Assembly: GCA_946409515.1 (NCBI GenBank)
Contig: CAMJWS010000001.1
Location: forward strand, 189,557 to 253,556
Source: an uncultured Caryophanales bacterium
GTDB lineage: Bacteria > Bacillota_I > Bacilli_A > RFN20 > CAG-826
Length of the DNA: 64,000 nucleotides
Direction of reading: 5' to 3'
The notes beneath the pieces were generated by a model, which saw only the letters and a list, made by a program, of their open reading frames with translations, made no database searches and was not told the DNA's origin. A program made the translations under genes and the position numbers. Below, one piece after another: positions 1 to 64,000 of the stretch; positions within the stretch are counted from its first letter, which is position 1, and every line of letters starts with the position of its first letter.

Positions 1-382
1 CTAATGTAATAATCGCATTATCAGAAGTGATGCTAATATCATCGATATCATCTCCGTCAAATTCTAGTTCGTGATCTTCAAGAACGTATTTCTTCACAGT
101 GCCTTCACTATCGTAGTCAACGAATTCAGTGGAGTTTTGATAGTATGGATAAACATACTTATAAGCCACGACTTTTCTGACTTCGACATCAAGGTCACCA
201 CTGATCATATCGATTTGTGAATCTCTACTATTTAAGTTAAACCACGCCATTGTGGCCATCACAACGGAAGTGATGTTGCCAACAGCGAGTAAGCCAATAC
301 CGACATACTTAAGAGTACGATGGGTTTTACCACCGTTTTGCTTATTTGAGAATATGTTTTTGATTCTATCAAACACTTTCAT
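1..382 (-). CDS. SipW-cognate-like surface protein, 3' part cut by window edge
   Basis: About 127 codons are visible and the frame stays open to base 1. The start is ATG at 382-380, with an AGGAGA ribosome site a few bases upstream. A basic head (residues 1-25) is followed by a hydrophobic segment (about 26-45) ending in MAWFN. This is the pattern of SipW-cognate signal sequences (TasA/CalY-like proteins), where the hydrophobic core ends in A-[WY]-F. The part after residue 50 is acidic and probably extracellular. It lies 11 bp downstream of a second protein with the same N-terminal design and should share its c-di-GMP-riboswitch transcript. The exact family is not recognised. The signal class is a pattern judgement, and an uncleaved anchor is possible. 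Confidence 0.7.
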   Translation of the reverse strand, partial: MKVFDRIKNIFSNKQNGGKTHRTLKYVGIGLLAVGNITSVVMATMAWFNLNSRDSQIDMISGDLDVEVRKVVAYKYVYPYYQNSTEFVDYDSEGTVKKYVLEDHELEFDGDDIDDISITSDNAIITL

Positions 383-393
383 CTTCTTTTCTC

Positions 394-1260
394 CTAAGCA
401 AGTCTAAACATCAAATTTGTAAGAGATAACTTCTCATAGCAGTTACTATTTCCGAGAGTATCTTTTACGTAGTAAGGGTTGTTATAAGTATAATATGTGG
501 AACTATCATCTGAAAACTCTATAGAGAAATAAATTACAACACGTTTGGTATTTCCCGCTGTTCCAGAGATTGAATTCAAGATAGTAATTGATGGTTTTGT
601 AGTTGGAGCAATGTTGCTTTGACTATAAGTAAACTTATCAACAAGAGTGTTGTTTGTAATATCGGTGTTATAAGTCGCAAAGCCACTTGCGATATCATCA
701 GTGACTTCAGCAGTGCTATCAATGTAATAAGCACCACCATACATATTGATAGCCCATGATAAAGAGATTTCAACATCTTCGCTATTAACTTGTGTCACGA
801 CAGAAGGAAGAGTAACTTCACTCCAAGAGAACAAATTAAATGAACTTAATGAACCTTCAGTCACCACGATAGCATAAGTAAGTTTATGAGCAGGCCATAA
901 ATGATTGATATCTGTAGGAGCATCAGCATTTGTGACGTTGCCACTATTATCGTAATTAACTTTGACGAAAACTGGATTAGCATAAGCGTTTTCATAACCG
1001 GCGAAAGTATCAATACCAGCGTTATAGTTACCGTCTTTAGTTGTGCTTTGATCAACAGCAAAATGACGGAGATAATATAATTCAAAATCAAGGCCGGTTT
1101 CAGCTTTAATGGTAATGGAGTTAGTCACAGCGGTAACGCTTTGGTTAGTAACAAACCATGCATATGTACCAGTAAAAACAGATGCAAGAGAAAAGATTGC
1201 AGTTGCAGTTGCACCAGCGATTTTTAATCTTGTACGTGTTTTGCTTGAGTAACCCTTCAT
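394..1260 (-). CDS. SipW-cognate-like secreted or anchored surface protein
   Basis: 288 residues counted from ATG 1260. An in-frame TTG at 1275 gives five more residues but lies inside a hairpin. The N-terminus has a basic stretch, a hydrophobic core (about residues 14-32) and then TYAWFVTNQS, the hallmark of SipW-cognate or TasA/CalY-like secreted proteins. The rest is rich in Asn, Thr, Ser and Tyr with no further membrane segment, so it is probably an extracellular beta-rich protein. No SD sits directly before the ATG. An AGGAG at 1320-1324 serves a short overlapping frame instead. A cyclic-di-GMP-I riboswitch and terminator lie upstream, which points to a role in attachment, matrix or surface remodelling (inference). 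No sipW-type peptidase is in the window. Confidence 0.8.
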   Translation of the reverse strand: MKGYSSKTRTRLKIAGATATAIFSLASVFTGTYAWFVTNQSVTAVTNSITIKAETGLDFELYYLRHFAVDQSTTKDGNYNAGIDTFAGYENAYANPVFVKVNYDNSGNVTNADAPTDINHLWPAHKLTYAIVVTEGSLSSFNLFSWSEVTLPSVVTQVNSEDVEISLSWAINMYGGAYYIDSTAEVTDDIASGFATYNTDITNNTLVDKFTYSQSNIAPTTKPSITILNSISGTAGNTKRVVIYFSIEFSDDSSTYYTYNNPYYVKDTLGNSNCYEKLSLTNLMFRLA

Positions 1261-1324
1261 AAATTTAAAAGCCAATTGCCTATCAATAACGGAATCGACC
1301 CGTAAGGCAACTGGCTGTCTCCTA
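1257..1324 (-). promoter_or_regulatory. SD, mini-ORF and hairpin at the surface-protein start
   Basis: An AGGAG at 1324-1320 is followed nine bases later by a TTG at 1310. That TTG opens a 17-codon frame ending in a TGA that overlaps the ATG of the surface protein (ATGA, 1260-1257). The same stretch folds into an 11-bp stem (1315-1305 with 1281-1271), with an inner CGG/CCG pairing and a TTTTAAATTT run after it. The element could be a coupled leader peptide, a terminator or attenuator, or a hairpin that brings the SD close to the ATG. All three readings are inference. Confidence 0.5.
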
Positions 1325-1328
1325 AAGA

Positions 1329-1363
1329 ATATAAAACCTCAACTGTGATTAACAATTGAGGTT
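1329..1363 (-). terminator. Riboswitch expression-platform terminator
   Basis: An eight-base stem (AACCTCAA pairing with TTGAGGTT) has a 13-base loop and is followed on the minus strand by TTTTATATTC. It comes immediately after the c-di-GMP aptamer and overlaps the end of its 3' strand, as expected for ligand-controlled termination. Confidence 0.7.
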
Positions 1364-1433
1364 GCTGGCTATCTTTATTGTAAGACCCTATAGTTTTGCG
1401 TCACTAGATTACTCTAGTTTTGCTCTTTTCTCA
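1359..1433 (-). promoter_or_regulatory. Cyclic-di-GMP-I (GEMM-I) riboswitch
   Basis: The minus strand shows the GEMM-I signature in order: GCAAAAC, a hairpin with stem CTAGA/TCTAG capped by the GNRA tetraloop GTAA, then GTGACGCAAAACTATAGGG, a short second hairpin and AGATAGCCAGC. The tetraloop, the GACGCAAA core and the conserved ATAGCC match the known aptamer. A terminator hairpin follows. It lies upstream of two surface proteins, a common target class for c-di-GMP switches in Firmicutes. Confidence 0.85.
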
Positions 1434-1440
1434 CTTAAAT

Positions 1441-1468
1441 ATTTAACACTATCTTGTAAAGATGTCAA
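1441..1468 (-). promoter_or_regulatory. Promoter of the c-di-GMP-controlled operon
   Basis: A perfect -35 TTGACA (1468-1463) is followed after 16 bases by TTAAAT (1446-1441). The predicted start near 1434 is right at the 5' edge of the aptamer. Confidence 0.6.
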
Positions 1469-1520
1469 ACAATTATTTTTAAAATAATAATAAGTGAAAG
1501 GGCGTGAATCTTAGTTTTTA

Positions 1521-1892
1521 TTAAGCTTTGTATAAGCCGTGTAGGTTACAATATTCGTAAACTGCGACGACTTTTTCACCTGGCAATAAAGCAAATTGCG
1601 CTTTTGGTTCTTGACCTGGTTGTAGGACTTTTCTTTGATTGCCAAAGTTTGTTTGCAAAGCAATCCATTGAATATAATGGGCTTCTAACATTGGATGATC
1701 AACTTCGCCGACTTTGACATTAACGATATTATCCACGACTTCATAGACTGGGACATGTTTTTCATGAGCGCCATCTTGTGTGTTAACTGGGATTTCTTCC
1801 ATTGCTTCGCCACAGCACTTTGTTGGACAGCTTGAGCAATCATTAACTAAGGCAACGATTTTGCCACATACTTTACATCTTAAAAATTTCAT
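1521..1892 (-). CDS. dfx: Superoxide reductase (two-iron desulfoferrodoxin)
   Basis: This cytosolic enzyme reduces superoxide to peroxide without making oxygen, which is typical of anaerobes. From ATG 1892 (AAGGAGA ribosome site) it has 123 residues, the usual desulfoferrodoxin length. The N-terminal desulforedoxin-like domain keeps all four Cys ligands (CKVC near residue 7 and the CC pair near 28). The neelaredoxin domain carries the catalytic iron ligands: His in HEKHVP, His in HYIQW, and Cys and His in CNLHG near the C-terminus. A longer frame starting at 1928 lacks an SD and is not favoured. It follows a methyltransferase on the same strand with a gap of about 40 bp. Confidence 0.93.
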   Translation of the reverse strand: MKFLRCKVCGKIVALVNDCSSCPTKCCGEAMEEIPVNTQDGAHEKHVPVYEVVDNIVNVKVGEVDHPMLEAHYIQWIALQTNFGNQRKVLQPGQEPKAQFALLPGEKVVAVYEYCNLHGLYKA

Positions 1893-1934
1893 TATAAGTC
1901 TCCTTTGAAAGCTTATTTCTAATTCCATTATATA

Positions 1935-2627
1935 TTATTTGTTTTTAAGCACAAATAATCTTCTTCTTTCAATATTTTCACCAGGCCAAGCAAAATAGTC
2001 TAAATAGACTATTTCAAAATAAGGCTCAAATAACCCTTTCCATTCGTCATCACTAAGTGATAATAGTCTTAATACACCGTCGAGATAAATGTATTTACCT
2101 TCTTCTAGCGGCTTGACCTTAGGATCGGTATAAAAATTAAGGCCCACTACTAAGAGAGCATCCTTACTAAGGATATTATGGAAATTTACTATTATTTGTT
2201 TACTGACATCTAGTGGTAATACATCCAAAACATTAGAACAGATTAAACCATCATAACTATTAGGAGCTTGCTTTTCTAACCATGATTCATCAATCACTTC
2301 TAAATCAACTTTATTTGATACATTGTATGTATCCAAGATGAATTTAGCGGACTCTATACCTTCTTTAGAAGTATCCACTGCTTTTACATATTTAGCACCC
2401 TTTTTAGCGAGTATTAATGATGCCCAAGCATTGCCACATCCATAGTCCAATACTTTATTAGTGGTTAATAAGTTATCTAAAGCATCCGCGAGTTTCTTAG
2501 AAGGCGCAAAATCAAGATAATTATCATTAGTCATTGAGGCTTTGATATCATCTTTATCATCTTGGCTTAGCTTTAAAGCACTATCCCAAAATTCTATTAG
2601 TGTTTTTAGTGTTTCTTTACTATTCAT
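1935..2627 (-). CDS. Class I SAM-dependent methyltransferase
   Basis: 230 residues. The Rossmann motif I is clear (LDYGCGNAWASLILAKKG, near residue 60), followed by the acidic residue after strand 2 (VKAVDTS) and a motif IV-like region (YDGLICSNVLDVL). The fold is therefore secure, but the substrate cannot be read from sequence. The SD (GAAAGAAAT) is weak. It could be co-transcribed with the superoxide reductase gene downstream. Confidence 0.8.
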   Translation of the reverse strand: MNSKETLKTLIEFWDSALKLSQDDKDDIKASMTNDNYLDFAPSKKLADALDNLLTTNKVLDYGCGNAWASLILAKKGAKYVKAVDTSKEGIESAKFILDTYNVSNKVDLEVIDESWLEKQAPNSYDGLICSNVLDVLPLDVSKQIIVNFHNILSKDALLVVGLNFYTDPKVKPLEEGKYIYLDGVLRLLSLSDDEWKGLFEPYFEIVYLDYFAWPGENIERRRLFVLKNK

Positions 2628-2670
2628 ATTTCTTTCATTTTATCAGTATTATTCTTATTTTAAAGATAAA

Positions 2671-2704
2671 AAGAAAACGGCTATCCATTTGGGATAACCG
2701 TTTA
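2671..2704 (-). terminator. Intrinsic terminator
   Basis: Stem AACGG-TATCC / GGATA-CCGTT with a four-base loop, followed on the minus strand by TTTTCTTTTTATC. It ends transcription of the membrane protein gene at 2722-3327. Confidence 0.8.
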
Positions 2705-2721
2705 TCTAATTAATGAATTAA

Positions 2722-3327
2722 TTATTCAGCTTTTGCTTCTTGGACTTCTTCGTCTTCTTTAACTGTAAGTCTAAGTGTTGGTGGGATCATTCCTAAGACA
2801 CCTAAACCGAAGATTAAGAAGTAATTATCAATTAATGGTTCTAATTTTAAGCTTGGGTCTGCGGTTTGAACAGCATTTAAGTCACTAGCCATATAGAAGG
2901 CTGCGTACATAAGGACTAAGACTGAAAAGATGAAACCTGTAGCAATATACATCTTTTCAATGCGTTTATTCTTAAATGATGTTAAGTAATAGATTAAAGA
3001 TAAGACCGCTGCAACAAGCATTAATAAGCTAATCGCTAATAAAGCAACGTTTTGTGTATAAATTTTAATCACCACAAGAACGAAAGAAACAATGATATTT
3101 GCCACTGATAAGACGATAGAGACAATTCTTGAGAAGACGTTTCTACCAGTTGTGAGTGCGGCTAGGAATAAAACACCACCGACTAATTCTAAAACACCTA
3201 ATGAAGCCAAGTTGCCTGGATATCTTGCTGTTGCACAGAATGAGATAGCTAAGACTGCCAAGACAATCACGACGCCAGATAAAATAATGGCGGCTACTGG
3301 GAATTTTTTGTTTTCATTTTTACTCAT
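2722..3327 (-). CDS. Six-helix integral membrane protein, unknown
   Basis: 201 residues with about six hydrophobic segments (roughly 10-31, 42-60, 65-88, 94-115, 126-148 and 168-185), a basic N-terminus and an acidic tail (KEDEEVQEAKAE). No catalytic motif is visible and I do not recognise the family. The ribosome site is weak: AGGAAAG lies 13 bases before the ATG. It has its own terminator and so is probably a single-gene transcript. Confidence 0.65.
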   Translation of the reverse strand: MSKNENKKFPVAAIILSGVVIVLAVLAISFCATARYPGNLASLGVLELVGGVLFLAALTTGRNVFSRIVSIVLSVANIIVSFVLVVIKIYTQNVALLAISLLMLVAAVLSLIYYLTSFKNKRIEKMYIATGFIFSVLVLMYAAFYMASDLNAVQTADPSLKLEPLIDNYFLIFGLGVLGMIPPTLRLTVKEDEEVQEAKAE

Positions 3328-3455
3328 AAGTATGAACCTACTTTCCTTTTTGATTATAAACGGCTATTGGTATAGACGCTAGAGAAAAGTGTTCTCGACT
3401 CTTCTCACTTATTAGACGTACAAAAAATATAAAACTGCTAAGAAATGTGTTTTTC

Positions 3456-3483
3456 TTGCAAAAAATACAAAAATATATAAAAT
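3456..3483 (+). promoter_or_regulatory. Promoter of the lysine-riboswitch transcript
   Basis: TTGCAA (3456-3461), a 16-base spacer and TAAAAT (3478-3483). The predicted start near 3490 is a few bases before the lysine aptamer. The rest of the gap from 3328 shows nothing else. Confidence 0.5.
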
Positions 3484-3493
3484 AAACGCATAG

Positions 3494-3660
3494 ATTGATA
3501 GAGGCGCGGTCTTTATCAGTAGTAAGCAGAGACGGTAGTCAATGAAGCTTATGAAAGGAAATACCGCCGAAACCACTAGTAGTCGTATTAGTGAGTTGGG
3601 GTATAGGAGAACATCCTATGCACTCCTACAGCTATTGTTGTAGAGGAGCTATTGATGAAA
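3494..3660 (+). promoter_or_regulatory. Lysine riboswitch (L-box)
   Basis: Conserved L-box blocks occur in order: GATAGAGGCGCGG with AGTA, AAAGGAAATACCGCCGAA, GTTGGGGTATAGGAGAACAT with a paired TATAGGA/TCCTATG arm, and GGAGCTATTGATGA closing the five-way junction. The length of about 165 nt fits the class. A terminator follows. It controls the downstream amino-acid ABC importer and is the main evidence that the substrate is lysine. Confidence 0.93.
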
Positions 3661-3676
3661 TCCTGTTCTTATACTG

Positions 3677-3709
3677 AGGTTGCATCGATAGAATGCAATC
3701 TTATTTTTT
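3677..3709 (+). terminator. L-box expression-platform terminator
   Basis: A nine-base stem (AGGTTGCAT with ATGCAATCT, one G-U pair) is followed by TATTTTTT. It should form when lysine is bound and stop transcription before the importer. Confidence 0.85.
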
Positions 3710-3727
3710 AGGAAAGGGGTTTCATCT

Positions 3728-4588
3728 ATGAGAAGAAACAATTATTTAGCGTTACTTGCGCTTTTATCATCATTGTCTTTATCCGCTTGTGGAGCTAATC
3801 AAGTGGATAATTCTAGATTAGTTATTGGTATGGAATGTGCATACCAACCTTTTAATTGGACTGTTAATAAGTCTAATGAATTCACTTTACCAATTGATGG
3901 CACGAATGAATTTGCCGATGGCTATGATATTGCTGTTGCAAGATTCTTATCTAAAGATTTAGGTAGAGATGTCGTTATTAAAAGAATTGAATGGGATGAT
4001 CTTATTCCATCGCTTAATAGCGGTTCTATTAATATGGTTTTAGCCGGTATGTCTTCCACTGCCGAAAGAAGAAAGACCATTGATTTTACTGAACCATATT
4101 TAAAGAGTGATTTAGCATGGTTAATTAAACAAGAAAATATTCCAGAAGGTAATTCTAAAGACAATCCACTTAACTATGAGGGGTTAAAAGAATTATTTAA
4201 AGGTCAATCATTAGTGTGCCAGGCTAATGTCGTTGGTGATGATATCATTGAAGATTATTTCGCTAGCGATGCTTCACTTAATATTAGACATAGCGCTGCT
4301 CAACAAACATATCCACTTGCGGCATTAGATGTTCAACGTGGTATTTCATTCGCCATGCCTGCGGAATTACCAGTTATTGAAGCAATGGCATCTTTAGATG
4401 GCTTAGGTGTCTTATACTGTGATTATTCTTTCTTAAGTGAAGGTGATTTAGAAGGTTTAGCGGTCAATATTGGTCTTAAAAAAGGTAACACCGCTTTACT
4501 TAATGATTTAAATGCTTCCTTAGGTAGACTTTCTCAAGAAGAAAGAAGTCGCTTAATGGGTGAAGCTAGCCAAAGAAGTCAAGGTTGA
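3728..4588 (+). CDS. Amino-acid ABC importer, substrate-binding lipoprotein (lysine inferred)
   Basis: 286 residues. The N-terminal signal ends in the lipobox LSACG (Cys near residue 21), so the mature protein is lipid-anchored outside the cell. The body matches the SBP_bac_3 family of polar amino-acid binders: VIGMECAYQPFNW near the start, the FADGYDIAVARFLSKDLG block, and GMSSTAERRKTIDFTEPY. The SD AGGAAAGGGG precedes the ATG. It is first in an operon with permease and ATPase genes. The upstream L-box makes lysine the likely ligand; the protein alone would only say polar amino acid. Confidence 0.9.
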   Translation: MRRNNYLALLALLSSLSLSACGANQVDNSRLVIGMECAYQPFNWTVNKSNEFTLPIDGTNEFADGYDIAVARFLSKDLGRDVVIKRIEWDDLIPSLNSGSINMVLAGMSSTAERRKTIDFTEPYLKSDLAWLIKQENIPEGNSKDNPLNYEGLKELFKGQSLVCQANVVGDDIIEDYFASDASLNIRHSAAQQTYPLAALDVQRGISFAMPAELPVIEAMASLDGLGVLYCDYSFLSEGDLEGLAVNIGLKKGNTALLNDLNASLGRLSQEERSRLMGEASQRSQG

Positions 4589-4593
4589 TAATA

Positions 4594-5382
4594 ATGATAG
4601 ACTTAGCAAAAGCTGGTGATTTATTCATAAGAAACCAAGGCCTTATTTGGGCGGGTATTATTTCCACGCTTATCTTATCGATATTTGGCACTGTCGTGGG
4701 TTTATTTCTTGGTGTCTTTATTGCCTATGGCAAAAACTTAAAAGTTAAGCCCACGTCTTCTTGGATTAAGAAGGTTGGTTTCAATATTATTAAAGGATTA
4801 TGTAACATCTATTCAGTGGTCTTAAGAGGTACACCAATGATGGTCCAAGCCTTAATCTTTAAATATGGCTGTGCGGCATTAGGACTTAACTGGGATGCGA
4901 TTAGATTTCCATCTTTAATAAGTGATGTCTTTAATGGTTGGTTCTTTGCAGGCTTAATTGTTATTACCTTTAATACCGCTGCCTATATGGCAGAAATAGT
5001 CCAATCTGGTCTTAACGGTGTGGATATGGGTCAAGTAGAAGGCGCAAGAAGCTTAGGTATGAAGAGTTCCACCGCTTCTTTCTTTGTGGTCCTACCACAG
5101 GCCATTAGAAATTCCTTACCAACGATTGGTAACGAATTGATTGTTAATATTAAAGACTCTTCTGTTTTAAATGTTATTGCCACGACTGAACTATATTATC
5201 GTATGAAAGTAATCTCCACTGCTTCATACGCTTTCTTAGAAGGATATCTCATCTTAGCGGTTATCTACTTACTATTAACTTTAATTGCCGCGGGTATCCT
5301 TAAACTTATCGAAAAGAAATTAGATGGACAAAAGATCTCCCTTAATCCATTTAATAGATTTAAAAGAGGATTATTTGCATGA
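4594..5382 (+). CDS. Amino-acid ABC importer permease (lysine inferred)
   Basis: About 262 residues, HisM/GlnP type, with five or more membrane helices. The cytoplasmic coupling motif is clear: [19 protein letters not shown], the EAA loop that docks onto the ATPase. I place the start at ATG 4594 because AAGG (4581-4584) sits at good spacing. An upstream TTG (4585) would overlap the stop of the binding-protein gene. The end overlaps the ATPase start by four bases (ATGA), so the genes are translationally coupled. Confidence 0.9.
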
Positions 5383-6392
5383 GTGAAGTTGTATTAGAAG
5401 TTAAAAACTTAGCAAAATTCTTTGACGCGAATAGAGTGCTTAAGGACATTAATCTCACGGTAAATAAGGGAGACGTGATAGCGATTATTGGTCCAAGTGG
5501 CTCTGGCAAATCAACATTTTTAAGATGTCTTAACTTATTAGAAGAACCCACAAGAGGATTACTCTCTTTTAAAGGTAATAATTACTTTAATATTGAGAAA
5601 TGTAAGGATGATTTCGTGGACTATGATGCCTATCGTAAAGAAAAAGCAAAATATAAAGATATCCTAGTGGACGCTGAAGATAATCTCGCGATTTACCAAA
5701 ATAAGATTATCGAAGGCTACGTCACAAAGCAAAATAAAAGAAGAGTTAAAGAGTGCAAGAAGATTTATAAAAAAGTCTTAAATGAAAAGCCAAATAAAGC
5801 GGACTTCTTTGATAAGGATGCTTATGAAGCATTTATTAAAGAACACCCAATTACCGCGATTAGTGAAAAGCAAAGAAATCAAATGCGTAGTCAAATGACG
5901 ATGGTTTTTCAAAGTTTTAATCTCTTTAACAATATGGATGTTTTAAAAAACTGCACAATCGCTCAAACTAAAGTTTTAAAGCGTAGTTATGAAGACAGCA
6001 AAGAAAGAGCAATTCTAGAATTAACTAAAGTTAATATGCAAGATAGAATGAACTATCGTCCTAGAGCGTTAAGCGGTGGCCAAAAGCAAAGAGTCGCTAT
6101 CGCTAGAGCGTTATGCATGGATCCTGAAATCATTCTGTTTGATGAACCAACTTCCGCTTTGGATCCAAAAATGGTTAATGAAGTATTAGAAGTTATGAAG
6201 AAATTAGCCAGTGAAGGTAGAACTATGATTGTGGTCACTCATGAAATGAACTTCGCGAAGAACGTCGCTAATAAGGTTATCTTTATGGATGATGGCTATA
6301 TCGTTGAAAGCGGAGATAGTAAATCATTCTTTGCTCATCCAAAAGAAGAAAGAACTAAAGCTTTCTTAAAGAAGGCTAATATCAATTTATAG
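5379..6392 (+). CDS. Amino-acid ABC importer ATPase with helical insertion
   Basis: 337 residues against about 240 for GlnQ/HisP. Walker [10 protein letters not shown] lies at 38-46, the Q-loop Gln near 178, signature LSGGQKQR at 231, Walker B ILFDEP near 252 and the switch His in VTHEMN. All catalytic motifs are present. Between Walker A and the Q-loop there is a Lys/Glu/Tyr-rich insertion of about 90 residues (roughly 70-160) that looks helical and has no counterpart in ordinary GlnQ. It sits where the ATPase contacts the membrane subunits. It completes the lysine-riboswitch operon. Confidence 0.9.
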
Positions 6393-6436
6393 AATTAGTC
6401 TTCTTTTTCTAGTATCATAAAGCAAAGGTGATTTTT

Positions 6437-7645
6437 ATGGATAATGAATTAAACAAACTTATTCTTTTAGAACAAGAAAGACAAAATAATGGTATCGAAC
6501 TTATCGCTAGTGAAAACTACGCTAGTATTGATGTAAGAAGCGCCTGTGGCTCTATTCTTACTAATAAATACGCTGAAGGTTTCCCTGGTCATAGATATTA
6601 CGGGGGCTGTGAAGTCGTTGATGAAGTTGAAAACTTAGCGATTAATAGAGCGTGTGAATTATTTGGTTGTAAATATGCTAATGTCCAACCACATAGTGGT
6701 TCACAAGCTAACGCTGCCGCTTATAGAGCCTTATTACCAGAAGGTGGCAAGATTCTTTCATTAGTCCTTAATGATGGAGGGCACTTAACTCATGGTTCAC
6801 CAGTATCTTTTTCTTCTCACCTTTATAGTTTTGTCCACTACCCATTAAAAGACGGTCATCTAGATTATGATGAAATAGAAAAAATAGCCTTAGAAGAAAA
6901 GCCAGATCTCATTATGGCAGGCTATTCTTCTTATCCATACACTATTGATTTCAAAAGATTTAGAGAAATTGCCGATAAGATTGGCGCCTTATTTATGGTG
7001 GATATGGCCCATATTGCAGGTTTAGTGGCTACTGGATTACATCCTTCTCCAGTTCCTTATGCAGATGTTGTGACTTCCACTACTCATAAGACATTAAGAG
7101 GTCCTAGAGGTGGTCTTATTCTCACTAACAGTGAAGAGATGATTAAAAAGATTAACTCTGCGATCTTCCCATATTATCAAGGTGGACCATTAGAACATAT
7201 TATTGGTGGTAAAGCCACTTGCTTTAAAGAAGCTTTAACGCCTGAATTTAAAGAATATATTAAGCAAGTTTTAGTTAATACGAAGGCATGCGCTGATAAA
7301 TTAGCAGAATTAGGAGCTATAGTCTCTGGCACTGATAATCATTTATTCTTAGTAAATGTTCTAGATACATATGGTATTACTGGTAAAGACGCTCAATTAG
7401 CTTTAGAAGGTATTGGCATCACCACGAATAAGAATATGATTCCTAATGATACATTAACTCCTGGTAAAACAAGTGGCTTGCGTATTGGTTTTGCCGCAGT
7501 AACCACTAGAGGGTGCACTAAAGAACAAGCGGAAGAAGTTGCCATTATTATTCATAAATATTTAAGCAAAGAAATAGATGATAAAAAGGCTAGAGAACTA
7601 GTCTCTAACCTTGTTAGTAACTGGAAACAAATCCAAGATATTTAG
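6437..7645 (+). CDS. glyA: Serine hydroxymethyltransferase
   Basis: This PLP enzyme interconverts serine and glycine and charges tetrahydrofolate with one-carbon units. 402 residues from ATG 6437 (AAAGGTGAT ribosome site); an earlier GTG at 6428 is part of that site. Family landmarks are all present: the LIASENYAS start, [25 protein letters not shown], the DMAHIAGL block and the PLP lysine in [12 protein letters not shown]. Length is typical for bacteria. Its stop overlaps the stop of the convergent membrane-protein gene. Confidence 0.97.
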
Positions 7646-8580
7646 TTTCCTTTTTTAGCTTTCTCAGCTTTTTTAGCTTCTTTTACTTTTAAATATCTTC
7701 CTTCTATTAAATCAATGACTTCATTAGGAATTTCTTTTTTATAAATGGTAATAACAGCGGTTTGGTTATTTACTTTACCTTTGATTAAATAGAAGTTTTT
7801 TGTTTTCGTGCGTTTCATATTGTCATAACTGACTTTGTAGCGAGTTTCCATTCTCGCTTCTTTATAGGAAACAACATATTGTTCAATATAATCAGGATAA
7901 ACTCTTAATCCAATCTCTTTAGGCATTCTTTTCTTTAATCTTATTCTTTGAATAATCATCATGATAATAAAAAGAACAATAAACAACACAACAGCAAAAG
8001 CAGAGAATGTCGCAGCATTACGTAAACCCTCTAACACATTTTGAGGATTAATCATTAAGAAGAATAAGAAAATGAAAACAAATAACAAGCCAAATATCGC
8101 TAAAAGAGGTAAGCCAACCGCATAAAATGTTGTTAAAAGAGTGGCTTTAAGAGAAGGATACTTCATTGATTCTTGTGGGAATTCAAATTCCACACCATCA
8201 GGTTTAGCGGTTTCACTCCTGTCAGCGATAACTTCGTTAAATTTAAGCATTTTCTTCGCTTCTTTATCAGCGTCTTCTTTGCCCGCATCTTCAGCATAGA
8301 TTTCAACATTACTCTTAATGTTATTAGTAGTTCTTCTTTTTAATCTGATATAACGGAATAAATCAGAGAAGAAGATGATGGTCATAATAAAGTTAACGAT
8401 AACCGCGATCACAACAATGAGCGTTGTTATTCTAGCGGGAGCTTCAGGATCTGCAGACGCTGGATCTTGCATATAAGCAATCACATCAATAGTAAAAGAT
8501 GCGTATAAAAATACATGGGTTAATATCATCAAAATAAAGATGATGATGTGCGATGCTGATTTCCAATATGGCTTAATCAT
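7642..8580 (-). CDS. Four-helix membrane protein, unknown
   Basis: 312 residues. Two hydrophobic helices lie near residues 10-32 and 52-75, then a charged cytoplasmic stretch (about 80-150), then two more helices (about 155-180 and 193-215), and a basic C-terminal domain ending in Lys/Ala-rich sequence. No catalytic motif is seen. It starts two bases after the stop of the acyltransferase gene upstream, so the two are almost certainly one transcript and may act together at the membrane (inference). Confidence 0.7.
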
Positions 8581-8582
8581 TG

Positions 8583-9905
8583 TTACTTTTTCTCCAATTC
8601 TGTTCCCTCATACATATAATCGTTCCAAGGGAAGTTTTTCCATGTGTTAAAGTGTAATCTATGCATTTCTTCCGTGACAAGAATTATCTTGCCTACGACA
8701 TGTCTTTTTGGAACAAAATCATAGATTTGTTCATTAACAGCGAGAGCGAACTGTGTTAAGTCGTTTTCAATGATTGGAGAATAGATGACACTATAGGATA
8801 AATCAAAGTGCCATGGTTCATTATTTTTAATACCATCGAAGTGGATACCTTGGTGGTCAAACCTGATCTTACCGTGTCCACATGGAATAGATGTTTTCTT
8901 ATTATCTTTAACTGGTTTATATTTTGGTAATTCACCAATATCAACTTCTTCTTCTAAATAGAAGTCTTTGTTGTCTCTAATTTCATGAATGACTTGCACT
9001 CTTTCCCAGTCTACCCAATCAGTTGGCGTATCAAAGATTTTACAAGTATCATCAAATGGATAGAAGTCATAATAATCATCCATACAGCCACCATTACCGC
9101 AGTGTGTACATCTGATATATTTACCAGCGGCATCCATTTCTAATTCATGACCGCATCTTGGACATTTATATAACATATCTTGCATATTGGTCATAATACG
9201 ACCTTTGCTCTTATATTTGATATGTTGCGTCTTATTCCATTTATAATCATCGTGATGGAAAGCTTCATTAATCCTATTATCGATTTCTTCAGGAGTCATT
9301 TTTAATAAGTCTTCTGGCTTAAACAATAAAGATAATGTAGCGTTAATCTTACCAATACGGTCATCAATACAGACTTTATGAGAGGTGAGATAAGCACCCT
9401 CTAATTTCATAAAATAAACAGGGATGTGATAGTATTTTAAAAACCTACCAGTACCTGGAACGATTGGTTGGTTATGGCCAAAGATGGAAGAAGTTCCTTC
9501 TGGGGCAAAGGCAATTGTGCCACCACTTTTGATGACTTTATCCATCGCTCTAATGCTCTTTGGGTCATTAGTGAAGTTTTTCTTTGGGATGACTTGGGCT
9601 TGTTTAAATAGCCAAACGAATTTCTTTCTAAAGAATTCTTGATAACCCGCGAGCATATTAAATTTATGAGGGGCGATAAGATTCTTTAAGAATAAATAGT
9701 CTCTTCTAGATTGATGATTCCAAATAATAAAAGCAGGACCTTTATATTTATTAATATCATCAATGACTTTGTATTTTACGTGATATTTTGGACCGAAGAA
9801 TGGGGATCTCGCTAAAGCGGCATATAAAAACCAGACAAGGTTGGATGGTTGCTTATATTCTCTTTTTGCAAGTTGTTCGGCGATAGTTAGTTTTTCTTTT
9901 GACAT
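8583..9905 (-). CDS. PlsC-type acyltransferase with zinc-ribbon extension
   Basis: 440 residues. The N-terminal half is a 1-acylglycerol-3-phosphate acyltransferase fold: HX4D motif HQSRRD at 64-69 and PEGT motif at 135-138, with the usual spacing. Membrane phosphatidate synthesis is the expected role. After residue 240 comes an extension not found in ordinary PlsC: a zinc ribbon with CPRC (248-251) and CTHC (266-269), followed by about 170 residues of unrecognised sequence. A paralog with the same architecture is at 16209-17441. The start has only a weak SD. Substrate and the role of the ribbon are unknown. Confidence 0.8.
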   Translation of the reverse strand: MSKEKLTIAEQLAKREYKQPSNLVWFLYAALARSPFFGPKYHVKYKVIDDINKYKGPAFIIWNHQSRRDYLFLKNLIAPHKFNMLAGYQEFFRKKFVWLFKQAQVIPKKNFTNDPKSIRAMDKVIKSGGTIAFAPEGTSSIFGHNQPIVPGTGRFLKYYHIPVYFMKLEGAYLTSHKVCIDDRIGKINATLSLLFKPEDLLKMTPEEIDNRINEAFHHDDYKWNKTQHIKYKSKGRIMTNMQDMLYKCPRCGHELEMDAAGKYIRCTHCGNGGCMDDYYDFYPFDDTCKIFDTPTDWVDWERVQVIHEIRDNKDFYLEEEVDIGELPKYKPVKDNKKTSIPCGHGKIRFDHQGIHFDGIKNNEPWHFDLSYSVIYSPIIENDLTQFALAVNEQIYDFVPKRHVVGKIILVTEEMHRLHFNTWKNFPWNDYMYEGTELEKK

Positions 9906-9950
9906 AAATTTCTCCGTCCAAAAAGATTAAATGAATTTTATATAAAATAA

Positions 9951-9992
9951 AAGACCTTTATTCGTAATCATTAATGACTTTGTTGAGGTCTT
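9951..9992 (-). terminator. Terminator of the 9991-10404 gene
   Basis: AAGACCT pairs with AGGTCTT across a long AT-rich loop, and the minus strand continues with TTTTATTTTATATA. The stem overlaps the stop codon. Confidence 0.55.
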
Positions 9993-10404
9993 ATAAATTT
10001 TCTGGTGATAAATCAACTTTTCTTTTCTTGGTCTTTATGCCACAGTTTGCGAGCTCTTTAATGAAGTCTTGGATATCTTTTTTATCACTTAAATAATAAT
10101 AGAAAAGGATATTCTCGTCTGTTTCTTCCATTAAGAAGTTAAGACGCCCCATCTCGCTTAATTGGATATTTCTAACAATCTTTTCATCTAACGCCATAGC
10201 GATATCATCTAATTTAATTCTTTTTAAGATTGGATAATGATAAACCTCGCCCATGATTTGAGCAGGAGCATTATCATCGTATAAGAAAAGTTCATCTTCA
10301 GTGATGGCTAAAGCCGCTTGGGTAAACATTTCGTTTTCGTTAAACTGAAATAATCCAGGCACTATTGCTAGTACTTTATCGTATTCATCAAGACTTAGTT
10401 TCAT
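9991..10404 (-). CDS. Small soluble protein, unknown
   Basis: 137 residues, acidic in the first half and with a Lys/Arg-rich tail (KTKKRKVDLS). No membrane segment, signal or known motif is visible. The region before the ATG has no SD: TATAAT lies at 10416-10411 and the predicted transcript start is the A of the ATG, so the mRNA is probably leaderless. It is transcribed divergently from the Nfu gene. A regulatory or PH-like fold is conceivable but not supported. Confidence 0.65.
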   Translation of the reverse strand: MKLSLDEYDKVLAIVPGLFQFNENEMFTQAALAITEDELFLYDDNAPAQIMGEVYHYPILKRIKLDDIAMALDEKIVRNIQLSEMGRLNFLMEETDENILFYYYLSDKKDIQDFIKELANCGIKTKKRKVDLSPENL

Positions 10405-10495
10405 GCCACTATTATAGCAATAATAGAAGGTATAAAAATATTTTTTAGCATTTTAGTGAACATTTTATTTTGTTTGTGCTAATATCTTTATCGTT

Positions 10496-10741
10496 ATGAA
10501 AGACGACCGCGAAAAACTTATTGTTGCAACATTAGATAAAATTAGACATTTCTTACAGAGAGATGGTGGCGATGTTGAATTCGTCTCCTTTGTGGATGGT
10601 GTTGTCTATGTTCGTCTACATGGTGCTTGTCAAGACTGCGCTTACGCAAATAACGACATCAAAGATTTAGTGGAAGTCATCTTACAAGAAGAAGTTCCAG
10701 GCGTTACTGAAGTTCGTCTTTATCAGGAAGACCAGTTTTAA
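10496..10741 (+). CDS. Nfu-type iron-sulfur cluster scaffold/carrier
   Basis: 81 residues matching the NifU C-terminal (Nfu) domain: LDKIRHFLQRDGGDVEFV at the start, and the CxxC cluster ligands in GACQDCAY near residue 40. Stand-alone Nfu proteins of this size carry 4Fe-4S clusters to client enzymes. TAATAT at 10480-10485 predicts a start only a few bases before the ATG and there is no SD, so the leader is nearly absent. tRNA-Gln and a terminator follow directly, and may share this transcript. Confidence 0.9.
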   Translation: MKDDREKLIVATLDKIRHFLQRDGGDVEFVSFVDGVVYVRLHGACQDCAYANNDIKDLVEVILQEEVPGVTEVRLYQEDQF

Positions 10742-10752
10742 TTAACTGAATT

Positions 10753-10827
10753 TGGGGTGTCGCCAAGCGGTAAGGCAGTGGACTCTGAATTCACCATTCA
10801 CTGGTTCGATCCCAGTCACCCCAGCCA
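10753..10827 (+). tRNA. tRNA-Gln (anticodon CUG)
   Basis: Complete cloverleaf: acceptor TGGGGTG/CACCCCA, D arm GCC/GGC, anticodon stem GTGGA/TTCAC with loop CTCTGAA (anticodon CTG), T stem ACTGG/CCAGT with TTCGATC, and an encoded CCA end. The U1-A72 pair is typical of tRNA-Gln. GatCAB in this window suggests that it is charged through Glu-tRNA(Gln). Confidence 0.95.
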
Positions 10828-10840
10828 ATTGTTAACTATT

Positions 10841-10861
10841 GCACCACTTTGGTGCTTTTTT
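10841..10861 (+). terminator. Intrinsic terminator after tRNA-Gln
   Basis: GCACCA / TGGTGC with a three-base loop, followed by TTTTTT. Confidence 0.9.
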
Positions 10862-11007
10862 ATTAGTTATTTTGTAATTCATAAGAATTCAAAATAATTC
10901 AAAAAAGTCATTATATTGCTATAAACATATGACAATGTTTATTTTGTTTTGATTTAATCATTATTTTTATTTAGACTTAATCTCGGTGAATAAAAAGGAG
11001 AATAATT

Positions 11008-12408
11008 ATGAAATTAAATAGATTACTCTTATGCTCATTATTTGTGTTAACAGGTTGTAACAATAATGGCATTAAGTCATATAAAGAATTACCAGAAGTA
11101 AAAAATGACACAGTTAAAGTTGATGAACCTGATGATGTCAAAGATTTTGTGGGTAAAAACGCTTATCTATCTTATCAATTCAATAAGGTCAATCCTATTG
11201 AGGAACCACTACCAGCGATTAAAGAAGATTCATATAACAAAGTTTTATTTAGGACATGGGCAGATAATGGTGTTGACCTCCTTTTCCCAGTAGTTTCTAG
11301 TGAATTGGGTAACTTTTCGGATAACTTTGGTCATGAAATTCTTCATCAAAACGCCTATACCACTTCTATCAGGGAGCATCAACAAGAAGCTCTAGAATTG
11401 TATTTTAAAAAGTTATTCTGTAATGCATCTTACGTAATTAAAGAAAATGAGATACATATCTACGGTGTTAAGGTTAATAAATTAGATTATCGTGGAAAAT
11501 CTTTACAGTCGGAAGTATACGATAACGATATCAACTCCCACTACAATGCGGATTTTGAAGAAACTTATACCAAGATTCTTCAAGAAAAACAAAGCGAATC
11601 TTTCATAAAAGATTTCCTTAGAAAATATGGTATTGGTATTTTAGATGGTGCAACTTATGCTAGCTACGATATAGAAATTAAATCATATCGGATTCGTTCT
11701 GGAAAAGTTGGCGATTACATAGGAGAGTTTCAAAAAACAAATACTATAGAGGAAGCATCCATTGACGATTGCTATCATTTCACAACGTTTAATGAAACTA
11801 CGAATCAATATGAAGAAAAATTATTATCATATGATATTATTCCATTCACTAATTCACGTCTTTTTCCAAAAGATATTTGGTCAAAAAATGATGCATATAA
11901 CTATTTCGAAGAAGTTTATGAACAATTTGTCGCTAATGAATCAGAACGCATTTTAAAAGGTGAACAACAGTTCCAAACAAAACAGCCGAAGACAGTTCAA
12001 GACTATCATTATCAATTGGATAACGTTACGACCGAAGCAAAATTCTCTTCTTCTAATCCATATTCGTATGAATACAATCTCAAAGATCCTTATAAATCAT
12101 ACAATTTGGAAAAATTAAAAGAACTTGGCTATAAGAAGATGTATATTAGACCAGGATTATATGCGGATCAGATTACTAATCGTACCAAGATAACATTTGA
12201 GGTCACTGTTGGTGGTCAAAAGATTACAGTCTTTAATAAAAAACAACTTATCAAAAAAGAAGGTCTTAATGAAATCAATATTCCTTGGTACGAATTAGAT
12301 TTTGAAAAAGTCTTAGCGAGTGATAGAAAAGTAACTTGCAAAGTTACTCCTTATGGCACTAAAGCAAGAATCCCATTAGTGCAGTTCATGTACGCTTACA
12401 CGATGTAA
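11008..12408 (+). CDS. Large lipoprotein, unknown
   Basis: 466 residues behind a good ribosome site (AAAAGGAG). The signal peptide ends in lipobox LTGC (Cys near residue 17), so it is anchored on the outer face of the membrane. The mature part is rich in Tyr, Asn, Lys and Glu with no recognised domain, and the C-terminal quarter looks beta-rich. It stands alone between two terminators. It has the general look of a secreted binding or structural lipoprotein. Confidence 0.7.
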   Translation: MKLNRLLLCSLFVLTGCNNNGIKSYKELPEVKNDTVKVDEPDDVKDFVGKNAYLSYQFNKVNPIEEPLPAIKEDSYNKVLFRTWADNGVDLLFPVVSSELGNFSDNFGHEILHQNAYTTSIREHQQEALELYFKKLFCNASYVIKENEIHIYGVKVNKLDYRGKSLQSEVYDNDINSHYNADFEETYTKILQEKQSESFIKDFLRKYGIGILDGATYASYDIEIKSYRIRSGKVGDYIGEFQKTNTIEEASIDDCYHFTTFNETTNQYEEKLLSYDIIPFTNSRLFPKDIWSKNDAYNYFEEVYEQFVANESERILKGEQQFQTKQPKTVQDYHYQLDNVTTEAKFSSSNPYSYEYNLKDPYKSYNLEKLKELGYKKMYIRPGLYADQITNRTKITFEVTVGGQKITVFNKKQLIKKEGLNEINIPWYELDFEKVLASDRKVTCKVTPYGTKARIPLVQFMYAYTM

Positions 12409-12429
12409 TAACGAGTTATTGGATAACAA

Positions 12430-12458
12430 AAAACCTGACTTGATAGCCAGGTTTTTAT
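12430..12458. terminator. Shared terminator between convergent genes
   Basis: AAACCTG / CAGGTTT stem with T-runs on both strands, between the lipoprotein (plus) and the iron operon (minus). Confidence 0.7.
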
Positions 12459-12472
12459 TTTGTTAATAATGT

Positions 12473-12721
12473 TTATCTCCAACCGTACCAATGCTTAATA
12501 GCGGCCATTCTTTCGCACGCCATTAACTGATAGCCAGTTGGATCTAAGACTTTATGGAAGTCCTCTTGGTCAAGGTTTAATTCGGTGAAGACCACCACTT
12601 CCTTTTTATAGCGGTTAGCTTTCACTTTCTTAACCTTGATGTTCTTAGAGATTGCTTCCTCAACATGTAATTCGCACATGCTACATCTCATACCGAGTAC
12701 TTTAAGAACATATTTATTCAT
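12473..12721 (-). CDS. Heavy-metal-associated (HMA) domain protein
   Basis: 82 residues. The metal-binding GMRCSMCE motif lies near residue 10 (GMxCxxC, as in CopZ and P-type ATPase N-domains) with the ferredoxin-like beta-alpha-beta pattern after it. It starts one base after the FeoB-associated peptide and is last in the feo operon. A copper chaperone is the textbook reading, but the location suggests iron or general thiol-metal handling (inference). Confidence 0.75.
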   Translation of the reverse strand: MNKYVLKVLGMRCSMCELHVEEAISKNIKVKKVKANRYKKEVVVFTELNLDQEDFHKVLDPTGYQLMACERMAAIKHWYGWR

Positions 12722-12722
12722 A

Positions 12723-12908
12723 TTAGAGTTTTCCTTTATGGTATTGCTTTAATATCTTTTTCTTATTGATATGATGGCAAGCACAATCACCTGTTGGAAT
12801 ATGGTGTATTTTTTTATAGATATATCGACCAAGAACAAGCGCAACGAAAGAGATAGCCGCGATTAGGACTAATACTTCTATCCAAATTGTACTAGGATCT
12901 TTAAACAT
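12723..12908 (-). CDS. FeoB-associated Cys-rich membrane peptide
   Basis: 61 residues: one membrane helix (about 8-30) followed by GDCACHH and a lysine-rich tail. This size, topology and cysteine cluster match the FeoB-associated Cys-rich proteins (often called FeoC-like or PF12669-type) encoded right after feoB in Firmicutes. It lies 15 bases after the feoB stop. Confidence 0.8.
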   Translation of the reverse strand: MFKDPSTIWIEVLVLIAAISFVALVLGRYIYKKIHHIPTGDCACHHINKKKILKQYHKGKL

Positions 12909-12923
12909 CGATATTCTCCTTTA

Positions 12924-15212
12924 TTAGTTATTAGTTAATGCTAATTTATGACGTCTACTGACAATGATACCAGCACCGGTAACAGCACCCGCTAAAGCGA
13001 GGGTTACTAATAAGCCACCCCACCAAGCAACTTCATATAAGGCACCAACCCAGTAGACTAATAAGGCAAAGCCATAGGACATGGCGAACCACCATAATAA
13101 GGTGAGCCAGAATTCTTTACCTTTTTGTTCACCATGTGTAGCACCGATAGCGGCGAAGCATGGGATAGTGAACAAGTTATAAACAGCGAAGCTATAAGTA
13201 CCGGCTAAGGATAAGCCAATTGTGCCTTCTTCTAAGCCAAGTTCTGCCATTGTGGCAACGACATCTTCTTTAGCGATTAAACCAGTTAATGTAGAGACGA
13301 CATATTTCCAGCCATCTGTATTATTGGTCCAGCCACCAGCGAGAGGTCCTAAAGGATAGAAGAAGTATCTTAAGCCTCTACCTAAGTAAGCAAGGATGGA
13401 GTTATCAATATGTAAGACCCATTCCATTTCACCTTCAGCATTGGCTTCTTCGAATAAGAGTAAACCAAATTTACCTTCTTTCCAACCGAATGATTTAAGG
13501 AACCAAATAACGATTGTACAAGCGGCAATGATGGTACCAGCTTTAATTAAATAGTGTTTGAACTTTTCCCAAAGGTGCGCACCAACGTTTCTTGGTTGTG
13601 GTAAGTGATAAGCAGGTAACTCCATAATGAATGGAGAGACATATTGATCTTTGGAGAATAACTTCATGAATAAGGCAAAGATAATCGCACAGGCAATGCC
13701 ACCGACATAGATAGTAAAGACGAAGATATCACCAGCGAAACCCGCCATAGCACCAACGCCAGCTAATAAAGCCCAAATAGGAGCTTTAGCGCCACAAGAG
13801 AAGCATGTCATTAATCTAATGGTTCTATTCTTTTCTCTTTCATCTTCTAATGTTCTAGTGGCCATAATCGCAGGAACACTACAACCAAAGCCTGTTAACA
13901 TTGGGATAAAGGCTTTACCAGATAAACCAAATTTTCTAAACGCTCTATCTAAGATAAAGGCGACACGTGCCATATAACCACTGTCTTCTAAGATTGCAAT
14001 GAATAAGAAGAGAATCATGATTTGTGGAACGAATGATAAGACAGCATCAAGACCAGTTAAGATACCATCACAAACAAGGGATGTATACCATTCGCCTGCT
14101 GGCATCCATGAGCCAACCCAGTCGATCAAACTACCAGTGAGCCAACCAAACCAGCTTTGTAACCAGACACCTAATGATGGGATACCTCCAAGAGGCACTA
14201 ACTCACCAGTCACTTCATCAAATTCCGCACCCATACCGGTGAAGTAATTAATCCAACCTTCGTGGGTAATTTCTAAGCCAAAGATTCTATTTAAGAACAA
14301 GACGTCTTCAGAGAAGGTGACGTGGAAGATAAAGAACATAATAACCACGAATAATGGGAGAGCCCAAATTCTATGAGTCATGACTTTATCAATCTTATCG
14401 GATTTGCTTAATTGTTCTTTTTGTTCACCGTTATCCGCTTTCTTAAACGCGGTAGCGTAATTCTTAGCGATATATTCGTAGCGGTTATCAGCAATTAAAG
14501 CTTCAAAGTCACTACCGAATGTATCGTTTTTAAATGTTGCTTTGAATTTATTAACAGTTTCCACTGCTTCTGGATGCATCTTGACTTCAAGTTCATCCAT
14601 TTCCACTAACTTGATGGCGTGGAATAATGGGTTTTCAATACCTTTTAATTCAAAAGCGATTTGCACATCACTAATTAAATGTAATAAGGATTTATCTTCA
14701 ATGATTGTTGCGCCTTTACGTTCTTTGTTGCTGGCTTTAACAGCTTCTTGCATTAATTCATCTAAGTTTTCTTGTTTTAATGCAGAGATTTCAACAACTG
14801 GAACACCAAGTTTTTCTTGTAAAGCTTTGGCGTCAATCTTATCGCCGTTTTTTCTCACGACGTCGCTCATATTTAAGGCCACGACCACTGGAACATCAAT
14901 TTCCAAGATTTGTGTTGTTAAATATAAGTTTCTTTCTAAGTTTGTAGCGTCCACGATGTTAATAACGCAATCTGGTTTTTCATCTAAGACGTAGTTTCTT
15001 GAGATAACTTCTTCTGGAGTATATGGGGACAAGGAATAAATACCAGGTAAGTCAACGATGTAAATTGGTTCATCGAGTTTACGATATGTACCTTCTCTTT
15101 TATCGACTGTAACACCTGGCCAGTTACCAACGTGTGCGGTCGCACCAGTTAAGGAGTTAAATAATGTGGTTTTACCGGAGTTAGGATTACCCGCTAACGC
15201 AAATCTTTTCAT
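12924..15212 (-). CDS. feoB: Ferrous iron transporter FeoB
   Basis: This inner-membrane permease imports Fe(II). 762 residues from ATG 15212; an ATG at 15224 is in frame but lies inside the GGAGG ribosome site. The N-terminal G-protein domain has G1 GNPNSGKT near residue 8, the DLPGIYS switch and the NMSD base-specificity motif. A middle helical domain follows, then Gate/core helices with the conserved GCSVPAIMATRT and CFSCGAKAPIW blocks. Length is normal. It overlaps nothing but is tightly packed behind feoA, and metal repression acts through the operators upstream. Confidence 0.96.
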   Translation of the reverse strand: MKRFALAGNPNSGKTTLFNSLTGATAHVGNWPGVTVDKREGTYRKLDEPIYIVDLPGIYSLSPYTPEEVISRNYVLDEKPDCVINIVDATNLERNLYLTTQILEIDVPVVVALNMSDVVRKNGDKIDAKALQEKLGVPVVEISALKQENLDELMQEAVKASNKERKGATIIEDKSLLHLISDVQIAFELKGIENPLFHAIKLVEMDELEVKMHPEAVETVNKFKATFKNDTFGSDFEALIADNRYEYIAKNYATAFKKADNGEQKEQLSKSDKIDKVMTHRIWALPLFVVIMFFIFHVTFSEDVLFLNRIFGLEITHEGWINYFTGMGAEFDEVTGELVPLGGIPSLGVWLQSWFGWLTGSLIDWVGSWMPAGEWYTSLVCDGILTGLDAVLSFVPQIMILFLFIAILEDSGYMARVAFILDRAFRKFGLSGKAFIPMLTGFGCSVPAIMATRTLEDEREKNRTIRLMTCFSCGAKAPIWALLAGVGAMAGFAGDIFVFTIYVGGIACAIIFALFMKLFSKDQYVSPFIMELPAYHLPQPRNVGAHLWEKFKHYLIKAGTIIAACTIVIWFLKSFGWKEGKFGLLLFEEANAEGEMEWVLHIDNSILAYLGRGLRYFFYPLGPLAGGWTNNTDGWKYVVSTLTGLIAKEDVVATMAELGLEEGTIGLSLAGTYSFAVYNLFTIPCFAAIGATHGEQKGKEFWLTLLWWFAMSYGFALLVYWVGALYEVAWWGGLLVTLALAGAVTGAGIIVSRRHKLALTNN

Positions 15213-15213
15213 A

Positions 15214-15453
15214 TTACTTAGCATCCTCCACTTCGATATTGACTAGCTCGGCTTCCGCTTTTCTAAGTGAAAGTTCATAACCACGGATGGTGATTTCGAT
15301 AGGATCACCAAAAGGTGCTTTCTTTCTTAATGTTACTTTTGCACCAGGAGTAACACCCATGTCGAATAAACGACGACGAACTTTGCCGTCTCCTTCAACA
15401 TTCTTAACAAGGCCAGTCTCGCCTTTTTCTATTTTATCTAGTTTTTTAAGCAT
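15214..15453 (-). CDS. feoA: FeoA-family protein
   Basis: 79 residues with the SH3-like FeoA fold: RRRLFDMGVTPGAKVTLRKKAPFGDPIEI and the conserved YELSLRKAEA end. FeoA proteins bind FeoB in the cytoplasm and modulate its activity. It is the second of two adjacent feoA genes, with SD GGGGAGGAA. Its 3' end contains the feoB ribosome site. Confidence 0.9.
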   Translation of the reverse strand: MLKKLDKIEKGETGLVKNVEGDGKVRRRLFDMGVTPGAKVTLRKKAPFGDPIEITIRGYELSLRKAEAELVNIEVEDAK

Positions 15454-15467
15454 AAATTCCTCCCCTT

Positions 15468-15680
15468 CTACGCTACTAGAATTTTGCTCGCGGTTTCACG
15501 GTTGAACGCTAAACGAATACCTTTTACGACACAGATGGTATTTCCACCACGAGAGGAGATAACTGTGATTTTTCCGTTTGTCACCACTCCTAAAGATTCA
15601 AGATGTCTTTTGGTCTTTTCATCCGCTAGTACTTTGATGATTGTTAATTCAGTATCAGTTGGGGCAATAACAATTGGCAT
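15468..15680 (-). CDS. feoA: FeoA-family protein, first copy
   Basis: 70 residues, shorter than its neighbour but with the same fold: KRHLESLGVVTNGKITVISSRGGNTICVVKGIRLAFNRETASKILV. It is the first gene after the operator-flanked promoter, with SD AGGAGGAC. Two divergent feoA genes before feoB are common in clostridia and Bacilli. The copies are not near-identical, so this is not a recent duplication. Confidence 0.85.
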   Translation of the reverse strand: MPIVIAPTDTELTIIKVLADEKTKRHLESLGVVTNGKITVISSRGGNTICVVKGIRLAFNRETASKILVA

Positions 15681-15696
15681 ATAATAGTCCTCCTAT

Positions 15697-15714
15697 AGTT
15701 AGTTTCCACTAACT
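15697..15714 (-). promoter_or_regulatory. Iron-repressor operator, downstream copy
   Basis: Inverted repeat AGTTAG-N6-CTAACT, 18 bases. Its upstream edge coincides with the predicted transcript start (about 15714) of the feo operon, so a bound repressor would block transcription. Confidence 0.75.
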
Positions 15715-15720
15715 GCAACT

Positions 15721-15748
15721 ATTATATACTTATAATTGTCTATGTAAA
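15721..15748 (-). promoter_or_regulatory. feo operon promoter
   Basis: TTTACA (15748-15743), a 16-base spacer and perfect TATAAT (15726-15721). It lies exactly between the two inverted-repeat operators. Confidence 0.75.
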
Positions 15749-15754
15749 GAAAAA

Positions 15755-15772
15755 AGTTAGTTTTCACTAACT
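15755..15772 (-). promoter_or_regulatory. Iron-repressor operator, upstream copy
   Basis: A second AGTTAG-N6-CTAACT inverted repeat, differing from the first only at one of the six central bases. The centres are 58 bp apart, and this copy ends seven bases before the -35 box. Confidence 0.75.
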
Positions 15773-15799
15773 CTTGTCTCTTTATTGTAAATAAACTCA

Positions 15800-16168
15800 C
15801 TATTTCTTCTCGTAGGCTCTTTTAATGGCTTCCCAGGTTTTATCTGAGATATCGTGTTCCATTTTACAAGCATCTTCCATGGCGGTTTCTTCATCAACAC
15901 CAAGGGAGACGAGTAACTTAGTAATGATAGTATGTTTCTCCAATGTTTTTTCCGCGATTAATAGACCTGAAGGAGTTAAGGTGATTTCACCTTTATTATT
16001 GATTTCAATATAGCCTTGATCTTTTAGTTTGTTCATCGCTACAGAAACAGATGGCTTAGAAAAAGATAAACCACGCGCGACATCAATAGCGTGCACATTA
16101 TCCTTTTCTTTGCTAATTTGTAAGATCTTTTCTAAATAGTCTTCTTGAGATTCTAAACGTTTCATCAT
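15800..16168 (-). CDS. DtxR/MntR-family metal-dependent repressor
   Basis: 122 residues from ATG 16168. ATG 16174 is also in frame, but TATAGT (16180-16175) puts the transcript start on the A at 16168. The protein has an N-terminal winged helix (YLEKILQISKE ... SFSKPSVSVAMNKLKDQGYIE) and a dimerisation/metal domain with LEKHTII and ACKMEHDIS. The C-x-x-E-H set matches the DtxR/IdeR type of metal ligands rather than the MntR Glu, which favours iron sensing. There is no C-terminal SH3 domain. It lies immediately upstream of feo and its operators. Confidence 0.88.
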   Translation of the reverse strand: MMKRLESQEDYLEKILQISKEKDNVHAIDVARGLSFSKPSVSVAMNKLKDQGYIEINNKGEITLTPSGLLIAEKTLEKHTIITKLLVSLGVDEETAMEDACKMEHDISDKTWEAIKRAYEKK

Positions 16169-16208
16169 ATTCATACTATAAATTGTTTTTTCTTAAATGG
16201 CAAAAACA

Positions 16209-17441
16209 TTACTCTTCATTATTGAGATATTTATATAATTCTTCGCACGCTAAGGACATCTTAGTCACAGAGAACTTCTCACATTTTGGATAGACATAGA
16301 AGGTATCATTTAGTGTATTTAGATCAACACAATCACCAAATTTGCCTAAATATTCATATTCAATATGCACACTATAGTGGTCTTTGGCTAATAAGGTGAC
16401 TTCATAGTCTTCATCTTTATATCGACCTTTTAAAGTAAAGCCGTTCATATCATGCACTAGCGTGCCCATACCTAAATCAATATAGCCTTTAGCGTTCGGT
16501 AAAGCATCCACTCTTACTGGGCATTCGAAGTGATATTTACCTTCTCTAACTTCTTTTCTAACATTACTTCTTTCCCATTCATACCAATCAGGAATGTGTG
16601 GGAATTCAGTCTCTCCTTCTAGAGCTTTTAATACCCCGTGTTCGTCCATTTCGTATGTTTTGCCACAGTGATTACACTTAATTTGAATACCTTCACTACT
16701 CATTTCATATTCAGTGCCACAGTGTGGGCATTGATATAAAACTTTATGTAATCCTTTAGCCCTATCTTTATCGGTGAGAAGAATACCACTATCTCTTAAC
16801 CAAGCATAATCATCATATTCTAAAGCTTTTTGTAGACGTGCATCTAATTCATCCACTGATAGCTTTTCTACTTCTTCTTTAGTAGCGATACATTCTAATG
16901 TGGCTTCTAATCCTTTAATCTTTCTTCTTTTTGGATTATAGAAAGGTTCGACGATATGATCACCATGCGTGGTAAGAGTCACTAATGGAACTTTAAAAGC
17001 TTTTGCTAAAGCAGCATTGCTCTTTGGTACGATTGCTTTAGTGCCACATAATGAATATCTCGCTTCAGGATAGATAACCATAATATCACCATTATTGATA
17101 ACTTTACGGATTTGCCTAAGTAAGTTCACATCATTAGTGAATTTTCTTTTACAGATACCACCGATGGAACGGAGCAACCATTCTCTTTTAATGAAGCCAT
17201 CAATGGCCACGATATAGTTGCAGCGGTTAGGTAAGATAGCTTTTTCAAGCACCATTAAATCGTAATAGGAATTATGATTACCCATTAAGATATAAGGAGG
17301 TTTAATGCCTTCCATATTCACTTTGTGAATAATTTGGCCTTGTTTACGGGTTGTGATACCCGCGATTATTTTCATTAAAAAACGAAGCTTCTGCCTACTA
17401 GGCGGCTTCTTCATATCGAATCTTTCAATATTATCGAGCAT
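16209..17441 (-). CDS. PlsC-type acyltransferase with zinc-ribbon extension (paralog)
   Basis: 410 residues, the same architecture as the protein at 8583-9905. HX4D motif HNSYYD lies at 56-61. The PEGT position reads PEAR at 125-128, so the usual Gly-Thr is changed. The zinc ribbon is CPHC (238-241) and CNHC (256-259), followed by a C-terminal domain of about 150 residues. Acyl transfer to lysophosphatidate or a related acceptor is expected but unproven. A promoter TTGAAA-N17-TAAAAT places the transcript start on the A of the ATG, with no SD. Confidence 0.78.
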   Translation of the reverse strand: MLDNIERFDMKKPPSRQKLRFLMKIIAGITTRKQGQIIHKVNMEGIKPPYILMGNHNSYYDLMVLEKAILPNRCNYIVAIDGFIKREWLLRSIGGICKRKFTNDVNLLRQIRKVINNGDIMVIYPEARYSLCGTKAIVPKSNAALAKAFKVPLVTLTTHGDHIVEPFYNPKRRKIKGLEATLECIATKEEVEKLSVDELDARLQKALEYDDYAWLRDSGILLTDKDRAKGLHKVLYQCPHCGTEYEMSSEGIQIKCNHCGKTYEMDEHGVLKALEGETEFPHIPDWYEWERSNVRKEVREGKYHFECPVRVDALPNAKGYIDLGMGTLVHDMNGFTLKGRYKDEDYEVTLLAKDHYSVHIEYEYLGKFGDCVDLNTLNDTFYVYPKCEKFSVTKMSLACEELYKYLNNEE

Positions 17442-17447
17442 ATCTAT

Positions 17448-17476
17448 ATTTTAGATATAAAAAGACTTTGTTTCAA
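17448..17476 (-). promoter_or_regulatory. Promoter giving a leaderless acyltransferase mRNA
   Basis: TTGAAA (17476-17471), a 17-base spacer and TAAAAT (17453-17448). Six bases later comes the ATG at 17441. The -35 box lies in the terminator hairpin of the upstream gene. Confidence 0.7.
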
Positions 17477-17482
17477 CAAAGC
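17459..17482 (-). terminator. Terminator overlapping the next promoter
   Basis: GCTTTGT / ACAAAGT stem with a short loop, then TCTTTTTATATC on the minus strand. It ends the 17494-18024 gene and physically contains the -35 box of the next. Confidence 0.7.
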
Positions 17483-17493
17483 CCTGTTCATTA

Positions 17494-18024
17494 TTAATCT
17501 AGTTGGTTATCAATAACCTTAATATTCATGATATCAATATAACACTCGTTACCCCTTACTAAGCATTCAAGTGTCATACCAACCTTGAGTTCTTGATATT
17601 TATCTTTTGGTATATGTGTGGAGTATCTTTGATAATTGCCATTATCGTCTTTATAAGAAACTACCATGATGAAATGCCAACCACTTTTAAAATGATGACT
17701 TCTAAGGTCTTCAATGACACATGATGAAGTTCTACCTTCCATAATCACCTTTTGATTTGCATTACCTCTTTTTAACGTAATAGCACCCACCACAATTAGA
17801 GGCACTGAGCACATTGCTAGAAAGAACATGCCAAAGGCAAGAGCGCCTTTCATCATATCCATGCTTTCACTTGGACCAGCGTATGGATCAGGTGGCCAAT
17901 TTGAAGTAGGAGCGTCAAACATTGTCACAATATTATAAATGGCGATGCCTGAAAATAAGGCCGCTAAAAAGGCACCTAAAAGAATAAGAATAATACCACC
18001 AGTTTTGCTTCCATGAGTTTTCAT
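17494..18024 (-). CDS. Two-helix membrane protein, unknown
   Basis: 176 residues: hydrophobic helices near 10-31 and 58-82, then a C-terminal beta-rich part that includes VVSYKDDNGNYQRYSTHIPKDKYQELKVGMTLECLV. This resembles the general plan of DUF3592-type membrane proteins, but the match is weak. The ribosome site is GGAGA. It is flanked by terminators on both sides and so is probably a single-gene unit. Confidence 0.65.
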   Translation of the reverse strand: MKTHGSKTGGIILILLGAFLAALFSGIAIYNIVTMFDAPTSNWPPDPYAGPSESMDMMKGALAFGMFFLAMCSVPLIVVGAITLKRGNANQKVIMEGRTSSCVIEDLRSHHFKSGWHFIMVVSYKDDNGNYQRYSTHIPKDKYQELKVGMTLECLVRGNECYIDIMNIKVIDNQLD

Positions 18025-18060
18025 ATCAAATCTCCAAACTGGCTTAATTGTAACAAAAAA

Positions 18061-18082
18061 AGACCTGAGAGTAACAGGTCTT
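18061..18082. terminator. Intrinsic terminator
   Basis: AGACCTG / CAGGTCT stem with a seven-base loop and T-runs on both strands. It ends the sigma/anti-sigma operon. Confidence 0.85.
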
Positions 18083-18101
18083 TTTGATTGTTGGAATATA
18101 A

Positions 18102-19859
18102 TTATTCGATGAATGGCTCTACTATTGGCGGTACATCAATCGCGGCATCAAATTCAAAACTGTAAATATATAAAGAGAAGTTGTAGTATGAATAGCCACT
18201 TTCACTAAATGAAATTTGATAACGATAGATACCATTTTCCATTGATAAGTATGTCCAACTTGGGGATTCATTTGGCATACGATGAGTATCATATGGAGCA
18301 CATTTAACTTGGTGATCTAAAGATGGAAATTTAGTGTTGCTAGAATCAGATGTTCTGCCTAGTTTAATTTCAATGATGTAAGGAGTATTGCTATTGAAGC
18401 AGTAATATTTGCCCTCGGGTTCGATTGGAGTTTCACCATCGGCCTCAAAAACGCCATTTAATTCAAGACTCGTTATGCTAGATAAACTATGCCAAACAAT
18501 AGTCACCATTGTGTTTCCACTGTAGAGGAAATGGCCATAATCTAATAATTGATCATCATTAGTGAGTCCTGGTTCAAAGAGATTAACAACAAGATGATTA
18601 TCCCTTAAACCTAGATAATAATCATACGCACCAATCTCTGAAAGTGGCTTATGATAGAGATATTTATTACGATGGACATCATAGATATTAAATACACGTT
18701 GTTCTTCTTCTAATGATTCAAAGACTAATTCGCGACGACCATCTAAATTGATTTCAGAAGCAAAAATCTTATTGGCCCCTTTTAATTCAATTAATTCAGT
18801 TTCACCTAAATATAATTTATCTTCTGAGATGATGAATGTGTCTTCAAATTCATCTAAAGTGAAGGCATTAGTTTCTGAAACAGTTTCATCATAAACGAGT
18901 GTGTCAGGTCCACCATAAGAATCAACGATTGCAAAGTTAGGATCTAACTGGAGTCGTTCTTTTAAATCATCTAAATCAAAACTAATTGTTAGAGGATCAA
19001 AGAAAACAGTTCTAGGATCAACATTGAAAGTCTCACCAGCGATGTCAAATGTCTCTAATCCTTCATAATTAATAACATCAGGTGTGTCACGACAATCAAA
19101 TGTTAATGTAAGACGTGTATTGTTCGCAGGGCTTTTTATAACATCAAATCCCTCAATGGTTTTATGAGCAGAGTATTCGAGTTGTCTTTTACTACGCTCT
19201 GAGTCTGTACCAGCGCCATTGGATAAACATGAGTAGAAGTATTCGCCCTTCTTCAAGATGAGCATCTTTTCACCATGGTCCATGATATTGGTTTGAACAG
19301 ATAAACCATATATATGTCCATTTCCAATTCTTTGTTCTAAAAATTCATTATCGACACTATCAAATTCAAAGAATAAGAATTCTGAGAAAACGAATTGTTC
19401 TGTATATGGAATTGGATAATGTGTTCTTCCATATTCGTCTTCATATGCTTCGCCTCGTGGATGTTCGGTTTCTTCTTGGGTTATCTCTTGGCCTTTAAGC
19501 ATTAATTTATTATGAGGACGGAGTCCTTTATTAGTAGAAGAGGTATTTTCTTGGTTATAAGCAAAATATGAATAATAAGCCACTTCGTTAAAATTATTAA
19601 AAGTCGGTTTATAATCTCCAAAGTTATAACTATATTTAGGCTTAGCCGAACTGCTGCTTGTAGATGTGCCTTTCAAAATAGTTGGAATCAAGATAGCGGT
19701 TACCACTAAAGCGGCAGCACCAAGAGGTGCGAAACATAATGGTAAATATCTTTTCTTTTTAGCTTTCAGTTGAATGCTATCTAAAGAACTGATTTCTGGT
19801 AATGATGATTCGATGAGCTCTATGCTGTTCTTTTTGATGTCTTTTTCAATTCTTTTCAT
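18102..19859 (-). CDS. Putative membrane anti-sigma factor with large outer domain
   Basis: 585 residues. A short cytoplasmic N-terminus (about 35 residues) precedes a single membrane helix (about 38-62), then a Ser/Thr linker and roughly 500 residues of acidic, Tyr- and Asp-rich outer domain of unknown fold. The start overlaps the ECF sigma gene by 14 bases, which is the classic coupling of sigma and anti-sigma. I see no zinc-binding HXXXCXXC motif, so the anti-sigma role rests on context. The outer domain would then be the sensor. Confidence 0.6.
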   Translation of the reverse strand: MKRIEKDIKKNSIELIESSLPEISSLDSIQLKAKKKRYLPLCFAPLGAAALVVTAILIPTILKGTSTSSSSAKPKYSYNFGDYKPTFNNFNEVAYYSYFAYNQENTSSTNKGLRPHNKLMLKGQEITQEETEHPRGEAYEDEYGRTHYPIPYTEQFVFSEFLFFEFDSVDNEFLEQRIGNGHIYGLSVQTNIMDHGEKMLILKKGEYFYSCLSNGAGTDSERSKRQLEYSAHKTIEGFDVIKSPANNTRLTLTFDCRDTPDVINYEGLETFDIAGETFNVDPRTVFFDPLTISFDLDDLKERLQLDPNFAIVDSYGGPDTLVYDETVSETNAFTLDEFEDTFIISEDKLYLGETELIELKGANKIFASEINLDGRRELVFESLEEEQRVFNIYDVHRNKYLYHKPLSEIGAYDYYLGLRDNHLVVNLFEPGLTNDDQLLDYGHFLYSGNTMVTIVWHSLSSITSLELNGVFEADGETPIEPEGKYYCFNSNTPYIIEIKLGRTSDSSNTKFPSLDHQVKCAPYDTHRMPNESPSWTYLSMENGIYRYQISFSESGYSYYNFSLYIYSFEFDAAIDVPPIVEPFIE

Positions 19860-20370
19860 CTTTATAGACTCCTTTGATCTTTTTGATCGCTTGAACGTAA
19901 CGGAATTTAACTGTAGCGGTTGGTATGCCCACTAGTTCACTAACTTCTTGCCAAGAAAGGCCGAAAGTTAAGCGATAACCAATAATCTTCTTTTCTTCTT
20001 TAGTTAAGTCATAAGGAAGGAAGTAATCTAATTGGCTTTCTTCATTAGCCGCACACATATCTTCTAATAAATCACTATTTAATTCGCGTGAGCGCTTCTT
20101 AGCGTAATCAATAGCTTCGTTTTTTGCCATCGCGCATAAATAGGAATGTAAGGAAGATGGGTCGTTAACTTCATTTCTTTTGGATAGTATTTTCAAAAAT
20201 ACATTTTGGTAGACATCATCACAATCTTCTTTTTGGTTTAAATAGGTTGCGATAATGAAGTAAAGAAGCGATCGATAATTCTTATAGACGATAGCGGTTG
20301 CCTCTTCATCACCCTCTAGAAATAATTTAGCGGTCTTGTTGGTCACGTTCATTTTGAAAGCAGCTTTCAT
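19846..20370 (-). CDS. ECF-type RNA polymerase sigma factor
   Basis: 174 residues. Region 2 is seen in LYFIIATYLNQKEDCDDVYQNVFLKILSKRN and SYLCAMAKNEAIDYAKKRSRE. Region 4 is seen in KKIIGYRLTFGLSWQEVSELVGIPTATVKFRYVQAIKKIKG, with the helix-turn-helix near the end. The size and lack of regions 1 and 3 fit ECF factors. No SD precedes ATG 20370; a second Met at residue 7 could be the start. Target promoters are unknown. Confidence 0.85.
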   Translation of the reverse strand: MKAAFKMNVTNKTAKLFLEGDEEATAIVYKNYRSLLYFIIATYLNQKEDCDDVYQNVFLKILSKRNEVNDPSSLHSYLCAMAKNEAIDYAKKRSRELNSDLLEDMCAANEESQLDYFLPYDLTKEEKKIIGYRLTFGLSWQEVSELVGIPTATVKFRYVQAIKKIKGVYKDEKN

Positions 20371-20429
20371 AAGTTAAGACGATTAGAAAAAGGAAAATGA
20401 ATAAAAATATTTTCTTATAACAATTATAA

Positions 20430-20455
20430 TAAAAAATCCTGAGAATTACTCAGGA
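20430..20455 (-). terminator. Terminator after the tRNA pair
   Basis: TCCTGAG / CTCAGGA with a five-base loop, and TTTTTTATT following on the minus strand. Confidence 0.85.
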
Positions 20456-20469
20456 CTATTTTACTGTTT

Positions 20470-20545
20470 TGGTGGATCCGACGAGGATCGAACTCGCTAC
20501 CTCCTCCATGCCATGGAGGCGCTCTCCCAGGTGAGCTACGGACCC
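20470..20545 (-). tRNA. tRNA-Ala (anticodon GGC)
   Basis: The minus strand folds with acceptor GGGTCCG/CGGATCC, which includes the G3-U70 pair that marks alanine. D stem is GCTC/GAGC, anticodon stem CCTCC/GGAGG with loop ATGGCAT, and T arm GCGAG/CTCGT with TTCGATC. CCA is encoded. Confidence 0.95.
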
Positions 20546-20642
20546 ACAGTGCGATATTTATTATACATTAATTCATTTGTTAGACAACAATTAATTGATA
20601 TTTTTGCAAAAAGAAAAGGTGATAACCACCTTTCTTATATAT

Positions 20643-20719
20643 TGGCGCGCTTGAGACGATTTGAACGCCCGACTTCTTCCTTAGGAGGGAAGCGCTCTAT
20701 CCAGCTGAGCTACAAGCGC
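20643..20719 (-). tRNA. tRNA-Arg (anticodon CCU)
   Basis: Acceptor GCGCTTG/CAAGCGC, D stem GCTC/GAGC, anticodon stem CTTCC/GGAAG with loop CTCCTAA, T arm GGGCG/CGTCT (two G-U pairs) with TTCAAAT, and an encoded CCA end. It sits just downstream of galE. Confidence 0.95.
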
Positions 20720-20731
20720 GTGACAAATAAA

Positions 20732-21748
20732 TTATTTGTCGTAGCCGTTTGGGTTCTTGGACTGCCATCTCCAGGAATCACGGCAAGCATCTTCAATATT
20801 AAGTTTTGTCTTAAATCCCATTTCTTTATAGGCTTTAGAAACTTCAGCGTAGTTTTCATCAACATCACCAGGACGTCTTGGGCAGATAACATATGGAAGT
20901 TTCATATTATTAGCCTTTTCGAAAGCGTGAACTAATTCAAGAACGGATGTGCCTTTACCTGTACCTAAGTTATAAATAACTAAGCCTGGTTTTTCTTCTA
21001 ATTTCTTTAAGGCGCATAAGTGACCATGGGCTAAGTCAACGACATGGATATAGTCTCTAACACCAGTACCATCAACAGTTTTATAGTCATCGCCGTATAC
21101 ATTGAGATGAGGACGTTTACCAACGGCTACTTGAGTGATGTATGGCATTAAGTTATTTGGGATGCCGTTTGGATCTTCACCAATTAAGCCACTTTCATGA
21201 GCGCCGATTGGGTTAAAGTATCTTAAGATAGCAATATTGGCCTCTTTATGTTCTTTTGCATAATCCTTTAAAAGGTATTCAATATCTAATTTAGTTTGAC
21301 CATATGGGTTAGTGCAACCACCGATTTTATCGCTTTCTTTAAGTGGGACGTGATCTGGAACACCATAGACAGTAGCGCTGCTAGAGAAGACAATATTTGT
21401 GACATTGAATTCGTCCATAAGTCTTAATAAGACCTTACTACTACCAATGTTGTTATCGATATATAATTGTGGCTTTGCAACAGATTCCGCGACGCTCTTT
21501 AAGCCAGCGAAGTGGATGATATCTGTAATCTTTTCTTTTTGGAAAACTTTTTTTAATTTTGCATAGTCAGTACAATCGACTTCATAGAATCTTGGTTTCT
21601 TACCAGTGATTTTAAAGATACGATTTAAAACTTCTGGTTTGCTATTAACATAGTTATCAACGATAACGACATCATAGTTATTATTCAATAATTCCACGAC
21701 TGTGTGGGAACCAATATAACCTGTACCACCTGTGACTAAAACTGCCAT
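20732..21748 (-). CDS. galE: UDP-glucose 4-epimerase
   Basis: 338 residues, the normal GalE length. This NAD-dependent enzyme interconverts UDP-glucose and UDP-galactose and feeds surface glycan synthesis. The nucleotide-binding GGTGYIGSHT lies at the N-terminus. The catalytic SSSATVYG and YGQTK (Tyr-x3-Lys) and the ILRYFNPIGAHESGLIGEDP block are intact. The ribosome site GGAGG is strong. It follows gatB by one base and so belongs at the end of the pcrA-ligA-gatCAB transcript. Confidence 0.95.
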   Translation of the reverse strand: MAVLVTGGTGYIGSHTVVELLNNNYDVVIVDNYVNSKPEVLNRIFKITGKKPRFYEVDCTDYAKLKKVFQKEKITDIIHFAGLKSVAESVAKPQLYIDNNIGSSKVLLRLMDEFNVTNIVFSSSATVYGVPDHVPLKESDKIGGCTNPYGQTKLDIEYLLKDYAKEHKEANIAILRYFNPIGAHESGLIGEDPNGIPNNLMPYITQVAVGKRPHLNVYGDDYKTVDGTGVRDYIHVVDLAHGHLCALKKLEEKPGLVIYNLGTGKGTSVLELVHAFEKANNMKLPYVICPRRPGDVDENYAEVSKAYKEMGFKTKLNIEDACRDSWRWQSKNPNGYDK

Positions 21749-21749
21749 A

Positions 21750-23144
21750 TTATTTTTCCTCCAATTTCATTAAGAGCATATCTTTGATTTTAAGTGAATC
21801 AACTTTGTTTTTAGTTTCTTTATAGATTTGACCCAGTAAATAATTTAAGGCCTTATCCTTACCGGCTCTATAATCTTGAACCGCAGTATTATATTCTACC
21901 AGTATTTCATCAATGATTGATGATAATTCTTTATTATCTAAATTATTTGAGAAGCCGTTTTCCTCTAATAAGCTATCTAAAGAGGCTTTACCTTCTAGTA
22001 ATTGTTTATAAAGAATTGAGGCTTGTTTATAAGTAATTTCTTCTTCATCGTAGATTCTTAATAAAGATAATAAATCATCTTCAATTTCTAATAGTTTTCC
22101 ACTACCATGTCGCTTAATTTCATTTCTCACACGTGTTAAGACAAAGTTACTAACCTTAAGCGTAGCGAGGCTTTCATCCTGTAAGATAGAGAATAATCTA
22201 AATAGATATGGATCGTTATTAATCTCATCGATTGTTTCTGGTAAAAGGAAATCTATTTTAACTTTCTTAGCGGCTTTATAATTTAAAGCTTCATCGATAA
22301 GTTCTTGGCTAATTCTAATAGGCGCGATATTCCCATCAGCGAAATAGTTATAATCAATCTTTGTGTTCTTTTTACGCATGAAGACTGTTTCATTTTTGGT
22401 TTCATCATATCTTCTTGTTTCTGGTTTAACTGACTTACCACTACTAACGATTTCTTTTTGACGTTTGATTTCACTAGTGATAGCTTTCTCAACATTCTTA
22501 AAGCCGTTAAGGTTCTTTAGTTCAACGATTTCACCGTTAACACCATCTACTTTTAGTGAGACATTAACGTCCACTCGCATAGAACCTTCTTGTAAACGAC
22601 CATTGCTAACGCCTAAAGAGACCGCAATATCCCTAATATCTTCTAGGAAGATTCTTGCTTCTTTACCGTTTCTAATATCTGGATCAGTAACTATTTCAAT
22701 TAAGCCCATACCCGCTCTATTAAAATCCAATAATGTTTTATCCTTAGCGTGTATTTGTTTCGCGGAGTCTTCTTCAATATGTAAATGGTTGATACGAATA
22801 ATCTTAATACTGTCATTTACGTTAATTGCGAGATGGCCGTTTCTACCAATCGGATGGAAGAACTGTGTTAGTTGATAGCCTTTGGCTAAATCACTATAGA
22901 AATAGTTCTTTCTATCAAATCTAATTAATCTATCTAATTCCATATGAAGAGCGTTTACCATTCTTATCGCAGAAACAACACACTTCTTATTAAGAATAGG
23001 CATTGCACCAGGGAAAGCCATATCAATAAGACCAACATTGCTATTAGGGGCTTTACCAAATGTTGTAGGGGCACCACTAAAGAGCTTAGATTCACTAAGT
23101 AACTGTAAATGTATTTCAAGTCCAATAATTGCTTCGTACTTCAT
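21750..23144 (-). CDS. gatB: Asp/Glu-tRNA amidotransferase subunit B
   Basis: 464 residues. GatB binds the mischarged tRNA, phosphorylates the Glu (or Asp) and receives ammonia from GatA. The family start YEAIIGLEIHLQL is present, with KNYFYSDLAKGYQLTQF and RVDVNVS in the kinase core. A helical and YqeY-type tail domain lies at the C-terminus (YLLGQIYKETKNKVD). It starts one base after gatA ends. asnS is in this window, so Gln-tRNA formation is probably the main task. Confidence 0.95.
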   Translation of the reverse strand: MKYEAIIGLEIHLQLLSESKLFSGAPTTFGKAPNSNVGLIDMAFPGAMPILNKKCVVSAIRMVNALHMELDRLIRFDRKNYFYSDLAKGYQLTQFFHPIGRNGHLAINVNDSIKIIRINHLHIEEDSAKQIHAKDKTLLDFNRAGMGLIEIVTDPDIRNGKEARIFLEDIRDIAVSLGVSNGRLQEGSMRVDVNVSLKVDGVNGEIVELKNLNGFKNVEKAITSEIKRQKEIVSSGKSVKPETRRYDETKNETVFMRKKNTKIDYNYFADGNIAPIRISQELIDEALNYKAAKKVKIDFLLPETIDEINNDPYLFRLFSILQDESLATLKVSNFVLTRVRNEIKRHGSGKLLEIEDDLLSLLRIYDEEEITYKQASILYKQLLEGKASLDSLLEENGFSNNLDNKELSSIIDEILVEYNTAVQDYRAGKDKALNYLLGQIYKETKNKVDSLKIKDMLLMKLEEK

Positions 23145-23145
23145 A

Positions 23146-24606
23146 CTACTTTTTAGTGAGGTCCTTTAAGCCTGTAATATCTTCCACTCTTTGAGCGATA
23201 TTTAATAATTTAGATTCAGTAAAATGATGTGAGGTGATATTAACACCAAATGGCATATTATCTTCAAAGCCTAATGGCAAAGTAATGGATGGATAACCGC
23301 CTAAATTAGCAAATGCTAAATAGTTATCAGAAACTGAAGCATCCTTATTAAATGATTTCTTAGGGGTATCATCGCCAAATAAAGGAGCAACGGTTGGAGA
23401 GGCAGGTAAAATAACTGCATCATTACTTTCTAAGACTTTGTTAAATGTCTCCACAATCATTCTTCTGCAGCGGAGTGCTCTTAAATATATTTCTTCTTGG
23501 TTTTCTTCTAATAAAGAAATAGAACCAATCACAAATCTTCTTCTAATGCGATCAGAGAAGCCTTCTGTTCTGACTTTGAAGAGCATTTCTTCATATGTAT
23601 CAGCATCTTTATATGTGCCAAATTTAATACCATCCAGATTAGCGTTACTACTCGTAGCCTCTGCACTTGAAAGAATATAATACGCTGAATAAATCGCGCT
23701 CACTAAAGGTAAACCGATGGAGACGGTATTGATTTTATGGCCTTTTTGCTTCAACTCTGAAATTAATGAATCAAAGGCTCTTTTAATTGTGGCATCTTTT
23801 AAATCATCATAGATTTCTTTAATAACTGCGAAGGTATATGGTTGGCTATTATCTTTAATCTCAGAAACATAATCTTCCATCGGCAAAGATGATGAAGTTG
23901 TATCTTTATCGTCATGGCCCCCTAAAACATTAAGAAGCAAAGCACTATCTTTGACGTTTTTAGTGAAATAAGCTACATGGTCTAAGGAAGCTGCAAAGGT
24001 AAATAAACCAAATCTAGAAATCTTACCCCATGTTGGCTTAAATCCCACGAGAGCGCTATAGGAAGCAGGCTTACGCACACTATCACCGGTATCTGAACCA
24101 ATAGCGAAAGGAACTATGCCAGCGGCACATGCCGCAGCACTGCCACAAGAAGAACCACCAATCATTCTGGTTTTGCTTTCATCCCAAGGATTATAGGTTT
24201 TACCAAGATGACCACTACTACCTGTTCCACCCATTGCTAATTCATCTAATGTGGTTTTAGCAATTGGGATAGCTTTTTTATTTAATAGTCTTGCATATAC
24301 TTCAGCATCAAATGGTGGGCGATAGCCTTCTAATAATTTAGAAGAACCCGTTGTGGGAATATCTTTCGTGGAGAAATTATCTTTAATCGCAAAAGGAATA
24401 CCCCATAAAGGATTATCGACTTCTACTTCTTGTTTAGATAATTCTTCCGCCAGTTTAAGAGCTTCTTTTTCATAAACATATTCAAAGGCATTATTAGTGT
24501 CCTTTTTAATCTTTTCTAAGGCTTCTTTAACTAAATCTAAAGGGGTGACTTTTTTATTTACTAAAGCCTCGTGGATTTCATAGATGTTTTTAGATAAATA
24601 GTCCAT
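23146..24606 (-). CDS. gatA: Asp/Glu-tRNA amidotransferase subunit A
   Basis: 486 residues of the amidase-signature family, releasing ammonia from glutamine. The catalytic Ser-cisSer-Lys set is visible: Lys in PFAIKDNFS, the cis-Ser in GGSSCGSAAA and the nucleophile Ser in SDTGDSVRKPAS. Two glycines of the usual GGSSGGS and SDTGGS motifs are replaced, by Cys and Asp. Mollicute GatA carries a similar Gly-to-Asp change. The start overlaps the stop of gatC. Confidence 0.95.
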   Translation of the reverse strand: MDYLSKNIYEIHEALVNKKVTPLDLVKEALEKIKKDTNNAFEYVYEKEALKLAEELSKQEVEVDNPLWGIPFAIKDNFSTKDIPTTGSSKLLEGYRPPFDAEVYARLLNKKAIPIAKTTLDELAMGGTGSSGHLGKTYNPWDESKTRMIGGSSCGSAAACAAGIVPFAIGSDTGDSVRKPASYSALVGFKPTWGKISRFGLFTFAASLDHVAYFTKNVKDSALLLNVLGGHDDKDTTSSSLPMEDYVSEIKDNSQPYTFAVIKEIYDDLKDATIKRAFDSLISELKQKGHKINTVSIGLPLVSAIYSAYYILSSAEATSSNANLDGIKFGTYKDADTYEEMLFKVRTEGFSDRIRRRFVIGSISLLEENQEEIYLRALRCRRMIVETFNKVLESNDAVILPASPTVAPLFGDDTPKKSFNKDASVSDNYLAFANLGGYPSITLPLGFEDNMPFGVNITSHHFTESKLLNIAQRVEDITGLKDLTKK

Positions 24607-24902
24607 TATCTAACCACCTTCGGAATGACAATTTGCCCATCTTCCACTTTCGAAGCATTCTTTAAAGCCTCTTCTTGGCTTAAGCAAGAGGCGACCACAT
24701 CTTCCCTTAAATAGTCAGTCACAAGCTCATAAGGAAAGACCATGGGTTTAACATGGTCAATATTAGGAATGCTTTTCATTTGTTCAATCGCTTCTAACAA
24801 GTCAGCGTATTCTTCAGTAAGAACTTCAAGTTCCACTTCATCGATATCAAACATCAAATTATGCGCTGCTTCTAGAAGCGTCTTTTGACTGACTATCTTC
24901 AT
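24606..24902 (-). CDS. gatC: Asp/Glu-tRNA amidotransferase subunit C
   Basis: 98 residues, the usual GatC length: a helical first half (LLEAAHNLMFDIDEVELEVLTEEYADLLEAIEQM) and a C-terminal stretch that wraps GatA (VFPYELVTDYLREDVV). No clear SD. It lies directly after ligA and overlaps the gatA start by one base. Confidence 0.9.
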   Translation of the reverse strand: MKIVSQKTLLEAAHNLMFDIDEVELEVLTEEYADLLEAIEQMKSIPNIDHVKPMVFPYELVTDYLREDVVASCLSQEEALKNASKVEDGQIVIPKVVR

Positions 24903-24903
24903 A

Positions 24904-29112
<4,209 letters not shown>

Positions 29113-29114
<2 letters not shown>

Positions 29115-29132
29115 ATATTGTTAACAATATAT
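29113..29132. promoter_or_regulatory. Perfect palindrome over the pcrA start
   Basis: A 20-base perfect palindrome (ATATATTGTT and its mirror) runs into the ATG of pcrA. On the minus strand TTGCAT, 17 bases and TAATAT form a promoter whose -10 box lies at the palindrome's upstream edge. It could be an operator for the run of repair and tRNA genes. The binding protein is unknown. Confidence 0.5.
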
Positions 29133-29164
29133 TACAAAGAAAAATGCCCACATGCAATAAAGAG

Positions 29165-29617
29165 TTAATTTTGTTTCAATCTTTGTTCATTTAAGTATGT
29201 TAGACAGTCATCTATACCAGCGATATTAGCAGTTATTGTGGCTTCTTTAACTTCTAAGATTGATGGGCTACCAGTAATTGAGGCCTCTTCATAGTTTTTA
29301 ACATTAATTACCTTTTCTTCTTTAATAGGAACAGTGTTTTCACTAGTGTTCAAAAAATAGGTTTTTAAAGGACATGTGGTAGCAAAATCCACTACTTCTT
29401 TTTGCATTTCGTGACAATAAGCACAGGTCTCAGAATAAAAGAAAATAATATACTCTTTTTCTTCTTGTTTTAAGATTTCTGGCCATGTAATTGAGTTATT
29501 TTCGACTATTTCAAATTCTTTATAAGCTTTAAAAGATTCACTAGTATTTTCACTATGTGAACAAGCAGTAATTAAACCAATACTTAATAAGGAAACAATG
29601 AATCTAGATAATTTCAT
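29165..29617 (-). CDS. Thioredoxin-like lipoprotein
   Basis: 150 residues. The signal peptide ends in lipobox ITAC (Cys near 19). The mature part is a thioredoxin fold with the redox motif in FFYSETCAYCHEM (CAYC) and a cis-Pro region (ITGSPSILEV). It probably acts outside the membrane as a thiol oxidoreductase, though its partners are unknown. TATACT at 29629-29624 predicts a leaderless mRNA. It is divergent from the 29674 gene. Confidence 0.82.
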   Translation of the reverse strand: MKLSRFIVSLLSIGLITACSHSENTSESFKAYKEFEIVENNSITWPEILKQEEKEYIIFFYSETCAYCHEMQKEVVDFATTCPLKTYFLNTSENTVPIKEEKVINVKNYEEASITGSPSILEVKEATITANIAGIDDCLTYLNEQRLKQN

Positions 29618-29661
29618 AGCATTAGTATAAGGGTTTTTGTGATTTCTTACACAAAAAATAG

Positions 29662-29667
29662 TAAAAT
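29662..29667 (+). promoter_or_regulatory. -10 box of a leaderless transcript
   Basis: TAAAAT is followed by six bases and then the ATG at 29674, so the predicted start is the first base of the codon. No SD is present. Confidence 0.55.
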
Positions 29668-29673
29668 AACTAT

Positions 29674-30567
29674 ATGGCGCTTTTTAACAAAAAGACAACG
29701 TTAGTTCATAACATTACATATATGGCCATCATGACCGCGATAAATCTTATTTTTATCGTTCTTGATACTTATGTGCCATTTTTAATGGTTTTACTTATTT
29801 TGCTACTACCATTTGTAAGCGCGGTTGTTTCTTATTTCTGTCAGAAAAGATATTACATAATTTACGCCATAGCGAGTATTGGCTTATGTATGATCTTTAA
29901 CATTGCGGATACGATTTTCTATATTGTTCCCGCTCTTTGTTCTGGCTTTGTTATTGGCTTACTTTTAGATAAGAAGATTCACCCATTCTGGATGATACTA
30001 TCAAGCACCTTAATTGAGGTAGCTTTAACTTATGCTTTTATTCCACTAATTAACTTAATGACCAATACCGATATGGTTGAAACATTCTTAACCATTTTCC
30101 ACTTAAATGAATTTGCTTTTAAAGAAGAATTAATGCATCTATTCATTCTCTTTATTGCATTAACACAGTGCTCTATTACTCACTTCGTTTTATTAACAGA
30201 AATTAAGAAATTAGGCGTGGAAACTGATACCCGTGTTAATTCTTTTGTCCCATATATCATTGGTTTATTTGCTTGTTTAGTGGCCGCTACTATCCTTGCT
30301 TTTGCTTATAGACCGTTATCTTTCGCTGTTGTTGCTCTATCATTCTATTTTGCTATTTTCCTATTAATAGATATCATTCTTGCTAAGCGTACTTTTGCCT
30401 ATGTTTTGTTAGGAATTCTAGTCGTTTCCGCTTTTATCTTTTTCGTGCTATTTTTCACCAAAATTGATAAACCAATGGGCTTTATGTTATTCGGCTTATT
30501 CCCACTTGCTATAGGGCTCGTAAGTTTTATTAAAAATGTCTTGTTAAACAAAGAAGATAATAATTAA
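29674..30567 (+). CDS. Eight-to-nine-helix membrane protein, unknown
   Basis: 297 residues, almost wholly hydrophobic, with eight or nine membrane helices and short loops. A YybS/DUF2232 or ECF-S-component-like fold is possible from the helix pattern, but no signature is decisive. It is the first gene of a three-gene operon (29674-31961) of membrane proteins and is leaderless by its promoter. Confidence 0.7.
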   Translation: MALFNKKTTLVHNITYMAIMTAINLIFIVLDTYVPFLMVLLILLLPFVSAVVSYFCQKRYYIIYAIASIGLCMIFNIADTIFYIVPALCSGFVIGLLLDKKIHPFWMILSSTLIEVALTYAFIPLINLMTNTDMVETFLTIFHLNEFAFKEELMHLFILFIALTQCSITHFVLLTEIKKLGVETDTRVNSFVPYIIGLFACLVAATILAFAYRPLSFAVVALSFYFAIFLLIDIILAKRTFAYVLLGILVVSAFIFFVLFFTKIDKPMGFMLFGLFPLAIGLVSFIKNVLLNKEDNN

Positions 30568-30579
30568 AATATTATTACC

Positions 30580-31257
30580 ATGGTAGATTTACTTAAGGCA
30601 TTTGGTCGCGGAATTCTTTACATCCTTTGCTTCCCATTCTTCTTGGTCGCATTGGCGCTTTTCGCTGTGATTGGCTTATTAGCCTTCCTTTTCCAACTCA
30701 TTAAGTCAATTATCTTCTTCTTCACTGGTCAAAAATTCTTCCCAGAATTACCTGAAGATAAGGAATTAAGATTAATGAGAGAAGCGGAAGAAGCTAAAAA
30801 TAATCCTCAACCACAGCCTCAACCACAACCTCAAGTTAACAATCAACCATATCAAGGCGGTCTTCTATACGAAGAAACATATGATGAAGATGATTTCTTA
30901 GAAGAACCAACTGGTGAAGCACCACTTCCAAGACAACAAGCTTCGATTGAGGAAGTAGTCTTCGAAGAAGAACCTAAAGAAGAGGTGTCTCCCATACAAG
31001 CGCCAGTAGAAGAAAAGCCTGCGCCTATAATGCAAGAAGTTAATAGACCTGAACCAGAGCCTACTAAAGAATTACTTCACGAAGAAGATTCACAAGATGA
31101 CTTCTTAGATCCATTCGATGTCGAAGAACAACAAGCGGAAGAGGAAGAACTTGAAGTCTATCAACCAAAAGGCACCACCGATGACACTTATTCAATTGAT
31201 GAAGACGACACCGATTCTGGTGTTAATATAAATTTTGATGATTGGGGTAAACGATGA
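30580..31257 (+). CDS. Membrane-anchored acidic, Pro/Gln-rich protein
   Basis: 225 residues. One or two hydrophobic helices occupy about residues 8-48. The rest is cytoplasmic or extracellular low-complexity sequence: a PQPQPQPQPQ run near residue 77 and then long stretches of Glu and Asp ending in NINFDDWGKR. Such tails are usually disordered scaffolds, often in cell-division or envelope proteins (inference). It overlaps the next gene by four bases (ATGA). Confidence 0.65.
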   Translation: MVDLLKAFGRGILYILCFPFFLVALALFAVIGLLAFLFQLIKSIIFFFTGQKFFPELPEDKELRLMREAEEAKNNPQPQPQPQPQVNNQPYQGGLLYEETYDEDDFLEEPTGEAPLPRQQASIEEVVFEEEPKEEVSPIQAPVEEKPAPIMQEVNRPEPEPTKELLHEEDSQDDFLDPFDVEEQQAEEEELEVYQPKGTTDDTYSIDEDDTDSGVNINFDDWGKR

Positions 31258-31961
31258 ATCCAAATGTATTAATTAAACTAACGGAAAATGACAAAAGAGT
31301 AATTATCGCTCTTCTCTTTGCGATTATTCTTCTTTTCGTTATCATCGGTTTACTCGGTTCACTCATTGTTAGAACTATGAAATGGCAAGGTAAGAAGTGT
31401 GATACTTTAGTGAGCGATGTTGTCACTAATCACATTGTTAAAACACCTCACCAATTAAGAAAATACGCTGCTAAAAAGAATATCCGCCATTTCTTAAAAC
31501 AAGCTTGGATACCAATTATTATCATTCTCGTTGGTGTTGCCACTATTTGCATTAGAAACGCTATTACTAAAGACTGGTCTTATGACTTACTTAATTACAA
31601 TAATGGTACACCTAATCAAGGTGGTACGGGTATCGGTACATTGCTCTTTATCTGGGATTTCAAAGATCCAGATTCATATACCAAGATTTGGGGCTTAACA
31701 TTATTAGCGAAGTGGCCACCACTTATCAATGAACCACACTTCTCTGTAGATGCTATTTGGTGTTATGTCTATATTCTTTGTATGGTCGTAGGTGGTACAT
31801 GGTATGTCATTGCTGCGCAAGCTTATTTAGCGAGAACCATTAGAGCGATTAAACTTTCCAAGAAAGTGTTTGAAAAGAGTTTAGATAACTTTGATCAAAA
31901 CACTCCACCACAACAACCTCAACAACCACAGCAACCAAATAATCCAACTCAATTAATGTAA
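31254..31961 (+). CDS. Membrane protein, unknown, coupled to 30580 gene
   Basis: 235 residues with membrane helices near 17-40, 82-102 and 176-196, a basic first loop and a C-terminal PQQPQQPQQPNNP tail. Start and stop overlap with the preceding gene show translational coupling. Both proteins carry Pro/Gln repeats and may form a complex. No enzyme motif is seen. Confidence 0.65.
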   Translation: MNPNVLIKLTENDKRVIIALLFAIILLFVIIGLLGSLIVRTMKWQGKKCDTLVSDVVTNHIVKTPHQLRKYAAKKNIRHFLKQAWIPIIIILVGVATICIRNAITKDWSYDLLNYNNGTPNQGGTGIGTLLFIWDFKDPDSYTKIWGLTLLAKWPPLINEPHFSVDAIWCYVYILCMVVGGTWYVIAAQAYLARTIRAIKLSKKVFEKSLDNFDQNTPPQQPQQPQQPNNPTQLM

Positions 31962-31963
31962 AA

Positions 31964-31993
31964 GAAAAACCCCGATATTGGGGTTTCTTTTTT
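31964..31993 (+). terminator. Terminator of the membrane-protein operon
   Basis: AAACCCC / GGGGTTT with a five-to-six-base loop, then CTTTTTTTTG. Confidence 0.9.
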
Positions 31994-32007
31994 TGTTTGT
32001 TTTTAGT

Positions 32008-32160
32008 TTACTTAGAGAATAAATTAATGAGAATCATTACGATTTCATAAGCTGCATAGCCAAACAAAAGTAAGTCTAGGATAATGATAACCCAGAGGAA
32101 TCTTGTTTTAACACGGGCTTTACGGGCCTGTTTTTCGCTATCGACAACTTCTTCAATCAT
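32008..32160 (-). CDS. 50-residue single-helix membrane peptide
   Basis: The frame runs from ATG 32160 to TAA 32008 and encodes 50 residues: a charged head (MIEEVVDSEKQARKARVKTR), one long hydrophobic helix (about 21-47) and FSK at the end. A strong AGGAGG ribosome site lies before it, and it starts 10 bases after asnS stops. I do not recognise it. Confidence 0.7.
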   Translation of the reverse strand: MIEEVVDSEKQARKARVKTRFLWVIIILDLLLFGYAAYEIVMILINLFSK

Positions 32161-32169
32161 AATAACCTC

Positions 32170-33561
32170 CTAGTATTTAATGCTGTTGCTTGTTCTTGGA
32201 TATGGTTGAACATCACGGATGTTTTGCATACCGGTGATGTACATAAGTAAACGGTCAAAGCCGATACCGAAACCAGAGTGTTTACAACCACCGTATCTAC
32301 GGGTGTCTAAGTACCAATCTAATTCCTTATCGTTACCGAGTTTTTGCATCTTCTTAAGTAAGATGTCATATCTTTCTTCTCTTTGAGAACCACCAACAAG
32401 TTCACCAACCGCTGGAACTAATAAGTCACAAGCGGCAACAGTCTTACCATCATCGTTTTCTCTCATATAGAAAGCTTTAATTTCTTTTGGATAATCTGTT
32501 AAGAATAATGGACCTTTAACGATTTCTTCGGTGAGATATCTTTCGTGTTCGCTTTGTAAGTCCATGCCCCATTCGATATTGTTGTTTTCGAACTTATGGC
32601 CTTCTTTAACAGCCTTCTTTAAGAGTTCAACACCTTCGGTGTATGTCATTCTCTTGAAGTCACTGTTAGCAACGTGATTGAGTCTTTCTAACAAGGTCTT
32701 ATCAATCATGTTATTGAAGAATTCCATTTCTTGTGGGCAAGCGGACATGATGTAGTTAATGCAGAACTTCACGCAGTCTTCAATAACATCCATATTGCCT
32801 TCTAAATCAGTGAATGCCATTTCTGGTTCCACCATCCAGAATTCGGAAGCGTGTCTAACTGTGTTAGAGTGTTCCGCTCTAAAGGCAGGACCAAATGTAT
32901 AAACATCTCTAAAGGCTAAAGCAAATGGCTCAACGTGTAATTGACCAGTAACAGTTAAGTTAACTTTACGACCATAGAAACTATTTGGATCTTTTGTATC
33001 ATGTGTGACAACGTCAAAGACGTTACCTGCGCCTTCACCATCGTTTGTGGTGATTAATGGTGTGTGCACATAGATAAAGCCATTGTTTTGGAAGAATTCA
33101 TGAATCGCAAAGGAAAGAACACTTCTTACACGATAAACCGCTTGGAAAGTATTTGCTCTTGGTCTAATGTGAGCGATTTCTCTTAAGAATTCAAAACTGT
33201 GTCTCTTCTTTTGAAGAGGATAGTCATCATCGACATCGCCTTCTAAAGAACAAGATTCAACTGCGATTTCAAATGGTTGTTTGTTTTCTGGTGTTAAGAC
33301 TAACTTACCAGTAACAGTAATTGCGGCCCCTGTTTTTAATGAAGATAAAACATCATGGTTTTGAGATTTATCTGTATAAACAAGTTGGACGCTTTTGAAA
33401 TATGTACCATCGTTAAATTCAACGAAACCAATTGAACCATTATCACGGTTAGTTTTAACCCAACCTTGGAGTTCTAATGTTTCAAGGGAATTAATCTCTT
33501 CTTGGTCACCGTTAGTTACGATGTCATAGAGTTCAAAATTAGTAATTTTCATAGGTTCCAT
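32170..33561 (-). CDS. asnS: Asparaginyl-tRNA synthetase
   Basis: 463 residues, class IIb. An N-terminal OB-fold (LQGWVKTNRDNGSIGFVEFNDG) precedes the catalytic core with motif 2 (FGPAFRAEHSNT) and motif 3 (GFGIGFDRLLMYITG). The AsnRS-type HASEFWMVEPEMAF is present. SD AAGGAG precedes ATG 33561. Having this enzyme means GatCAB is not needed for Asn-tRNA. Confidence 0.95.
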   Translation of the reverse strand: MEPMKITNFELYDIVTNGDQEEINSLETLELQGWVKTNRDNGSIGFVEFNDGTYFKSVQLVYTDKSQNHDVLSSLKTGAAITVTGKLVLTPENKQPFEIAVESCSLEGDVDDDYPLQKKRHSFEFLREIAHIRPRANTFQAVYRVRSVLSFAIHEFFQNNGFIYVHTPLITTNDGEGAGNVFDVVTHDTKDPNSFYGRKVNLTVTGQLHVEPFALAFRDVYTFGPAFRAEHSNTVRHASEFWMVEPEMAFTDLEGNMDVIEDCVKFCINYIMSACPQEMEFFNNMIDKTLLERLNHVANSDFKRMTYTEGVELLKKAVKEGHKFENNNIEWGMDLQSEHERYLTEEIVKGPLFLTDYPKEIKAFYMRENDDGKTVAACDLLVPAVGELVGGSQREERYDILLKKMQKLGNDKELDWYLDTRRYGGCKHSGFGIGFDRLLMYITGMQNIRDVQPYPRTSNSIKY

Positions 33562-33587
33562 ATAAATGCTCCTTAATAAATATCATA

Positions 33588-33602
33588 GTTACTTAAAGTA
33601 AC
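33588..33602. repeat. Perfect inverted repeat between tsaD and asnS
   Basis: GTTACTT and AAGTAAC flank one central base. There is no T-run, so it is not a good terminator. It could be an operator or a processing hairpin. Confidence 0.35.
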
Positions 33603-33611
33603 AATGTCACT

Positions 33612-34631
33612 TTAATTTTGGAATTCATTCCATTTTTCGATAGACCAGTTAGGATCAACTCCTAAATCTAGTCCCGCAAAGACTTTCATTTCGTATAAAT
33701 GCTCAGCGACTTTGGCGATCATCGCCGCATTATCAGTACAGCACCACATTGGTGGGATGATGATATGTGCGTTAAGCTTTTCGCACTCTTTCACCATTTC
33801 ACTTCTTAAGTATGAGTTAGCGGAAACACCACCCGCTAAAACGACTTGTTTGACGTTATATTCTTGGATGGCTTTAACCGCTCTAGAAATAACCATACCA
33901 ACCGCAACATCTTGGAAACTGCGGCACATATCCGCTACTCTAATCTCTTCTCCCTTTTGTTGGAGATTGTGTACTAAGTTAATAACATTAGTTTTTAAAC
34001 CAGAGAAAGACATGTCGTAGGTATGTTCTCCACTCAATGGTGTTGGTAAATGATATGTATGTTCGCCTTCTTTGGCTAACTTATCAATTGGAATACCACC
34101 TGGGTAAGGTAAGCCTAAGACTCTTGCTACTTTATCGTAGCATTCACCAATCGCATCATCTCTTGTTTCACCAATAATTTCAAAATTCATATGGTCTTTC
34201 ATGATAACAAGTTCAGAGTTACCACCACTGACGACGACCGCTAATAATGGGAACTTTAGTTCTTCATTAAATTCATTAGCGTAAATGTGTCCCGCTAAGT
34301 GATGGACCGGGATTAAAGGCTTTTTGTAAAGCATTGCTAACGTCTTAGCGCATTGCATGCCGACATGAAGAGCGCCAATTAAGCCTGGGCCTCTAGTTAC
34401 GGCAAAAGCATCAATGTCTTCTAATTTGACATCAGCTTTTTCTAAAGCTTCTTTGAGCACTAAAGAAATATTTTCACAGTGGAGTCTAGATGCTATTTCA
34501 GGCATCACGCCACCGTATTTTTGATGAACTTCAATTTGTGTATTGATGACATTAGAAAGGAGTTTACCATCTCTAGTAATCGCTACACTAGTTTCATCAC
34601 AACTTGATTCAATCGCAAATATTAATGCCAT
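33612..34631 (-). CDS. tsaD: tRNA t6A threonylcarbamoyltransferase
   Basis: 339 residues of the ASKHA fold. Metal-binding HHLAGH near residue 110, ESSCDETSVA at the N-terminus and VSGGNSELV for nucleotide binding are all clear. TsaD moves threonylcarbamoyl onto A37 of ANN-reading tRNAs. It works with TsaB and TsaE, both encoded just upstream. Ribosome site GGAAG. Confidence 0.96.
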   Translation of the reverse strand: MALIFAIESSCDETSVAITRDGKLLSNVINTQIEVHQKYGGVMPEIASRLHCENISLVLKEALEKADVKLEDIDAFAVTRGPGLIGALHVGMQCAKTLAMLYKKPLIPVHHLAGHIYANEFNEELKFPLLAVVVSGGNSELVIMKDHMNFEIIGETRDDAIGECYDKVARVLGLPYPGGIPIDKLAKEGEHTYHLPTPLSGEHTYDMSFSGLKTNVINLVHNLQQKGEEIRVADMCRSFQDVAVGMVISRAVKAIQEYNVKQVVLAGGVSANSYLRSEMVKECEKLNAHIIIPPMWCCTDNAAMIAKVAEHLYEMKVFAGLDLGVDPNWSIEKWNEFQN

Positions 34632-34632
34632 G

Positions 34633-35106
34633 TTATTTCACTTCCAAAATCATATAGTACGCATCATCACCATTGTCGTAATAATGCGGTTTTGTTGTTT
34701 CTGTTTTAAAGCCATGCTTCTTGTAGAAGTTAATAGCTTTTTCGTTAGTGGTTCTCACTTCTAGAGTGAGAGTTCTAATCTTTTTAGCGTAACAATCGTT
34801 ATAGATTTCATCCATCATCGCTGAACCCAATTGTTTTCTTTGTAAATATGGGTGAACAGCGATTTGGCAAATTGTTGCGCTGTCGAAGGTTTCCCAGTAA
34901 TCACAGAAACCGACTACTTGGTAACCATCTTCGTTATTAATTGATAGTTCAATAACCCAGAAATGGGCTACTGGATTTTCTTTTAATTCATAGAGGATGT
35001 TCTCCTCTTTCCAAGCGCCATGAGGAAAGCACAATTGCTCGATTTGCATGATTGCTTTTAGATCGTCTAATTTAGCTTCTCTAATGTTCACAAATAAGTT
35101 TTGCAT
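34633..35106 (-). CDS. rimI: Ribosomal-protein-type GNAT N-acetyltransferase
   Basis: 157 residues with the GNAT acetyl-CoA loop (AVHPYLQRKQLGSAMMDE) and the C-terminal NEKAINFYKKHGF motif, as in RimI. Start and end touch tsaB and tsaD, the usual arrangement. Acetylation of a ribosomal protein is the family default, but targets of such stand-alone RimI copies vary. Confidence 0.88.
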   Translation of the reverse strand: MQNLFVNIREAKLDDLKAIMQIEQLCFPHGAWKEENILYELKENPVAHFWVIELSINNEDGYQVVGFCDYWETFDSATICQIAVHPYLQRKQLGSAMMDEIYNDCYAKKIRTLTLEVRTTNEKAINFYKKHGFKTETTKPHYYDNGDDAYYMILEVK

Positions 35107-35107
35107 C

Positions 35108-35689
35108 TTAGTCCTTCATGTACACTGGTTTTAATGAAAGTGGGTTAATAGATTCTAATGAATCTTTTAAATCTAGCATCTCTTTCATGGTGTTAGATTC
35201 AATACCTTCGATATTAAGGTATTTAGTGTCACCGCAGACACTGTGGTCAGGGTGATCATTAATATATTTCATGACTTCATCATTTTTCATAATGCAGTCA
35301 TTCAATAAAATTTCTTGGCCTTGATAAACACCAACGTAAGAACGATTACTTCTGGCATTTATGAGGCAAATAGAAGGAACGTCACCGTTTTTCTCCACTC
35401 TTAAGGAGCTAACAGCGTATAATTTAGCGTTTAATGCCACTGCAATTGTTTTAGCGATTGTAATGGCAATTCTTACGCCTGTATATGAGCCTGGTCCTTT
35501 CGCGACCATGACATCGGTGATGTCTTCTTTTTTGATATTGTGTTTCTCTAAAAGCTTATTGAGTTCCACAATCATATATTCGGATTGTCTTTGCCAAGCT
35601 TCGTAAGAAATGTAGTCTAAAACAATATTGTCTTTTGCTATACCAACTGAAAGGTTGGTGTTTGAGGAATCTAATAAAACTGTAACCAT
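35108..35689 (-). CDS. tsaB: t6A synthesis partner protein TsaB
   Basis: 193 residues, ASKHA fold, with LLDSSNTNLSVGI at the N-terminus and VAKGPGSYTGVRI, the family hallmark. It lacks the metal site of TsaD and acts as its structural partner. Its start overlaps the end of tsaE by one base. Confidence 0.93.
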   Translation of the reverse strand: MVTVLLDSSNTNLSVGIAKDNIVLDYISYEAWQRQSEYMIVELNKLLEKHNIKKEDITDVMVAKGPGSYTGVRIAITIAKTIAVALNAKLYAVSSLRVEKNGDVPSICLINARSNRSYVGVYQGQEILLNDCIMKNDEVMKYINDHPDHSVCGDTKYLNIEGIESNTMKEMLDLKDSLESINPLSLKPVYMKD

Positions 35690-36135
35690 TATTTTAGTCC
35701 CTCCATAAAGTCTTTATCATCACTCTTAATAGTGATGCTTCTAGTATCGCCTTCAGCATGTCTAATATTCACTTCGATTGCGGTTTCTGGAATCAAATCT
35801 TTAATGAATTCTGGCCACTCAATAACAGTGATACCTGTTTCATAGCCGATGTATTCATCTAAGCCGATATCAGTGTTAACATCCGCTAAACGATAAGCAT
35901 CGATATGAATTAATGGACGATCGCCATCAAAGTAGACTTTCATAATATTAAATGTTGGAGATTGCACCACACTCTTAATATTTAAGGCTCTAGCAATACC
36001 TCTCACTAAAGTTGTTTTGCCCGCGCCTAAATCACCAGTTAAACAAAATGTTGAACCAGGTTTTGCAAGGGCAACAAATTTCTGCCCAAGAGACATTGTT
36101 TCTTCGGCACTGTAAGTGATTAATTGATGTTCCAT
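35689..36135 (-). CDS. tsaE: t6A synthesis ATPase TsaE
   Basis: 148 residues. P-loop GDLGAGKTTLVRGIA near residue 35, VQSPTFNIMKVY and IEWPEF are typical of TsaE, which turns over the TsaBD complex. Length is normal. It follows the DUF402 gene by one base. Confidence 0.95.
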   Translation of the reverse strand: MEHQLITYSAEETMSLGQKFVALAKPGSTFCLTGDLGAGKTTLVRGIARALNIKSVVQSPTFNIMKVYFDGDRPLIHIDAYRLADVNTDIGLDEYIGYETGITVIEWPEFIKDLIPETAIEVNIRHAEGDTRSITIKSDDKDFMEGLK

Positions 36136-36136
36136 T

Positions 36137-36667
36137 TTAATCCTTCTTTGTACTTTCTAGATACTGATTGAAGTAACGGTTAATTAAATCGTCGTTAAAT
36201 GGGAAATCACGGTTTCTCATTCTTTCAACGATGATTTTTGTTTGGTTTTTAAGAACAGCATCAAGTTCATCGCTATATTGATAAGTGTTTTTATGATGGA
36301 GATATTCTTTCTCGTCTAAAACTCTTATTTCATTGTCGTGGAATAGCTTAGCGTCTAAATCGTAATCAATATACTTGATCGCGTCTTTATCAATGATGCT
36401 TGGAGAAGCGATATTGCAGTAATAGCAAACACCATCTTTTTTAAGCATACAGATAACATTCCACCATTCTTTCTTTGAAAAGATAGTGACCGCTGGTTCT
36501 TTAGTAAACCAGCAGCGACCATTAGCTTCGATAACTTTAGCTTTCTTCGTGGCAATGACTAAATAGTCTTCGGTATTTTCCAAGACTAAACCACGATCCC
36601 AAACGCGATGTAATGCACCGTTATGTTTATAGCAACGGATACTATACCAACGTCCTACGGAAGACAT
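36137..36667 (-). CDS. ntdP: DUF402 nucleoside di/triphosphatase-like protein
   Basis: 176 residues matching the DUF402 family: WDRGLVLE near residue 25, CYYCNIASP, and KYIDYDLDAKLFHD with its conserved Asp residues that bind metal. B. subtilis and S. aureus relatives hydrolyse nucleoside tri- and diphosphates. SD GGAG precedes ATG 36667. It sits between a membrane protein and the t6A genes. Confidence 0.85.
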   Translation of the reverse strand: MSSVGRWYSIRCYKHNGALHRVWDRGLVLENTEDYLVIATKKAKVIEANGRCWFTKEPAVTIFSKKEWWNVICMLKKDGVCYYCNIASPSIIDKDAIKYIDYDLDAKLFHDNEIRVLDEKEYLHHKNTYQYSDELDAVLKNQTKIIVERMRNRDFPFNDDLINRYFNQYLESTKKD

Positions 36668-36668
36668 T

Positions 36669-37649
36669 TTATTCTCCTGCTAATAATTTAATGATGGCGT
36701 CAACATCCTTAAAGGATTGTTCAAAACCAGCAGTATCAAATGGTTTATCGAATGGAACCGCCATAATGGCGTCATCATAACTTAAGTAAGCTGCGGAATG
36801 ACCGCCCCAAACAACAACGTTAACGTTGAATAAGCGACCTTCGATTTTGATCTTGCGAAGTTCACTTAAGAATGTGCCTTTAAGTGTTTTACGGATATCC
36901 GCACCTTCTGGACCATAAACGATTAAGCCATCTTTTTCTTCCAAGACTTTTAAATCTTCGATATCGTTTGGCAAATCATATGGTTGTTTTTCATTTTGCA
37001 TCACAATGACAAAGCGACCTTCAAATTCTAATTCATTTGGAAGAGTGACATATTTACCAACGAATAAAGGTGGAACTTGTTGTTTTCTTGTTGATGGTCT
37101 TAATAAAGCCACTTCACCATAAGTAAAGTGATGACCTTTATATTCACCTCTAATGATGTTTCTTGAATTGATATTTGTGGCTTCTTTATAAACACCATCA
37201 CTTGCGAAATCCGCTAAAGCGAACTTTTCAGATTCATCAAAAGCGATGTTTTCATATGGTTTGCCACCAAACATTCTTTCTCTTATTTTGTTAGAGAAGA
37301 AAGAGATATATTCTCTTGTTTTGTTTGGGAATTTCTTTCTTGTTAAAAGATAATAAACAATCATGCCGACGATTAAAGCACCGCCTAAACCAAATCCAAT
37401 GTATTTAAGGACTGGGTTGTTATTCATGATTAAGAACATAACGCCCACAATCGCTGCTAAAACAACGAACATGATGATGTTGCTGATCTTTCTTGTCTTT
37501 GAATATGAAGTGAAGAGTTCATTTCTTGCTTCTTCAATAGCCACATTATATGGCTTATCTTCTTTTAGAGTTTCTTCATCGAGATTTGGTTCTTCGATTT
37601 TTGGCTCTTCTTGTTGTTCATCAATTGTCTTGATATCTTCGTTTTCCAT
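36669..37649 (-). CDS. DUF3137-like membrane protein
   Basis: 326 residues: an acidic N-terminus (residues 1-50), two membrane helices (about 58-105) and a C-terminal soluble domain with FEGRFVIVMQN and GLIVYGPEGADIRKTLKG. The overall plan resembles DUF3137 proteins, but the assignment is tentative. The ribosome site is GGAGGT. It heads the run down to asnS. Confidence 0.65.
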   Translation of the reverse strand: MENEDIKTIDEQQEEPKIEEPNLDEETLKEDKPYNVAIEEARNELFTSYSKTRKISNIIMFVVLAAIVGVMFLIMNNNPVLKYIGFGLGGALIVGMIVYYLLTRKKFPNKTREYISFFSNKIRERMFGGKPYENIAFDESEKFALADFASDGVYKEATNINSRNIIRGEYKGHHFTYGEVALLRPSTRKQQVPPLFVGKYVTLPNELEFEGRFVIVMQNEKQPYDLPNDIEDLKVLEEKDGLIVYGPEGADIRKTLKGTFLSELRKIKIEGRLFNVNVVVWGGHSAAYLSYDDAIMAVPFDKPFDTAGFEQSFKDVDAIIKLLAGE

Positions 37650-37763
37650 GGTGTACCTCCAAAACTGATATAACTATAACATAACAACATTAAAAATGTT
37701 ACTTGTTTATATACTGACAAATAGAAAAATCATTTGCAATAATTAAACAAAAGTTTATGATTT

Positions 37764-37850
37764 TTGGTGGGAGCTGAACGAAATTCGGCTGAGAGGGTCC
37801 TTCTTGGGACCGACCGTACCTGATCTAGGTAATTCTAGCGGAGGGAATAT
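37764..37850 (+). promoter_or_regulatory. TPP (THI-box) riboswitch
   Basis: The THI box is clear: GGTGGGAGCTGAACG, CGGCTGAGAGGGTCC, a variable GGGTCCTTC-type hairpin, GACCGTACCTGATCTAGGTAATTCTAGCGGAGGGA. It matches the aptamer end to end. The 3' strand (about 37832-37846) is complementary to the 5' side of the following terminator, so TPP would release the terminator. It controls thiT. Confidence 0.95.
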
Positions 37851-37865
37851 TTTTTATTTAATGAT

Positions 37866-37899
37866 TCCCCCTCTTTGCTAGACATTGAGGGTTTTATTT
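37866..37899 (+). terminator. TPP riboswitch terminator
   Basis: CCCTC / GAGGG stem with a 13-base loop, followed by TTTTATTTT. The 5' side and loop can pair with the aptamer 3' strand. Confidence 0.85.
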
Positions 37900-37914
37900 T
37901 AGGAGGAGTGTGTT

Positions 37915-38976
37915 ATGAAAAACACCACAACCGCAGTACGTACCATTTCTGAAGTTGGTATTTTTGCTGCGTTAGGTTTCGTCTTTGACGAATTACAAGG
38001 CATCATTTTTAAAGGTGTCTTTCCAAATGGTGGCTCCATCGGCTTTGCGATGATTGCAGTTTTAATCATTGCTTATCGTCGTGGCTTTATTCCAGCCTTA
38101 GTCACCGGCTTAATCATGGGCTTACTTGATATTGCCACAAGTGCATTTATTCTTCACCCAGCACAATTGTTCTTGGATTATATCTTGCCTTATGCCTTTG
38201 TCGCTCTTGCTGGTTTATTAAAACCACTTTACGACAGATCAAAGAATTATAATGAAAAAATACTATGGCTTATTAGCGGTACAGTGATTGGTGGCTTTGC
38301 CAAATTCTTATCTCACTATTTTGCAGGCGTTATTTTCTGGTATCATTCAGCCGACTTTGCTTGGGGCTTAAATAATATGCACCCATGGTTATATTCATTT
38401 GTTTATAACATTGCATACATGGCTCCATGTATCGTTTTAACCGCTGCATTATTATTGGTTGTTCAAACTCTTGTTCCAAGAGTGCTCACAACTAGAAGCA
38501 CATTTATTGATAGTGAAAAAGAAACAAATACCACTGGACCAATGGTCGTTTCATTCTTAACTGTTTCTACTGGTTTATTCTTCTTTATTTTCTTTTTGGT
38601 GAAATACATCACAAGTTTCTACGCTGAGGCTGGTGTTAATGACTATGGTGAAAAATGGTTCGATTATAGTTTTGATCCAGACAGCATGTACCTCGCAGTT
38701 ATGGGTATTTTCCTTGTTGTCTTAGGTGTTGTTTCCTTAATGAAAGTGCTTAAGAATGACTTCTCATATGTCACCTATACTGGCGCTTTATCTGCGATTA
38801 CAACATCAGCATGGGTATTTGGACTTTATAGGTTAATCAAAATCACATCAAAAGGAAAAGATCCAACACTTTATTGGATCTGGTTCGCTATTGGTGGCGC
38901 GGTTATGTGCGCGGCCATCGCCTTACTTGTTTTATCAATCGTTTTCAAAAAGAAAAGAAACGAATCAATTATTTAA
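37915..38976 (+). CDS. thiT: Thiamine ECF-transporter S component ThiT, C-terminally extended
   Basis: 353 residues against about 190 in ordinary ThiT. Residues 1-190 match ThiT: GIFAALGFVFDEL, PNGGSIGFAM, ITYRRG-like YRRGFIPALVTGLIMGLLD, and HPAQLFLDYILPYAF with the thiamine-binding residues. The rest (about 195-353) adds four hydrophobic segments and a short loop (VNDYGEKWFDYSFDPDSMY), which is not ThiT sequence. The TPP switch supports the function. The energy-coupling module is outside the window. The stop overlaps that of ung. Confidence 0.9.
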   Translation: MKNTTTAVRTISEVGIFAALGFVFDELQGIIFKGVFPNGGSIGFAMIAVLIIAYRRGFIPALVTGLIMGLLDIATSAFILHPAQLFLDYILPYAFVALAGLLKPLYDRSKNYNEKILWLISGTVIGGFAKFLSHYFAGVIFWYHSADFAWGLNNMHPWLYSFVYNIAYMAPCIVLTAALLLVVQTLVPRVLTTRSTFIDSEKETNTTGPMVVSFLTVSTGLFFFIFFLVKYITSFYAEAGVNDYGEKWFDYSFDPDSMYLAVMGIFLVVLGVVSLMKVLKNDFSYVTYTGALSAITTSAWVFGLYRLIKITSKGKDPTLYWIWFAIGGAVMCAAIALLVLSIVFKKKRNESII

Positions 38977-39639
38977 CCAATTTATTTCACTGAGGCCATG
39001 CTCCCTAAGATACCTATTGGCCTCGGTGAAGTGATTATTCCCAAACCATCCCCCGTGATTTGCCGCAAGAGGCGACGGGTGAATGCATTCTAATATCAAA
39101 TGTGAAGGGTTATGCAAATAGCCCTTTAATTTTCTCGCAGGACCACCCCACAATAAGAAAACTATTGGGGTGGTTTGTTTATCTAGGACTTCTAAAACTC
39201 TCGCTAAAAACATCTTATATTCATTAGTGTTATGGCTCATCGCTTGATGCGCTCTAACGGAAAGAATAGAGTTTAAAAGTAATACGCCTTGTTTTGCTAA
39301 ATAGGTTAAGTCACCAGAAGAGAAATTCATCTTAGCGTTATACTCTTGAGCAATCTCTTTATAGATGTTTACTAGTGATGGAGGAACCTTGATTCCTTCT
39401 GGAACAGAAAAAGATAAGCCCATAGCTTGACCTGGTTCGTGATAAGGATCTTGGCCCACTATCACAACTTTGACTTTATCTAACGGAGTTAATCTAAAAG
39501 CATTGAATAAAAGTTCCCTTGGTGGATAACAGGTATAATCACGATATTCTTTGTTAAGAAAATCATTAAGCTTTAAGCAGAATTCTTCGTTTTGGAGTTT
39601 TTTAAAAAACTCATTCCATGTTTTTGGTGCTTTTTCCAT
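38965..39639 (-). CDS. ung: Uracil-DNA glycosylase, family 1
   Basis: 224 residues. The water-activating motif GQDPYHEPGQAMGLSFSV and the leucine-loop HPSPLAANHGGWFGNNHF are intact, as is FLLWGGPA. It removes uracil from DNA. TAAAAT at 39651-39646, with an upstream TG, puts the transcript start on the A of the ATG. There is no SD. Confidence 0.97.
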   Translation of the reverse strand: MEKAPKTWNEFFKKLQNEEFCLKLNDFLNKEYRDYTCYPPRELLFNAFRLTPLDKVKVVIVGQDPYHEPGQAMGLSFSVPEGIKVPPSLVNIYKEIAQEYNAKMNFSSGDLTYLAKQGVLLLNSILSVRAHQAMSHNTNEYKMFLARVLEVLDKQTTPIVFLLWGGPARKLKGYLHNPSHLILECIHPSPLAANHGGWFGNNHFTEANRYLREHGLSEINWLNN

Positions 39640-39700
39640 GCTTCAATTTTAACATTACTATATGATTTTGGAAGATAAAACACTATAATGTAGACATGTT

Positions 39701-39717
39701 TGGCAATGCCAAACAGA
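39701..39717. promoter_or_regulatory. Palindrome in the glycosyltransferase leader
   Basis: GTTTGGCA and TGCCAAAC flank one base. TATAAT lies about ten bases upstream, so the palindrome is at or just after the transcript start, a place typical of a repressor operator. The regulator is unknown. Confidence 0.4.
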
Positions 39718-39726
39718 TAACGATAT

Positions 39727-40902
39727 ATGAGGATTATCTATTTCACAACAGCGTGCAAAAAAGAAGACTATGTGTCCTTTTCTAAAATGTGGGACTCTTC
39801 TTTAAATGCGTCTATTCAAAATCTTCACAATCGCTTTATCCGTTCCTTAGCATTAACTCACGAAGTGGAAGTTATTTCTATTCGCCCATTTTCTAGAAAA
39901 TATTGCAAGTTAAAGAAGCTAGACGCTGACACTAAGCAGGAAGGTAAAATCACCTGGCACTACTTAGGCATTAGAAGACATAAGTTTTCTAGATATTTAT
40001 CTATTACCAAACAGTGCAATAAGATCATAAAGAAGATGAATCTTAAGGACGCTATCGTCATTACTGATACACTTAATCCAAACGTCTTAAGAAATTCCAC
40101 TAGATTCGCTAAGAAGTTCAATCTTCCAATCATTGGTGTTTGCAATAACACTCCTAGTGGCATCCATGACACTGGCAAATCATATACCCAACTATTACTC
40201 GATTTAGCAGGCAACCTTACTGGTTATATTGCGTTAACATCTAGTTTAAATACTTTGTATAACAAATATGACCGCGCTAATTTGGTGTTCGAAGGTATCT
40301 TAGATGACACCGTTAGCAAAGCTAAAGATAATAAGTATGGTGATTACATCTTCTATAACGGATCCTTAGATCCAAGAGATGGCGTTGTGGAATTAATGCT
40401 CGCATTTAAGGCATTAAACAACCCAAATCTCAAATTACTTATTTCTGGATATTATTCAGACGAAGAAGTTGAGAAAGTTGCCGAAGATATCAAGAACGTC
40501 ATTAATTTGGGAAATATTCCTAGTGATGAAGTTATCGCTTTAGCGAATAATTCTAAATTGAATGTAAATCCACTACCATTTAGTGAAGATACAGATCGAT
40601 ACTTTGTTCCATCTAACTTAGCGGACTACTTCAATTCCAATTCAATTGTGCTTTCTGTTAGAAATCGTCGCTTTAAGAAACACTTTGAAAACGATGCTAT
40701 TTGGGTCGATTCAGAAGAAACAACAGAAGGACTCACAAATAATCTTTTAGAAGGCATTAAGGCTGCTCTTTCTTTAAGTAAAGAAAATAGAGCGGATATG
40801 ATCAAAAAAGCTAACGCAGACGTTAATAAGCTTTATTCCATGTCGGTTATTAACCGCCGCACTATTCTCTTCCTCAAGCAATTTTTGAAACAAAAAGAGT
40901 AA
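39727..40902 (+). CDS. GT4-like glycosyltransferase
   Basis: 391 residues. An N-terminal Rossmann-like half (MRIIYFTTACKK, HEVEVISIRPF) and a C-terminal half with the GT-B pattern (YIFYNGSLDPRDGVVELMLAFKALNNPNLKLLISGY, then NVNPLPFSEDTDRYFVPSNLADYF) fit family GT4 or a relative. The donor, acceptor and glycan are unknown. No membrane helix. It stands alone, with a TATAAT promoter and a palindrome upstream. Confidence 0.78.
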   Translation: MRIIYFTTACKKEDYVSFSKMWDSSLNASIQNLHNRFIRSLALTHEVEVISIRPFSRKYCKLKKLDADTKQEGKITWHYLGIRRHKFSRYLSITKQCNKIIKKMNLKDAIVITDTLNPNVLRNSTRFAKKFNLPIIGVCNNTPSGIHDTGKSYTQLLLDLAGNLTGYIALTSSLNTLYNKYDRANLVFEGILDDTVSKAKDNKYGDYIFYNGSLDPRDGVVELMLAFKALNNPNLKLLISGYYSDEEVEKVAEDIKNVINLGNIPSDEVIALANNSKLNVNPLPFSEDTDRYFVPSNLADYFNSNSIVLSVRNRRFKKHFENDAIWVDSEETTEGLTNNLLEGIKAALSLSKENRADMIKKANADVNKLYSMSVINRRTILFLKQFLKQKE

Positions 40903-40968
40903 TTTGAAAACACTTTTGGACCTATCATTTGCCTTTTAGACAAATATCTAATAAAATCATTACGGTTT

Positions 40969-41589
40969 ATGGAAAACGACATTACAAATCAACAAGAACT
41001 ACTAGCGAAAAATCTCGCTTACTATCGTAAAGCCAGCGGTCTTACCCAATTAGAGCTCGCGGATAAATTTAATTATTCCGATAAGTCTGTCTCTAAATGG
41101 GAAAGAGGCGAAGGCTTTCCTGATATTTTTGTTTTAAAATCACTCGCTGATTTCTATGGCATCACTGTTGATGACTTCTATCAAAGTGAGCATAAAGCCG
41201 TTAAAGTTAGTCAAAATAAAAAGAGAAAGCAAACATACTTAAAGCTATTATCAATTGGTATTAACTGGTTAGTCACAATTCTCACATTCTTCTTATTGAA
41301 TACTTTATTAAGTAGATTCGCTCCAGAAGCAACATTTGAGCCTTGGTTAACATTTATATATGGTACATTAACAACAGGCATTATTCTTCTCGTTTGGGAA
41401 TTTATCTACCATAATAGATTCTTAAGAATGATCGCTGCTTCTATTATTATTTGGACCGCAGCGTTATCTCTCTTCTTAACATTCTTAGTGGTTATGAAAT
41501 TAGCCCTTCCATTATTATTCGTTGTGGCTATCCCATTAGAAGTATTAGAAATTATTTGGTATCTATTTAGAAGAAATAGAAAAAGATAG
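40969..41589 (+). CDS. XRE-type regulator fused to membrane helices
   Basis: 206 residues. The N-terminal helix-turn-helix (residues about 10-65; LAYYRKASGLTQLELADKFNYSDKSVSKWERG) is followed by four membrane helices (about 100-195). It may link a membrane signal to DNA binding. TTGCCT-N17-TAAAAT leaves a leader of about five bases and no SD. Confidence 0.8.
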   Translation: MENDITNQQELLAKNLAYYRKASGLTQLELADKFNYSDKSVSKWERGEGFPDIFVLKSLADFYGITVDDFYQSEHKAVKVSQNKKRKQTYLKLLSIGINWLVTILTFFLLNTLLSRFAPEATFEPWLTFIYGTLTTGIILLVWEFIYHNRFLRMIAASIIIWTAALSLFLTFLVVMKLALPLLFVVAIPLEVLEIIWYLFRRNRKR

Positions 41590-41595
41590 AAAGAA

Positions 41596-41618
41596 AAACT
41601 GGCTTGAACCAGTTTTTT
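41596..41618. terminator. Shared terminator
   Basis: AAACTGG / CCAGTTT with a six-base loop and T-runs on both strands, between convergent genes. Confidence 0.85.
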
Positions 41619-41620
41619 TC

Positions 41621-42475
41621 TTAGTCTTCTGTTCCTCCATCATTGATGAAGAGAATACCTAGTGTTTGTGGACCACAGTGGCTGGTAATTGTTGCGCCAG
41701 CATTTGTTTCATAGATTGTTTTGAATCCACGTTCCTTAAGAGCCTCAATCGCCACCGCGACCATTTCAGGTGTCGCTTGTGTGTGAGTAACGAAGGCTAC
41801 CGATAAGTCAGGATTAGCGAATTGTTCTAAGGTGTCTTTACAATAGCCATTAATAACTTGAGTTTTACGGCCAATGTACTTTTTGGCAGGTGCCATTTTA
41901 CCATCACTAACGATGATTTGTGGTTTGATTCTTAAGATTGTCGCACCAAAGCGTAATAAGCCAGAACATCTACCACCTTTGTGTAAGTATTCAAGTGTTT
42001 GAATAACGAAGCTCGCTTGAACATAAGGGACACGGGCCTTAACTTTCTCCACGATTTCTTGTGGTTTTAAGCCTTTATCTCTTAACTTGCAAGCATAGAT
42101 GGCAAGTAAGGCAATACCAGTGGATAAGTTTCTTGAATCAATGACATAGACATCATCATATTTACCTGAAGCAAGTTCAGCGTGGGAATAAGATGATGAG
42201 ATTTCAGAGCTTAATGAGATATGGATAATAGCGTCATATCCTTTAGCCTTTAAATCTTCAAAGTATTCACGATATTGGAAATCATTGATCGCACTTGTCC
42301 TTGGTAAGATCTTTTCTTTGGCTACGAAGTCAAAGATGTCTTGAGAACTGATATCCCCGTCTTTATAGGCTGTTTCACCTAATAAGACAGTGAATGGAAT
42401 CATTTCAAGATTGTATTGTTTAATTAATTCTTTAGAGAGGTCGACAGTAGATTCGACAGATATAGCAATTTTCAT
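41621..42475 (-). CDS. DegV-family fatty-acid-binding protein
   Basis: 284 residues. The N-terminal ISVESTVDLSKEL and PRTSAINDFQYREYFE, then ISLSSEISSSYSHA, match DegV/FakB. FakB subunits present fatty acids to FakA kinase for phospholipid synthesis. Which acid it binds cannot be read. TACAAT at 42490-42485 gives a leader of about three bases. Confidence 0.9.
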   Translation of the reverse strand: MKIAISVESTVDLSKELIKQYNLEMIPFTVLLGETAYKDGDISSQDIFDFVAKEKILPRTSAINDFQYREYFEDLKAKGYDAIIHISLSSEISSSYSHAELASGKYDDVYVIDSRNLSTGIALLAIYACKLRDKGLKPQEIVEKVKARVPYVQASFVIQTLEYLHKGGRCSGLLRFGATILRIKPQIIVSDGKMAPAKKYIGRKTQVINGYCKDTLEQFANPDLSVAFVTHTQATPEMVAVAIEALKERGFKTIYETNAGATITSHCGPQTLGILFINDGGTED

Positions 42476-42601
42476 AACGCCTATATTGTATCAAAAAAAT
42501 TCTTAATGTCTACATTCCGGGAAAATTGATACACGTGTAACATAAATATAATTATTTATTTTATTGATGTTTTCTGATAAAAATGACGATTTTTAGCAAA
42601 A

Positions 42602-42627
42602 AACAGCACTGCTTGGCAATGCTGTTT
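42602..42627 (-). terminator. Terminator of the TrpXYZ-type ABC operon
   Basis: AACAGCA / TGCTGTT stem with a 12-base loop, then TTTTTTGC on the minus strand. Confidence 0.8.
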
Positions 42628-42649
42628 ATAATCACTTTTGACTTTTTGT

Positions 42650-43675
42650 TTAGTTACCCAAGATAGCGGAGTCAGAGAGCATATCGTTACCACTGTGGGT
42701 GACAAACATATTAAGAAGGGTTTCAATTGTGAGTTTCTTCTTTTCTTCTCCAGAGATATCCGCGACCACTTTACCTTTACTCATCATAATGAGACGATTA
42801 CCATATTTAATCGCATCTTTCATGTTATGAGTAATCATAATTGTGGTTAAGTTATTTTCTTTAACGATTCTATCGGTTGTTTCTAAAACCTTTTCAGCAG
42901 TCTTTGGATCTAAGGCAGCAGTATGTTCATCTAAAAGAAGGACAGGCTTAGTGACATCGTATTGTCTTAGAGTGTGGTCTAATTCCGCTTTTAAGGCTGA
43001 TAGTTTTTGTTTCTTTTCTTCTTTATCTAGTTTAGAAGTAAGGAGCTCTGCTTTCTTCTTTTTGAATTCATCAAAAGCGGTTTTAAAGATTGCGTTAATC
43101 TTTTCAGCGGCTTCTTTCTTATTGCCATCGTAGAAACGGATATAATCCCTTTTTATCTTGTTATAAGATGGTTCACTACGAATGGTGGCCATTAACAATG
43201 TTAGGGCTTGTCGTTGGCCACCAGAGAGCAAACCAACTTTTTGGTATAGGCGGTCTTCTAAGCCCAAACCTAAAGTTTTTAATTGTTTAATAAAGAATTC
43301 GACATCGCTTTTGCGATATGACCAGCGGAATAAAGAACGAGTTTTACCACGGCCAAAGGCTAAAGCTAAGTTTTCAATGACAGTCATATCAGTAGCTGTA
43401 CCCACCATTGGATCTTGGAAGACATGGCCAAAGTATTGGGCTCTTGTGTATTCACGCATACCACTGACGTCATTATTATTTAAAAGAATTAATCCTTCAT
43501 CAGCAGGAAGTGAACCTGTGATGATATTAATTAATGTTGATTTACCAGCGCCATTACCACCAATAACGGTGACAAAGTCGCCTTCTTGAAGGGTGAGGTT
43601 TAAATGGTCGATAGCGACTGTTTCACTAGCGGAGCCAGTATTAAACTTTTTAACAATACCTCTAAGCTCGATCAT
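42650..43675 (-). CDS. TrpXYZ-type ABC transporter ATPase with insertion
   Basis: 341 residues against about 260 for relatives. Walker A GGNGAGKST lies at 39-47, the Q-loop near 87, signature LSGGQRQALTLLMA at 149, Walker B LLLDEHTAALD near 246 and the switch His in MITHNM. All catalytic parts are present. A Lys/Glu-rich, probably coiled-coil insertion of about 75 residues (roughly 167-241) separates the signature from Walker B. This is a different site from the insertion in the lysine ATPase. The start overlaps the permease end by 14 bases, with SD GGAGG. Confidence 0.88.
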   Translation of the reverse strand: MIELRGIVKKFNTGSASETVAIDHLNLTLQEGDFVTVIGGNGAGKSTLINIITGSLPADEGLILLNNNDVSGMREYTRAQYFGHVFQDPMVGTATDMTVIENLALAFGRGKTRSLFRWSYRKSDVEFFIKQLKTLGLGLEDRLYQKVGLLSGGQRQALTLLMATIRSEPSYNKIKRDYIRFYDGNKKEAAEKINAIFKTAFDEFKKKKAELLTSKLDKEEKKQKLSALKAELDHTLRQYDVTKPVLLLDEHTAALDPKTAEKVLETTDRIVKENNLTTIMITHNMKDAIKYGNRLIMMSKGKVVADISGEEKKKLTIETLLNMFVTHSGNDMLSDSAILGN

Positions 43676-44609
43676 TTTCGTTACCTCCCGCTGCTAATAG
43701 TCTTTTGTTCTGCTTAATCCTGTTAACATATGCACGTATATTTTTATAAACATATGGCACACCAAGGAATAAGGCCACAACAATCGCGGCTAACATCTTA
43801 AGTAAGTCTGTATCAAAGCCGAGGAAGACAACGGTTTGATAGACGAGGTAATAAATAACTGCGCCAACGAAGACACCAACCATTCTCACTAAGAAGTTTG
43901 GTGAGATACGTTTAGTAATAGCGGTGCCAATAACTACAGCGCATAAGCCAATAACAATCGCGCCACGGCCCATATTGATATCAGCAAAGCCTTGATACAT
44001 CGCTAATAAAGCGCCACTAAAGGCCACAATACCATTTGATAGCATTAAGCCTAAGACAATATTGAATTTAGTGTTAATGCCTTGTGCTCTACTCATTCTT
44101 TGATTGTTACCAGTGGCTCTAATAGAGGCACCAAGTTGTGTGCCAAAGAAAAGATAGAAAGCAAGCACTAAGATTAAGACAATAAGTGCTATCTTCCATA
44201 GCGCATCATAGATGTGTAATTGCGAGAAGATCACTTTAAATGAACGCGCTGGAATTGGAATGTTAGAAGATAAGTCAGTGAGTGACATGATTTTAAGATT
44301 CACTGACCATAATGCTAACTGTGTTAAGATACCCGCTAAAATAGCCGGTATACCAAGTAACGTATGTAATAGGCCAGTAATCAGGCCACTAACAATGCCT
44401 GCCGCTAAGCCTAATAATAAGCCTAACCAGAAACTACCACCCATATAGATGACCACTGCGCACACTGCCCCACCAGTGACAAATGAGCCATCAACTGTTA
44501 AATCTGGTATATCTAGTATTTTGTATGAAATGAAGACCCCTAACGCCATGACGCCCCAGATTAATCCGAGGACGACCGCGCCAGGTAATGATGCAAGATA
44601 ATTCAACAT
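43662..44609 (-). CDS. TrpXYZ-type ABC transporter permease
   Basis: 315 residues with about nine membrane helices: GVFISYKILDIPDLTVDGSFVTGGA, SGLITGLLHTLLGIPAILAG, ATGNNQRMSRAQGIN. This is the BPD-type permease found with PF04392 binding proteins (TrpX/Y or YtsF-like). Aromatic amino acids are a common substrate of this group, but not the only one. It starts two bases after the binding-protein gene ends. Confidence 0.88.
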   Translation of the reverse strand: MLNYLASLPGAVVLGLIWGVMALGVFISYKILDIPDLTVDGSFVTGGAVCAVVIYMGGSFWLGLLLGLAAGIVSGLITGLLHTLLGIPAILAGILTQLALWSVNLKIMSLTDLSSNIPIPARSFKVIFSQLHIYDALWKIALIVLILVLAFYLFFGTQLGASIRATGNNQRMSRAQGINTKFNIVLGLMLSNGIVAFSGALLAMYQGFADINMGRGAIVIGLCAVVIGTAITKRISPNFLVRMVGVFVGAVIYYLVYQTVVFLGFDTDLLKMLAAIVVALFLGVPYVYKNIRAYVNRIKQNKRLLAAGGNENDRA

Positions 44610-44611
44610 AC

Positions 44612-45565
44612 TTATTGAATCTCTGTATATGATGCTGGGACAGTAATATTTAATTCTTCAGCAATTGCTTTGTTAAATTTCTTCACTGGATTTTCATCAT
44701 AAGCAATAGCCATTTTAGAAATATCTTTCTTATCTTTTAAGATTTCAACCGCCATTTGACCAGTCTTTACACCAAGAGCGAAGTAGTCGATTGATAATGT
44801 GGCAACACCGCATCCTTTGCAAATGCCTTCTTCACCACAGACAACTGGTAATTTAGCTGGACGACAAACAGCGTCAATAATGGTCACGTTATCCGCACAT
44901 TTATTATCTGTTGGAATGTATAAGACGTCTAAGTCCACGATACCAGCGGTTAAAACACTTTGTAATTCATTTGTTTCACTGAAGGTGATACGTTTTGTTT
45001 CTAAATTCTTTTCTTTTAAGAATCCTTCAACTTTATCAATTTGATATTTAGAGTTTGCTTCTGCTGAGCAATATAATAGACCAACTTTCTTTGCTTCTGG
45101 GAATAATTCAGTCACCATATTTGCTTGACCATCTAATGGTGCTAAGTCACTTGTGCCAGAGACATTACCACCCACTGTGCCATTAAAGTCTTTAATATTT
45201 AAGGCAACGCCATACTCAGTAACAGATGTACCTAAGATTGGGATTGTGGCAGTTGAGTTATAAGCTGCTTGCACTGCTGGAGTGGCATTAGCCATAATGA
45301 GATCGACTTTCTTACTCACGAATGAGTTAGCAATTGTTGAGCAGATTGCTGGATCGCCCGCGGCTTCTTGTTTGTCAAATGTGACATTGTCTTTACCTAA
45401 GCCATCTTCAACTGCTTTAATGAAGCCTTCAGTGGCTTTGTCTAAAGCTGGGTGAGCTAATAGTTGGCAAATACCAATATTGAATTTGCCGTTGTTTTGT
45501 CCATTACAGCCAACTAGAAGCATTGCTGCAAGTGGTAAGAGCGTTAATAATTTTCCTTTTTTCAT
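44612..45565 (-). CDS. ABC transporter substrate-binding lipoprotein (PF04392 type)
   Basis: 317 residues from ATG 45565 (SD AAGGAGGA). A longer frame at 45616 lacks an SD and runs through the terminator. The signal ends in lipobox LVGCNGQ. The body has the two-lobe PF04392 look: AVEDGLGKDNVTFDKQEAAGDP, LIMANATPAVQAAYNST, VGLLYCSAEANSKYQID, and GVATLSIDYFALGVKTG near the end. It is the first gene of the operon and is preceded by a structured leader with a terminator. Tryptophan or tyrosine is possible (TrpXYZ relatives), but the ligand is not established. Confidence 0.88.
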   Translation of the reverse strand: MKKGKLLTLLPLAAMLLVGCNGQNNGKFNIGICQLLAHPALDKATEGFIKAVEDGLGKDNVTFDKQEAAGDPAICSTIANSFVSKKVDLIMANATPAVQAAYNSTATIPILGTSVTEYGVALNIKDFNGTVGGNVSGTSDLAPLDGQANMVTELFPEAKKVGLLYCSAEANSKYQIDKVEGFLKEKNLETKRITFSETNELQSVLTAGIVDLDVLYIPTDNKCADNVTIIDAVCRPAKLPVVCGEEGICKGCGVATLSIDYFALGVKTGQMAVEILKDKKDISKMAIAYDENPVKKFNKAIAEELNITVPASYTEIQ

Positions 45566-45587
45566 TTTATTTGTCCTCCTTAATGAA

Positions 45588-45617
45588 ATAAAAATTGGTG
45601 TCCTGTTCGGCACCAAT
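45588..45617 (-). terminator. Leader terminator of the ABC operon
   Basis: ATTGGTG / CACCAAT stem with a ten-base loop, followed by TTTTTATTTC on the minus strand. The 5' side can instead pair with an upstream TGGCACT, forming an antiterminator. Confidence 0.8.
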
Positions 45618-45750
45618 TAATAATTCATTTTCTTTATTACCAGTGCCATTGATTAAGTCCTTGTAATCAATAACACCTTAATAGCTAAAAGGCCAAGATT
45701 ATTGATTACCTCTTGGATAATAGTAGCTATAAAAGTAATAAAATGCTCTT
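45618..45750 (-). promoter_or_regulatory. Unassigned structured leader (candidate riboswitch)
   Basis: Transcription probably starts near 45750 (TAAAAT at 45762-45757). The RNA can form an outer TAGCTA/TAGCTA stem that encloses a CCAAGA/TCTTGG hairpin (45716-45693). Eleven bases of its 12-base loop, at 45709-45699, are perfectly complementary to 45673-45663 downstream. Then comes TGGCACT, which competes with the terminator stem. I do not see a T-box sequence (AGGGTGGNACCGCG) or any riboswitch consensus I know. Confidence 0.5.
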
Positions 45751-45830
45751 TTCATAATTTTACTTGGCTATAAGTTTAGCACTATCGAAGAAATGCGCAA
45801 CAAAAAATTTATATTATTCCCATCAATACT

Positions 45831-46004
45831 ATGTTCATGTTTCATTTTAAAAAATATGTAAAGACGCCTATAGAGTCCACAGAACGAAAAGAAACTAAAA
45901 CTGAATGGGATTGTTCTATGTTTTGTAATTTCACTCTTCCTGAAGGCGGTTTTATAGGTAAAATCAGTATCGTCAAAAAAACAAAGCCATCTTTCGATGA
46001 CTAA
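45831..46004 (+). CDS. Possible 57-residue protein, unknown
   Basis: An open frame from ATG 45831 to TAA 46004 encodes 57 residues with mixed, protein-like composition (WDCSMFCNFTLPEGGFIGKI). It lies on the plus strand in the gap between the ABC leader and tmRNA, both on the minus strand. No clear SD, and only a weak promoter upstream. It could be a chance frame. The other frame in this gap, on the minus strand, begins inside tmRNA and is discounted. Confidence 0.3.
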   Translation: MFMFHFKKYVKTPIESTERKETKTEWDCSMFCNFTLPEGGFIGKISIVKKTKPSFDD

Positions 46005-46014
46005 TTGTTCATTT

Positions 46015-46408
46015 TGGTGGAGCCGAGGAGAATTGAACTCCTGTCCCAAGAAGGCTCTTCAATAACGTCTACAGTTTAGACGATATTAAGATTTAACACG
46101 CTTTCGTATATCGACTCACTAGGACGTGCGAGATAAACGGAATTTCGGTGTTGGTAACTTATCGACTCCGCACACCTATCCTTTTGGTATGACACCCTAC
46201 CCAAGCGTGAAAGGATAAAACCTTGGGGGATGCTCTGCCCGGCGCTATGCGTCGGACCCTATGTCGGGAGCTAAATTAAGCTAAGCAGAGTTGTTGAGCT
46301 CTAGGAGCTCTCATATAACTGTTGTCAGTTATTTTTGTTTTGATGATAACGTCATCACTCGACTGCAGTTAGAGCCTAACCATTCCTGGTCGAAACCAAT
46401 ACGACCCC
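46015..46408 (-). ncRNA. ssrA: Transfer-messenger RNA
   Basis: The 5' end GGGGTCGTATTGGTTTCGAC and 3' end GGGACAGGAGTTCAATTCTC...TCGGCTCCACCA form the tRNA-like domain, including a G-U pair at position 3-70 as in alanine tRNA. The length of 394 nt is typical. The tag frame reads from GAC after TAACT to TAA and encodes DNSYMRAPRAQQLCLA, ending in the usual LA. The resume codon is inferred. Several pseudoknot-like stems lie between the tag and the 3' half. It rescues stalled ribosomes with SmpB. Confidence 0.95.
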
Positions 46409-46452
46409 ATGTGCGTATATTTTATATTAAAGAGAATTACAAAATCAACCAT

Positions 46453-46483
46453 ACAAAAACCAGGTACGCTCAGCGCACCTGGT
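46453..46483 (-). terminator. Terminator of the GH3 operon
   Basis: ACCAGGT / ACCTGGT stem with an inner CGC/GCG pairing, followed by TTTTTG on the minus strand. Confidence 0.85.
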
Positions 46484-46511
46484 ATTGTTTATACACGAGG
46501 TATATGTTTAA

Positions 46512-47996
46512 CTATTCGGCAGCTTCGACAACTTCGAATTCCACCATAGTTTCATAATAATATTCATTCTTATCATGATCGCCAAGTGTGTTACCATCGA
46601 ATTTTTCAACATTCCATCTAGCTCTAGCAACTTGAACGCCAGCTTTGCTCATATCTGGATTTTTGCTCCATTCTGCATCTTCAGCGGCATCCTTAGCTCT
46701 ATAAGCCCATTCAACTTTACGTTGTGAGTCGAAGATAGAACCTACTGCTAAGTTATTTCTAACTTGTAAGCATGTCCATTCACTCATTTCGAACATACCG
46801 TTGACTGTGTATTGTGGCATTTTATTGCTACCAGTATCGACAAACATACCGATTAATGGAGTATATTTGACACCGTTAGCTTTAATATAACGACCACCTT
46901 GTTGGGTGTTATAGTTGGCGTGGACGTCAACGAACCATTCATAATATGAACTATCACCAGTAATCTTATTACCGACCATGTTGTAGTCGTTACTTGTTGA
47001 GATTAAGACTAAGCAATCAGCATCGGCTTCATCGACGTTATACCAGTAACCCTTCAAATCATCGATCTTTTTGCTGCCATCGTAGTTAACACCGTTATAT
47101 AAGCCGTCTTCCCAAAGAGTAATGTTGGAGGTCTTTGGTGTATAGTCACCTTGCCAGCCTTCAGCGGTTAAGCCTTCAAAGACATAGATCTTATGGATTG
47201 GGTTACCATCTGCATCTTGTCTCTCTTGGTTAGTAGCGTAATCTGGAATTGCACTATTAACGGCACTCTTTTGTGCGGTTGAATATGGATTGTCCGTTTC
47301 AGAAAGTTTGAATTCAGCAGGATTGAAATCATATTCAATCTTTTTAGATTCATAATCTTTAAGACGTAATGCCACTCTTTCGGCAAGAGTTGTTTGTTTA
47401 TTGGCAGCATTACCTTTTCTAATGTTTTCGGCAGTGACACCATAAACACTTAAGATAACGGCTAATGCGGCAACAGCCACACCACCACCAACAGCGACTT
47501 TGACAAGTCTTTGGCCAGCAATCTTTTCTTTCTTTTGTTGATCTTCATCTTCTTGCTTAATCATGCCGATGAATAAGACGGCAATAGCGGCAGCAATAAT
47601 CACGATTGTGATAATGAGCCAAGATAAGCAGAGTGGGAGAGAACCACCTTGATAGTGAATTTTATTGATTTCGTCAGCCACTAAGTTAGGAATGCAGTAG
47701 ATTTGTTTCATCAAAGAGATACACATTGGGACAATCGCTAATAAGTGAACCCATAAGTACTCTGGAAGTAACAAAGCAACTAATTCAAGAATAGCAGCTA
47801 AGAAGAGGAATAAACCAATAACTTCTGGCACATGACCGTAAGCGTTAGACGCCATACCTTGGTGCATGTAACCTGGTTCGAAATGTTTATATGTTGCAAA
47901 GAAGAATATACCCACGAAGATAGCGAGTAATACGTTAGCGATGACTAGATAGTAGCCAACTTTCTTATTGGCGAAGAAATTTTTGCTCTTTTCCAT
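46512..47996 (-). CDS. Membrane protein with outer domain, GH3 partner
   Basis: 494 residues. Five hydrophobic helices (about 14-36, 57-78, 80-100, 122-145 and 165-188) are followed by roughly 300 residues rich in Tyr, Trp, Asn and Gly. That part looks beta-rich and extracellular: KIYVFEGLTAEGWQGDYTPKTSNITLWEDGLYNG. No catalytic motif is recognised. It follows the GH3 gene by five bases, so the two are one operon, and it may bind sugars or anchor the enzyme complex (inference). Confidence 0.7.
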   Translation of the reverse strand: MEKSKNFFANKKVGYYLVIANVLLAIFVGIFFFATYKHFEPGYMHQGMASNAYGHVPEVIGLFLFLAAILELVALLLPEYLWVHLLAIVPMCISLMKQIYCIPNLVADEINKIHYQGGSLPLCLSWLIITIVIIAAAIAVLFIGMIKQEDEDQQKKEKIAGQRLVKVAVGGGVAVAALAVILSVYGVTAENIRKGNAANKQTTLAERVALRLKDYESKKIEYDFNPAEFKLSETDNPYSTAQKSAVNSAIPDYATNQERQDADGNPIHKIYVFEGLTAEGWQGDYTPKTSNITLWEDGLYNGVNYDGSKKIDDLKGYWYNVDEADADCLVLISTSNDYNMVGNKITGDSSYYEWFVDVHANYNTQQGGRYIKANGVKYTPLIGMFVDTGSNKMPQYTVNGMFEMSEWTCLQVRNNLAVGSIFDSQRKVEWAYRAKDAAEDAEWSKNPDMSKAGVQVARARWNVEKFDGNTLGDHDKNEYYYETMVEFEVVEAAE

Positions 47997-48001
47997 TGTT
48001 A

Positions 48002-51000
48002 CTATTCTCCTTTCGCATCGTTTTCAACAGCAACTTCATTGCCGTTTGGTGTTTTTTTAATAAATTCATAAATAACGAATAACGCGACCGCGCCGGCGGT
48101 TAAAACGCCAGCACCGATGTCAAGGCCATAGAGGACACCTTTCCACCAAGCATTCTTTGTTCTGCCCATATCGGCTTCGTTTTGTTCAGCGGTCATATCA
48201 CCCATAAATGATTGCAATAAAGCATACATGATGTACTTGTTGGATAATTGCATATCTTTGAGGAGGCCACCATCTTTTTGACCAGTAACGTAAGTAACAA
48301 GTTGGCCACCACGTTGACCGTCAAGACAGAAGACGTTTGTACCAGCTTCAACCATTAATGGACCATTAGCGTATGCACTATCGTTACTACCACTTTGAGC
48401 ATCGTCGATGATGAGACCTTTATAATTCCATTCACCTCTCATGACGTTGATCATTAAGTTTTTATGAACAGCAGCATATGTACAACCAATTCTGTTATAG
48501 GATGTCATAACACCCATACCACCACCATAAGCTAAAGCGCCTTCGAATGGTTTTAAGTAGATTTCACGAATTGATTGTTCGTTAGCAAATGTGTTGATAC
48601 CATGACGACCGGATTCTTGGTTATTCAAGAAGCAGTGTTTGATATTCATAACTAAGCCTTTTCTTAAAGCTTCGCTAACGACGTTAGCAGCAATGTAGTA
48701 GTTCATGATACCGTCTTCAGACATATATTCAGAAGCACGGGAACCATATGGTGTTCTTAAGATGTTTGTACCTGGAGCGTTAACAGAAGCAGCGCCGCAG
48801 AATAAAGCTTCTTCACCATAGAAAGCACCAAATTTCTTTTGGATAACGTGGTCCCAAGAAGCACTGAATACTGGACCGGTAGCAAAACCTGTTGCCCATC
48901 TCTTATCACCATAGTTGAATTGAGCTAATAAGCCTTCTGGACCTTCAGCGATAGAGTTTGTTGGTTTTGAAATCTTAGCAACGGAGGCAAGACCACGAGC
49001 GTCAGACATAGAAACAGCTAATTCTTGAACTGTCATTTGAGAAATGAAGTCTTTCCATAATTTTTCTGTGTATTCGGCATCTCTTTCAACACCATTCTTG
49101 TCTTTATAAGGACCTTCAAATGGCACACCAGCCATATCAGCGAAAGTGATACGTTTATTTTTGCCTTCATCATCTGTTAATTTGACGTTGAAGTTAACAC
49201 CATCACCATCAGTGTAGTATTCTTGATCTTTAACTTGGTGTCTACCGTTGTTATTAATTTCGTTTTGCATCGCTGTTGTAGCGGTGAAAGAACTTAATGT
49301 TGTTGGGAATGTATCCCAATCTTGTCTTGTTAAATATGTGATTTTATTAGCATCACTGGCCCAGTAGTTGAGGTCAGCATTATCAAATTGGTTTTCAACT
49401 TCAACATCTTTGTTATAGATAGAATATCTATATGATGTGAAATCATCCTCAAGACTGAACTTGTAAGTAGTATTTGCAGGAGCGGCATAAGCGGCACCAT
49501 TGTGGTCGACTAAGCCACTGACGCCTTGAGAACCAAGAATGTTGTTCAAAGCTTCATGCGCACCATTACCAATAGCGAAGTAATAATCGCCACCTTCAAT
49601 GAAGTAGGCTTTATTTTGACGACCGTTATCGGTTCTGTAGTCATATGAACAGAGGAAGTATTTTTTAACAGGAATCTTAACAGTTTCTGTTTTGCCTTTT
49701 TCAACAAATACTTTTTCATATCCGCCTAAGCAAATAGCAGATTTTTCTAATAAATTATCTTTATCCCATTGGGTATATGGTTGTTTGAAGTACACTTGGA
49801 CAGAGGATCTTGCGTCCATGTTACCAGTGTTCTTAACGGAAACAGATACCTCGTATTGATCTTTTTCTGCATCAAAAGAAACGTTTGTAATCTTTTGTTC
49901 GAAAGAAGAATAGGACATGCCCCAACCAAATGGATAGCCCATTTCGGCATCATATTGCCATTTTTCTGTACCGGCATAGACACCTTTGTTATTATCAGCG
50001 TTACCTTGGCCTAAGACGCAGTCTTCATATCTGGTTTCATAATATTTGTAACCAACATAGATGCCTTCTTTATAGGCAACAAAGTTGCTACCGTTAGAAT
50101 TACTTGGTGCATTAGATAAAGACTTTGTACCAAAGTTTTGGTAAGCCGCAGAGCTCTTTGAATACTTAGCAAATGTTTCAGGAGCGTGGCCAGATGGAGA
50201 AAGTGGTTTAGCATCAGCGCCAATGCCATCTTTACCCATTAAAACGTGGACAACACCTTCTAAGGAGTAGTAGCCAGGAACACCGAACCAAACAACAGCA
50301 TCAACGCCATAATCTTCGTTGTCGGCAAATTCCATACCCATTGCGGATGGGGAGTTTAATAAGACGATGACTTTCTTAAATACACCAGCATCCTTTTGAG
50401 CTTTGACCATTTCTAAAAGGGCTTTTTCGTTTGCTTGAAGATCTAAAATACCATCGGATGGGTCAGTATCTTCAGTACCAAAACGGGTGAATGTAATAAT
50501 AGCAGCGTCACCATATTGTCCGAATGTTTGTTTTACTTCATCGGTGTAATTTGAAACAGCAATTTCACTATTGCTTGTAACGCTTTGGTTACTACCACTC
50601 TTGTAGAGGTCCCATACTGTTTCATTGATGTTAAATTTGCATAATTTAAAAGCATCATTTAAGTGGACAACCAACTTTTCATTTGGCGCAGCGCCGCCGG
50701 CACCAGAACGGTGCATTAAGTGAGCACTGTTACGACCAAACAATGTAACGTTTCTTTCGCCTTCTGCTAATGGAAGGACATTGTTGTCATTTTTGAACAA
50801 AACAGCACCTTGTTCTTCTTCTTCAACGCAGAACTTATAGGAATCAGTGATCATTCTTCTGTAGCCAGTGTCGGTAAGACTACCATCGGCTTCAGCATAA
50901 TCAGATCTCTTTGAAGCGCCTAAGTTCGTACGGGAAAGTTTAAGAACGTCATTGATTAAGCCTTCGTTATCCATGGCGACTTGTGTACCAGCAATTAATG

Positions 51001-51058
51001 TTGTGGTAAGAAAAACACCAACCGCGGATAAACCTAACCAAAGTTTTGATTTTTTCAT
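48002..51058 (-). CDS. Membrane-anchored GH3 glycosidase, domain-swapped order
   Basis: 1018 residues. A hydrophobic N-terminal helix (about 5-25) and a C-terminal helix (about 975-998) would anchor it at both ends. In between, the GH3 parts come in swapped order. First is the alpha/beta-sandwich half (GAVLFKNDNNVLPLAEG, VDAVVWFGVPGYYSLEGV), then a fibronectin-III-like domain (VSVSVKNTGNMDARSSVQVYF). The TIM-barrel half follows, with KHCFLNNQESGRHGINTF and the nucleophile Asp in GLIIDDAQSG near residue 915. Ruminococcus albus and Butyrivibrio beta-glucosidases share this order. Substrate is probably a beta-linked sugar. SD AAAGGAAA. Confidence 0.88.
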   Translation of the reverse strand: MKKSKLWLGLSAVGVFLTTTLIAGTQVAMDNEGLINDVLKLSRTNLGASKRSDYAEADGSLTDTGYRRMITDSYKFCVEEEEQGAVLFKNDNNVLPLAEGERNVTLFGRNSAHLMHRSGAGGAAPNEKLVVHLNDAFKLCKFNINETVWDLYKSGSNQSVTSNSEIAVSNYTDEVKQTFGQYGDAAIITFTRFGTEDTDPSDGILDLQANEKALLEMVKAQKDAGVFKKVIVLLNSPSAMGMEFADNEDYGVDAVVWFGVPGYYSLEGVVHVLMGKDGIGADAKPLSPSGHAPETFAKYSKSSAAYQNFGTKSLSNAPSNSNGSNFVAYKEGIYVGYKYYETRYEDCVLGQGNADNNKGVYAGTEKWQYDAEMGYPFGWGMSYSSFEQKITNVSFDAEKDQYEVSVSVKNTGNMDARSSVQVYFKQPYTQWDKDNLLEKSAICLGGYEKVFVEKGKTETVKIPVKKYFLCSYDYRTDNGRQNKAYFIEGGDYYFAIGNGAHEALNNILGSQGVSGLVDHNGAAYAAPANTTYKFSLEDDFTSYRYSIYNKDVEVENQFDNADLNYWASDANKITYLTRQDWDTFPTTLSSFTATTAMQNEINNNGRHQVKDQEYYTDGDGVNFNVKLTDDEGKNKRITFADMAGVPFEGPYKDKNGVERDAEYTEKLWKDFISQMTVQELAVSMSDARGLASVAKISKPTNSIAEGPEGLLAQFNYGDKRWATGFATGPVFSASWDHVIQKKFGAFYGEEALFCGAASVNAPGTNILRTPYGSRASEYMSEDGIMNYYIAANVVSEALRKGLVMNIKHCFLNNQESGRHGINTFANEQSIREIYLKPFEGALAYGGGMGVMTSYNRIGCTYAAVHKNLMINVMRGEWNYKGLIIDDAQSGSNDSAYANGPLMVEAGTNVFCLDGQRGGQLVTYVTGQKDGGLLKDMQLSNKYIMYALLQSFMGDMTAEQNEADMGRTKNAWWKGVLYGLDIGAGVLTAGAVALFVIYEFIKKTPNGNEVAVENDAKGE

Positions 51059-51245
51059 ACATTTTCCTTTCTACGCGTATGCGCAATGAAGACAGTCAAA
51101 AATATATCGACAATAAAATAACTATCTTCTAATACAACTAATATCTTACTTTATATCTTTTCAAATGAAAAGACTATATTGCGATAATAAAATGACAAGT
51201 GCCTTATTGAAATAGAGATAGATTACACTAATTGGGATAATAAAA

Positions 51246-51266
51246 ACATCGGTTTTACCGATGTTC
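51246..51266 (-). terminator. Terminator of the AraC-family gene
   Basis: AACATCGGT / ACCGATGTT stem with a short loop, then TTTTATT on the minus strand. Confidence 0.85.
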
Positions 51267-51285
51267 TCGAGTTAATATTTATAGT

Positions 51286-52257
51286 TTATTCAGCGTGGCT
51301 TTTTTGATATTCTTCTAAAGCCCCGATGGATTCACTTAAGGAGTATATTGTTTCAAATTCTCTCGTGATTTGGCTAATCTCTTTTTGCTCCATGCCAAGT
51401 CTCTTACGATATTCCTTAGGAGTATAACCGAAATGTTTAATGAACATTCTGTTCATATATTTAGGATCAGAGAAGCCTGATTCATAAGAGATTTCTAATA
51501 AGGTCTTTTCTTTATTAGGCATTAAACGGATACATTGTTCCATTCTCTTAATGTTCACATAGTTTTGGAAAGTAACACCGAATAAAGATGTGAATAAATG
51601 AGAGAAGTGAGTTGGAGAAAGATTCTCTTGCTCAGCGAGATCTTGCAAACGGATTTGTGTTTCAAAGTTTGCATCAATATAAGAGATAATACGCTCCACG
51701 CGTAAGTTCTTTTGTTTTAAGTTGGTCTTTTGGGCTTCAGAGATGATTTCGTGTGGCACTTGTTTATAGCAAGACACCAAAACTTTAGCGACATTAGAAA
51801 GAACATTTAATTGATATAAAGGTTCTTCCATGAAGTAAATCTTCGCGGATTGAACGAGTAAGTTAATCATTGAATTAGCTTCAGCGTCACTTAAATAATC
51901 TCTTAGATTACAGGAATTGAAGATTGTGGTTCTAATCTGTGGGAAATATTCTCTTAAACAGTGATTAGAGATTTGCACGAATAAGAATAATGGGACATCA
52001 TCTGTATCCTCAACATCAAGGGTGTATAAAGGATCTCTCATATAAGAGTGAACTTCACCAGAGTTGATTAAGAAGATATCACCTTCTTTTATTGAGTAAG
52101 ATTTGTTCTTAATCTTAGCGATACCACTACCTTTGAGAACGATAAAGATCTCAAATTCGTTATGAATATGTTCTTTTCTAAATTGAATGCGGTTGACTAA
52201 AAATTTAACATGCTTAAGCTTTTCGTAACGAATCAGTTCGACATCTAATTGTTTCAT
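51286..52257 (-). CDS. AraC-family regulator with cupin sensor
   Basis: 323 residues from ATG 52257; a TTG at 52263 has better SD spacing (GGAGATCATAA) and may be the real start. The N-terminal cupin domain (FRKEHIHNEFEIFIVLKGSGIAKIKN, EGDIFLINSGEVHSY) senses a sugar-type ligand. The C-terminal pair of helix-turn-helices (ETQIRLQDLAEQENLSPTHFSHLFTSLFGVTFQNYVNIKRM and ISYESGFSDPKYMNRMFIKHFGYTPKEYRK) binds DNA. It lies just upstream of the GH3 operon and probably controls it. Confidence 0.9.
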   Translation of the reverse strand: MKQLDVELIRYEKLKHVKFLVNRIQFRKEHIHNEFEIFIVLKGSGIAKIKNKSYSIKEGDIFLINSGEVHSYMRDPLYTLDVEDTDDVPLFLFVQISNHCLREYFPQIRTTIFNSCNLRDYLSDAEANSMINLLVQSAKIYFMEEPLYQLNVLSNVAKVLVSCYKQVPHEIISEAQKTNLKQKNLRVERIISYIDANFETQIRLQDLAEQENLSPTHFSHLFTSLFGVTFQNYVNIKRMEQCIRLMPNKEKTLLEISYESGFSDPKYMNRMFIKHFGYTPKEYRKRLGMEQKEISQITREFETIYSLSESIGALEEYQKSHAE

Positions 52258-52555
52258 GGTCAATTATGATCTCCTATCTAAGCAGTTTCCTAAACCGCAA
52301 TTATCTTATCATTTAGCATCTTTGACTACAATACTATTATGCTATTTTACAACCATTTCTTTGCGCATATTTAAAAATACACTTCGTGTATGAAAAATAG
52401 TCTTTTATGCGCTTTCGTTTTTAGATGGACACTCTCAAAATGATAGTAAAATATCTAGTCGCAACCTTCTCCGTTTTTACGATGTTTTCTATCTTTTTTA
52501 GCAAAGAAAAAGCGATGCTCTTTGATGAACACCGCTTATTTTTGCTTAATATTGA
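52258..52555. promoter_or_regulatory. AraC-gene upstream region with TGCGCATA half-sites
   Basis: This gap holds TGCGCATA at 52362-52369 and, in the other orientation, TATGCGCT at 52406-52413. A third copy (TATGCGCA, 51078-51085) sits before the GH3 gene. The 52511-52536 hairpin (AGCGATG/CACCGCT), with a T-run on the minus strand, ends the region's other gene. Nothing else is seen in the gap. Confidence 0.4.
52508..52540 (-). terminator. Terminator of the first phosphatase gene
   Basis: AGCGGTG / CATCGCT stem (one G-U) followed by TTTTTCTTTGC on the minus strand. Confidence 0.7.
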
Positions 52556-53731
52556 TTAGGCAGCTCTATGATAGCCTTCAACGAATTTTTCTCTAATTGT
52601 TTCGAGTGTATCAGCTTCGATACCGATGTCTTCGTTTAAGTGCTTATATGTCTTATCAGCCCATGTTTCGCCTTCTAAGGCTTCAGTTTTAGCATTCCAT
52701 TTAGCGATTTCGGATTTGCCGCTGCTATCATCAACTGCTAAGACAGCTCTTTCACCAGCGAATCTTGTCATAACATAGTCTCTAGCGCAGTCTTCTTTGC
52801 TAACGCCTAATAAACCCAATAAGAACCAAGAGACGATACCTGTACGGTCAGCACCATGTGTGCAGTGTAAGGCGATTGGCTTTTCATCGGCAACAGCGAT
52901 AGCTTCGAAAATCTTCTTATATGTGGCAGCGATGTTATGATCTTTGCTGTGGTCACCTTCCCAACGGCCATCTTCAGTACTGGAGGCAACAGAAGCTGGC
53001 ATAATTTCAACATCATAATCATCAGATTTTAATGGAGAAGTTGGTGAAACTTGGTTGCTGTCTCTCATATCAATATCAACTTTGATGCCTAATTCTCTGA
53101 TTGCCGCTTTGCCTGCTTCGGTAATATTGACTTTTGATTTGTCATATTGGTCATCGAATTGAGCGCAACGATAGTACATGCCTTGTTTAGTGACACCGTT
53201 TGGCACTAATGATGATTTCCAACCACCACTATCACGGAAGTTAATAACACCATCAATGTGTAAATAACGTGGAGCAACATCGTTAACTTTGAACTTATAG
53301 ATTTTAGCAGCGGCTAAAGCTTCTTCACTAACTGCGGCTCTGTAGTAGTATTCTTGACCTAATTCGGAATTGTAGAAGTTGTAAGCTTTTGTATCAGCTT
53401 CCACTACTTTAGCGTCTTTGAATTCAACATCCTTTGCGATTTGAACAACATACTTTTCAGCATCTTCAACTTCATCAAATTTTAATTCAATTGGGTTTGG
53501 TTGGGATTGGTCGTTGTGATAAGAACTATCTTCAGCGTTGACCTTTGGAACATATGTTTTGATGCTTGTCCAATCTGGGTCTTCTAAATATTGCTTCATT
53601 AAATCTGTATGAGTTTCTTTAACACCGAGATCTTCGACTTCAGGACCTTTGGATGTTGATGGCTTGCTATTGTTACATCCAGTAGCCACTAAAGAACCGA
53701 GCAATAAAAATAATAATGCTTGTTTTTTCAT
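52556..53731 (-). CDS. Lipoprotein tyrosine phosphatase
   Basis: 391 residues. The signal ends in lipobox VATGC (Cys near 19). Residues about 60-160 look like a fibronectin-III-type domain (PIELKFDEVEDAEKYVVQIAKD, YYYRAAVS). The rest is a Y_phosphatase3-type catalytic domain with FRDSGGWKSS and the P-loop HCTHGADRTG near residue 300, whose Cys and Arg are intact. It acts outside the cell on phosphotyrosine or another phosphate ester; LipA of Listeria is a comparable lipoprotein phosphatase. A paralog lies directly upstream. Confidence 0.87.
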   Translation of the reverse strand: MKKQALLFLLLGSLVATGCNNSKPSTSKGPEVEDLGVKETHTDLMKQYLEDPDWTSIKTYVPKVNAEDSSYHNDQSQPNPIELKFDEVEDAEKYVVQIAKDVEFKDAKVVEADTKAYNFYNSELGQEYYYRAAVSEEALAAAKIYKFKVNDVAPRYLHIDGVINFRDSGGWKSSLVPNGVTKQGMYYRCAQFDDQYDKSKVNITEAGKAAIRELGIKVDIDMRDSNQVSPTSPLKSDDYDVEIMPASVASSTEDGRWEGDHSKDHNIAATYKKIFEAIAVADEKPIALHCTHGADRTGIVSWFLLGLLGVSKEDCARDYVMTRFAGERAVLAVDDSSGKSEIAKWNAKTEALEGETWADKTYKHLNEDIGIEADTLETIREKFVEGYHRAA

Positions 53732-53830
53732 TTTAAAAAATCCTCTCTTTGCTCTAATATTCTCACATTATCGTAATTATTAAAATAGGATTATTATATT
53801 TTTTGCGCGTGGTAATCGTGTGATACGTAA

Positions 53831-53853
53831 TAAAAAACCAGGCTAAGCCTGGT
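53831..53853 (-). terminator. Terminator of the second phosphatase gene
   Basis: ACCAGGC / GCCTGGT with a two-base loop and TTTTTTATTA on the minus strand. Confidence 0.85.
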
Positions 53854-53878
53854 CTTATATGATTTACTTGTGGGTGAA

Positions 53879-55183
53879 TTAATTGCCCGCTGGTCTTGTA
53901 TAACCTGGAACGAATTTTTCTCTAATTGTTTCAAGAGTATCCGCACTAATACCAAAGTCATCTTTGAGGTGTTTGTATGTCTTATCCGCAAATGTGGCAC
54001 CTGCTAAGGCATTTGTTTTTGTAAACCATTTAGCGATTTCGCTACTACTTCCTGTAGGAAGAACCGCTCTTTCACCAGCAAATCTTGTCATGACATAGTC
54101 TCTGCCGATATCATCTTCACTAGCGCCTAATAAGCCCATCAAGAAGAAAGAGACAATGCCTGTTCTATCCGCACCATGTGTACAGTGTAAAGCGATTGGT
54201 TTTTCATCGGCTTGGGCGATAGTTTCAAAGATTGTTCTATAAGTTGACGCAATACCATTCGAACCTTCCCAGCGGTAATTCTCTGTGCCTGAAGAAACTG
54301 ATGCTTTTACCAATTCAAGTTTCCAGTCTTGTGAAGAAGCTGGTGAATTAGTTGGAACTTGGCCACTATCTCTCATATCAATATCGACTTTGATACCTAA
54401 CTCTTTGATAGCTGCTCTACCTTTATCAGTGATGTTGACTTTTGATTTATTGTCTTTGTCATCGAATTGAGCACATCTATAATATAAGCCTTGTTTAATA
54501 ACACCATTTGGAACGAGACTAGACTTCCAGCCACCTTGGTCACGGAAGTTAATAACACCGTCAATGTGAATGAAACGTGGAGCGGCATCATTTACTTTAA
54601 ATTTGTAAACCTTAGCTTGCGCTAAAGCTTCTTGACTAACTGCGGCTCTATAATAGTATTCTTGACCTAATTCGGAATTGTAGAAGTTATAGGTTTTAGT
54701 TGTAGATTCCACTAGTTTTGCATCTATGAATTGAGCGTTTTTAGCAATTTGAACATAATACTTGCTGGCGGCAGCAACTTCATTAAACTTTAATTCAACT
54801 GGGTTTGGTTGAGATTGGTCGTTATGATAGTTTCTATCTTCAGCGTTAACCTTTGGAACATATGTTTTAATAGAAGTCCAATCTGGGTCTTCTAAGTATT
54901 GTTTCATCAAAGCTGTGTGAGTTTCCTTAATACCAAGGTCTTCAATACCAGTTTCAGAGCCACTAGATGATTGGTTAGATTGGCTTGACTGTGATGATTG
55001 ACTAGACTGTTGAGATTGACTTGTTAGAGTAGATTCTTTTGATGGTTCAGAACTTTGGCTACTTGATTGTTCCTCACTACTGCTTGGTTCTGATCTGTTT
55101 GATTCAGAAGAAGTGACAGGATTATTACAGGCAGATAAAAGCAATGAACTAAGTACCAAAACAAACAGCGCTTGTTTTTTCAT
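53879..55183 (-). CDS. Lipoprotein tyrosine phosphatase, paralog with Ser/Gln linker
   Basis: 434 residues from ATG 55183 (SD AAGAGG). Lipobox LSAC lies near residue 19, then a long low-complexity linker of Ser, Gln and Glu (about 25-80). After that it follows its neighbour at 52556-53731 domain by domain, including HCTHGADRTG. Many stretches are identical between the two, so they arose by tandem duplication. The linker would extend this copy further from the membrane. Confidence 0.87.
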   Translation of the reverse strand: MKKQALFVLVLSSLLLSACNNPVTSSESNRSEPSSSEEQSSSQSSEPSKESTLTSQSQQSSQSSQSSQSNQSSSGSETGIEDLGIKETHTALMKQYLEDPDWTSIKTYVPKVNAEDRNYHNDQSQPNPVELKFNEVAAASKYYVQIAKNAQFIDAKLVESTTKTYNFYNSELGQEYYYRAAVSQEALAQAKVYKFKVNDAAPRFIHIDGVINFRDQGGWKSSLVPNGVIKQGLYYRCAQFDDKDNKSKVNITDKGRAAIKELGIKVDIDMRDSGQVPTNSPASSQDWKLELVKASVSSGTENYRWEGSNGIASTYRTIFETIAQADEKPIALHCTHGADRTGIVSFFLMGLLGASEDDIGRDYVMTRFAGERAVLPTGSSSEIAKWFTKTNALAGATFADKTYKHLKDDFGISADTLETIREKFVPGYTRPAGN

Positions 55184-55276
55184 AGTATGCACCTCTTATA
55201 TGTTTATATTGTTCCATTATTTTACATGTTTAAATATGATTACTATTCTTTTTTGATTAGTTTATTGTGCTGGCAA

Positions 55277-55308
55277 AATAAAAGGACTAGAGCGAAAAGC
55301 ACTAGTCC
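55277..55308 (-). terminator. Terminator of the possible CBM lipoprotein gene
   Basis: GGACTAG / CTAGTCC with a loop of about 11 bases, then TTTTATTTTG on the minus strand. Confidence 0.85.
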
Positions 55309-55329
55309 AATTTGATATTTGTTAGTTTT

Positions 55330-56079
55330 TTATTTGGCTTCTGTGACAACAAATACAAAGTCTTTAATTAACATATTTTGTGTTTGAAGTCTGGAATATT
55401 TCACTTCGTTAACACCTTGTTTTAAAGTGACTGCACCATATGGAGCATAACCATCTTTAGAGAGGTGATCACTTGGGCTGCTTAAACTTGTGTCGATTTG
55501 ATCTTCACCATAATAATCTCTATATGTTTTATTCTTTTGTCCTGCGCTATCAATTTCAGTAGCGTTAACTTCAATCTTCGCACTTGGTGAACCATCACGA
55601 TAGAAGCCGGCGTTTCTATTGCCATCAGTTGACCAGCCATCCATACAACCAAAGAGATATAAGACACCAGTATAGGCTTTTTCTACGTCAATCTTGAAGG
55701 AGAAGCTTTGACCATCACTTGATAATTTAGTGTAACCATCTGGTGTACCAGATTTTCTTGTAGAACCAGAGGCATAGGTAACGACAGATTGATTAACTGT
55801 TAATCGAATAGCACCATCGTTATCATCACAGACTGCTTTCTTATAAGCGGCTGTACCAGCTTCAGTATTTGCTGCAACATCTGTGTCAGTGGTAAATTTG
55901 TGACCATCTGGATACGCTGGTGGAGTATAGATGCTTGTTGTTGATTTAGATGTGGATGAGCGGCGTGATGTTGAAGTAGCAGCTGGTTTTGTGCTAGTAG
56001 AAGTCTTAGCGCCATTACAAGCAGTAACACCCAACGCAAGCATAACACCTAAAATTGTTAAGAATTTTGCTTTTTTCAT
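55330..56079 (-). CDS. Lipoprotein with possible carbohydrate-binding domain
   Basis: 249 residues from ATG 56079 (AAAAGG ribosome site). Lipobox VTAC near residue 20 is followed by a Ser/Thr/Lys linker (KTSTSTKPAATSTSRRSSTSK). The C-terminal domain (about 100-245) looks like a CBM6/35-type beta sandwich: SFSFKIDVEKAYTGVLYLFG ... AVTLKQGVNEVKYSRLQ. This is a pattern call and no ligand is known. It is in the same surface cluster as the phosphatases and GH3. Confidence 0.65.
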   Translation of the reverse strand: MKKAKFLTILGVMLALGVTACNGAKTSTSTKPAATSTSRRSSTSKSTTSIYTPPAYPDGHKFTTDTDVAANTEAGTAAYKKAVCDDNDGAIRLTVNQSVVTYASGSTRKSGTPDGYTKLSSDGQSFSFKIDVEKAYTGVLYLFGCMDGWSTDGNRNAGFYRDGSPSAKIEVNATEIDSAGQKNKTYRDYYGEDQIDTSLSSPSDHLSKDGYAPYGAVTLKQGVNEVKYSRLQTQNMLIKDFVFVVTEAK

Positions 56080-56090
56080 AAACCTTTTAT

Positions 56091-56106
56091 GCAACTAATT
56101 AGTTGC
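56091..56106. promoter_or_regulatory. Perfect 16-bp palindrome before the lipoprotein
   Basis: GCAACTAATTAGTTGC is its own reverse complement and lies 12 bases upstream of the ATG at 56079. The rest of the gap to 56330 shows no gene, only AT-rich DNA and a possible TACAAT box. Confidence 0.45.
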
Positions 56107-56329
56107 GTTTTCCTTTCTTTGAGGGTTTTTCATTATCTGCATTGTAAGGGACCCTAAAACTTAGAACGCAAAAGAAACAAAAAAACAGATTATTGTTTCA
56201 AATTGTTTTTTCTCTTCTGGCTTTATGGTAAGTGATACAAAAAGATGCCTGTATGACAATCTTGCTATTTATCATCAAATAACATTGCCACTATCACATT
56301 TTATTGTCTAATATTCAACAATTGGCAAG

Positions 56330-56358
56330 AAAAAACCACCGATTCTCACCGGTGGTTT
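56330..56358 (-). terminator. xylA terminator
   Basis: AACCACCG / CGGTGGTT stem followed by TTTTTTCTTG on the minus strand. Confidence 0.9.
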
Positions 56359-56379
56359 ATTTTTAGATTTTGTTAAGAA

Positions 56380-57702
56380 TTACTTACCGAATAAGACATC
56401 GTTAACGATGGCTTCGAGCATTTCTTGACGGCCACTACCTGGAAGTTCTGGAGCACCCATCTTGCAAGCGTAATCGGATAATTCTTTTAAGCTTGTCTTA
56501 TTGTTTAAGATCTTTTGACCGATTTCTGTTTCACGGAAGGAAGAATATTTCTTTTCGATGAATTGATCAATACGGCCATCTTCGATGATTTGAGCAGCTT
56601 TGATTAAGCCTAAAGCGAATGTATCCATGCCTAAGATATAGGCTAAGAACATATCTTCCATTGTGTAGGATGGACGACGTGTTTTGGAATCAAAGTTGAA
56701 GCCACCTGTGAGACCACCATTCTTTAATACTTCGTACATACATTGTGTTGCACTGTAGACATCGAATGGGAATTCATCTGTATCCCAACCTAAGAGCATA
56801 TCGCCTTGGTTAGCATCGATAGAACCTAACATACCATTGATGGCGGAGATTCTTAAATCGTGTTGGAATGTATGACCCGCTAAAGTAGCGTGGTTAGCTT
56901 CGATGTTCATCTTGAAGTCTTTATCTAAGCCGTGGGCTCTTAAGAAGCCAATAGCTGTCGCGGCGTCGAAGTCATATTGGTGTTTCATTGGTTCTTTTGG
57001 TTTTGGTTCGATATAGAAATCGCCTTTGAAACCGATGGAACGGCCATATTCAACAGCCATCTTCATTAAACGAGCAATGTTTTCTTGTTCGAATTTAACG
57101 TCTGTATTGAGTAATGTTTCGTAACCTTCACGACCACCCCAGAAGACGTAACCTCTACCACCTAATTTAACGGTGATATCTAAGGCTTTCTTAACTTGAG
57201 CAGCGGCGAAAGCGAAGACATCCGCACTGTTTGTGGAACCCGCACCATTGCAGAAACGTGGGTTGCTGAACATATTGGCGGTGCCCCATAAACATTTGAT
57301 ATCTGTGCCTTTCATCTTTTCTAAGATGTAGTCACTGATTTCATCTAATTCTTTGTTTGTATCTTTGATATCTGCACATTCTGGAACTAAGTCAACATCA
57401 TGGAAGCAGAAATATTTGATACCGAGTTTTTTCATGAATTCGAAACCGGCATCGACTTTGGCCTTAGCGTGTTCCATTGTGCCAACTTTAGCACCGAAAC
57501 TCTTATCTGCTGGGCCGGCACCAAACATATCAACACCTGTTGCACCGAGATTGTGCCACCATGCCATAGCGAATGGGAGGTGTTCTTTCATTGGTTTGCC
57601 TAAAATGATTTGGTCTGGGTTGTAGTAATGGAAAGCAAAAGGATTCTTGCTTTCTTTTCCTTCAAATTTAATTTCAGGAATATTTGGAAAAATTTCTTTC
57701 AT
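56380..57702 (-). CDS. xylA: Xylose isomerase
   Basis: 440 residues from ATG 57702 (SD AGAGGTATACAT); the 23 extra codons upstream have no SD. This metal enzyme converts D-xylose to xylulose. Family landmarks are clear: FHDVDLVPE, the Trp-lined pocket (MAWWHNLG), [48 protein letters not shown] and [20 protein letters not shown]. All metal ligands I can check are present. No xylulokinase or xylose transporter gene is nearby. The intergenic region 57703-57965 is AT-rich, with a weak TTGTCA-N17-TATTTA promoter. Confidence 0.97.
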
Positions 57703-57965
57703 ATGTATACCTCTACGATATGATATTGACATATACGCAGTATAAATAAATTGACTTTCTTGCGCTGACAATAGTTATATTGTTATGTGGCGAAAATAGG
57801 CAAATAATATTTTATATTATTTAGGTATTATTTTTTATGTGATTAATTGTAGACAAAAATAAATAATATTATTTATAGGCAAAATTGTTTTGGAGCATTT
57901 TAGTCAAATTGTGTTTACTCTTTCAAACAATATTTGTAAAATAGTTTGACTGCGAGGTTAGCAAA

Positions 57966-59021
57966 ATGAAAGAAAGAACTAAAGAAGTATTAAGAGATGG
58001 GTTCGGCGTATTAGTGAATAACGCCGCGGCAATTAGAGGGGCAAAAAACGGACCATTATGGTTAACAATCGTTTTCTTTGTCTTATCTTTATTCTTGCCT
58101 GTCCTTCCTATTTTTATCGCTCAAGTTAATGCCAATGGTTCCACTTTTTTAAATAAATATACATACGGTTTGGAAAAAACCGTCACAGCGATGGCCATTG
58201 ATTTAAAAGATAATCGCCATGTGGAATTTGATTTAGGTGTTGATCACATCTTAAGCATCAAAGAAAATGACGCCAATATCGATTACAAAGCCTATGGTCA
58301 TACTCAACCATTTGCGACATACGAAAACGATGCCACTAAGCAATATGACTTCATGCTTTATGTTAGTGAAGTCATGACTGCTGCGGAAAAGAAAATCGTT
58401 AATACCGCTATCGCTGGTAATACATATAAGCTCGGAACAAAAGACCTCTTAAATGAAAAAGAAGGTGTTTATACACCTAGCTATATGATTATCTTCCCAG
58501 ATTCTTTCTATATGGTGATTTATGGTAATAACACCACTAAGGTTATCACATCATCATACACTGGTGATTTCAAGACCATGAAAGCTACTCAAACAGGTTT
58601 AAAAGAATTATTAACTGTTACAGATAAAGACGGTAACGCTGTTGCTCAAAATATCTTAAGTGATGACTACACCCAAGGTGTCTTAAAGAACTTCAAGAAA
58701 GTCTTAGATAAGTCTTATGAAACAAGTAAGGTTGTTAACGTCTGGGGTACAAGTGGTATCTATTTAGCAATCTTCTTTGGTTTAAGTGTTGTGATGGGCT
58801 TCTTAATGTGGATCTTAACTCGTGGTAAAAATAATCCAAACAATTACTTCACACCATGGTTAACACAAAAGATTGAAGCTAGATTAGCCTTATCTCCTGC
58901 TATCATTACCTTAATCGCTGGTTTCTTCTTAACAAGCCAAGCTCCACTATTCTTCATCTTAACTTTAGGTTTAAGAGTGATGTGGATCTCGATGAAGGAA
59001 TTAAGACCTGTTCAAGGTTAA
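57966..59021 (+). CDS. DUF1189-like membrane protein
   Basis: 351 residues. One helix lies at about 30-52, then an outer domain of about 200 residues with no recognised motif, and three to four helices at the C-terminus (about 258-345). This arrangement resembles DUF1189 proteins, sometimes linked to maltodextrin use, but the match is tentative. SD GCGAGG. The stop overlaps that of the convergent 59018 gene. Confidence 0.65.
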   Translation: MKERTKEVLRDGFGVLVNNAAAIRGAKNGPLWLTIVFFVLSLFLPVLPIFIAQVNANGSTFLNKYTYGLEKTVTAMAIDLKDNRHVEFDLGVDHILSIKENDANIDYKAYGHTQPFATYENDATKQYDFMLYVSEVMTAAEKKIVNTAIAGNTYKLGTKDLLNEKEGVYTPSYMIIFPDSFYMVIYGNNTTKVITSSYTGDFKTMKATQTGLKELLTVTDKDGNAVAQNILSDDYTQGVLKNFKKVLDKSYETSKVVNVWGTSGIYLAIFFGLSVVMGFLMWILTRGKNNPNNYFTPWLTQKIEARLALSPAIITLIAGFFLTSQAPLFFILTLGLRVMWISMKELRPVQG

Positions 59022-59359
59022 TCCCCGTAATCACTACCGCGTGACTTATCTTCAGCGTAAATCTGTAATGAGTCAGTCACGTCAGTAACTTCTAAATAAA
59101 TATAGTTGTCGATTTCCGTTAATGGACTATCAAAATTACCGGTAAAGACAACTTTTTTATTTCTCTTTACTAGTTCAATCATCTTATCGATGATAAGAGG
59201 ATACTTATCTGCGAAATGATCTTTAAAGCCCATTAATTGGGTATAGAATACTGGTTCTAAATAGAAAGATTCACCACTTTCAAGAAAATATAAAGCGCAG
59301 AATGGATTATTCTCATCCTTTTCTTTTCTTAGATTTTTAAATTCTTCATAGTCTTTCAT
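59018..59359 (-). CDS. Small acidic protein, unknown
   Basis: 113 residues with no signal, membrane helix or known motif. It overlaps the rlmH stop by four bases (ATGA) and is the last gene of the gdpP operon. Translational coupling to rlmH makes it a real gene. Its function is not recognised. Confidence 0.6.
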   Translation of the reverse strand: MKDYEEFKNLRKEKDENNPFCALYFLESGESFYLEPVFYTQLMGFKDHFADKYPLIIDKMIELVKRNKKVVFTGNFDSPLTEIDNYIYLEVTDVTDSLQIYAEDKSRGSDYGD

Positions 59360-59835
59360 TTGTGGTATACCTCATTTCTATTAATTTTAAATGCGCGATA
59401 GATTTGTTCTAAAAGAATCAATCTTGTCATCTGATGTAAGAATGTCATATTTGATAGAGACAATCTGTCGTTGCAGCGGTTCTTTAGTTCTTCACTAAGA
59501 CCATATGAACCACCGATGACAAAGGAGATATTAGAACCTCCTAAAACAAATTTATCTTCGATATATTTAGCGAATTCTTCGCTTGTTAATTGTTTCTTTA
59601 CTAAATCTAGACCAATAAGATATTCATTATTCTTCAATAATTTAATAATCTTTTGTCCTTCTTTATTCTTAACGTTTTCAATATCCTTTTGACTTGGATT
59701 GTTATTGACTGGCTCATCGTCCACTTCAATAACTTCTACTTGTGCGTATGGTTCAAGTCTTTTGAGATATTCATTAATGCCTTGTTTTAAATAGGCTTCT
59801 TTTAAGTGCCCTATCGCGTAAATCTTAATCTTCAT
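59356..59835 (-). CDS. rlmH: 23S rRNA pseudouridine-1915 N3-methyltransferase
   Basis: 159 residues, a SPOUT methyltransferase of normal length. FVIGGSYGLSEELKNRCNDRLSLSNMTFLHQMTRLILLEQIYRAFKINRNEVYHK is the standard C-terminal knot. It methylates m3-psi at position 1915. The start overlaps the end of walJ by 11 bases. Confidence 0.96.
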   Translation of the reverse strand: MKIKIYAIGHLKEAYLKQGINEYLKRLEPYAQVEVIEVDDEPVNNNPSQKDIENVKNKEGQKIIKLLKNNEYLIGLDLVKKQLTSEEFAKYIEDKFVLGGSNISFVIGGSYGLSEELKNRCNDRLSLSNMTFLHQMTRLILLEQIYRAFKINRNEVYHK

Positions 59836-60583
59836 GAGGTAAATCTCCTCCCGAAAGTGATGTCCACTGGTTCGCGCACCTAATAATATATTTATCCTTA
59901 TTAATATGGAAGTGATTAAAGATTTTATCGTATGCCTCTAGCGCCACTTCTGGAGTATTAGCCTCTTCAGATAAGTGGGCTAAGGTAATCTCTTTAGTGG
60001 AGTCCCCAATAATAGATATCGCAGCAATCGCACTATCTTCATTGCATAAATGACCATATTCTGAAAGAATCCTATTCTTTAATTCAAATGGTCTATTCGT
60101 GTGTAATAGCATCTTTATATCATGATTAGATTCAATAATGAGGTAGGTAGGATTCTTAACAATTGGTAAATTGTCTTCCAAAAAAGCTCCTGTATCAGTC
60201 ATATAAAATAAAGACTCTTCTTTATCCTTAATGAAAAAGCCACATGGATTAATCGCATCATGGCTAGTTTTAACTGGGGTAATAACAAAGTCCCCAATAG
60301 TAAATGATTCGTTTAAATTAACAACATTCGATAAGGATGTTGGAAGTGTTCCCTCTAATGCATACATAATCTTTGGTGAAATGAATTTTAGTCCAGAGAT
60401 ATGATCAGCGTGATTATGCGTAAATAAGGCACCTGTGATGTCTTTTACGCTTAAGTTTATTTCTTCTAGTCCTTCGGTTAAACGGGTTAAAGAAATACCC
60501 ATATCAATTAATAATACGGTCTTATTAGAGACAATAATGGTCGCATTACCTTTCGAACCAGAAGCAATAATATGGTAGTACAT
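59825..60583 (-). CDS. walJ: MBL-fold metallo-hydrolase, WalJ/YycJ type
   Basis: 252 residues from ATG 60583, which shares a base with the dnaB stop (TAATG). The longer frame would run into dnaB. THNHADHISGLKFI is the metal-binding HxHxDH motif, and IASGSKGNATII and SNHD also fit. YycJ/WalJ enzymes are 5'-exonuclease-like and linked to mismatch repair and cell-wall stress signalling. No walKR genes are in the window. Confidence 0.9.
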   Translation of the reverse strand: MYYHIIASGSKGNATIIVSNKTVLLIDMGISLTRLTEGLEEINLSVKDITGALFTHNHADHISGLKFISPKIMYALEGTLPTSLSNVVNLNESFTIGDFVITPVKTSHDAINPCGFFIKDKEESLFYMTDTGAFLEDNLPIVKNPTYLIIESNHDIKMLLHTNRPFELKNRILSEYGHLCNEDSAIAAISIIGDSTKEITLAHLSEEANTPEVALEAYDKIFNHFHINKDKYIIRCANQWTSLSGGDLPHED

Positions 60584-62085
60584 TAGTTTGCTGCGTTTTC
60601 CGCTATCTCTCTCATTTGCTTGAGCCATTCTTCGCTTGGTTCGTCAAAACGACCAAAGCTCTTATAGAAGAAGAGATAAGCGTTACCGGTTTGACCGTTT
60701 CTATTTTTAGCGACGTTAACTTCAACATAAGAAACGTCACCACCCATTGGTTCGCCAGTAATCTTTTCTTTTTGTTCTTTCACCATTTCGAAACGTTCAC
60801 TACCACTTAAGTTACCCATCTTTTTATTACCGGCGTTGTTATTAGGCGCTTTACTATTTTTATAATAGTCTTCACGGTAAAGGAGCATGACGACGTCAGC
60901 GTCTTGTTCAATAGAACCAGAGTCACGTAAGTCAGAGAGGATAGGACGTTTATTTTCACCACGTTTTTCAACGTCACGAGATAATTGAGAGACAACAATA
61001 ATTGGAACTTGTAATTCTCTTGCTAAAGCTTTAAGCGCTAAAGATGTTTTACGGACTTCTTCTTGACGGGAATCCGCACCTTTAGAGGAATTACTTGTGG
61101 TAACTAAACCTAAGTAGTCGATGATAATCATACCTAAATCAGGTTCATTAGCTTGGAGTTTTCTACTCTTAGCGATGATATCCATTAATTTGCCGTTTGG
61201 GGAATCGTCGATATAAAGTGGTAAGCTACCGATTTTATAAATCGCATTAGCGACTTTCGCTCTATCAACACCAACAAGGTTACCGGTGGTAATCTTGGTT
61301 AATGAGACAGATGATTCAACACCGATAAGACGCTTAATAAGCGCTTCTGCAGGCATTTCCAAGGAGAAGATAGCAATAGGCTTATTTGTACGACTTGCTG
61401 CTCTATAGGCGAAATTAAGGGCCAAAGCGGTTTTACCGACAGAAGGACGAGCGGCGACAATAATCATGTCACCTGGATGGAAGCCTTGTGTGATGTTATT
61501 TAATCTATCAAAGCCAGTGGTAAGACCACTAACACCATCGGTTTTCACTTCTTGTGGTGTTTCAATGTTTAACTTAACTTCTTCAGCAACATCTTTTGCT
61601 TTTTTGAATTCAGCCACTCTTCTTTTTTCAACTGCATCTTTTAATGTGGCTTCACTACTAGCGATGAATTCATTAACATCGTTAATTTCTTCACTTAAAT
61701 AAGCAGCATCAATATCACGGCATGTTTGAATAAGTCTTCTTAAGACTGCTTGGTCGTTAACAATATTGACGTAGTAATCGATACTAGAAAGAGCAACCAT
61801 CGCATCGGAACATTGTTGAAGGTATTCAACACCACCGATGGTTTCGAGTTCTTTCATATTCATAAGTTCTTCAGTGACAGTTAAAACATCAACTGGAGTT
61901 TGCTTATCAAACAAATTCTTAATTGCGCGATAAATTAGTTGGTGCTTTCCAAGGAAAAAGTCTTCTTCGTTTAATCTACTGAAGACAGTATAGAGACATT
62001 CTCTAGACAGTAAAGCTGAGCCTAGAACCGCTTGCTCCGCTTGCGCATTGTAAGGGAGTTCGCGACTATTTTTACTAACGGCCAT
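60583..62085 (-). CDS. dnaB: Replicative DNA helicase
   Basis: 500 residues. The N-terminal collar domain (LPYNAQAEQAVLGSALLS) and RecA-like C-terminal domain are complete: VAARPSVGKTALALN (Walker A), MIIIDYLGLV (Walker B), and SDLRDSGSIEQDADVVMLLYREDYY with the arginine-finger region. It unwinds DNA at the fork. It is one base after rplI, as often seen in Bacilli. In Bacillus subtilis the equivalent gene is called dnaC. Confidence 0.97.
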   Translation of the reverse strand: MAVSKNSRELPYNAQAEQAVLGSALLSRECLYTVFSRLNEEDFFLGKHQLIYRAIKNLFDKQTPVDVLTVTEELMNMKELETIGGVEYLQQCSDAMVALSSIDYYVNIVNDQAVLRRLIQTCRDIDAAYLSEEINDVNEFIASSEATLKDAVEKRRVAEFKKAKDVAEEVKLNIETPQEVKTDGVSGLTTGFDRLNNITQGFHPGDMIIVAARPSVGKTALALNFAYRAASRTNKPIAIFSLEMPAEALIKRLIGVESSVSLTKITTGNLVGVDRAKVANAIYKIGSLPLYIDDSPNGKLMDIIAKSRKLQANEPDLGMIIIDYLGLVTTSNSSKGADSRQEEVRKTSLALKALARELQVPIIVVSQLSRDVEKRGENKRPILSDLRDSGSIEQDADVVMLLYREDYYKNSKAPNNNAGNKKMGNLSGSERFEMVKEQKEKITGEPMGGDVSYVEVNVAKNRNGQTGNAYLFFYKSFGRFDEPSEEWLKQMREIAENAAN

Positions 62086-62086
62086 A

Positions 62087-62539
62087 TCATTTCTCCTCCC
62101 CTTCTATATGCACATGAACTTTGGCGATAACGCCTTTATGTAATTCCACTTTGAGATCCCAGTAGCCTAGGACATCAAGTGGTCCTTTATCAATGAATTT
62201 TCTTTTATCGATAGTAATCTTGTATTGTTTTTCAAGTTCGTCAGTCACTTGTTTTAAAGAAATAGCACCGAAGAGTTTGCCTTCTCTACCGGTTTTGACT
62301 TTGAAAGGTAAGGTGATTTCATCTAAACGTTTAGCGAGTACTTCTGCTTCCGCTTTGGCTTTAGCTTCGTTCTCTTTACGTTCTTCTTGTTGGTTTTCTA
62401 AAACTTCGACACTTTTCTTAGTGACTTGGACAGCGAGTTTGCGTGGGAAAAGGAAATTGACGGCATAGCCATCACTGACTTCGATTGTTTGATCTTTTTT
62501 ACCGAGTTTTTTGACATCTGCTAATAAAATGACTTTCAT
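62087..62539 (-). CDS. rplI: 50S ribosomal protein L9
   Basis: 150 residues from ATG 62539; six earlier codons would overlap gdpP without an SD. MKVILLADVKKLGKKDQTIEVSDGYAVNFLFPRKLAVQ is the rRNA-binding N-domain. The long connecting helix (EERKENEAKAKAEAEVLAKRLDE) and C-domain follow. Length is typical. Confidence 0.97.
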   Translation of the reverse strand: MKVILLADVKKLGKKDQTIEVSDGYAVNFLFPRKLAVQVTKKSVEVLENQQEERKENEAKAKAEAEVLAKRLDEITLPFKVKTGREGKLFGAISLKQVTDELEKQYKITIDKRKFIDKGPLDVLGYWDLKVELHKGVIAKVHVHIEGEEK

Positions 62540-62543
62540 ACCG

Positions 62544-64000
62544 TTAATCCTCCTCACTGTTCTTTGGTAAGCCCTTATTTGTGGCTTCGGTTAATGATGA
62601 TTCTAAGACCGCTAAGATAGCGTTTTTAACTTCCCTTGTGTCGGTTGTATTAAAGGTGACAGCCGCGGAAGCGAAGTGACCACCACCTCCAAGTCTTTCA
62701 GCAAGTAATGAGACATTGATTGTGCCATCACTACGAGCGGAGACACGTATTTCACGGTTACTAACTTTACCCATAACGAAGGCAGCGTGTACACCTTTGA
62801 ATGTTAAGCAGAGGTTCGCCGCTTTAGCGATAGTCGCATGGTCGTATAAACGCTCTGGATTAGCGGTAGCGACAACCACACCATAGTATGGGGTATCTAA
62901 GTTAGTGGTAATATCAGTAACTTCCTTATGCTCTTCATAGTCATCTTTTAAGAAGTCATCCGCTAAGGAGTTATCAGCGCCATATTCTTTAAGAATAGTC
63001 GCCGCTTCAAATGTTCTAATACCAGTATTTCTAGATTTGAAATATGAGGAATCTAAGAAGATACCAGAGAGCATAATAGTTGCGTATGTACTTGGAAGTT
63101 CAATTCTTGGGTTGATAGATGAGAATCTGATGAATTCAGAAATAAGTTCACAGGTTGATGATGCCGCTGGGTCGATATGGTTAAAGACTGGAGAATCGAT
63201 ATATTCTTCCGCACGTCTATGATGGTCGATAACGACAATCTTTGCGGCTTTATCAATGAGTTTGGGCGCCATAACCATGTTAGGAATATGAACGTCAACA
63301 ACGATTAATAATGTATTACCAGCAATTAAATCTTCTGCTTCTTTAGAAGAGACGATTAATTTATCTAGTTCTTCTTTACCGAAGGAAGAAGTCATCGCAG
63401 ATCTAGTTTTGAATTCAGTATTCTTCAAATCAGCAACGATACGGGAATTCTTCTTTAAACGATTACAGATAGCTTTCATACCTAAACAGGCACCGAAAGC
63501 ATCCATATCCATCATTTGATGGCCCATAATAAGAACACGGTCAGAAGCGTTGATTAAAGAGATAAGGGAGTCGGCTAAAACACGAGTCTTAACTCTATTA
63601 CGTTTTTCTTGAGCTTCAGATTTACCACCATAGAATTTCATTTCTTGGCCATAAGCAGAAACAACGACTTGGTCACCACCACGAGACATAGCGATATCTA
63701 AAGCATCATTAGCGAGATCGTTTAATTTAATAACATCTGGGAAGTCATGGGCAAAACCCATAGATAATGTTAATGGGATTTCACCACGAATAGATTCACC
63801 ACGTACTTTATCGATAATGGAGAATTTATCTTCGAGTATTCTAGTGAACGCTTCATAATTACAAAGCATAGAATAACTATCATCTTTAATTCTTCTAAGA
63901 AGAATGCCATATTCCTTAGCGTAAGCAAAGATGTCGTTTTTAACTTTAGTGACAACGTCATTGAAGTCATCATCACCACGGACAACGTCATCATAGTTAT
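62544..64000 (-). CDS. gdpP: c-di-AMP phosphodiesterase GdpP, N-terminus outside window
   Basis: The frame stays open from the stop at 62544 to the window edge (about 485 codons), so the gene starts beyond 64000. The first part in view is the degenerate GGDEF domain (DNYDDVVRGDD-type start, then SMGFAHDFPDVIKLNDLANDALDIAMSRGGDQVVVS). The DHH domain (GHQMMDMDAFGACLGMKAI, VVIDHHRRAEEYI) and the DHHA1 domain (GGGGHFASAAV) follow. GdpP degrades c-di-AMP; the altered GGDEF is normal for the family and makes no c-di-GMP. The stop lies four bases before rplI. PAS and membrane parts should be upstream. Confidence 0.95.
   Translation of the reverse strand, partial: NYDDVVRGDDDFNDVVTKVKNDIFAYAKEYGILLRRIKDDSYSMLCNYEAFTRILEDKFSIIDKVRGESIRGEIPLTLSMGFAHDFPDVIKLNDLANDALDIAMSRGGDQVVVSAYGQEMKFYGGKSEAQEKRNRVKTRVLADSLISLINASDRVLIMGHQMMDMDAFGACLGMKAICNRLKKNSRIVADLKNTEFKTRSAMTSSFGKEELDKLIVSSKEAEDLIAGNTLLIVVDVHIPNMVMAPKLIDKAAKIVVIDHHRRAEEYIDSPVFNHIDPAASSTCELISEFIRFSSINPRIELPSTYATIMLSGIFLDSSYFKSRNTGIRTFEAATILKEYGADNSLADDFLKDDYEEHKEVTDITTNLDTPYYGVVVATANPERLYDHATIAKAANLCLTFKGVHAAFVMGKVSNREIRVSARSDGTINVSLLAERLGGGGHFASAAVTFNTTDTREVKNAILAVLESSLTEATNKGLPKNSEED

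Follow-up and report, generated by a model that had tools for sequence, protein, structure and literature searches.

The locus described here raises the question of why a GH3 glycoside hydrolase should be held in the membrane at both of its ends and encoded directly beside a membrane protein that matches no catalogued family. The window (the whole stretch of DNA analysed, 64,000 nucleotides) comes from an uncultured Caryophanales bacterium, probably a gut inhabitant, whose genome assembly comprises 1.32 Mb in 16 contigs. An initial annotation had described the two proteins as an enzyme with swapped halves flanked by membrane helices and a five-helix partner with a large outer domain, and had suggested that they form a surface glycan-degrading unit in place of a secreted enzyme and a transporter. 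The minus strand encodes, in this order, an AraC-family regulator, the GH3 enzyme and the partner. The locus contains the following features:

46459..46483, minus strand: strong intrinsic terminator 3' of the partner gene, closing the two-gene unit
46512..47996, minus strand: membrane partner of 494 aa, with a four-helix (4TM) module, a fifth helix and an outer domain (ORF, hydropathy, AlphaFold2)
48007..48013, minus strand: ribosome-binding site AAAGGAG of the partner, within the end of the GH3 gene
48002..51058, minus strand: GH3 glycoside hydrolase of 1018 aa, with permuted domain order and both ends anchored (ORF and Pfam)
51286..52263, minus strand: AraC-family regulator (Pfam and neighbourhood comparison)
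56380..57771, minus strand: xylose isomerase XylA, about 5 kb upstream of the pair (TIGR02630)

The two ORFs are separated by 5 nt, and the position of the partner's ribosome-binding site inside the GH3 gene, together with the strong terminator after the partner, indicates a two-gene unit (operon). Next to this terminator, on its downstream side, is a tmRNA gene (46015-46408, minus strand). Beside the regulator, two tandem lipoproteins with Y_phosphatase3 (tyrosine-phosphatase) domains are encoded (52556-53731 and 53879-55192, minus strand), which we read as extracellular phosphatases and which adjoin the pair in several other genomes of the genus too. A small lipoprotein without a Pfam match (55330-56094, minus strand) is found between the phosphatases and xylA, and larger lipoproteins are present near the GH3-partner pair in relatives.

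The enzyme belongs to the GH3 family, with scores of 80.2 bits for PF01915 and 49.6 bits for PF00933, both over the curated cut-off. The three Pfam domains detected, all exceeding the cut-off, occur in the order Glyco_hydro_3_C, Fn3-like, Glyco_hydro_3, and this sandwich - FnIII - barrel arrangement is the permuted, GlyA1-type order, which bears out the swapped halves. Hydropathy, computed for both proteins on their 98% identical counterparts in L051, likewise places a membrane helix at each end of the enzyme. From the N-terminus onwards, its parts are:

50984..51043, minus strand: N-terminal anchor helix, residues 6-25, with a conserved K-x-W-x-G-L start (hydropathy, orthologue alignment)
50048..50803, minus strand: GH3 C-type alpha/beta sandwich, residues 86-337, with the predicted acid/base Glu196 (Pfam)
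49565..49801, minus strand: FnIII-like domain, residues 420-498 (Pfam)
48311..48886, minus strand: GH3 N-type barrel, residues 725-916, with the predicted nucleophile Asp886 (Pfam)
48071..48127, minus strand: C-terminal anchor helix, residues 978-996, with WW just before it (hydropathy)

The best PDB match is 5wug, which is also permuted and aligns co-linearly, and the matches also include 5k6l, with the same domain order. The permuted subfamily is known from GlyA1, a beta-glucosidase/beta-xylosidase of ruminal origin in which Asp-709 is the nucleophile and Glu-143 the acid/base, and whose crystal structures are 5k6l-5k6o (PMC5104943); BrGH3A is a further described member, reported to be without a signal peptide (PMC11233000). 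GlyA1, BrGH3A and 5wug share their domain order and the places of the acid/base and nucleophile with the window enzyme, and the subfamily comes, like it, from gut and rumen bacteria, mostly Bacillota. However, the accessible portions of these two reports mention neither membrane anchors nor a partner for GlyA1 or BrGH3A, whereas the window enzyme is flanked by helices at both ends and has a dedicated membrane partner; GlyA1 instead has a C-terminal extra domain.

Among 14 orthologues, D886 and E196, which line up with catalytic positions in GH3 structures, are invariant, and R774, K807, H808, R818 and Y854 of the -1 subsite are also invariant. Given that these residues are kept, the enzyme should be active, as predicted from its sequence. 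The one departure is at the usually conserved -1 subsite aspartate (D532 in GlyA1), which is replaced by Glu705, itself invariant in the orthologues; with an otherwise intact active site, this replacement perhaps shifts the specificity. A GH3 98% identical to that of the window is present in L074.

The anchor helices do not resemble cleaved signals as far as this could be assessed. In the 14 orthologues, the N-terminal helix has a mean column identity of 69%, compared to 70% for the enzyme, and K3, K5, W7, G9 and L10 are invariant; an A-x-A motif after the helix is present in just 13 of 72 paired members. With conservation on a par with that of the enzyme and so few A-x-A motifs behind it, the helix is probably retained in the mature protein, which argues against cleaved signal peptides. 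In ordinary GH3 enzymes, the end of the barrel joins the start of the sandwich. The permutation opens this link, and both free ends should consequently lie close together, in which case both anchors could enter the membrane at one place.

The partner is less easily classified. The AlphaFold2 model (mean pLDDT 83.5) contains helices at residues 13-36, 58-76, 81-111, 120-143 and 163-197, followed by an all-beta region up to residue 490, and the hydropathy of the L051 pair gives five helices starting at about 17, 59, 85, 128 and 164. Five helices and an outer domain are therefore present as initially annotated, but the partner is better regarded as modular, with a lineage-specific fifth helix and outer domain joined to a widespread 4TM module of about 150 aa:

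47568..47960, minus strand: tetraspan-like 4TM module, residues 13-143, and the part that is widely conserved (AlphaFold2, profile search)
47406..47510, minus strand: fifth membrane helix, residues 163-197 (AlphaFold2)
46854..47201, minus strand: outer domain, small beta-barrel-like part, residues 266-381 (structure model, fold comparison)
46515..46853, minus strand: outer domain, Ig-like (Big-type) part, residues 382-494 (structure model, fold comparison)

As a stand-alone protein, the 4TM module is about 130-155 aa long. No Pfam or NCBIfam family covers the whole partner or the module: in searches with 25 4TM members, NCBIfam gave no match, and the best Pfam result was DUF6541 (E 0.006, one member, below the cut-off), while the Tetraspanin Pfam reached at best a weak E of 0.005, in 2 of 17 members. 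The sequence of the module has no match in the PDB, and no conserved charged residue lies inside its helices. The closest structural likeness is to the tetraspan auxiliary subunits TARP gamma, MS4A2/FceRI-beta and uroplakin, which are also small four-helix bundles beside a larger membrane protein with big outer domains; the helix arrangement is similar (Z 9-11, with an rmsd of 3.4-4.2 across some 125 residues), although helical bundles can reach such Z values, below 13, through a common arrangement. These subunits are eukaryotic and show no clear sequence relation to the module, and the resemblance is one of helical bundles only.

Modelled alone, the outer part of the partner (pLDDT 88) splits into the barrel-like and Ig-like parts. 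These resemble small lipoprotein barrels of the NlpE, fHbp and TbpB type and Big_3 domains, respectively, but VIA-align matched both parts weakly (best Z 5.4), and a weak Big_3 match was detected in 2 of 17 partner members. Foldseek returned nothing at E <= 0.001, and no match was obtained against PDB sequences. No sugar-binding family could be assigned, as the comparison with CBM families gave no Pfam, PDB-sequence or clear fold match. The outer domain is also borne by lipoproteins (L077, L081, L211), which places it outside the cell. Partners of about 690 aa occur in L053, L056 and L190, where an extra C-terminal region resembles that of the separate lipoprotein in L081. In a distant lineage, L113 (3167-4300, plus strand) encodes a 4TM module combined with a fifth helix and an outer domain resembling Big_2, perhaps an outer part that was added independently.

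A survey of related genomes, proposed as a check in the initial annotation, shows that the two genes belong together. They are adjacent and on the same strand in 13 of 15 other genomes of the genus, as well as in G025 and three genomes from another family; the remaining two genomes of the genus (G007 and G012) have a related GH3 and, after it, a partner of 140 aa that consists of the 4TM module only. This conservation argues that the adjacency is not due to chance. A search based on the GH3 alignment detected 4TM genes, mostly overlapping or within 20 nt, beside anchored permuted GH3s in Lachnospiraceae, Oscillospiraceae, Christensenellaceae, Bacilli and Coriobacteriia. A 4TM gene adjoins 72 of the 92 anchored permuted GH3s with readable flanks (68 downstream, four upstream), a count made in six frames, given that antisense ORFs overlie 4TM genes in GC-rich contigs. 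The reciprocal search, with a 4TM-only profile against 392 genomes of the phylum, gave 26 matches in 12 genomes, and 25 of these adjoin a GH3.

On a tree of the anchored permuted GH3s built without the anchor regions, one large clade has a 4TM gene beside each of its 61 informative members, and the pairing label requires three changes, compared to a mean of 18 when shuffled. The N-terminal anchor motif (W-x-G-L type) follows the same division, being present in 59 of 72 paired GH3s and in 1 of 20 unpaired ones (for the loose motif, Fisher p ranges from 3e-10 to 3e-3 with the clustering level). However, the tree offers just three independent contrasts, and shared ancestry could alone explain this association; the motif was therefore dropped as proof of contact between the two proteins. 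For the 20 anchored permuted GH3s with no 4TM gene alongside, some of them in the genome of the window itself, double anchoring evidently does not need the module. The own-genome examples are three paralogues at L195 (3974-15547), one of which adjoins a 355-aa lipoprotein.

Natural fusions and rearrangements provide a second line of evidence. In L188 (2984-4498, minus strand), the C-terminal anchor of a GH3, whose enzyme part is cut by the contig edge, and a 4TM module lie in one reading frame. In L077 (10599-14306, plus strand), directly downstream of a complete GH3-partner pair, a lipoprotein with a signal ending in LGVVGC combines the GH3 core with the partner's outer domain and has no anchor, 4TM module or fifth helix; it is likely to be a tandem duplication from which the membrane parts were deleted. 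Finally, L081, whose branch on the tree lies immediately outside the Bacilli group, encodes a GH3, a 4TM protein of 155 aa and, separately, a lipoprotein that bears the outer domain. The outer domain is thus found as a separate lipoprotein (L081), joined to the 4TM module via the fifth helix (Bacilli) or joined to the enzyme (L077), and the enzyme, the 4TM module and the outer domain can be regarded as making up one surface unit whose three parts recombine.

The neighbourhood offers some indication of the substrate. XylA scores 667 bits against TIGR02630 (cut-off 533). In several relatives, the pair is bordered by XylA, XylB and a GH43-like gene, with XylA closer than it is in the window. These xylose genes, together with the activity of GlyA1, suggest xylo-oligosaccharides as substrate, and the protein would be a surface enzyme of the beta-xylosidase/glucosidase type. 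The conserved block in relatives contains no sugar transporter gene, and the ABC genes neighbouring the pair in the window are of the ABC_sub_bind type. The genome carries GPH-type (MFS_2) sugar permeases (four matches over the cut-off), so that ordinary sugar uptake is available. In every related locus that extends far enough, an AraC regulator adjoins the pair. In L189, L191 and L193, GH3-4TM pairs lie beside an apparent LytTR-type response regulator and GHKL-type sensor kinase, a means of control that differs from the AraC type.

Taken as a whole, the pairing in either gene order, the fusions and the series on the tree count in favour of a cell-surface complex, and we consider it rather probable, judging from sequence, that the pair is an exo-glycosidase complex in which the GH3 is docked by a putative tetraspan auxiliary subunit. 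The permutation would leave both chain ends near one point, and the two anchor helices would meet the 4TM module in the membrane, forming a six-helix base in which the module may dock, orient or stabilise the enzyme. In the Bacilli lineage, the outer domain of the subunit would be held next to the enzyme, probably for contact with substrate or cell wall. Short xylo- or gluco-oligosaccharides would be cut at the surface, releasing xylose or glucose; xylose would enter via ordinary permeases and reach XylA, and the AraC neighbour probably controls the unit. A dedicated two-protein, membrane-held unit that degrades glycans at the surface, as initially proposed, is supported by the conserved adjacency, the fusions and the nearby xylose genes.

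Of the other functions that could be assigned to the 4TM module, a chaperone or assembly factor, which would insert the doubly anchored GH3 and be absent from the mature complex, is unlikely. Such a factor might well be small, always beside the GH3, devoid of enzymatic motifs and lost along with the anchors in L077, but the covalent fusion in L188 and the attachment of the outer domain in Bacilli point to a lasting association, and anchored paralogues occur without the module. Slightly less likely still is a sensor that reports enzyme occupancy across the membrane to a nearby regulator. The constant AraC neighbour and the LytTR/GHKL-like genes mentioned above would suit such a function; however, the module has short tails and no cytoplasmic domain, the type of regulator varies among lineages, and AraC proteins usually bind the sugar themselves.

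A small permease or channel, through which sugars released by the GH3 would pass straight into the cell (vectorial hydrolysis and import), would be consistent with an integral membrane protein that is paired with an exo-glycosidase throughout one clade, in a block without a sugar transporter gene. We nonetheless regard it as very unlikely, and the proposal that the unit replaces a transporter is not supported: the module is small (about 135 aa), its helices are free of conserved charge, it has no likeness to any transporter family in Pfam or NCBIfam, conventional GPH-type permeases are present in the genome, and the module is lost without replacement where the enzyme becomes a lipoprotein (L077). 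In that protein, a lipid anchor stands in for the anchors and the 4TM module together, which suggests that the module serves anchoring or docking rather than transport. A minimal form of enzyme-coupled entry, in which the unit hydrolyses at the membrane and passes the monosaccharide through the bundle of 4TM and anchor helices, is marginally more improbable. The same low probability applies to the two proteins being mere operon neighbours that share regulation and do not touch; the pairing in both gene orders across two phyla and the fusions speak against this.

The swapped domain order of GH3 is already known, and permuted GH3s are common in gut Bacillota. What appears to be new is the widespread, uncatalogued 4TM companion of the anchored permuted GH3s, along with its outer-domain variant. 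A literature search limited to open papers found no description of a membrane-anchored GH3 with a partner, in agreement with the initial annotation, although a prior description is possible. The locus resembles Gram-positive polysaccharide utilisation loci in its grouping of regulator, glycosidase and sugar isomerase or kinase genes; those loci, however, have a dedicated sugar transporter, and none is present in the conserved block here.

The authors who first described the permuted subfamily proposed a new substrate range as the reason for the permutation. The double anchor and the clade-wide 4TM partner suggest a structural reason: with both ends at one point, the enzyme could be clamped to the membrane. 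The 4TM proteins appear to constitute an uncatalogued membrane family in which nearly every member marks a surface glycosidase, and the GH3-4TM pairing, unnamed in the databases searched, recurs in many gut bacteria as a short, testable gene pair.
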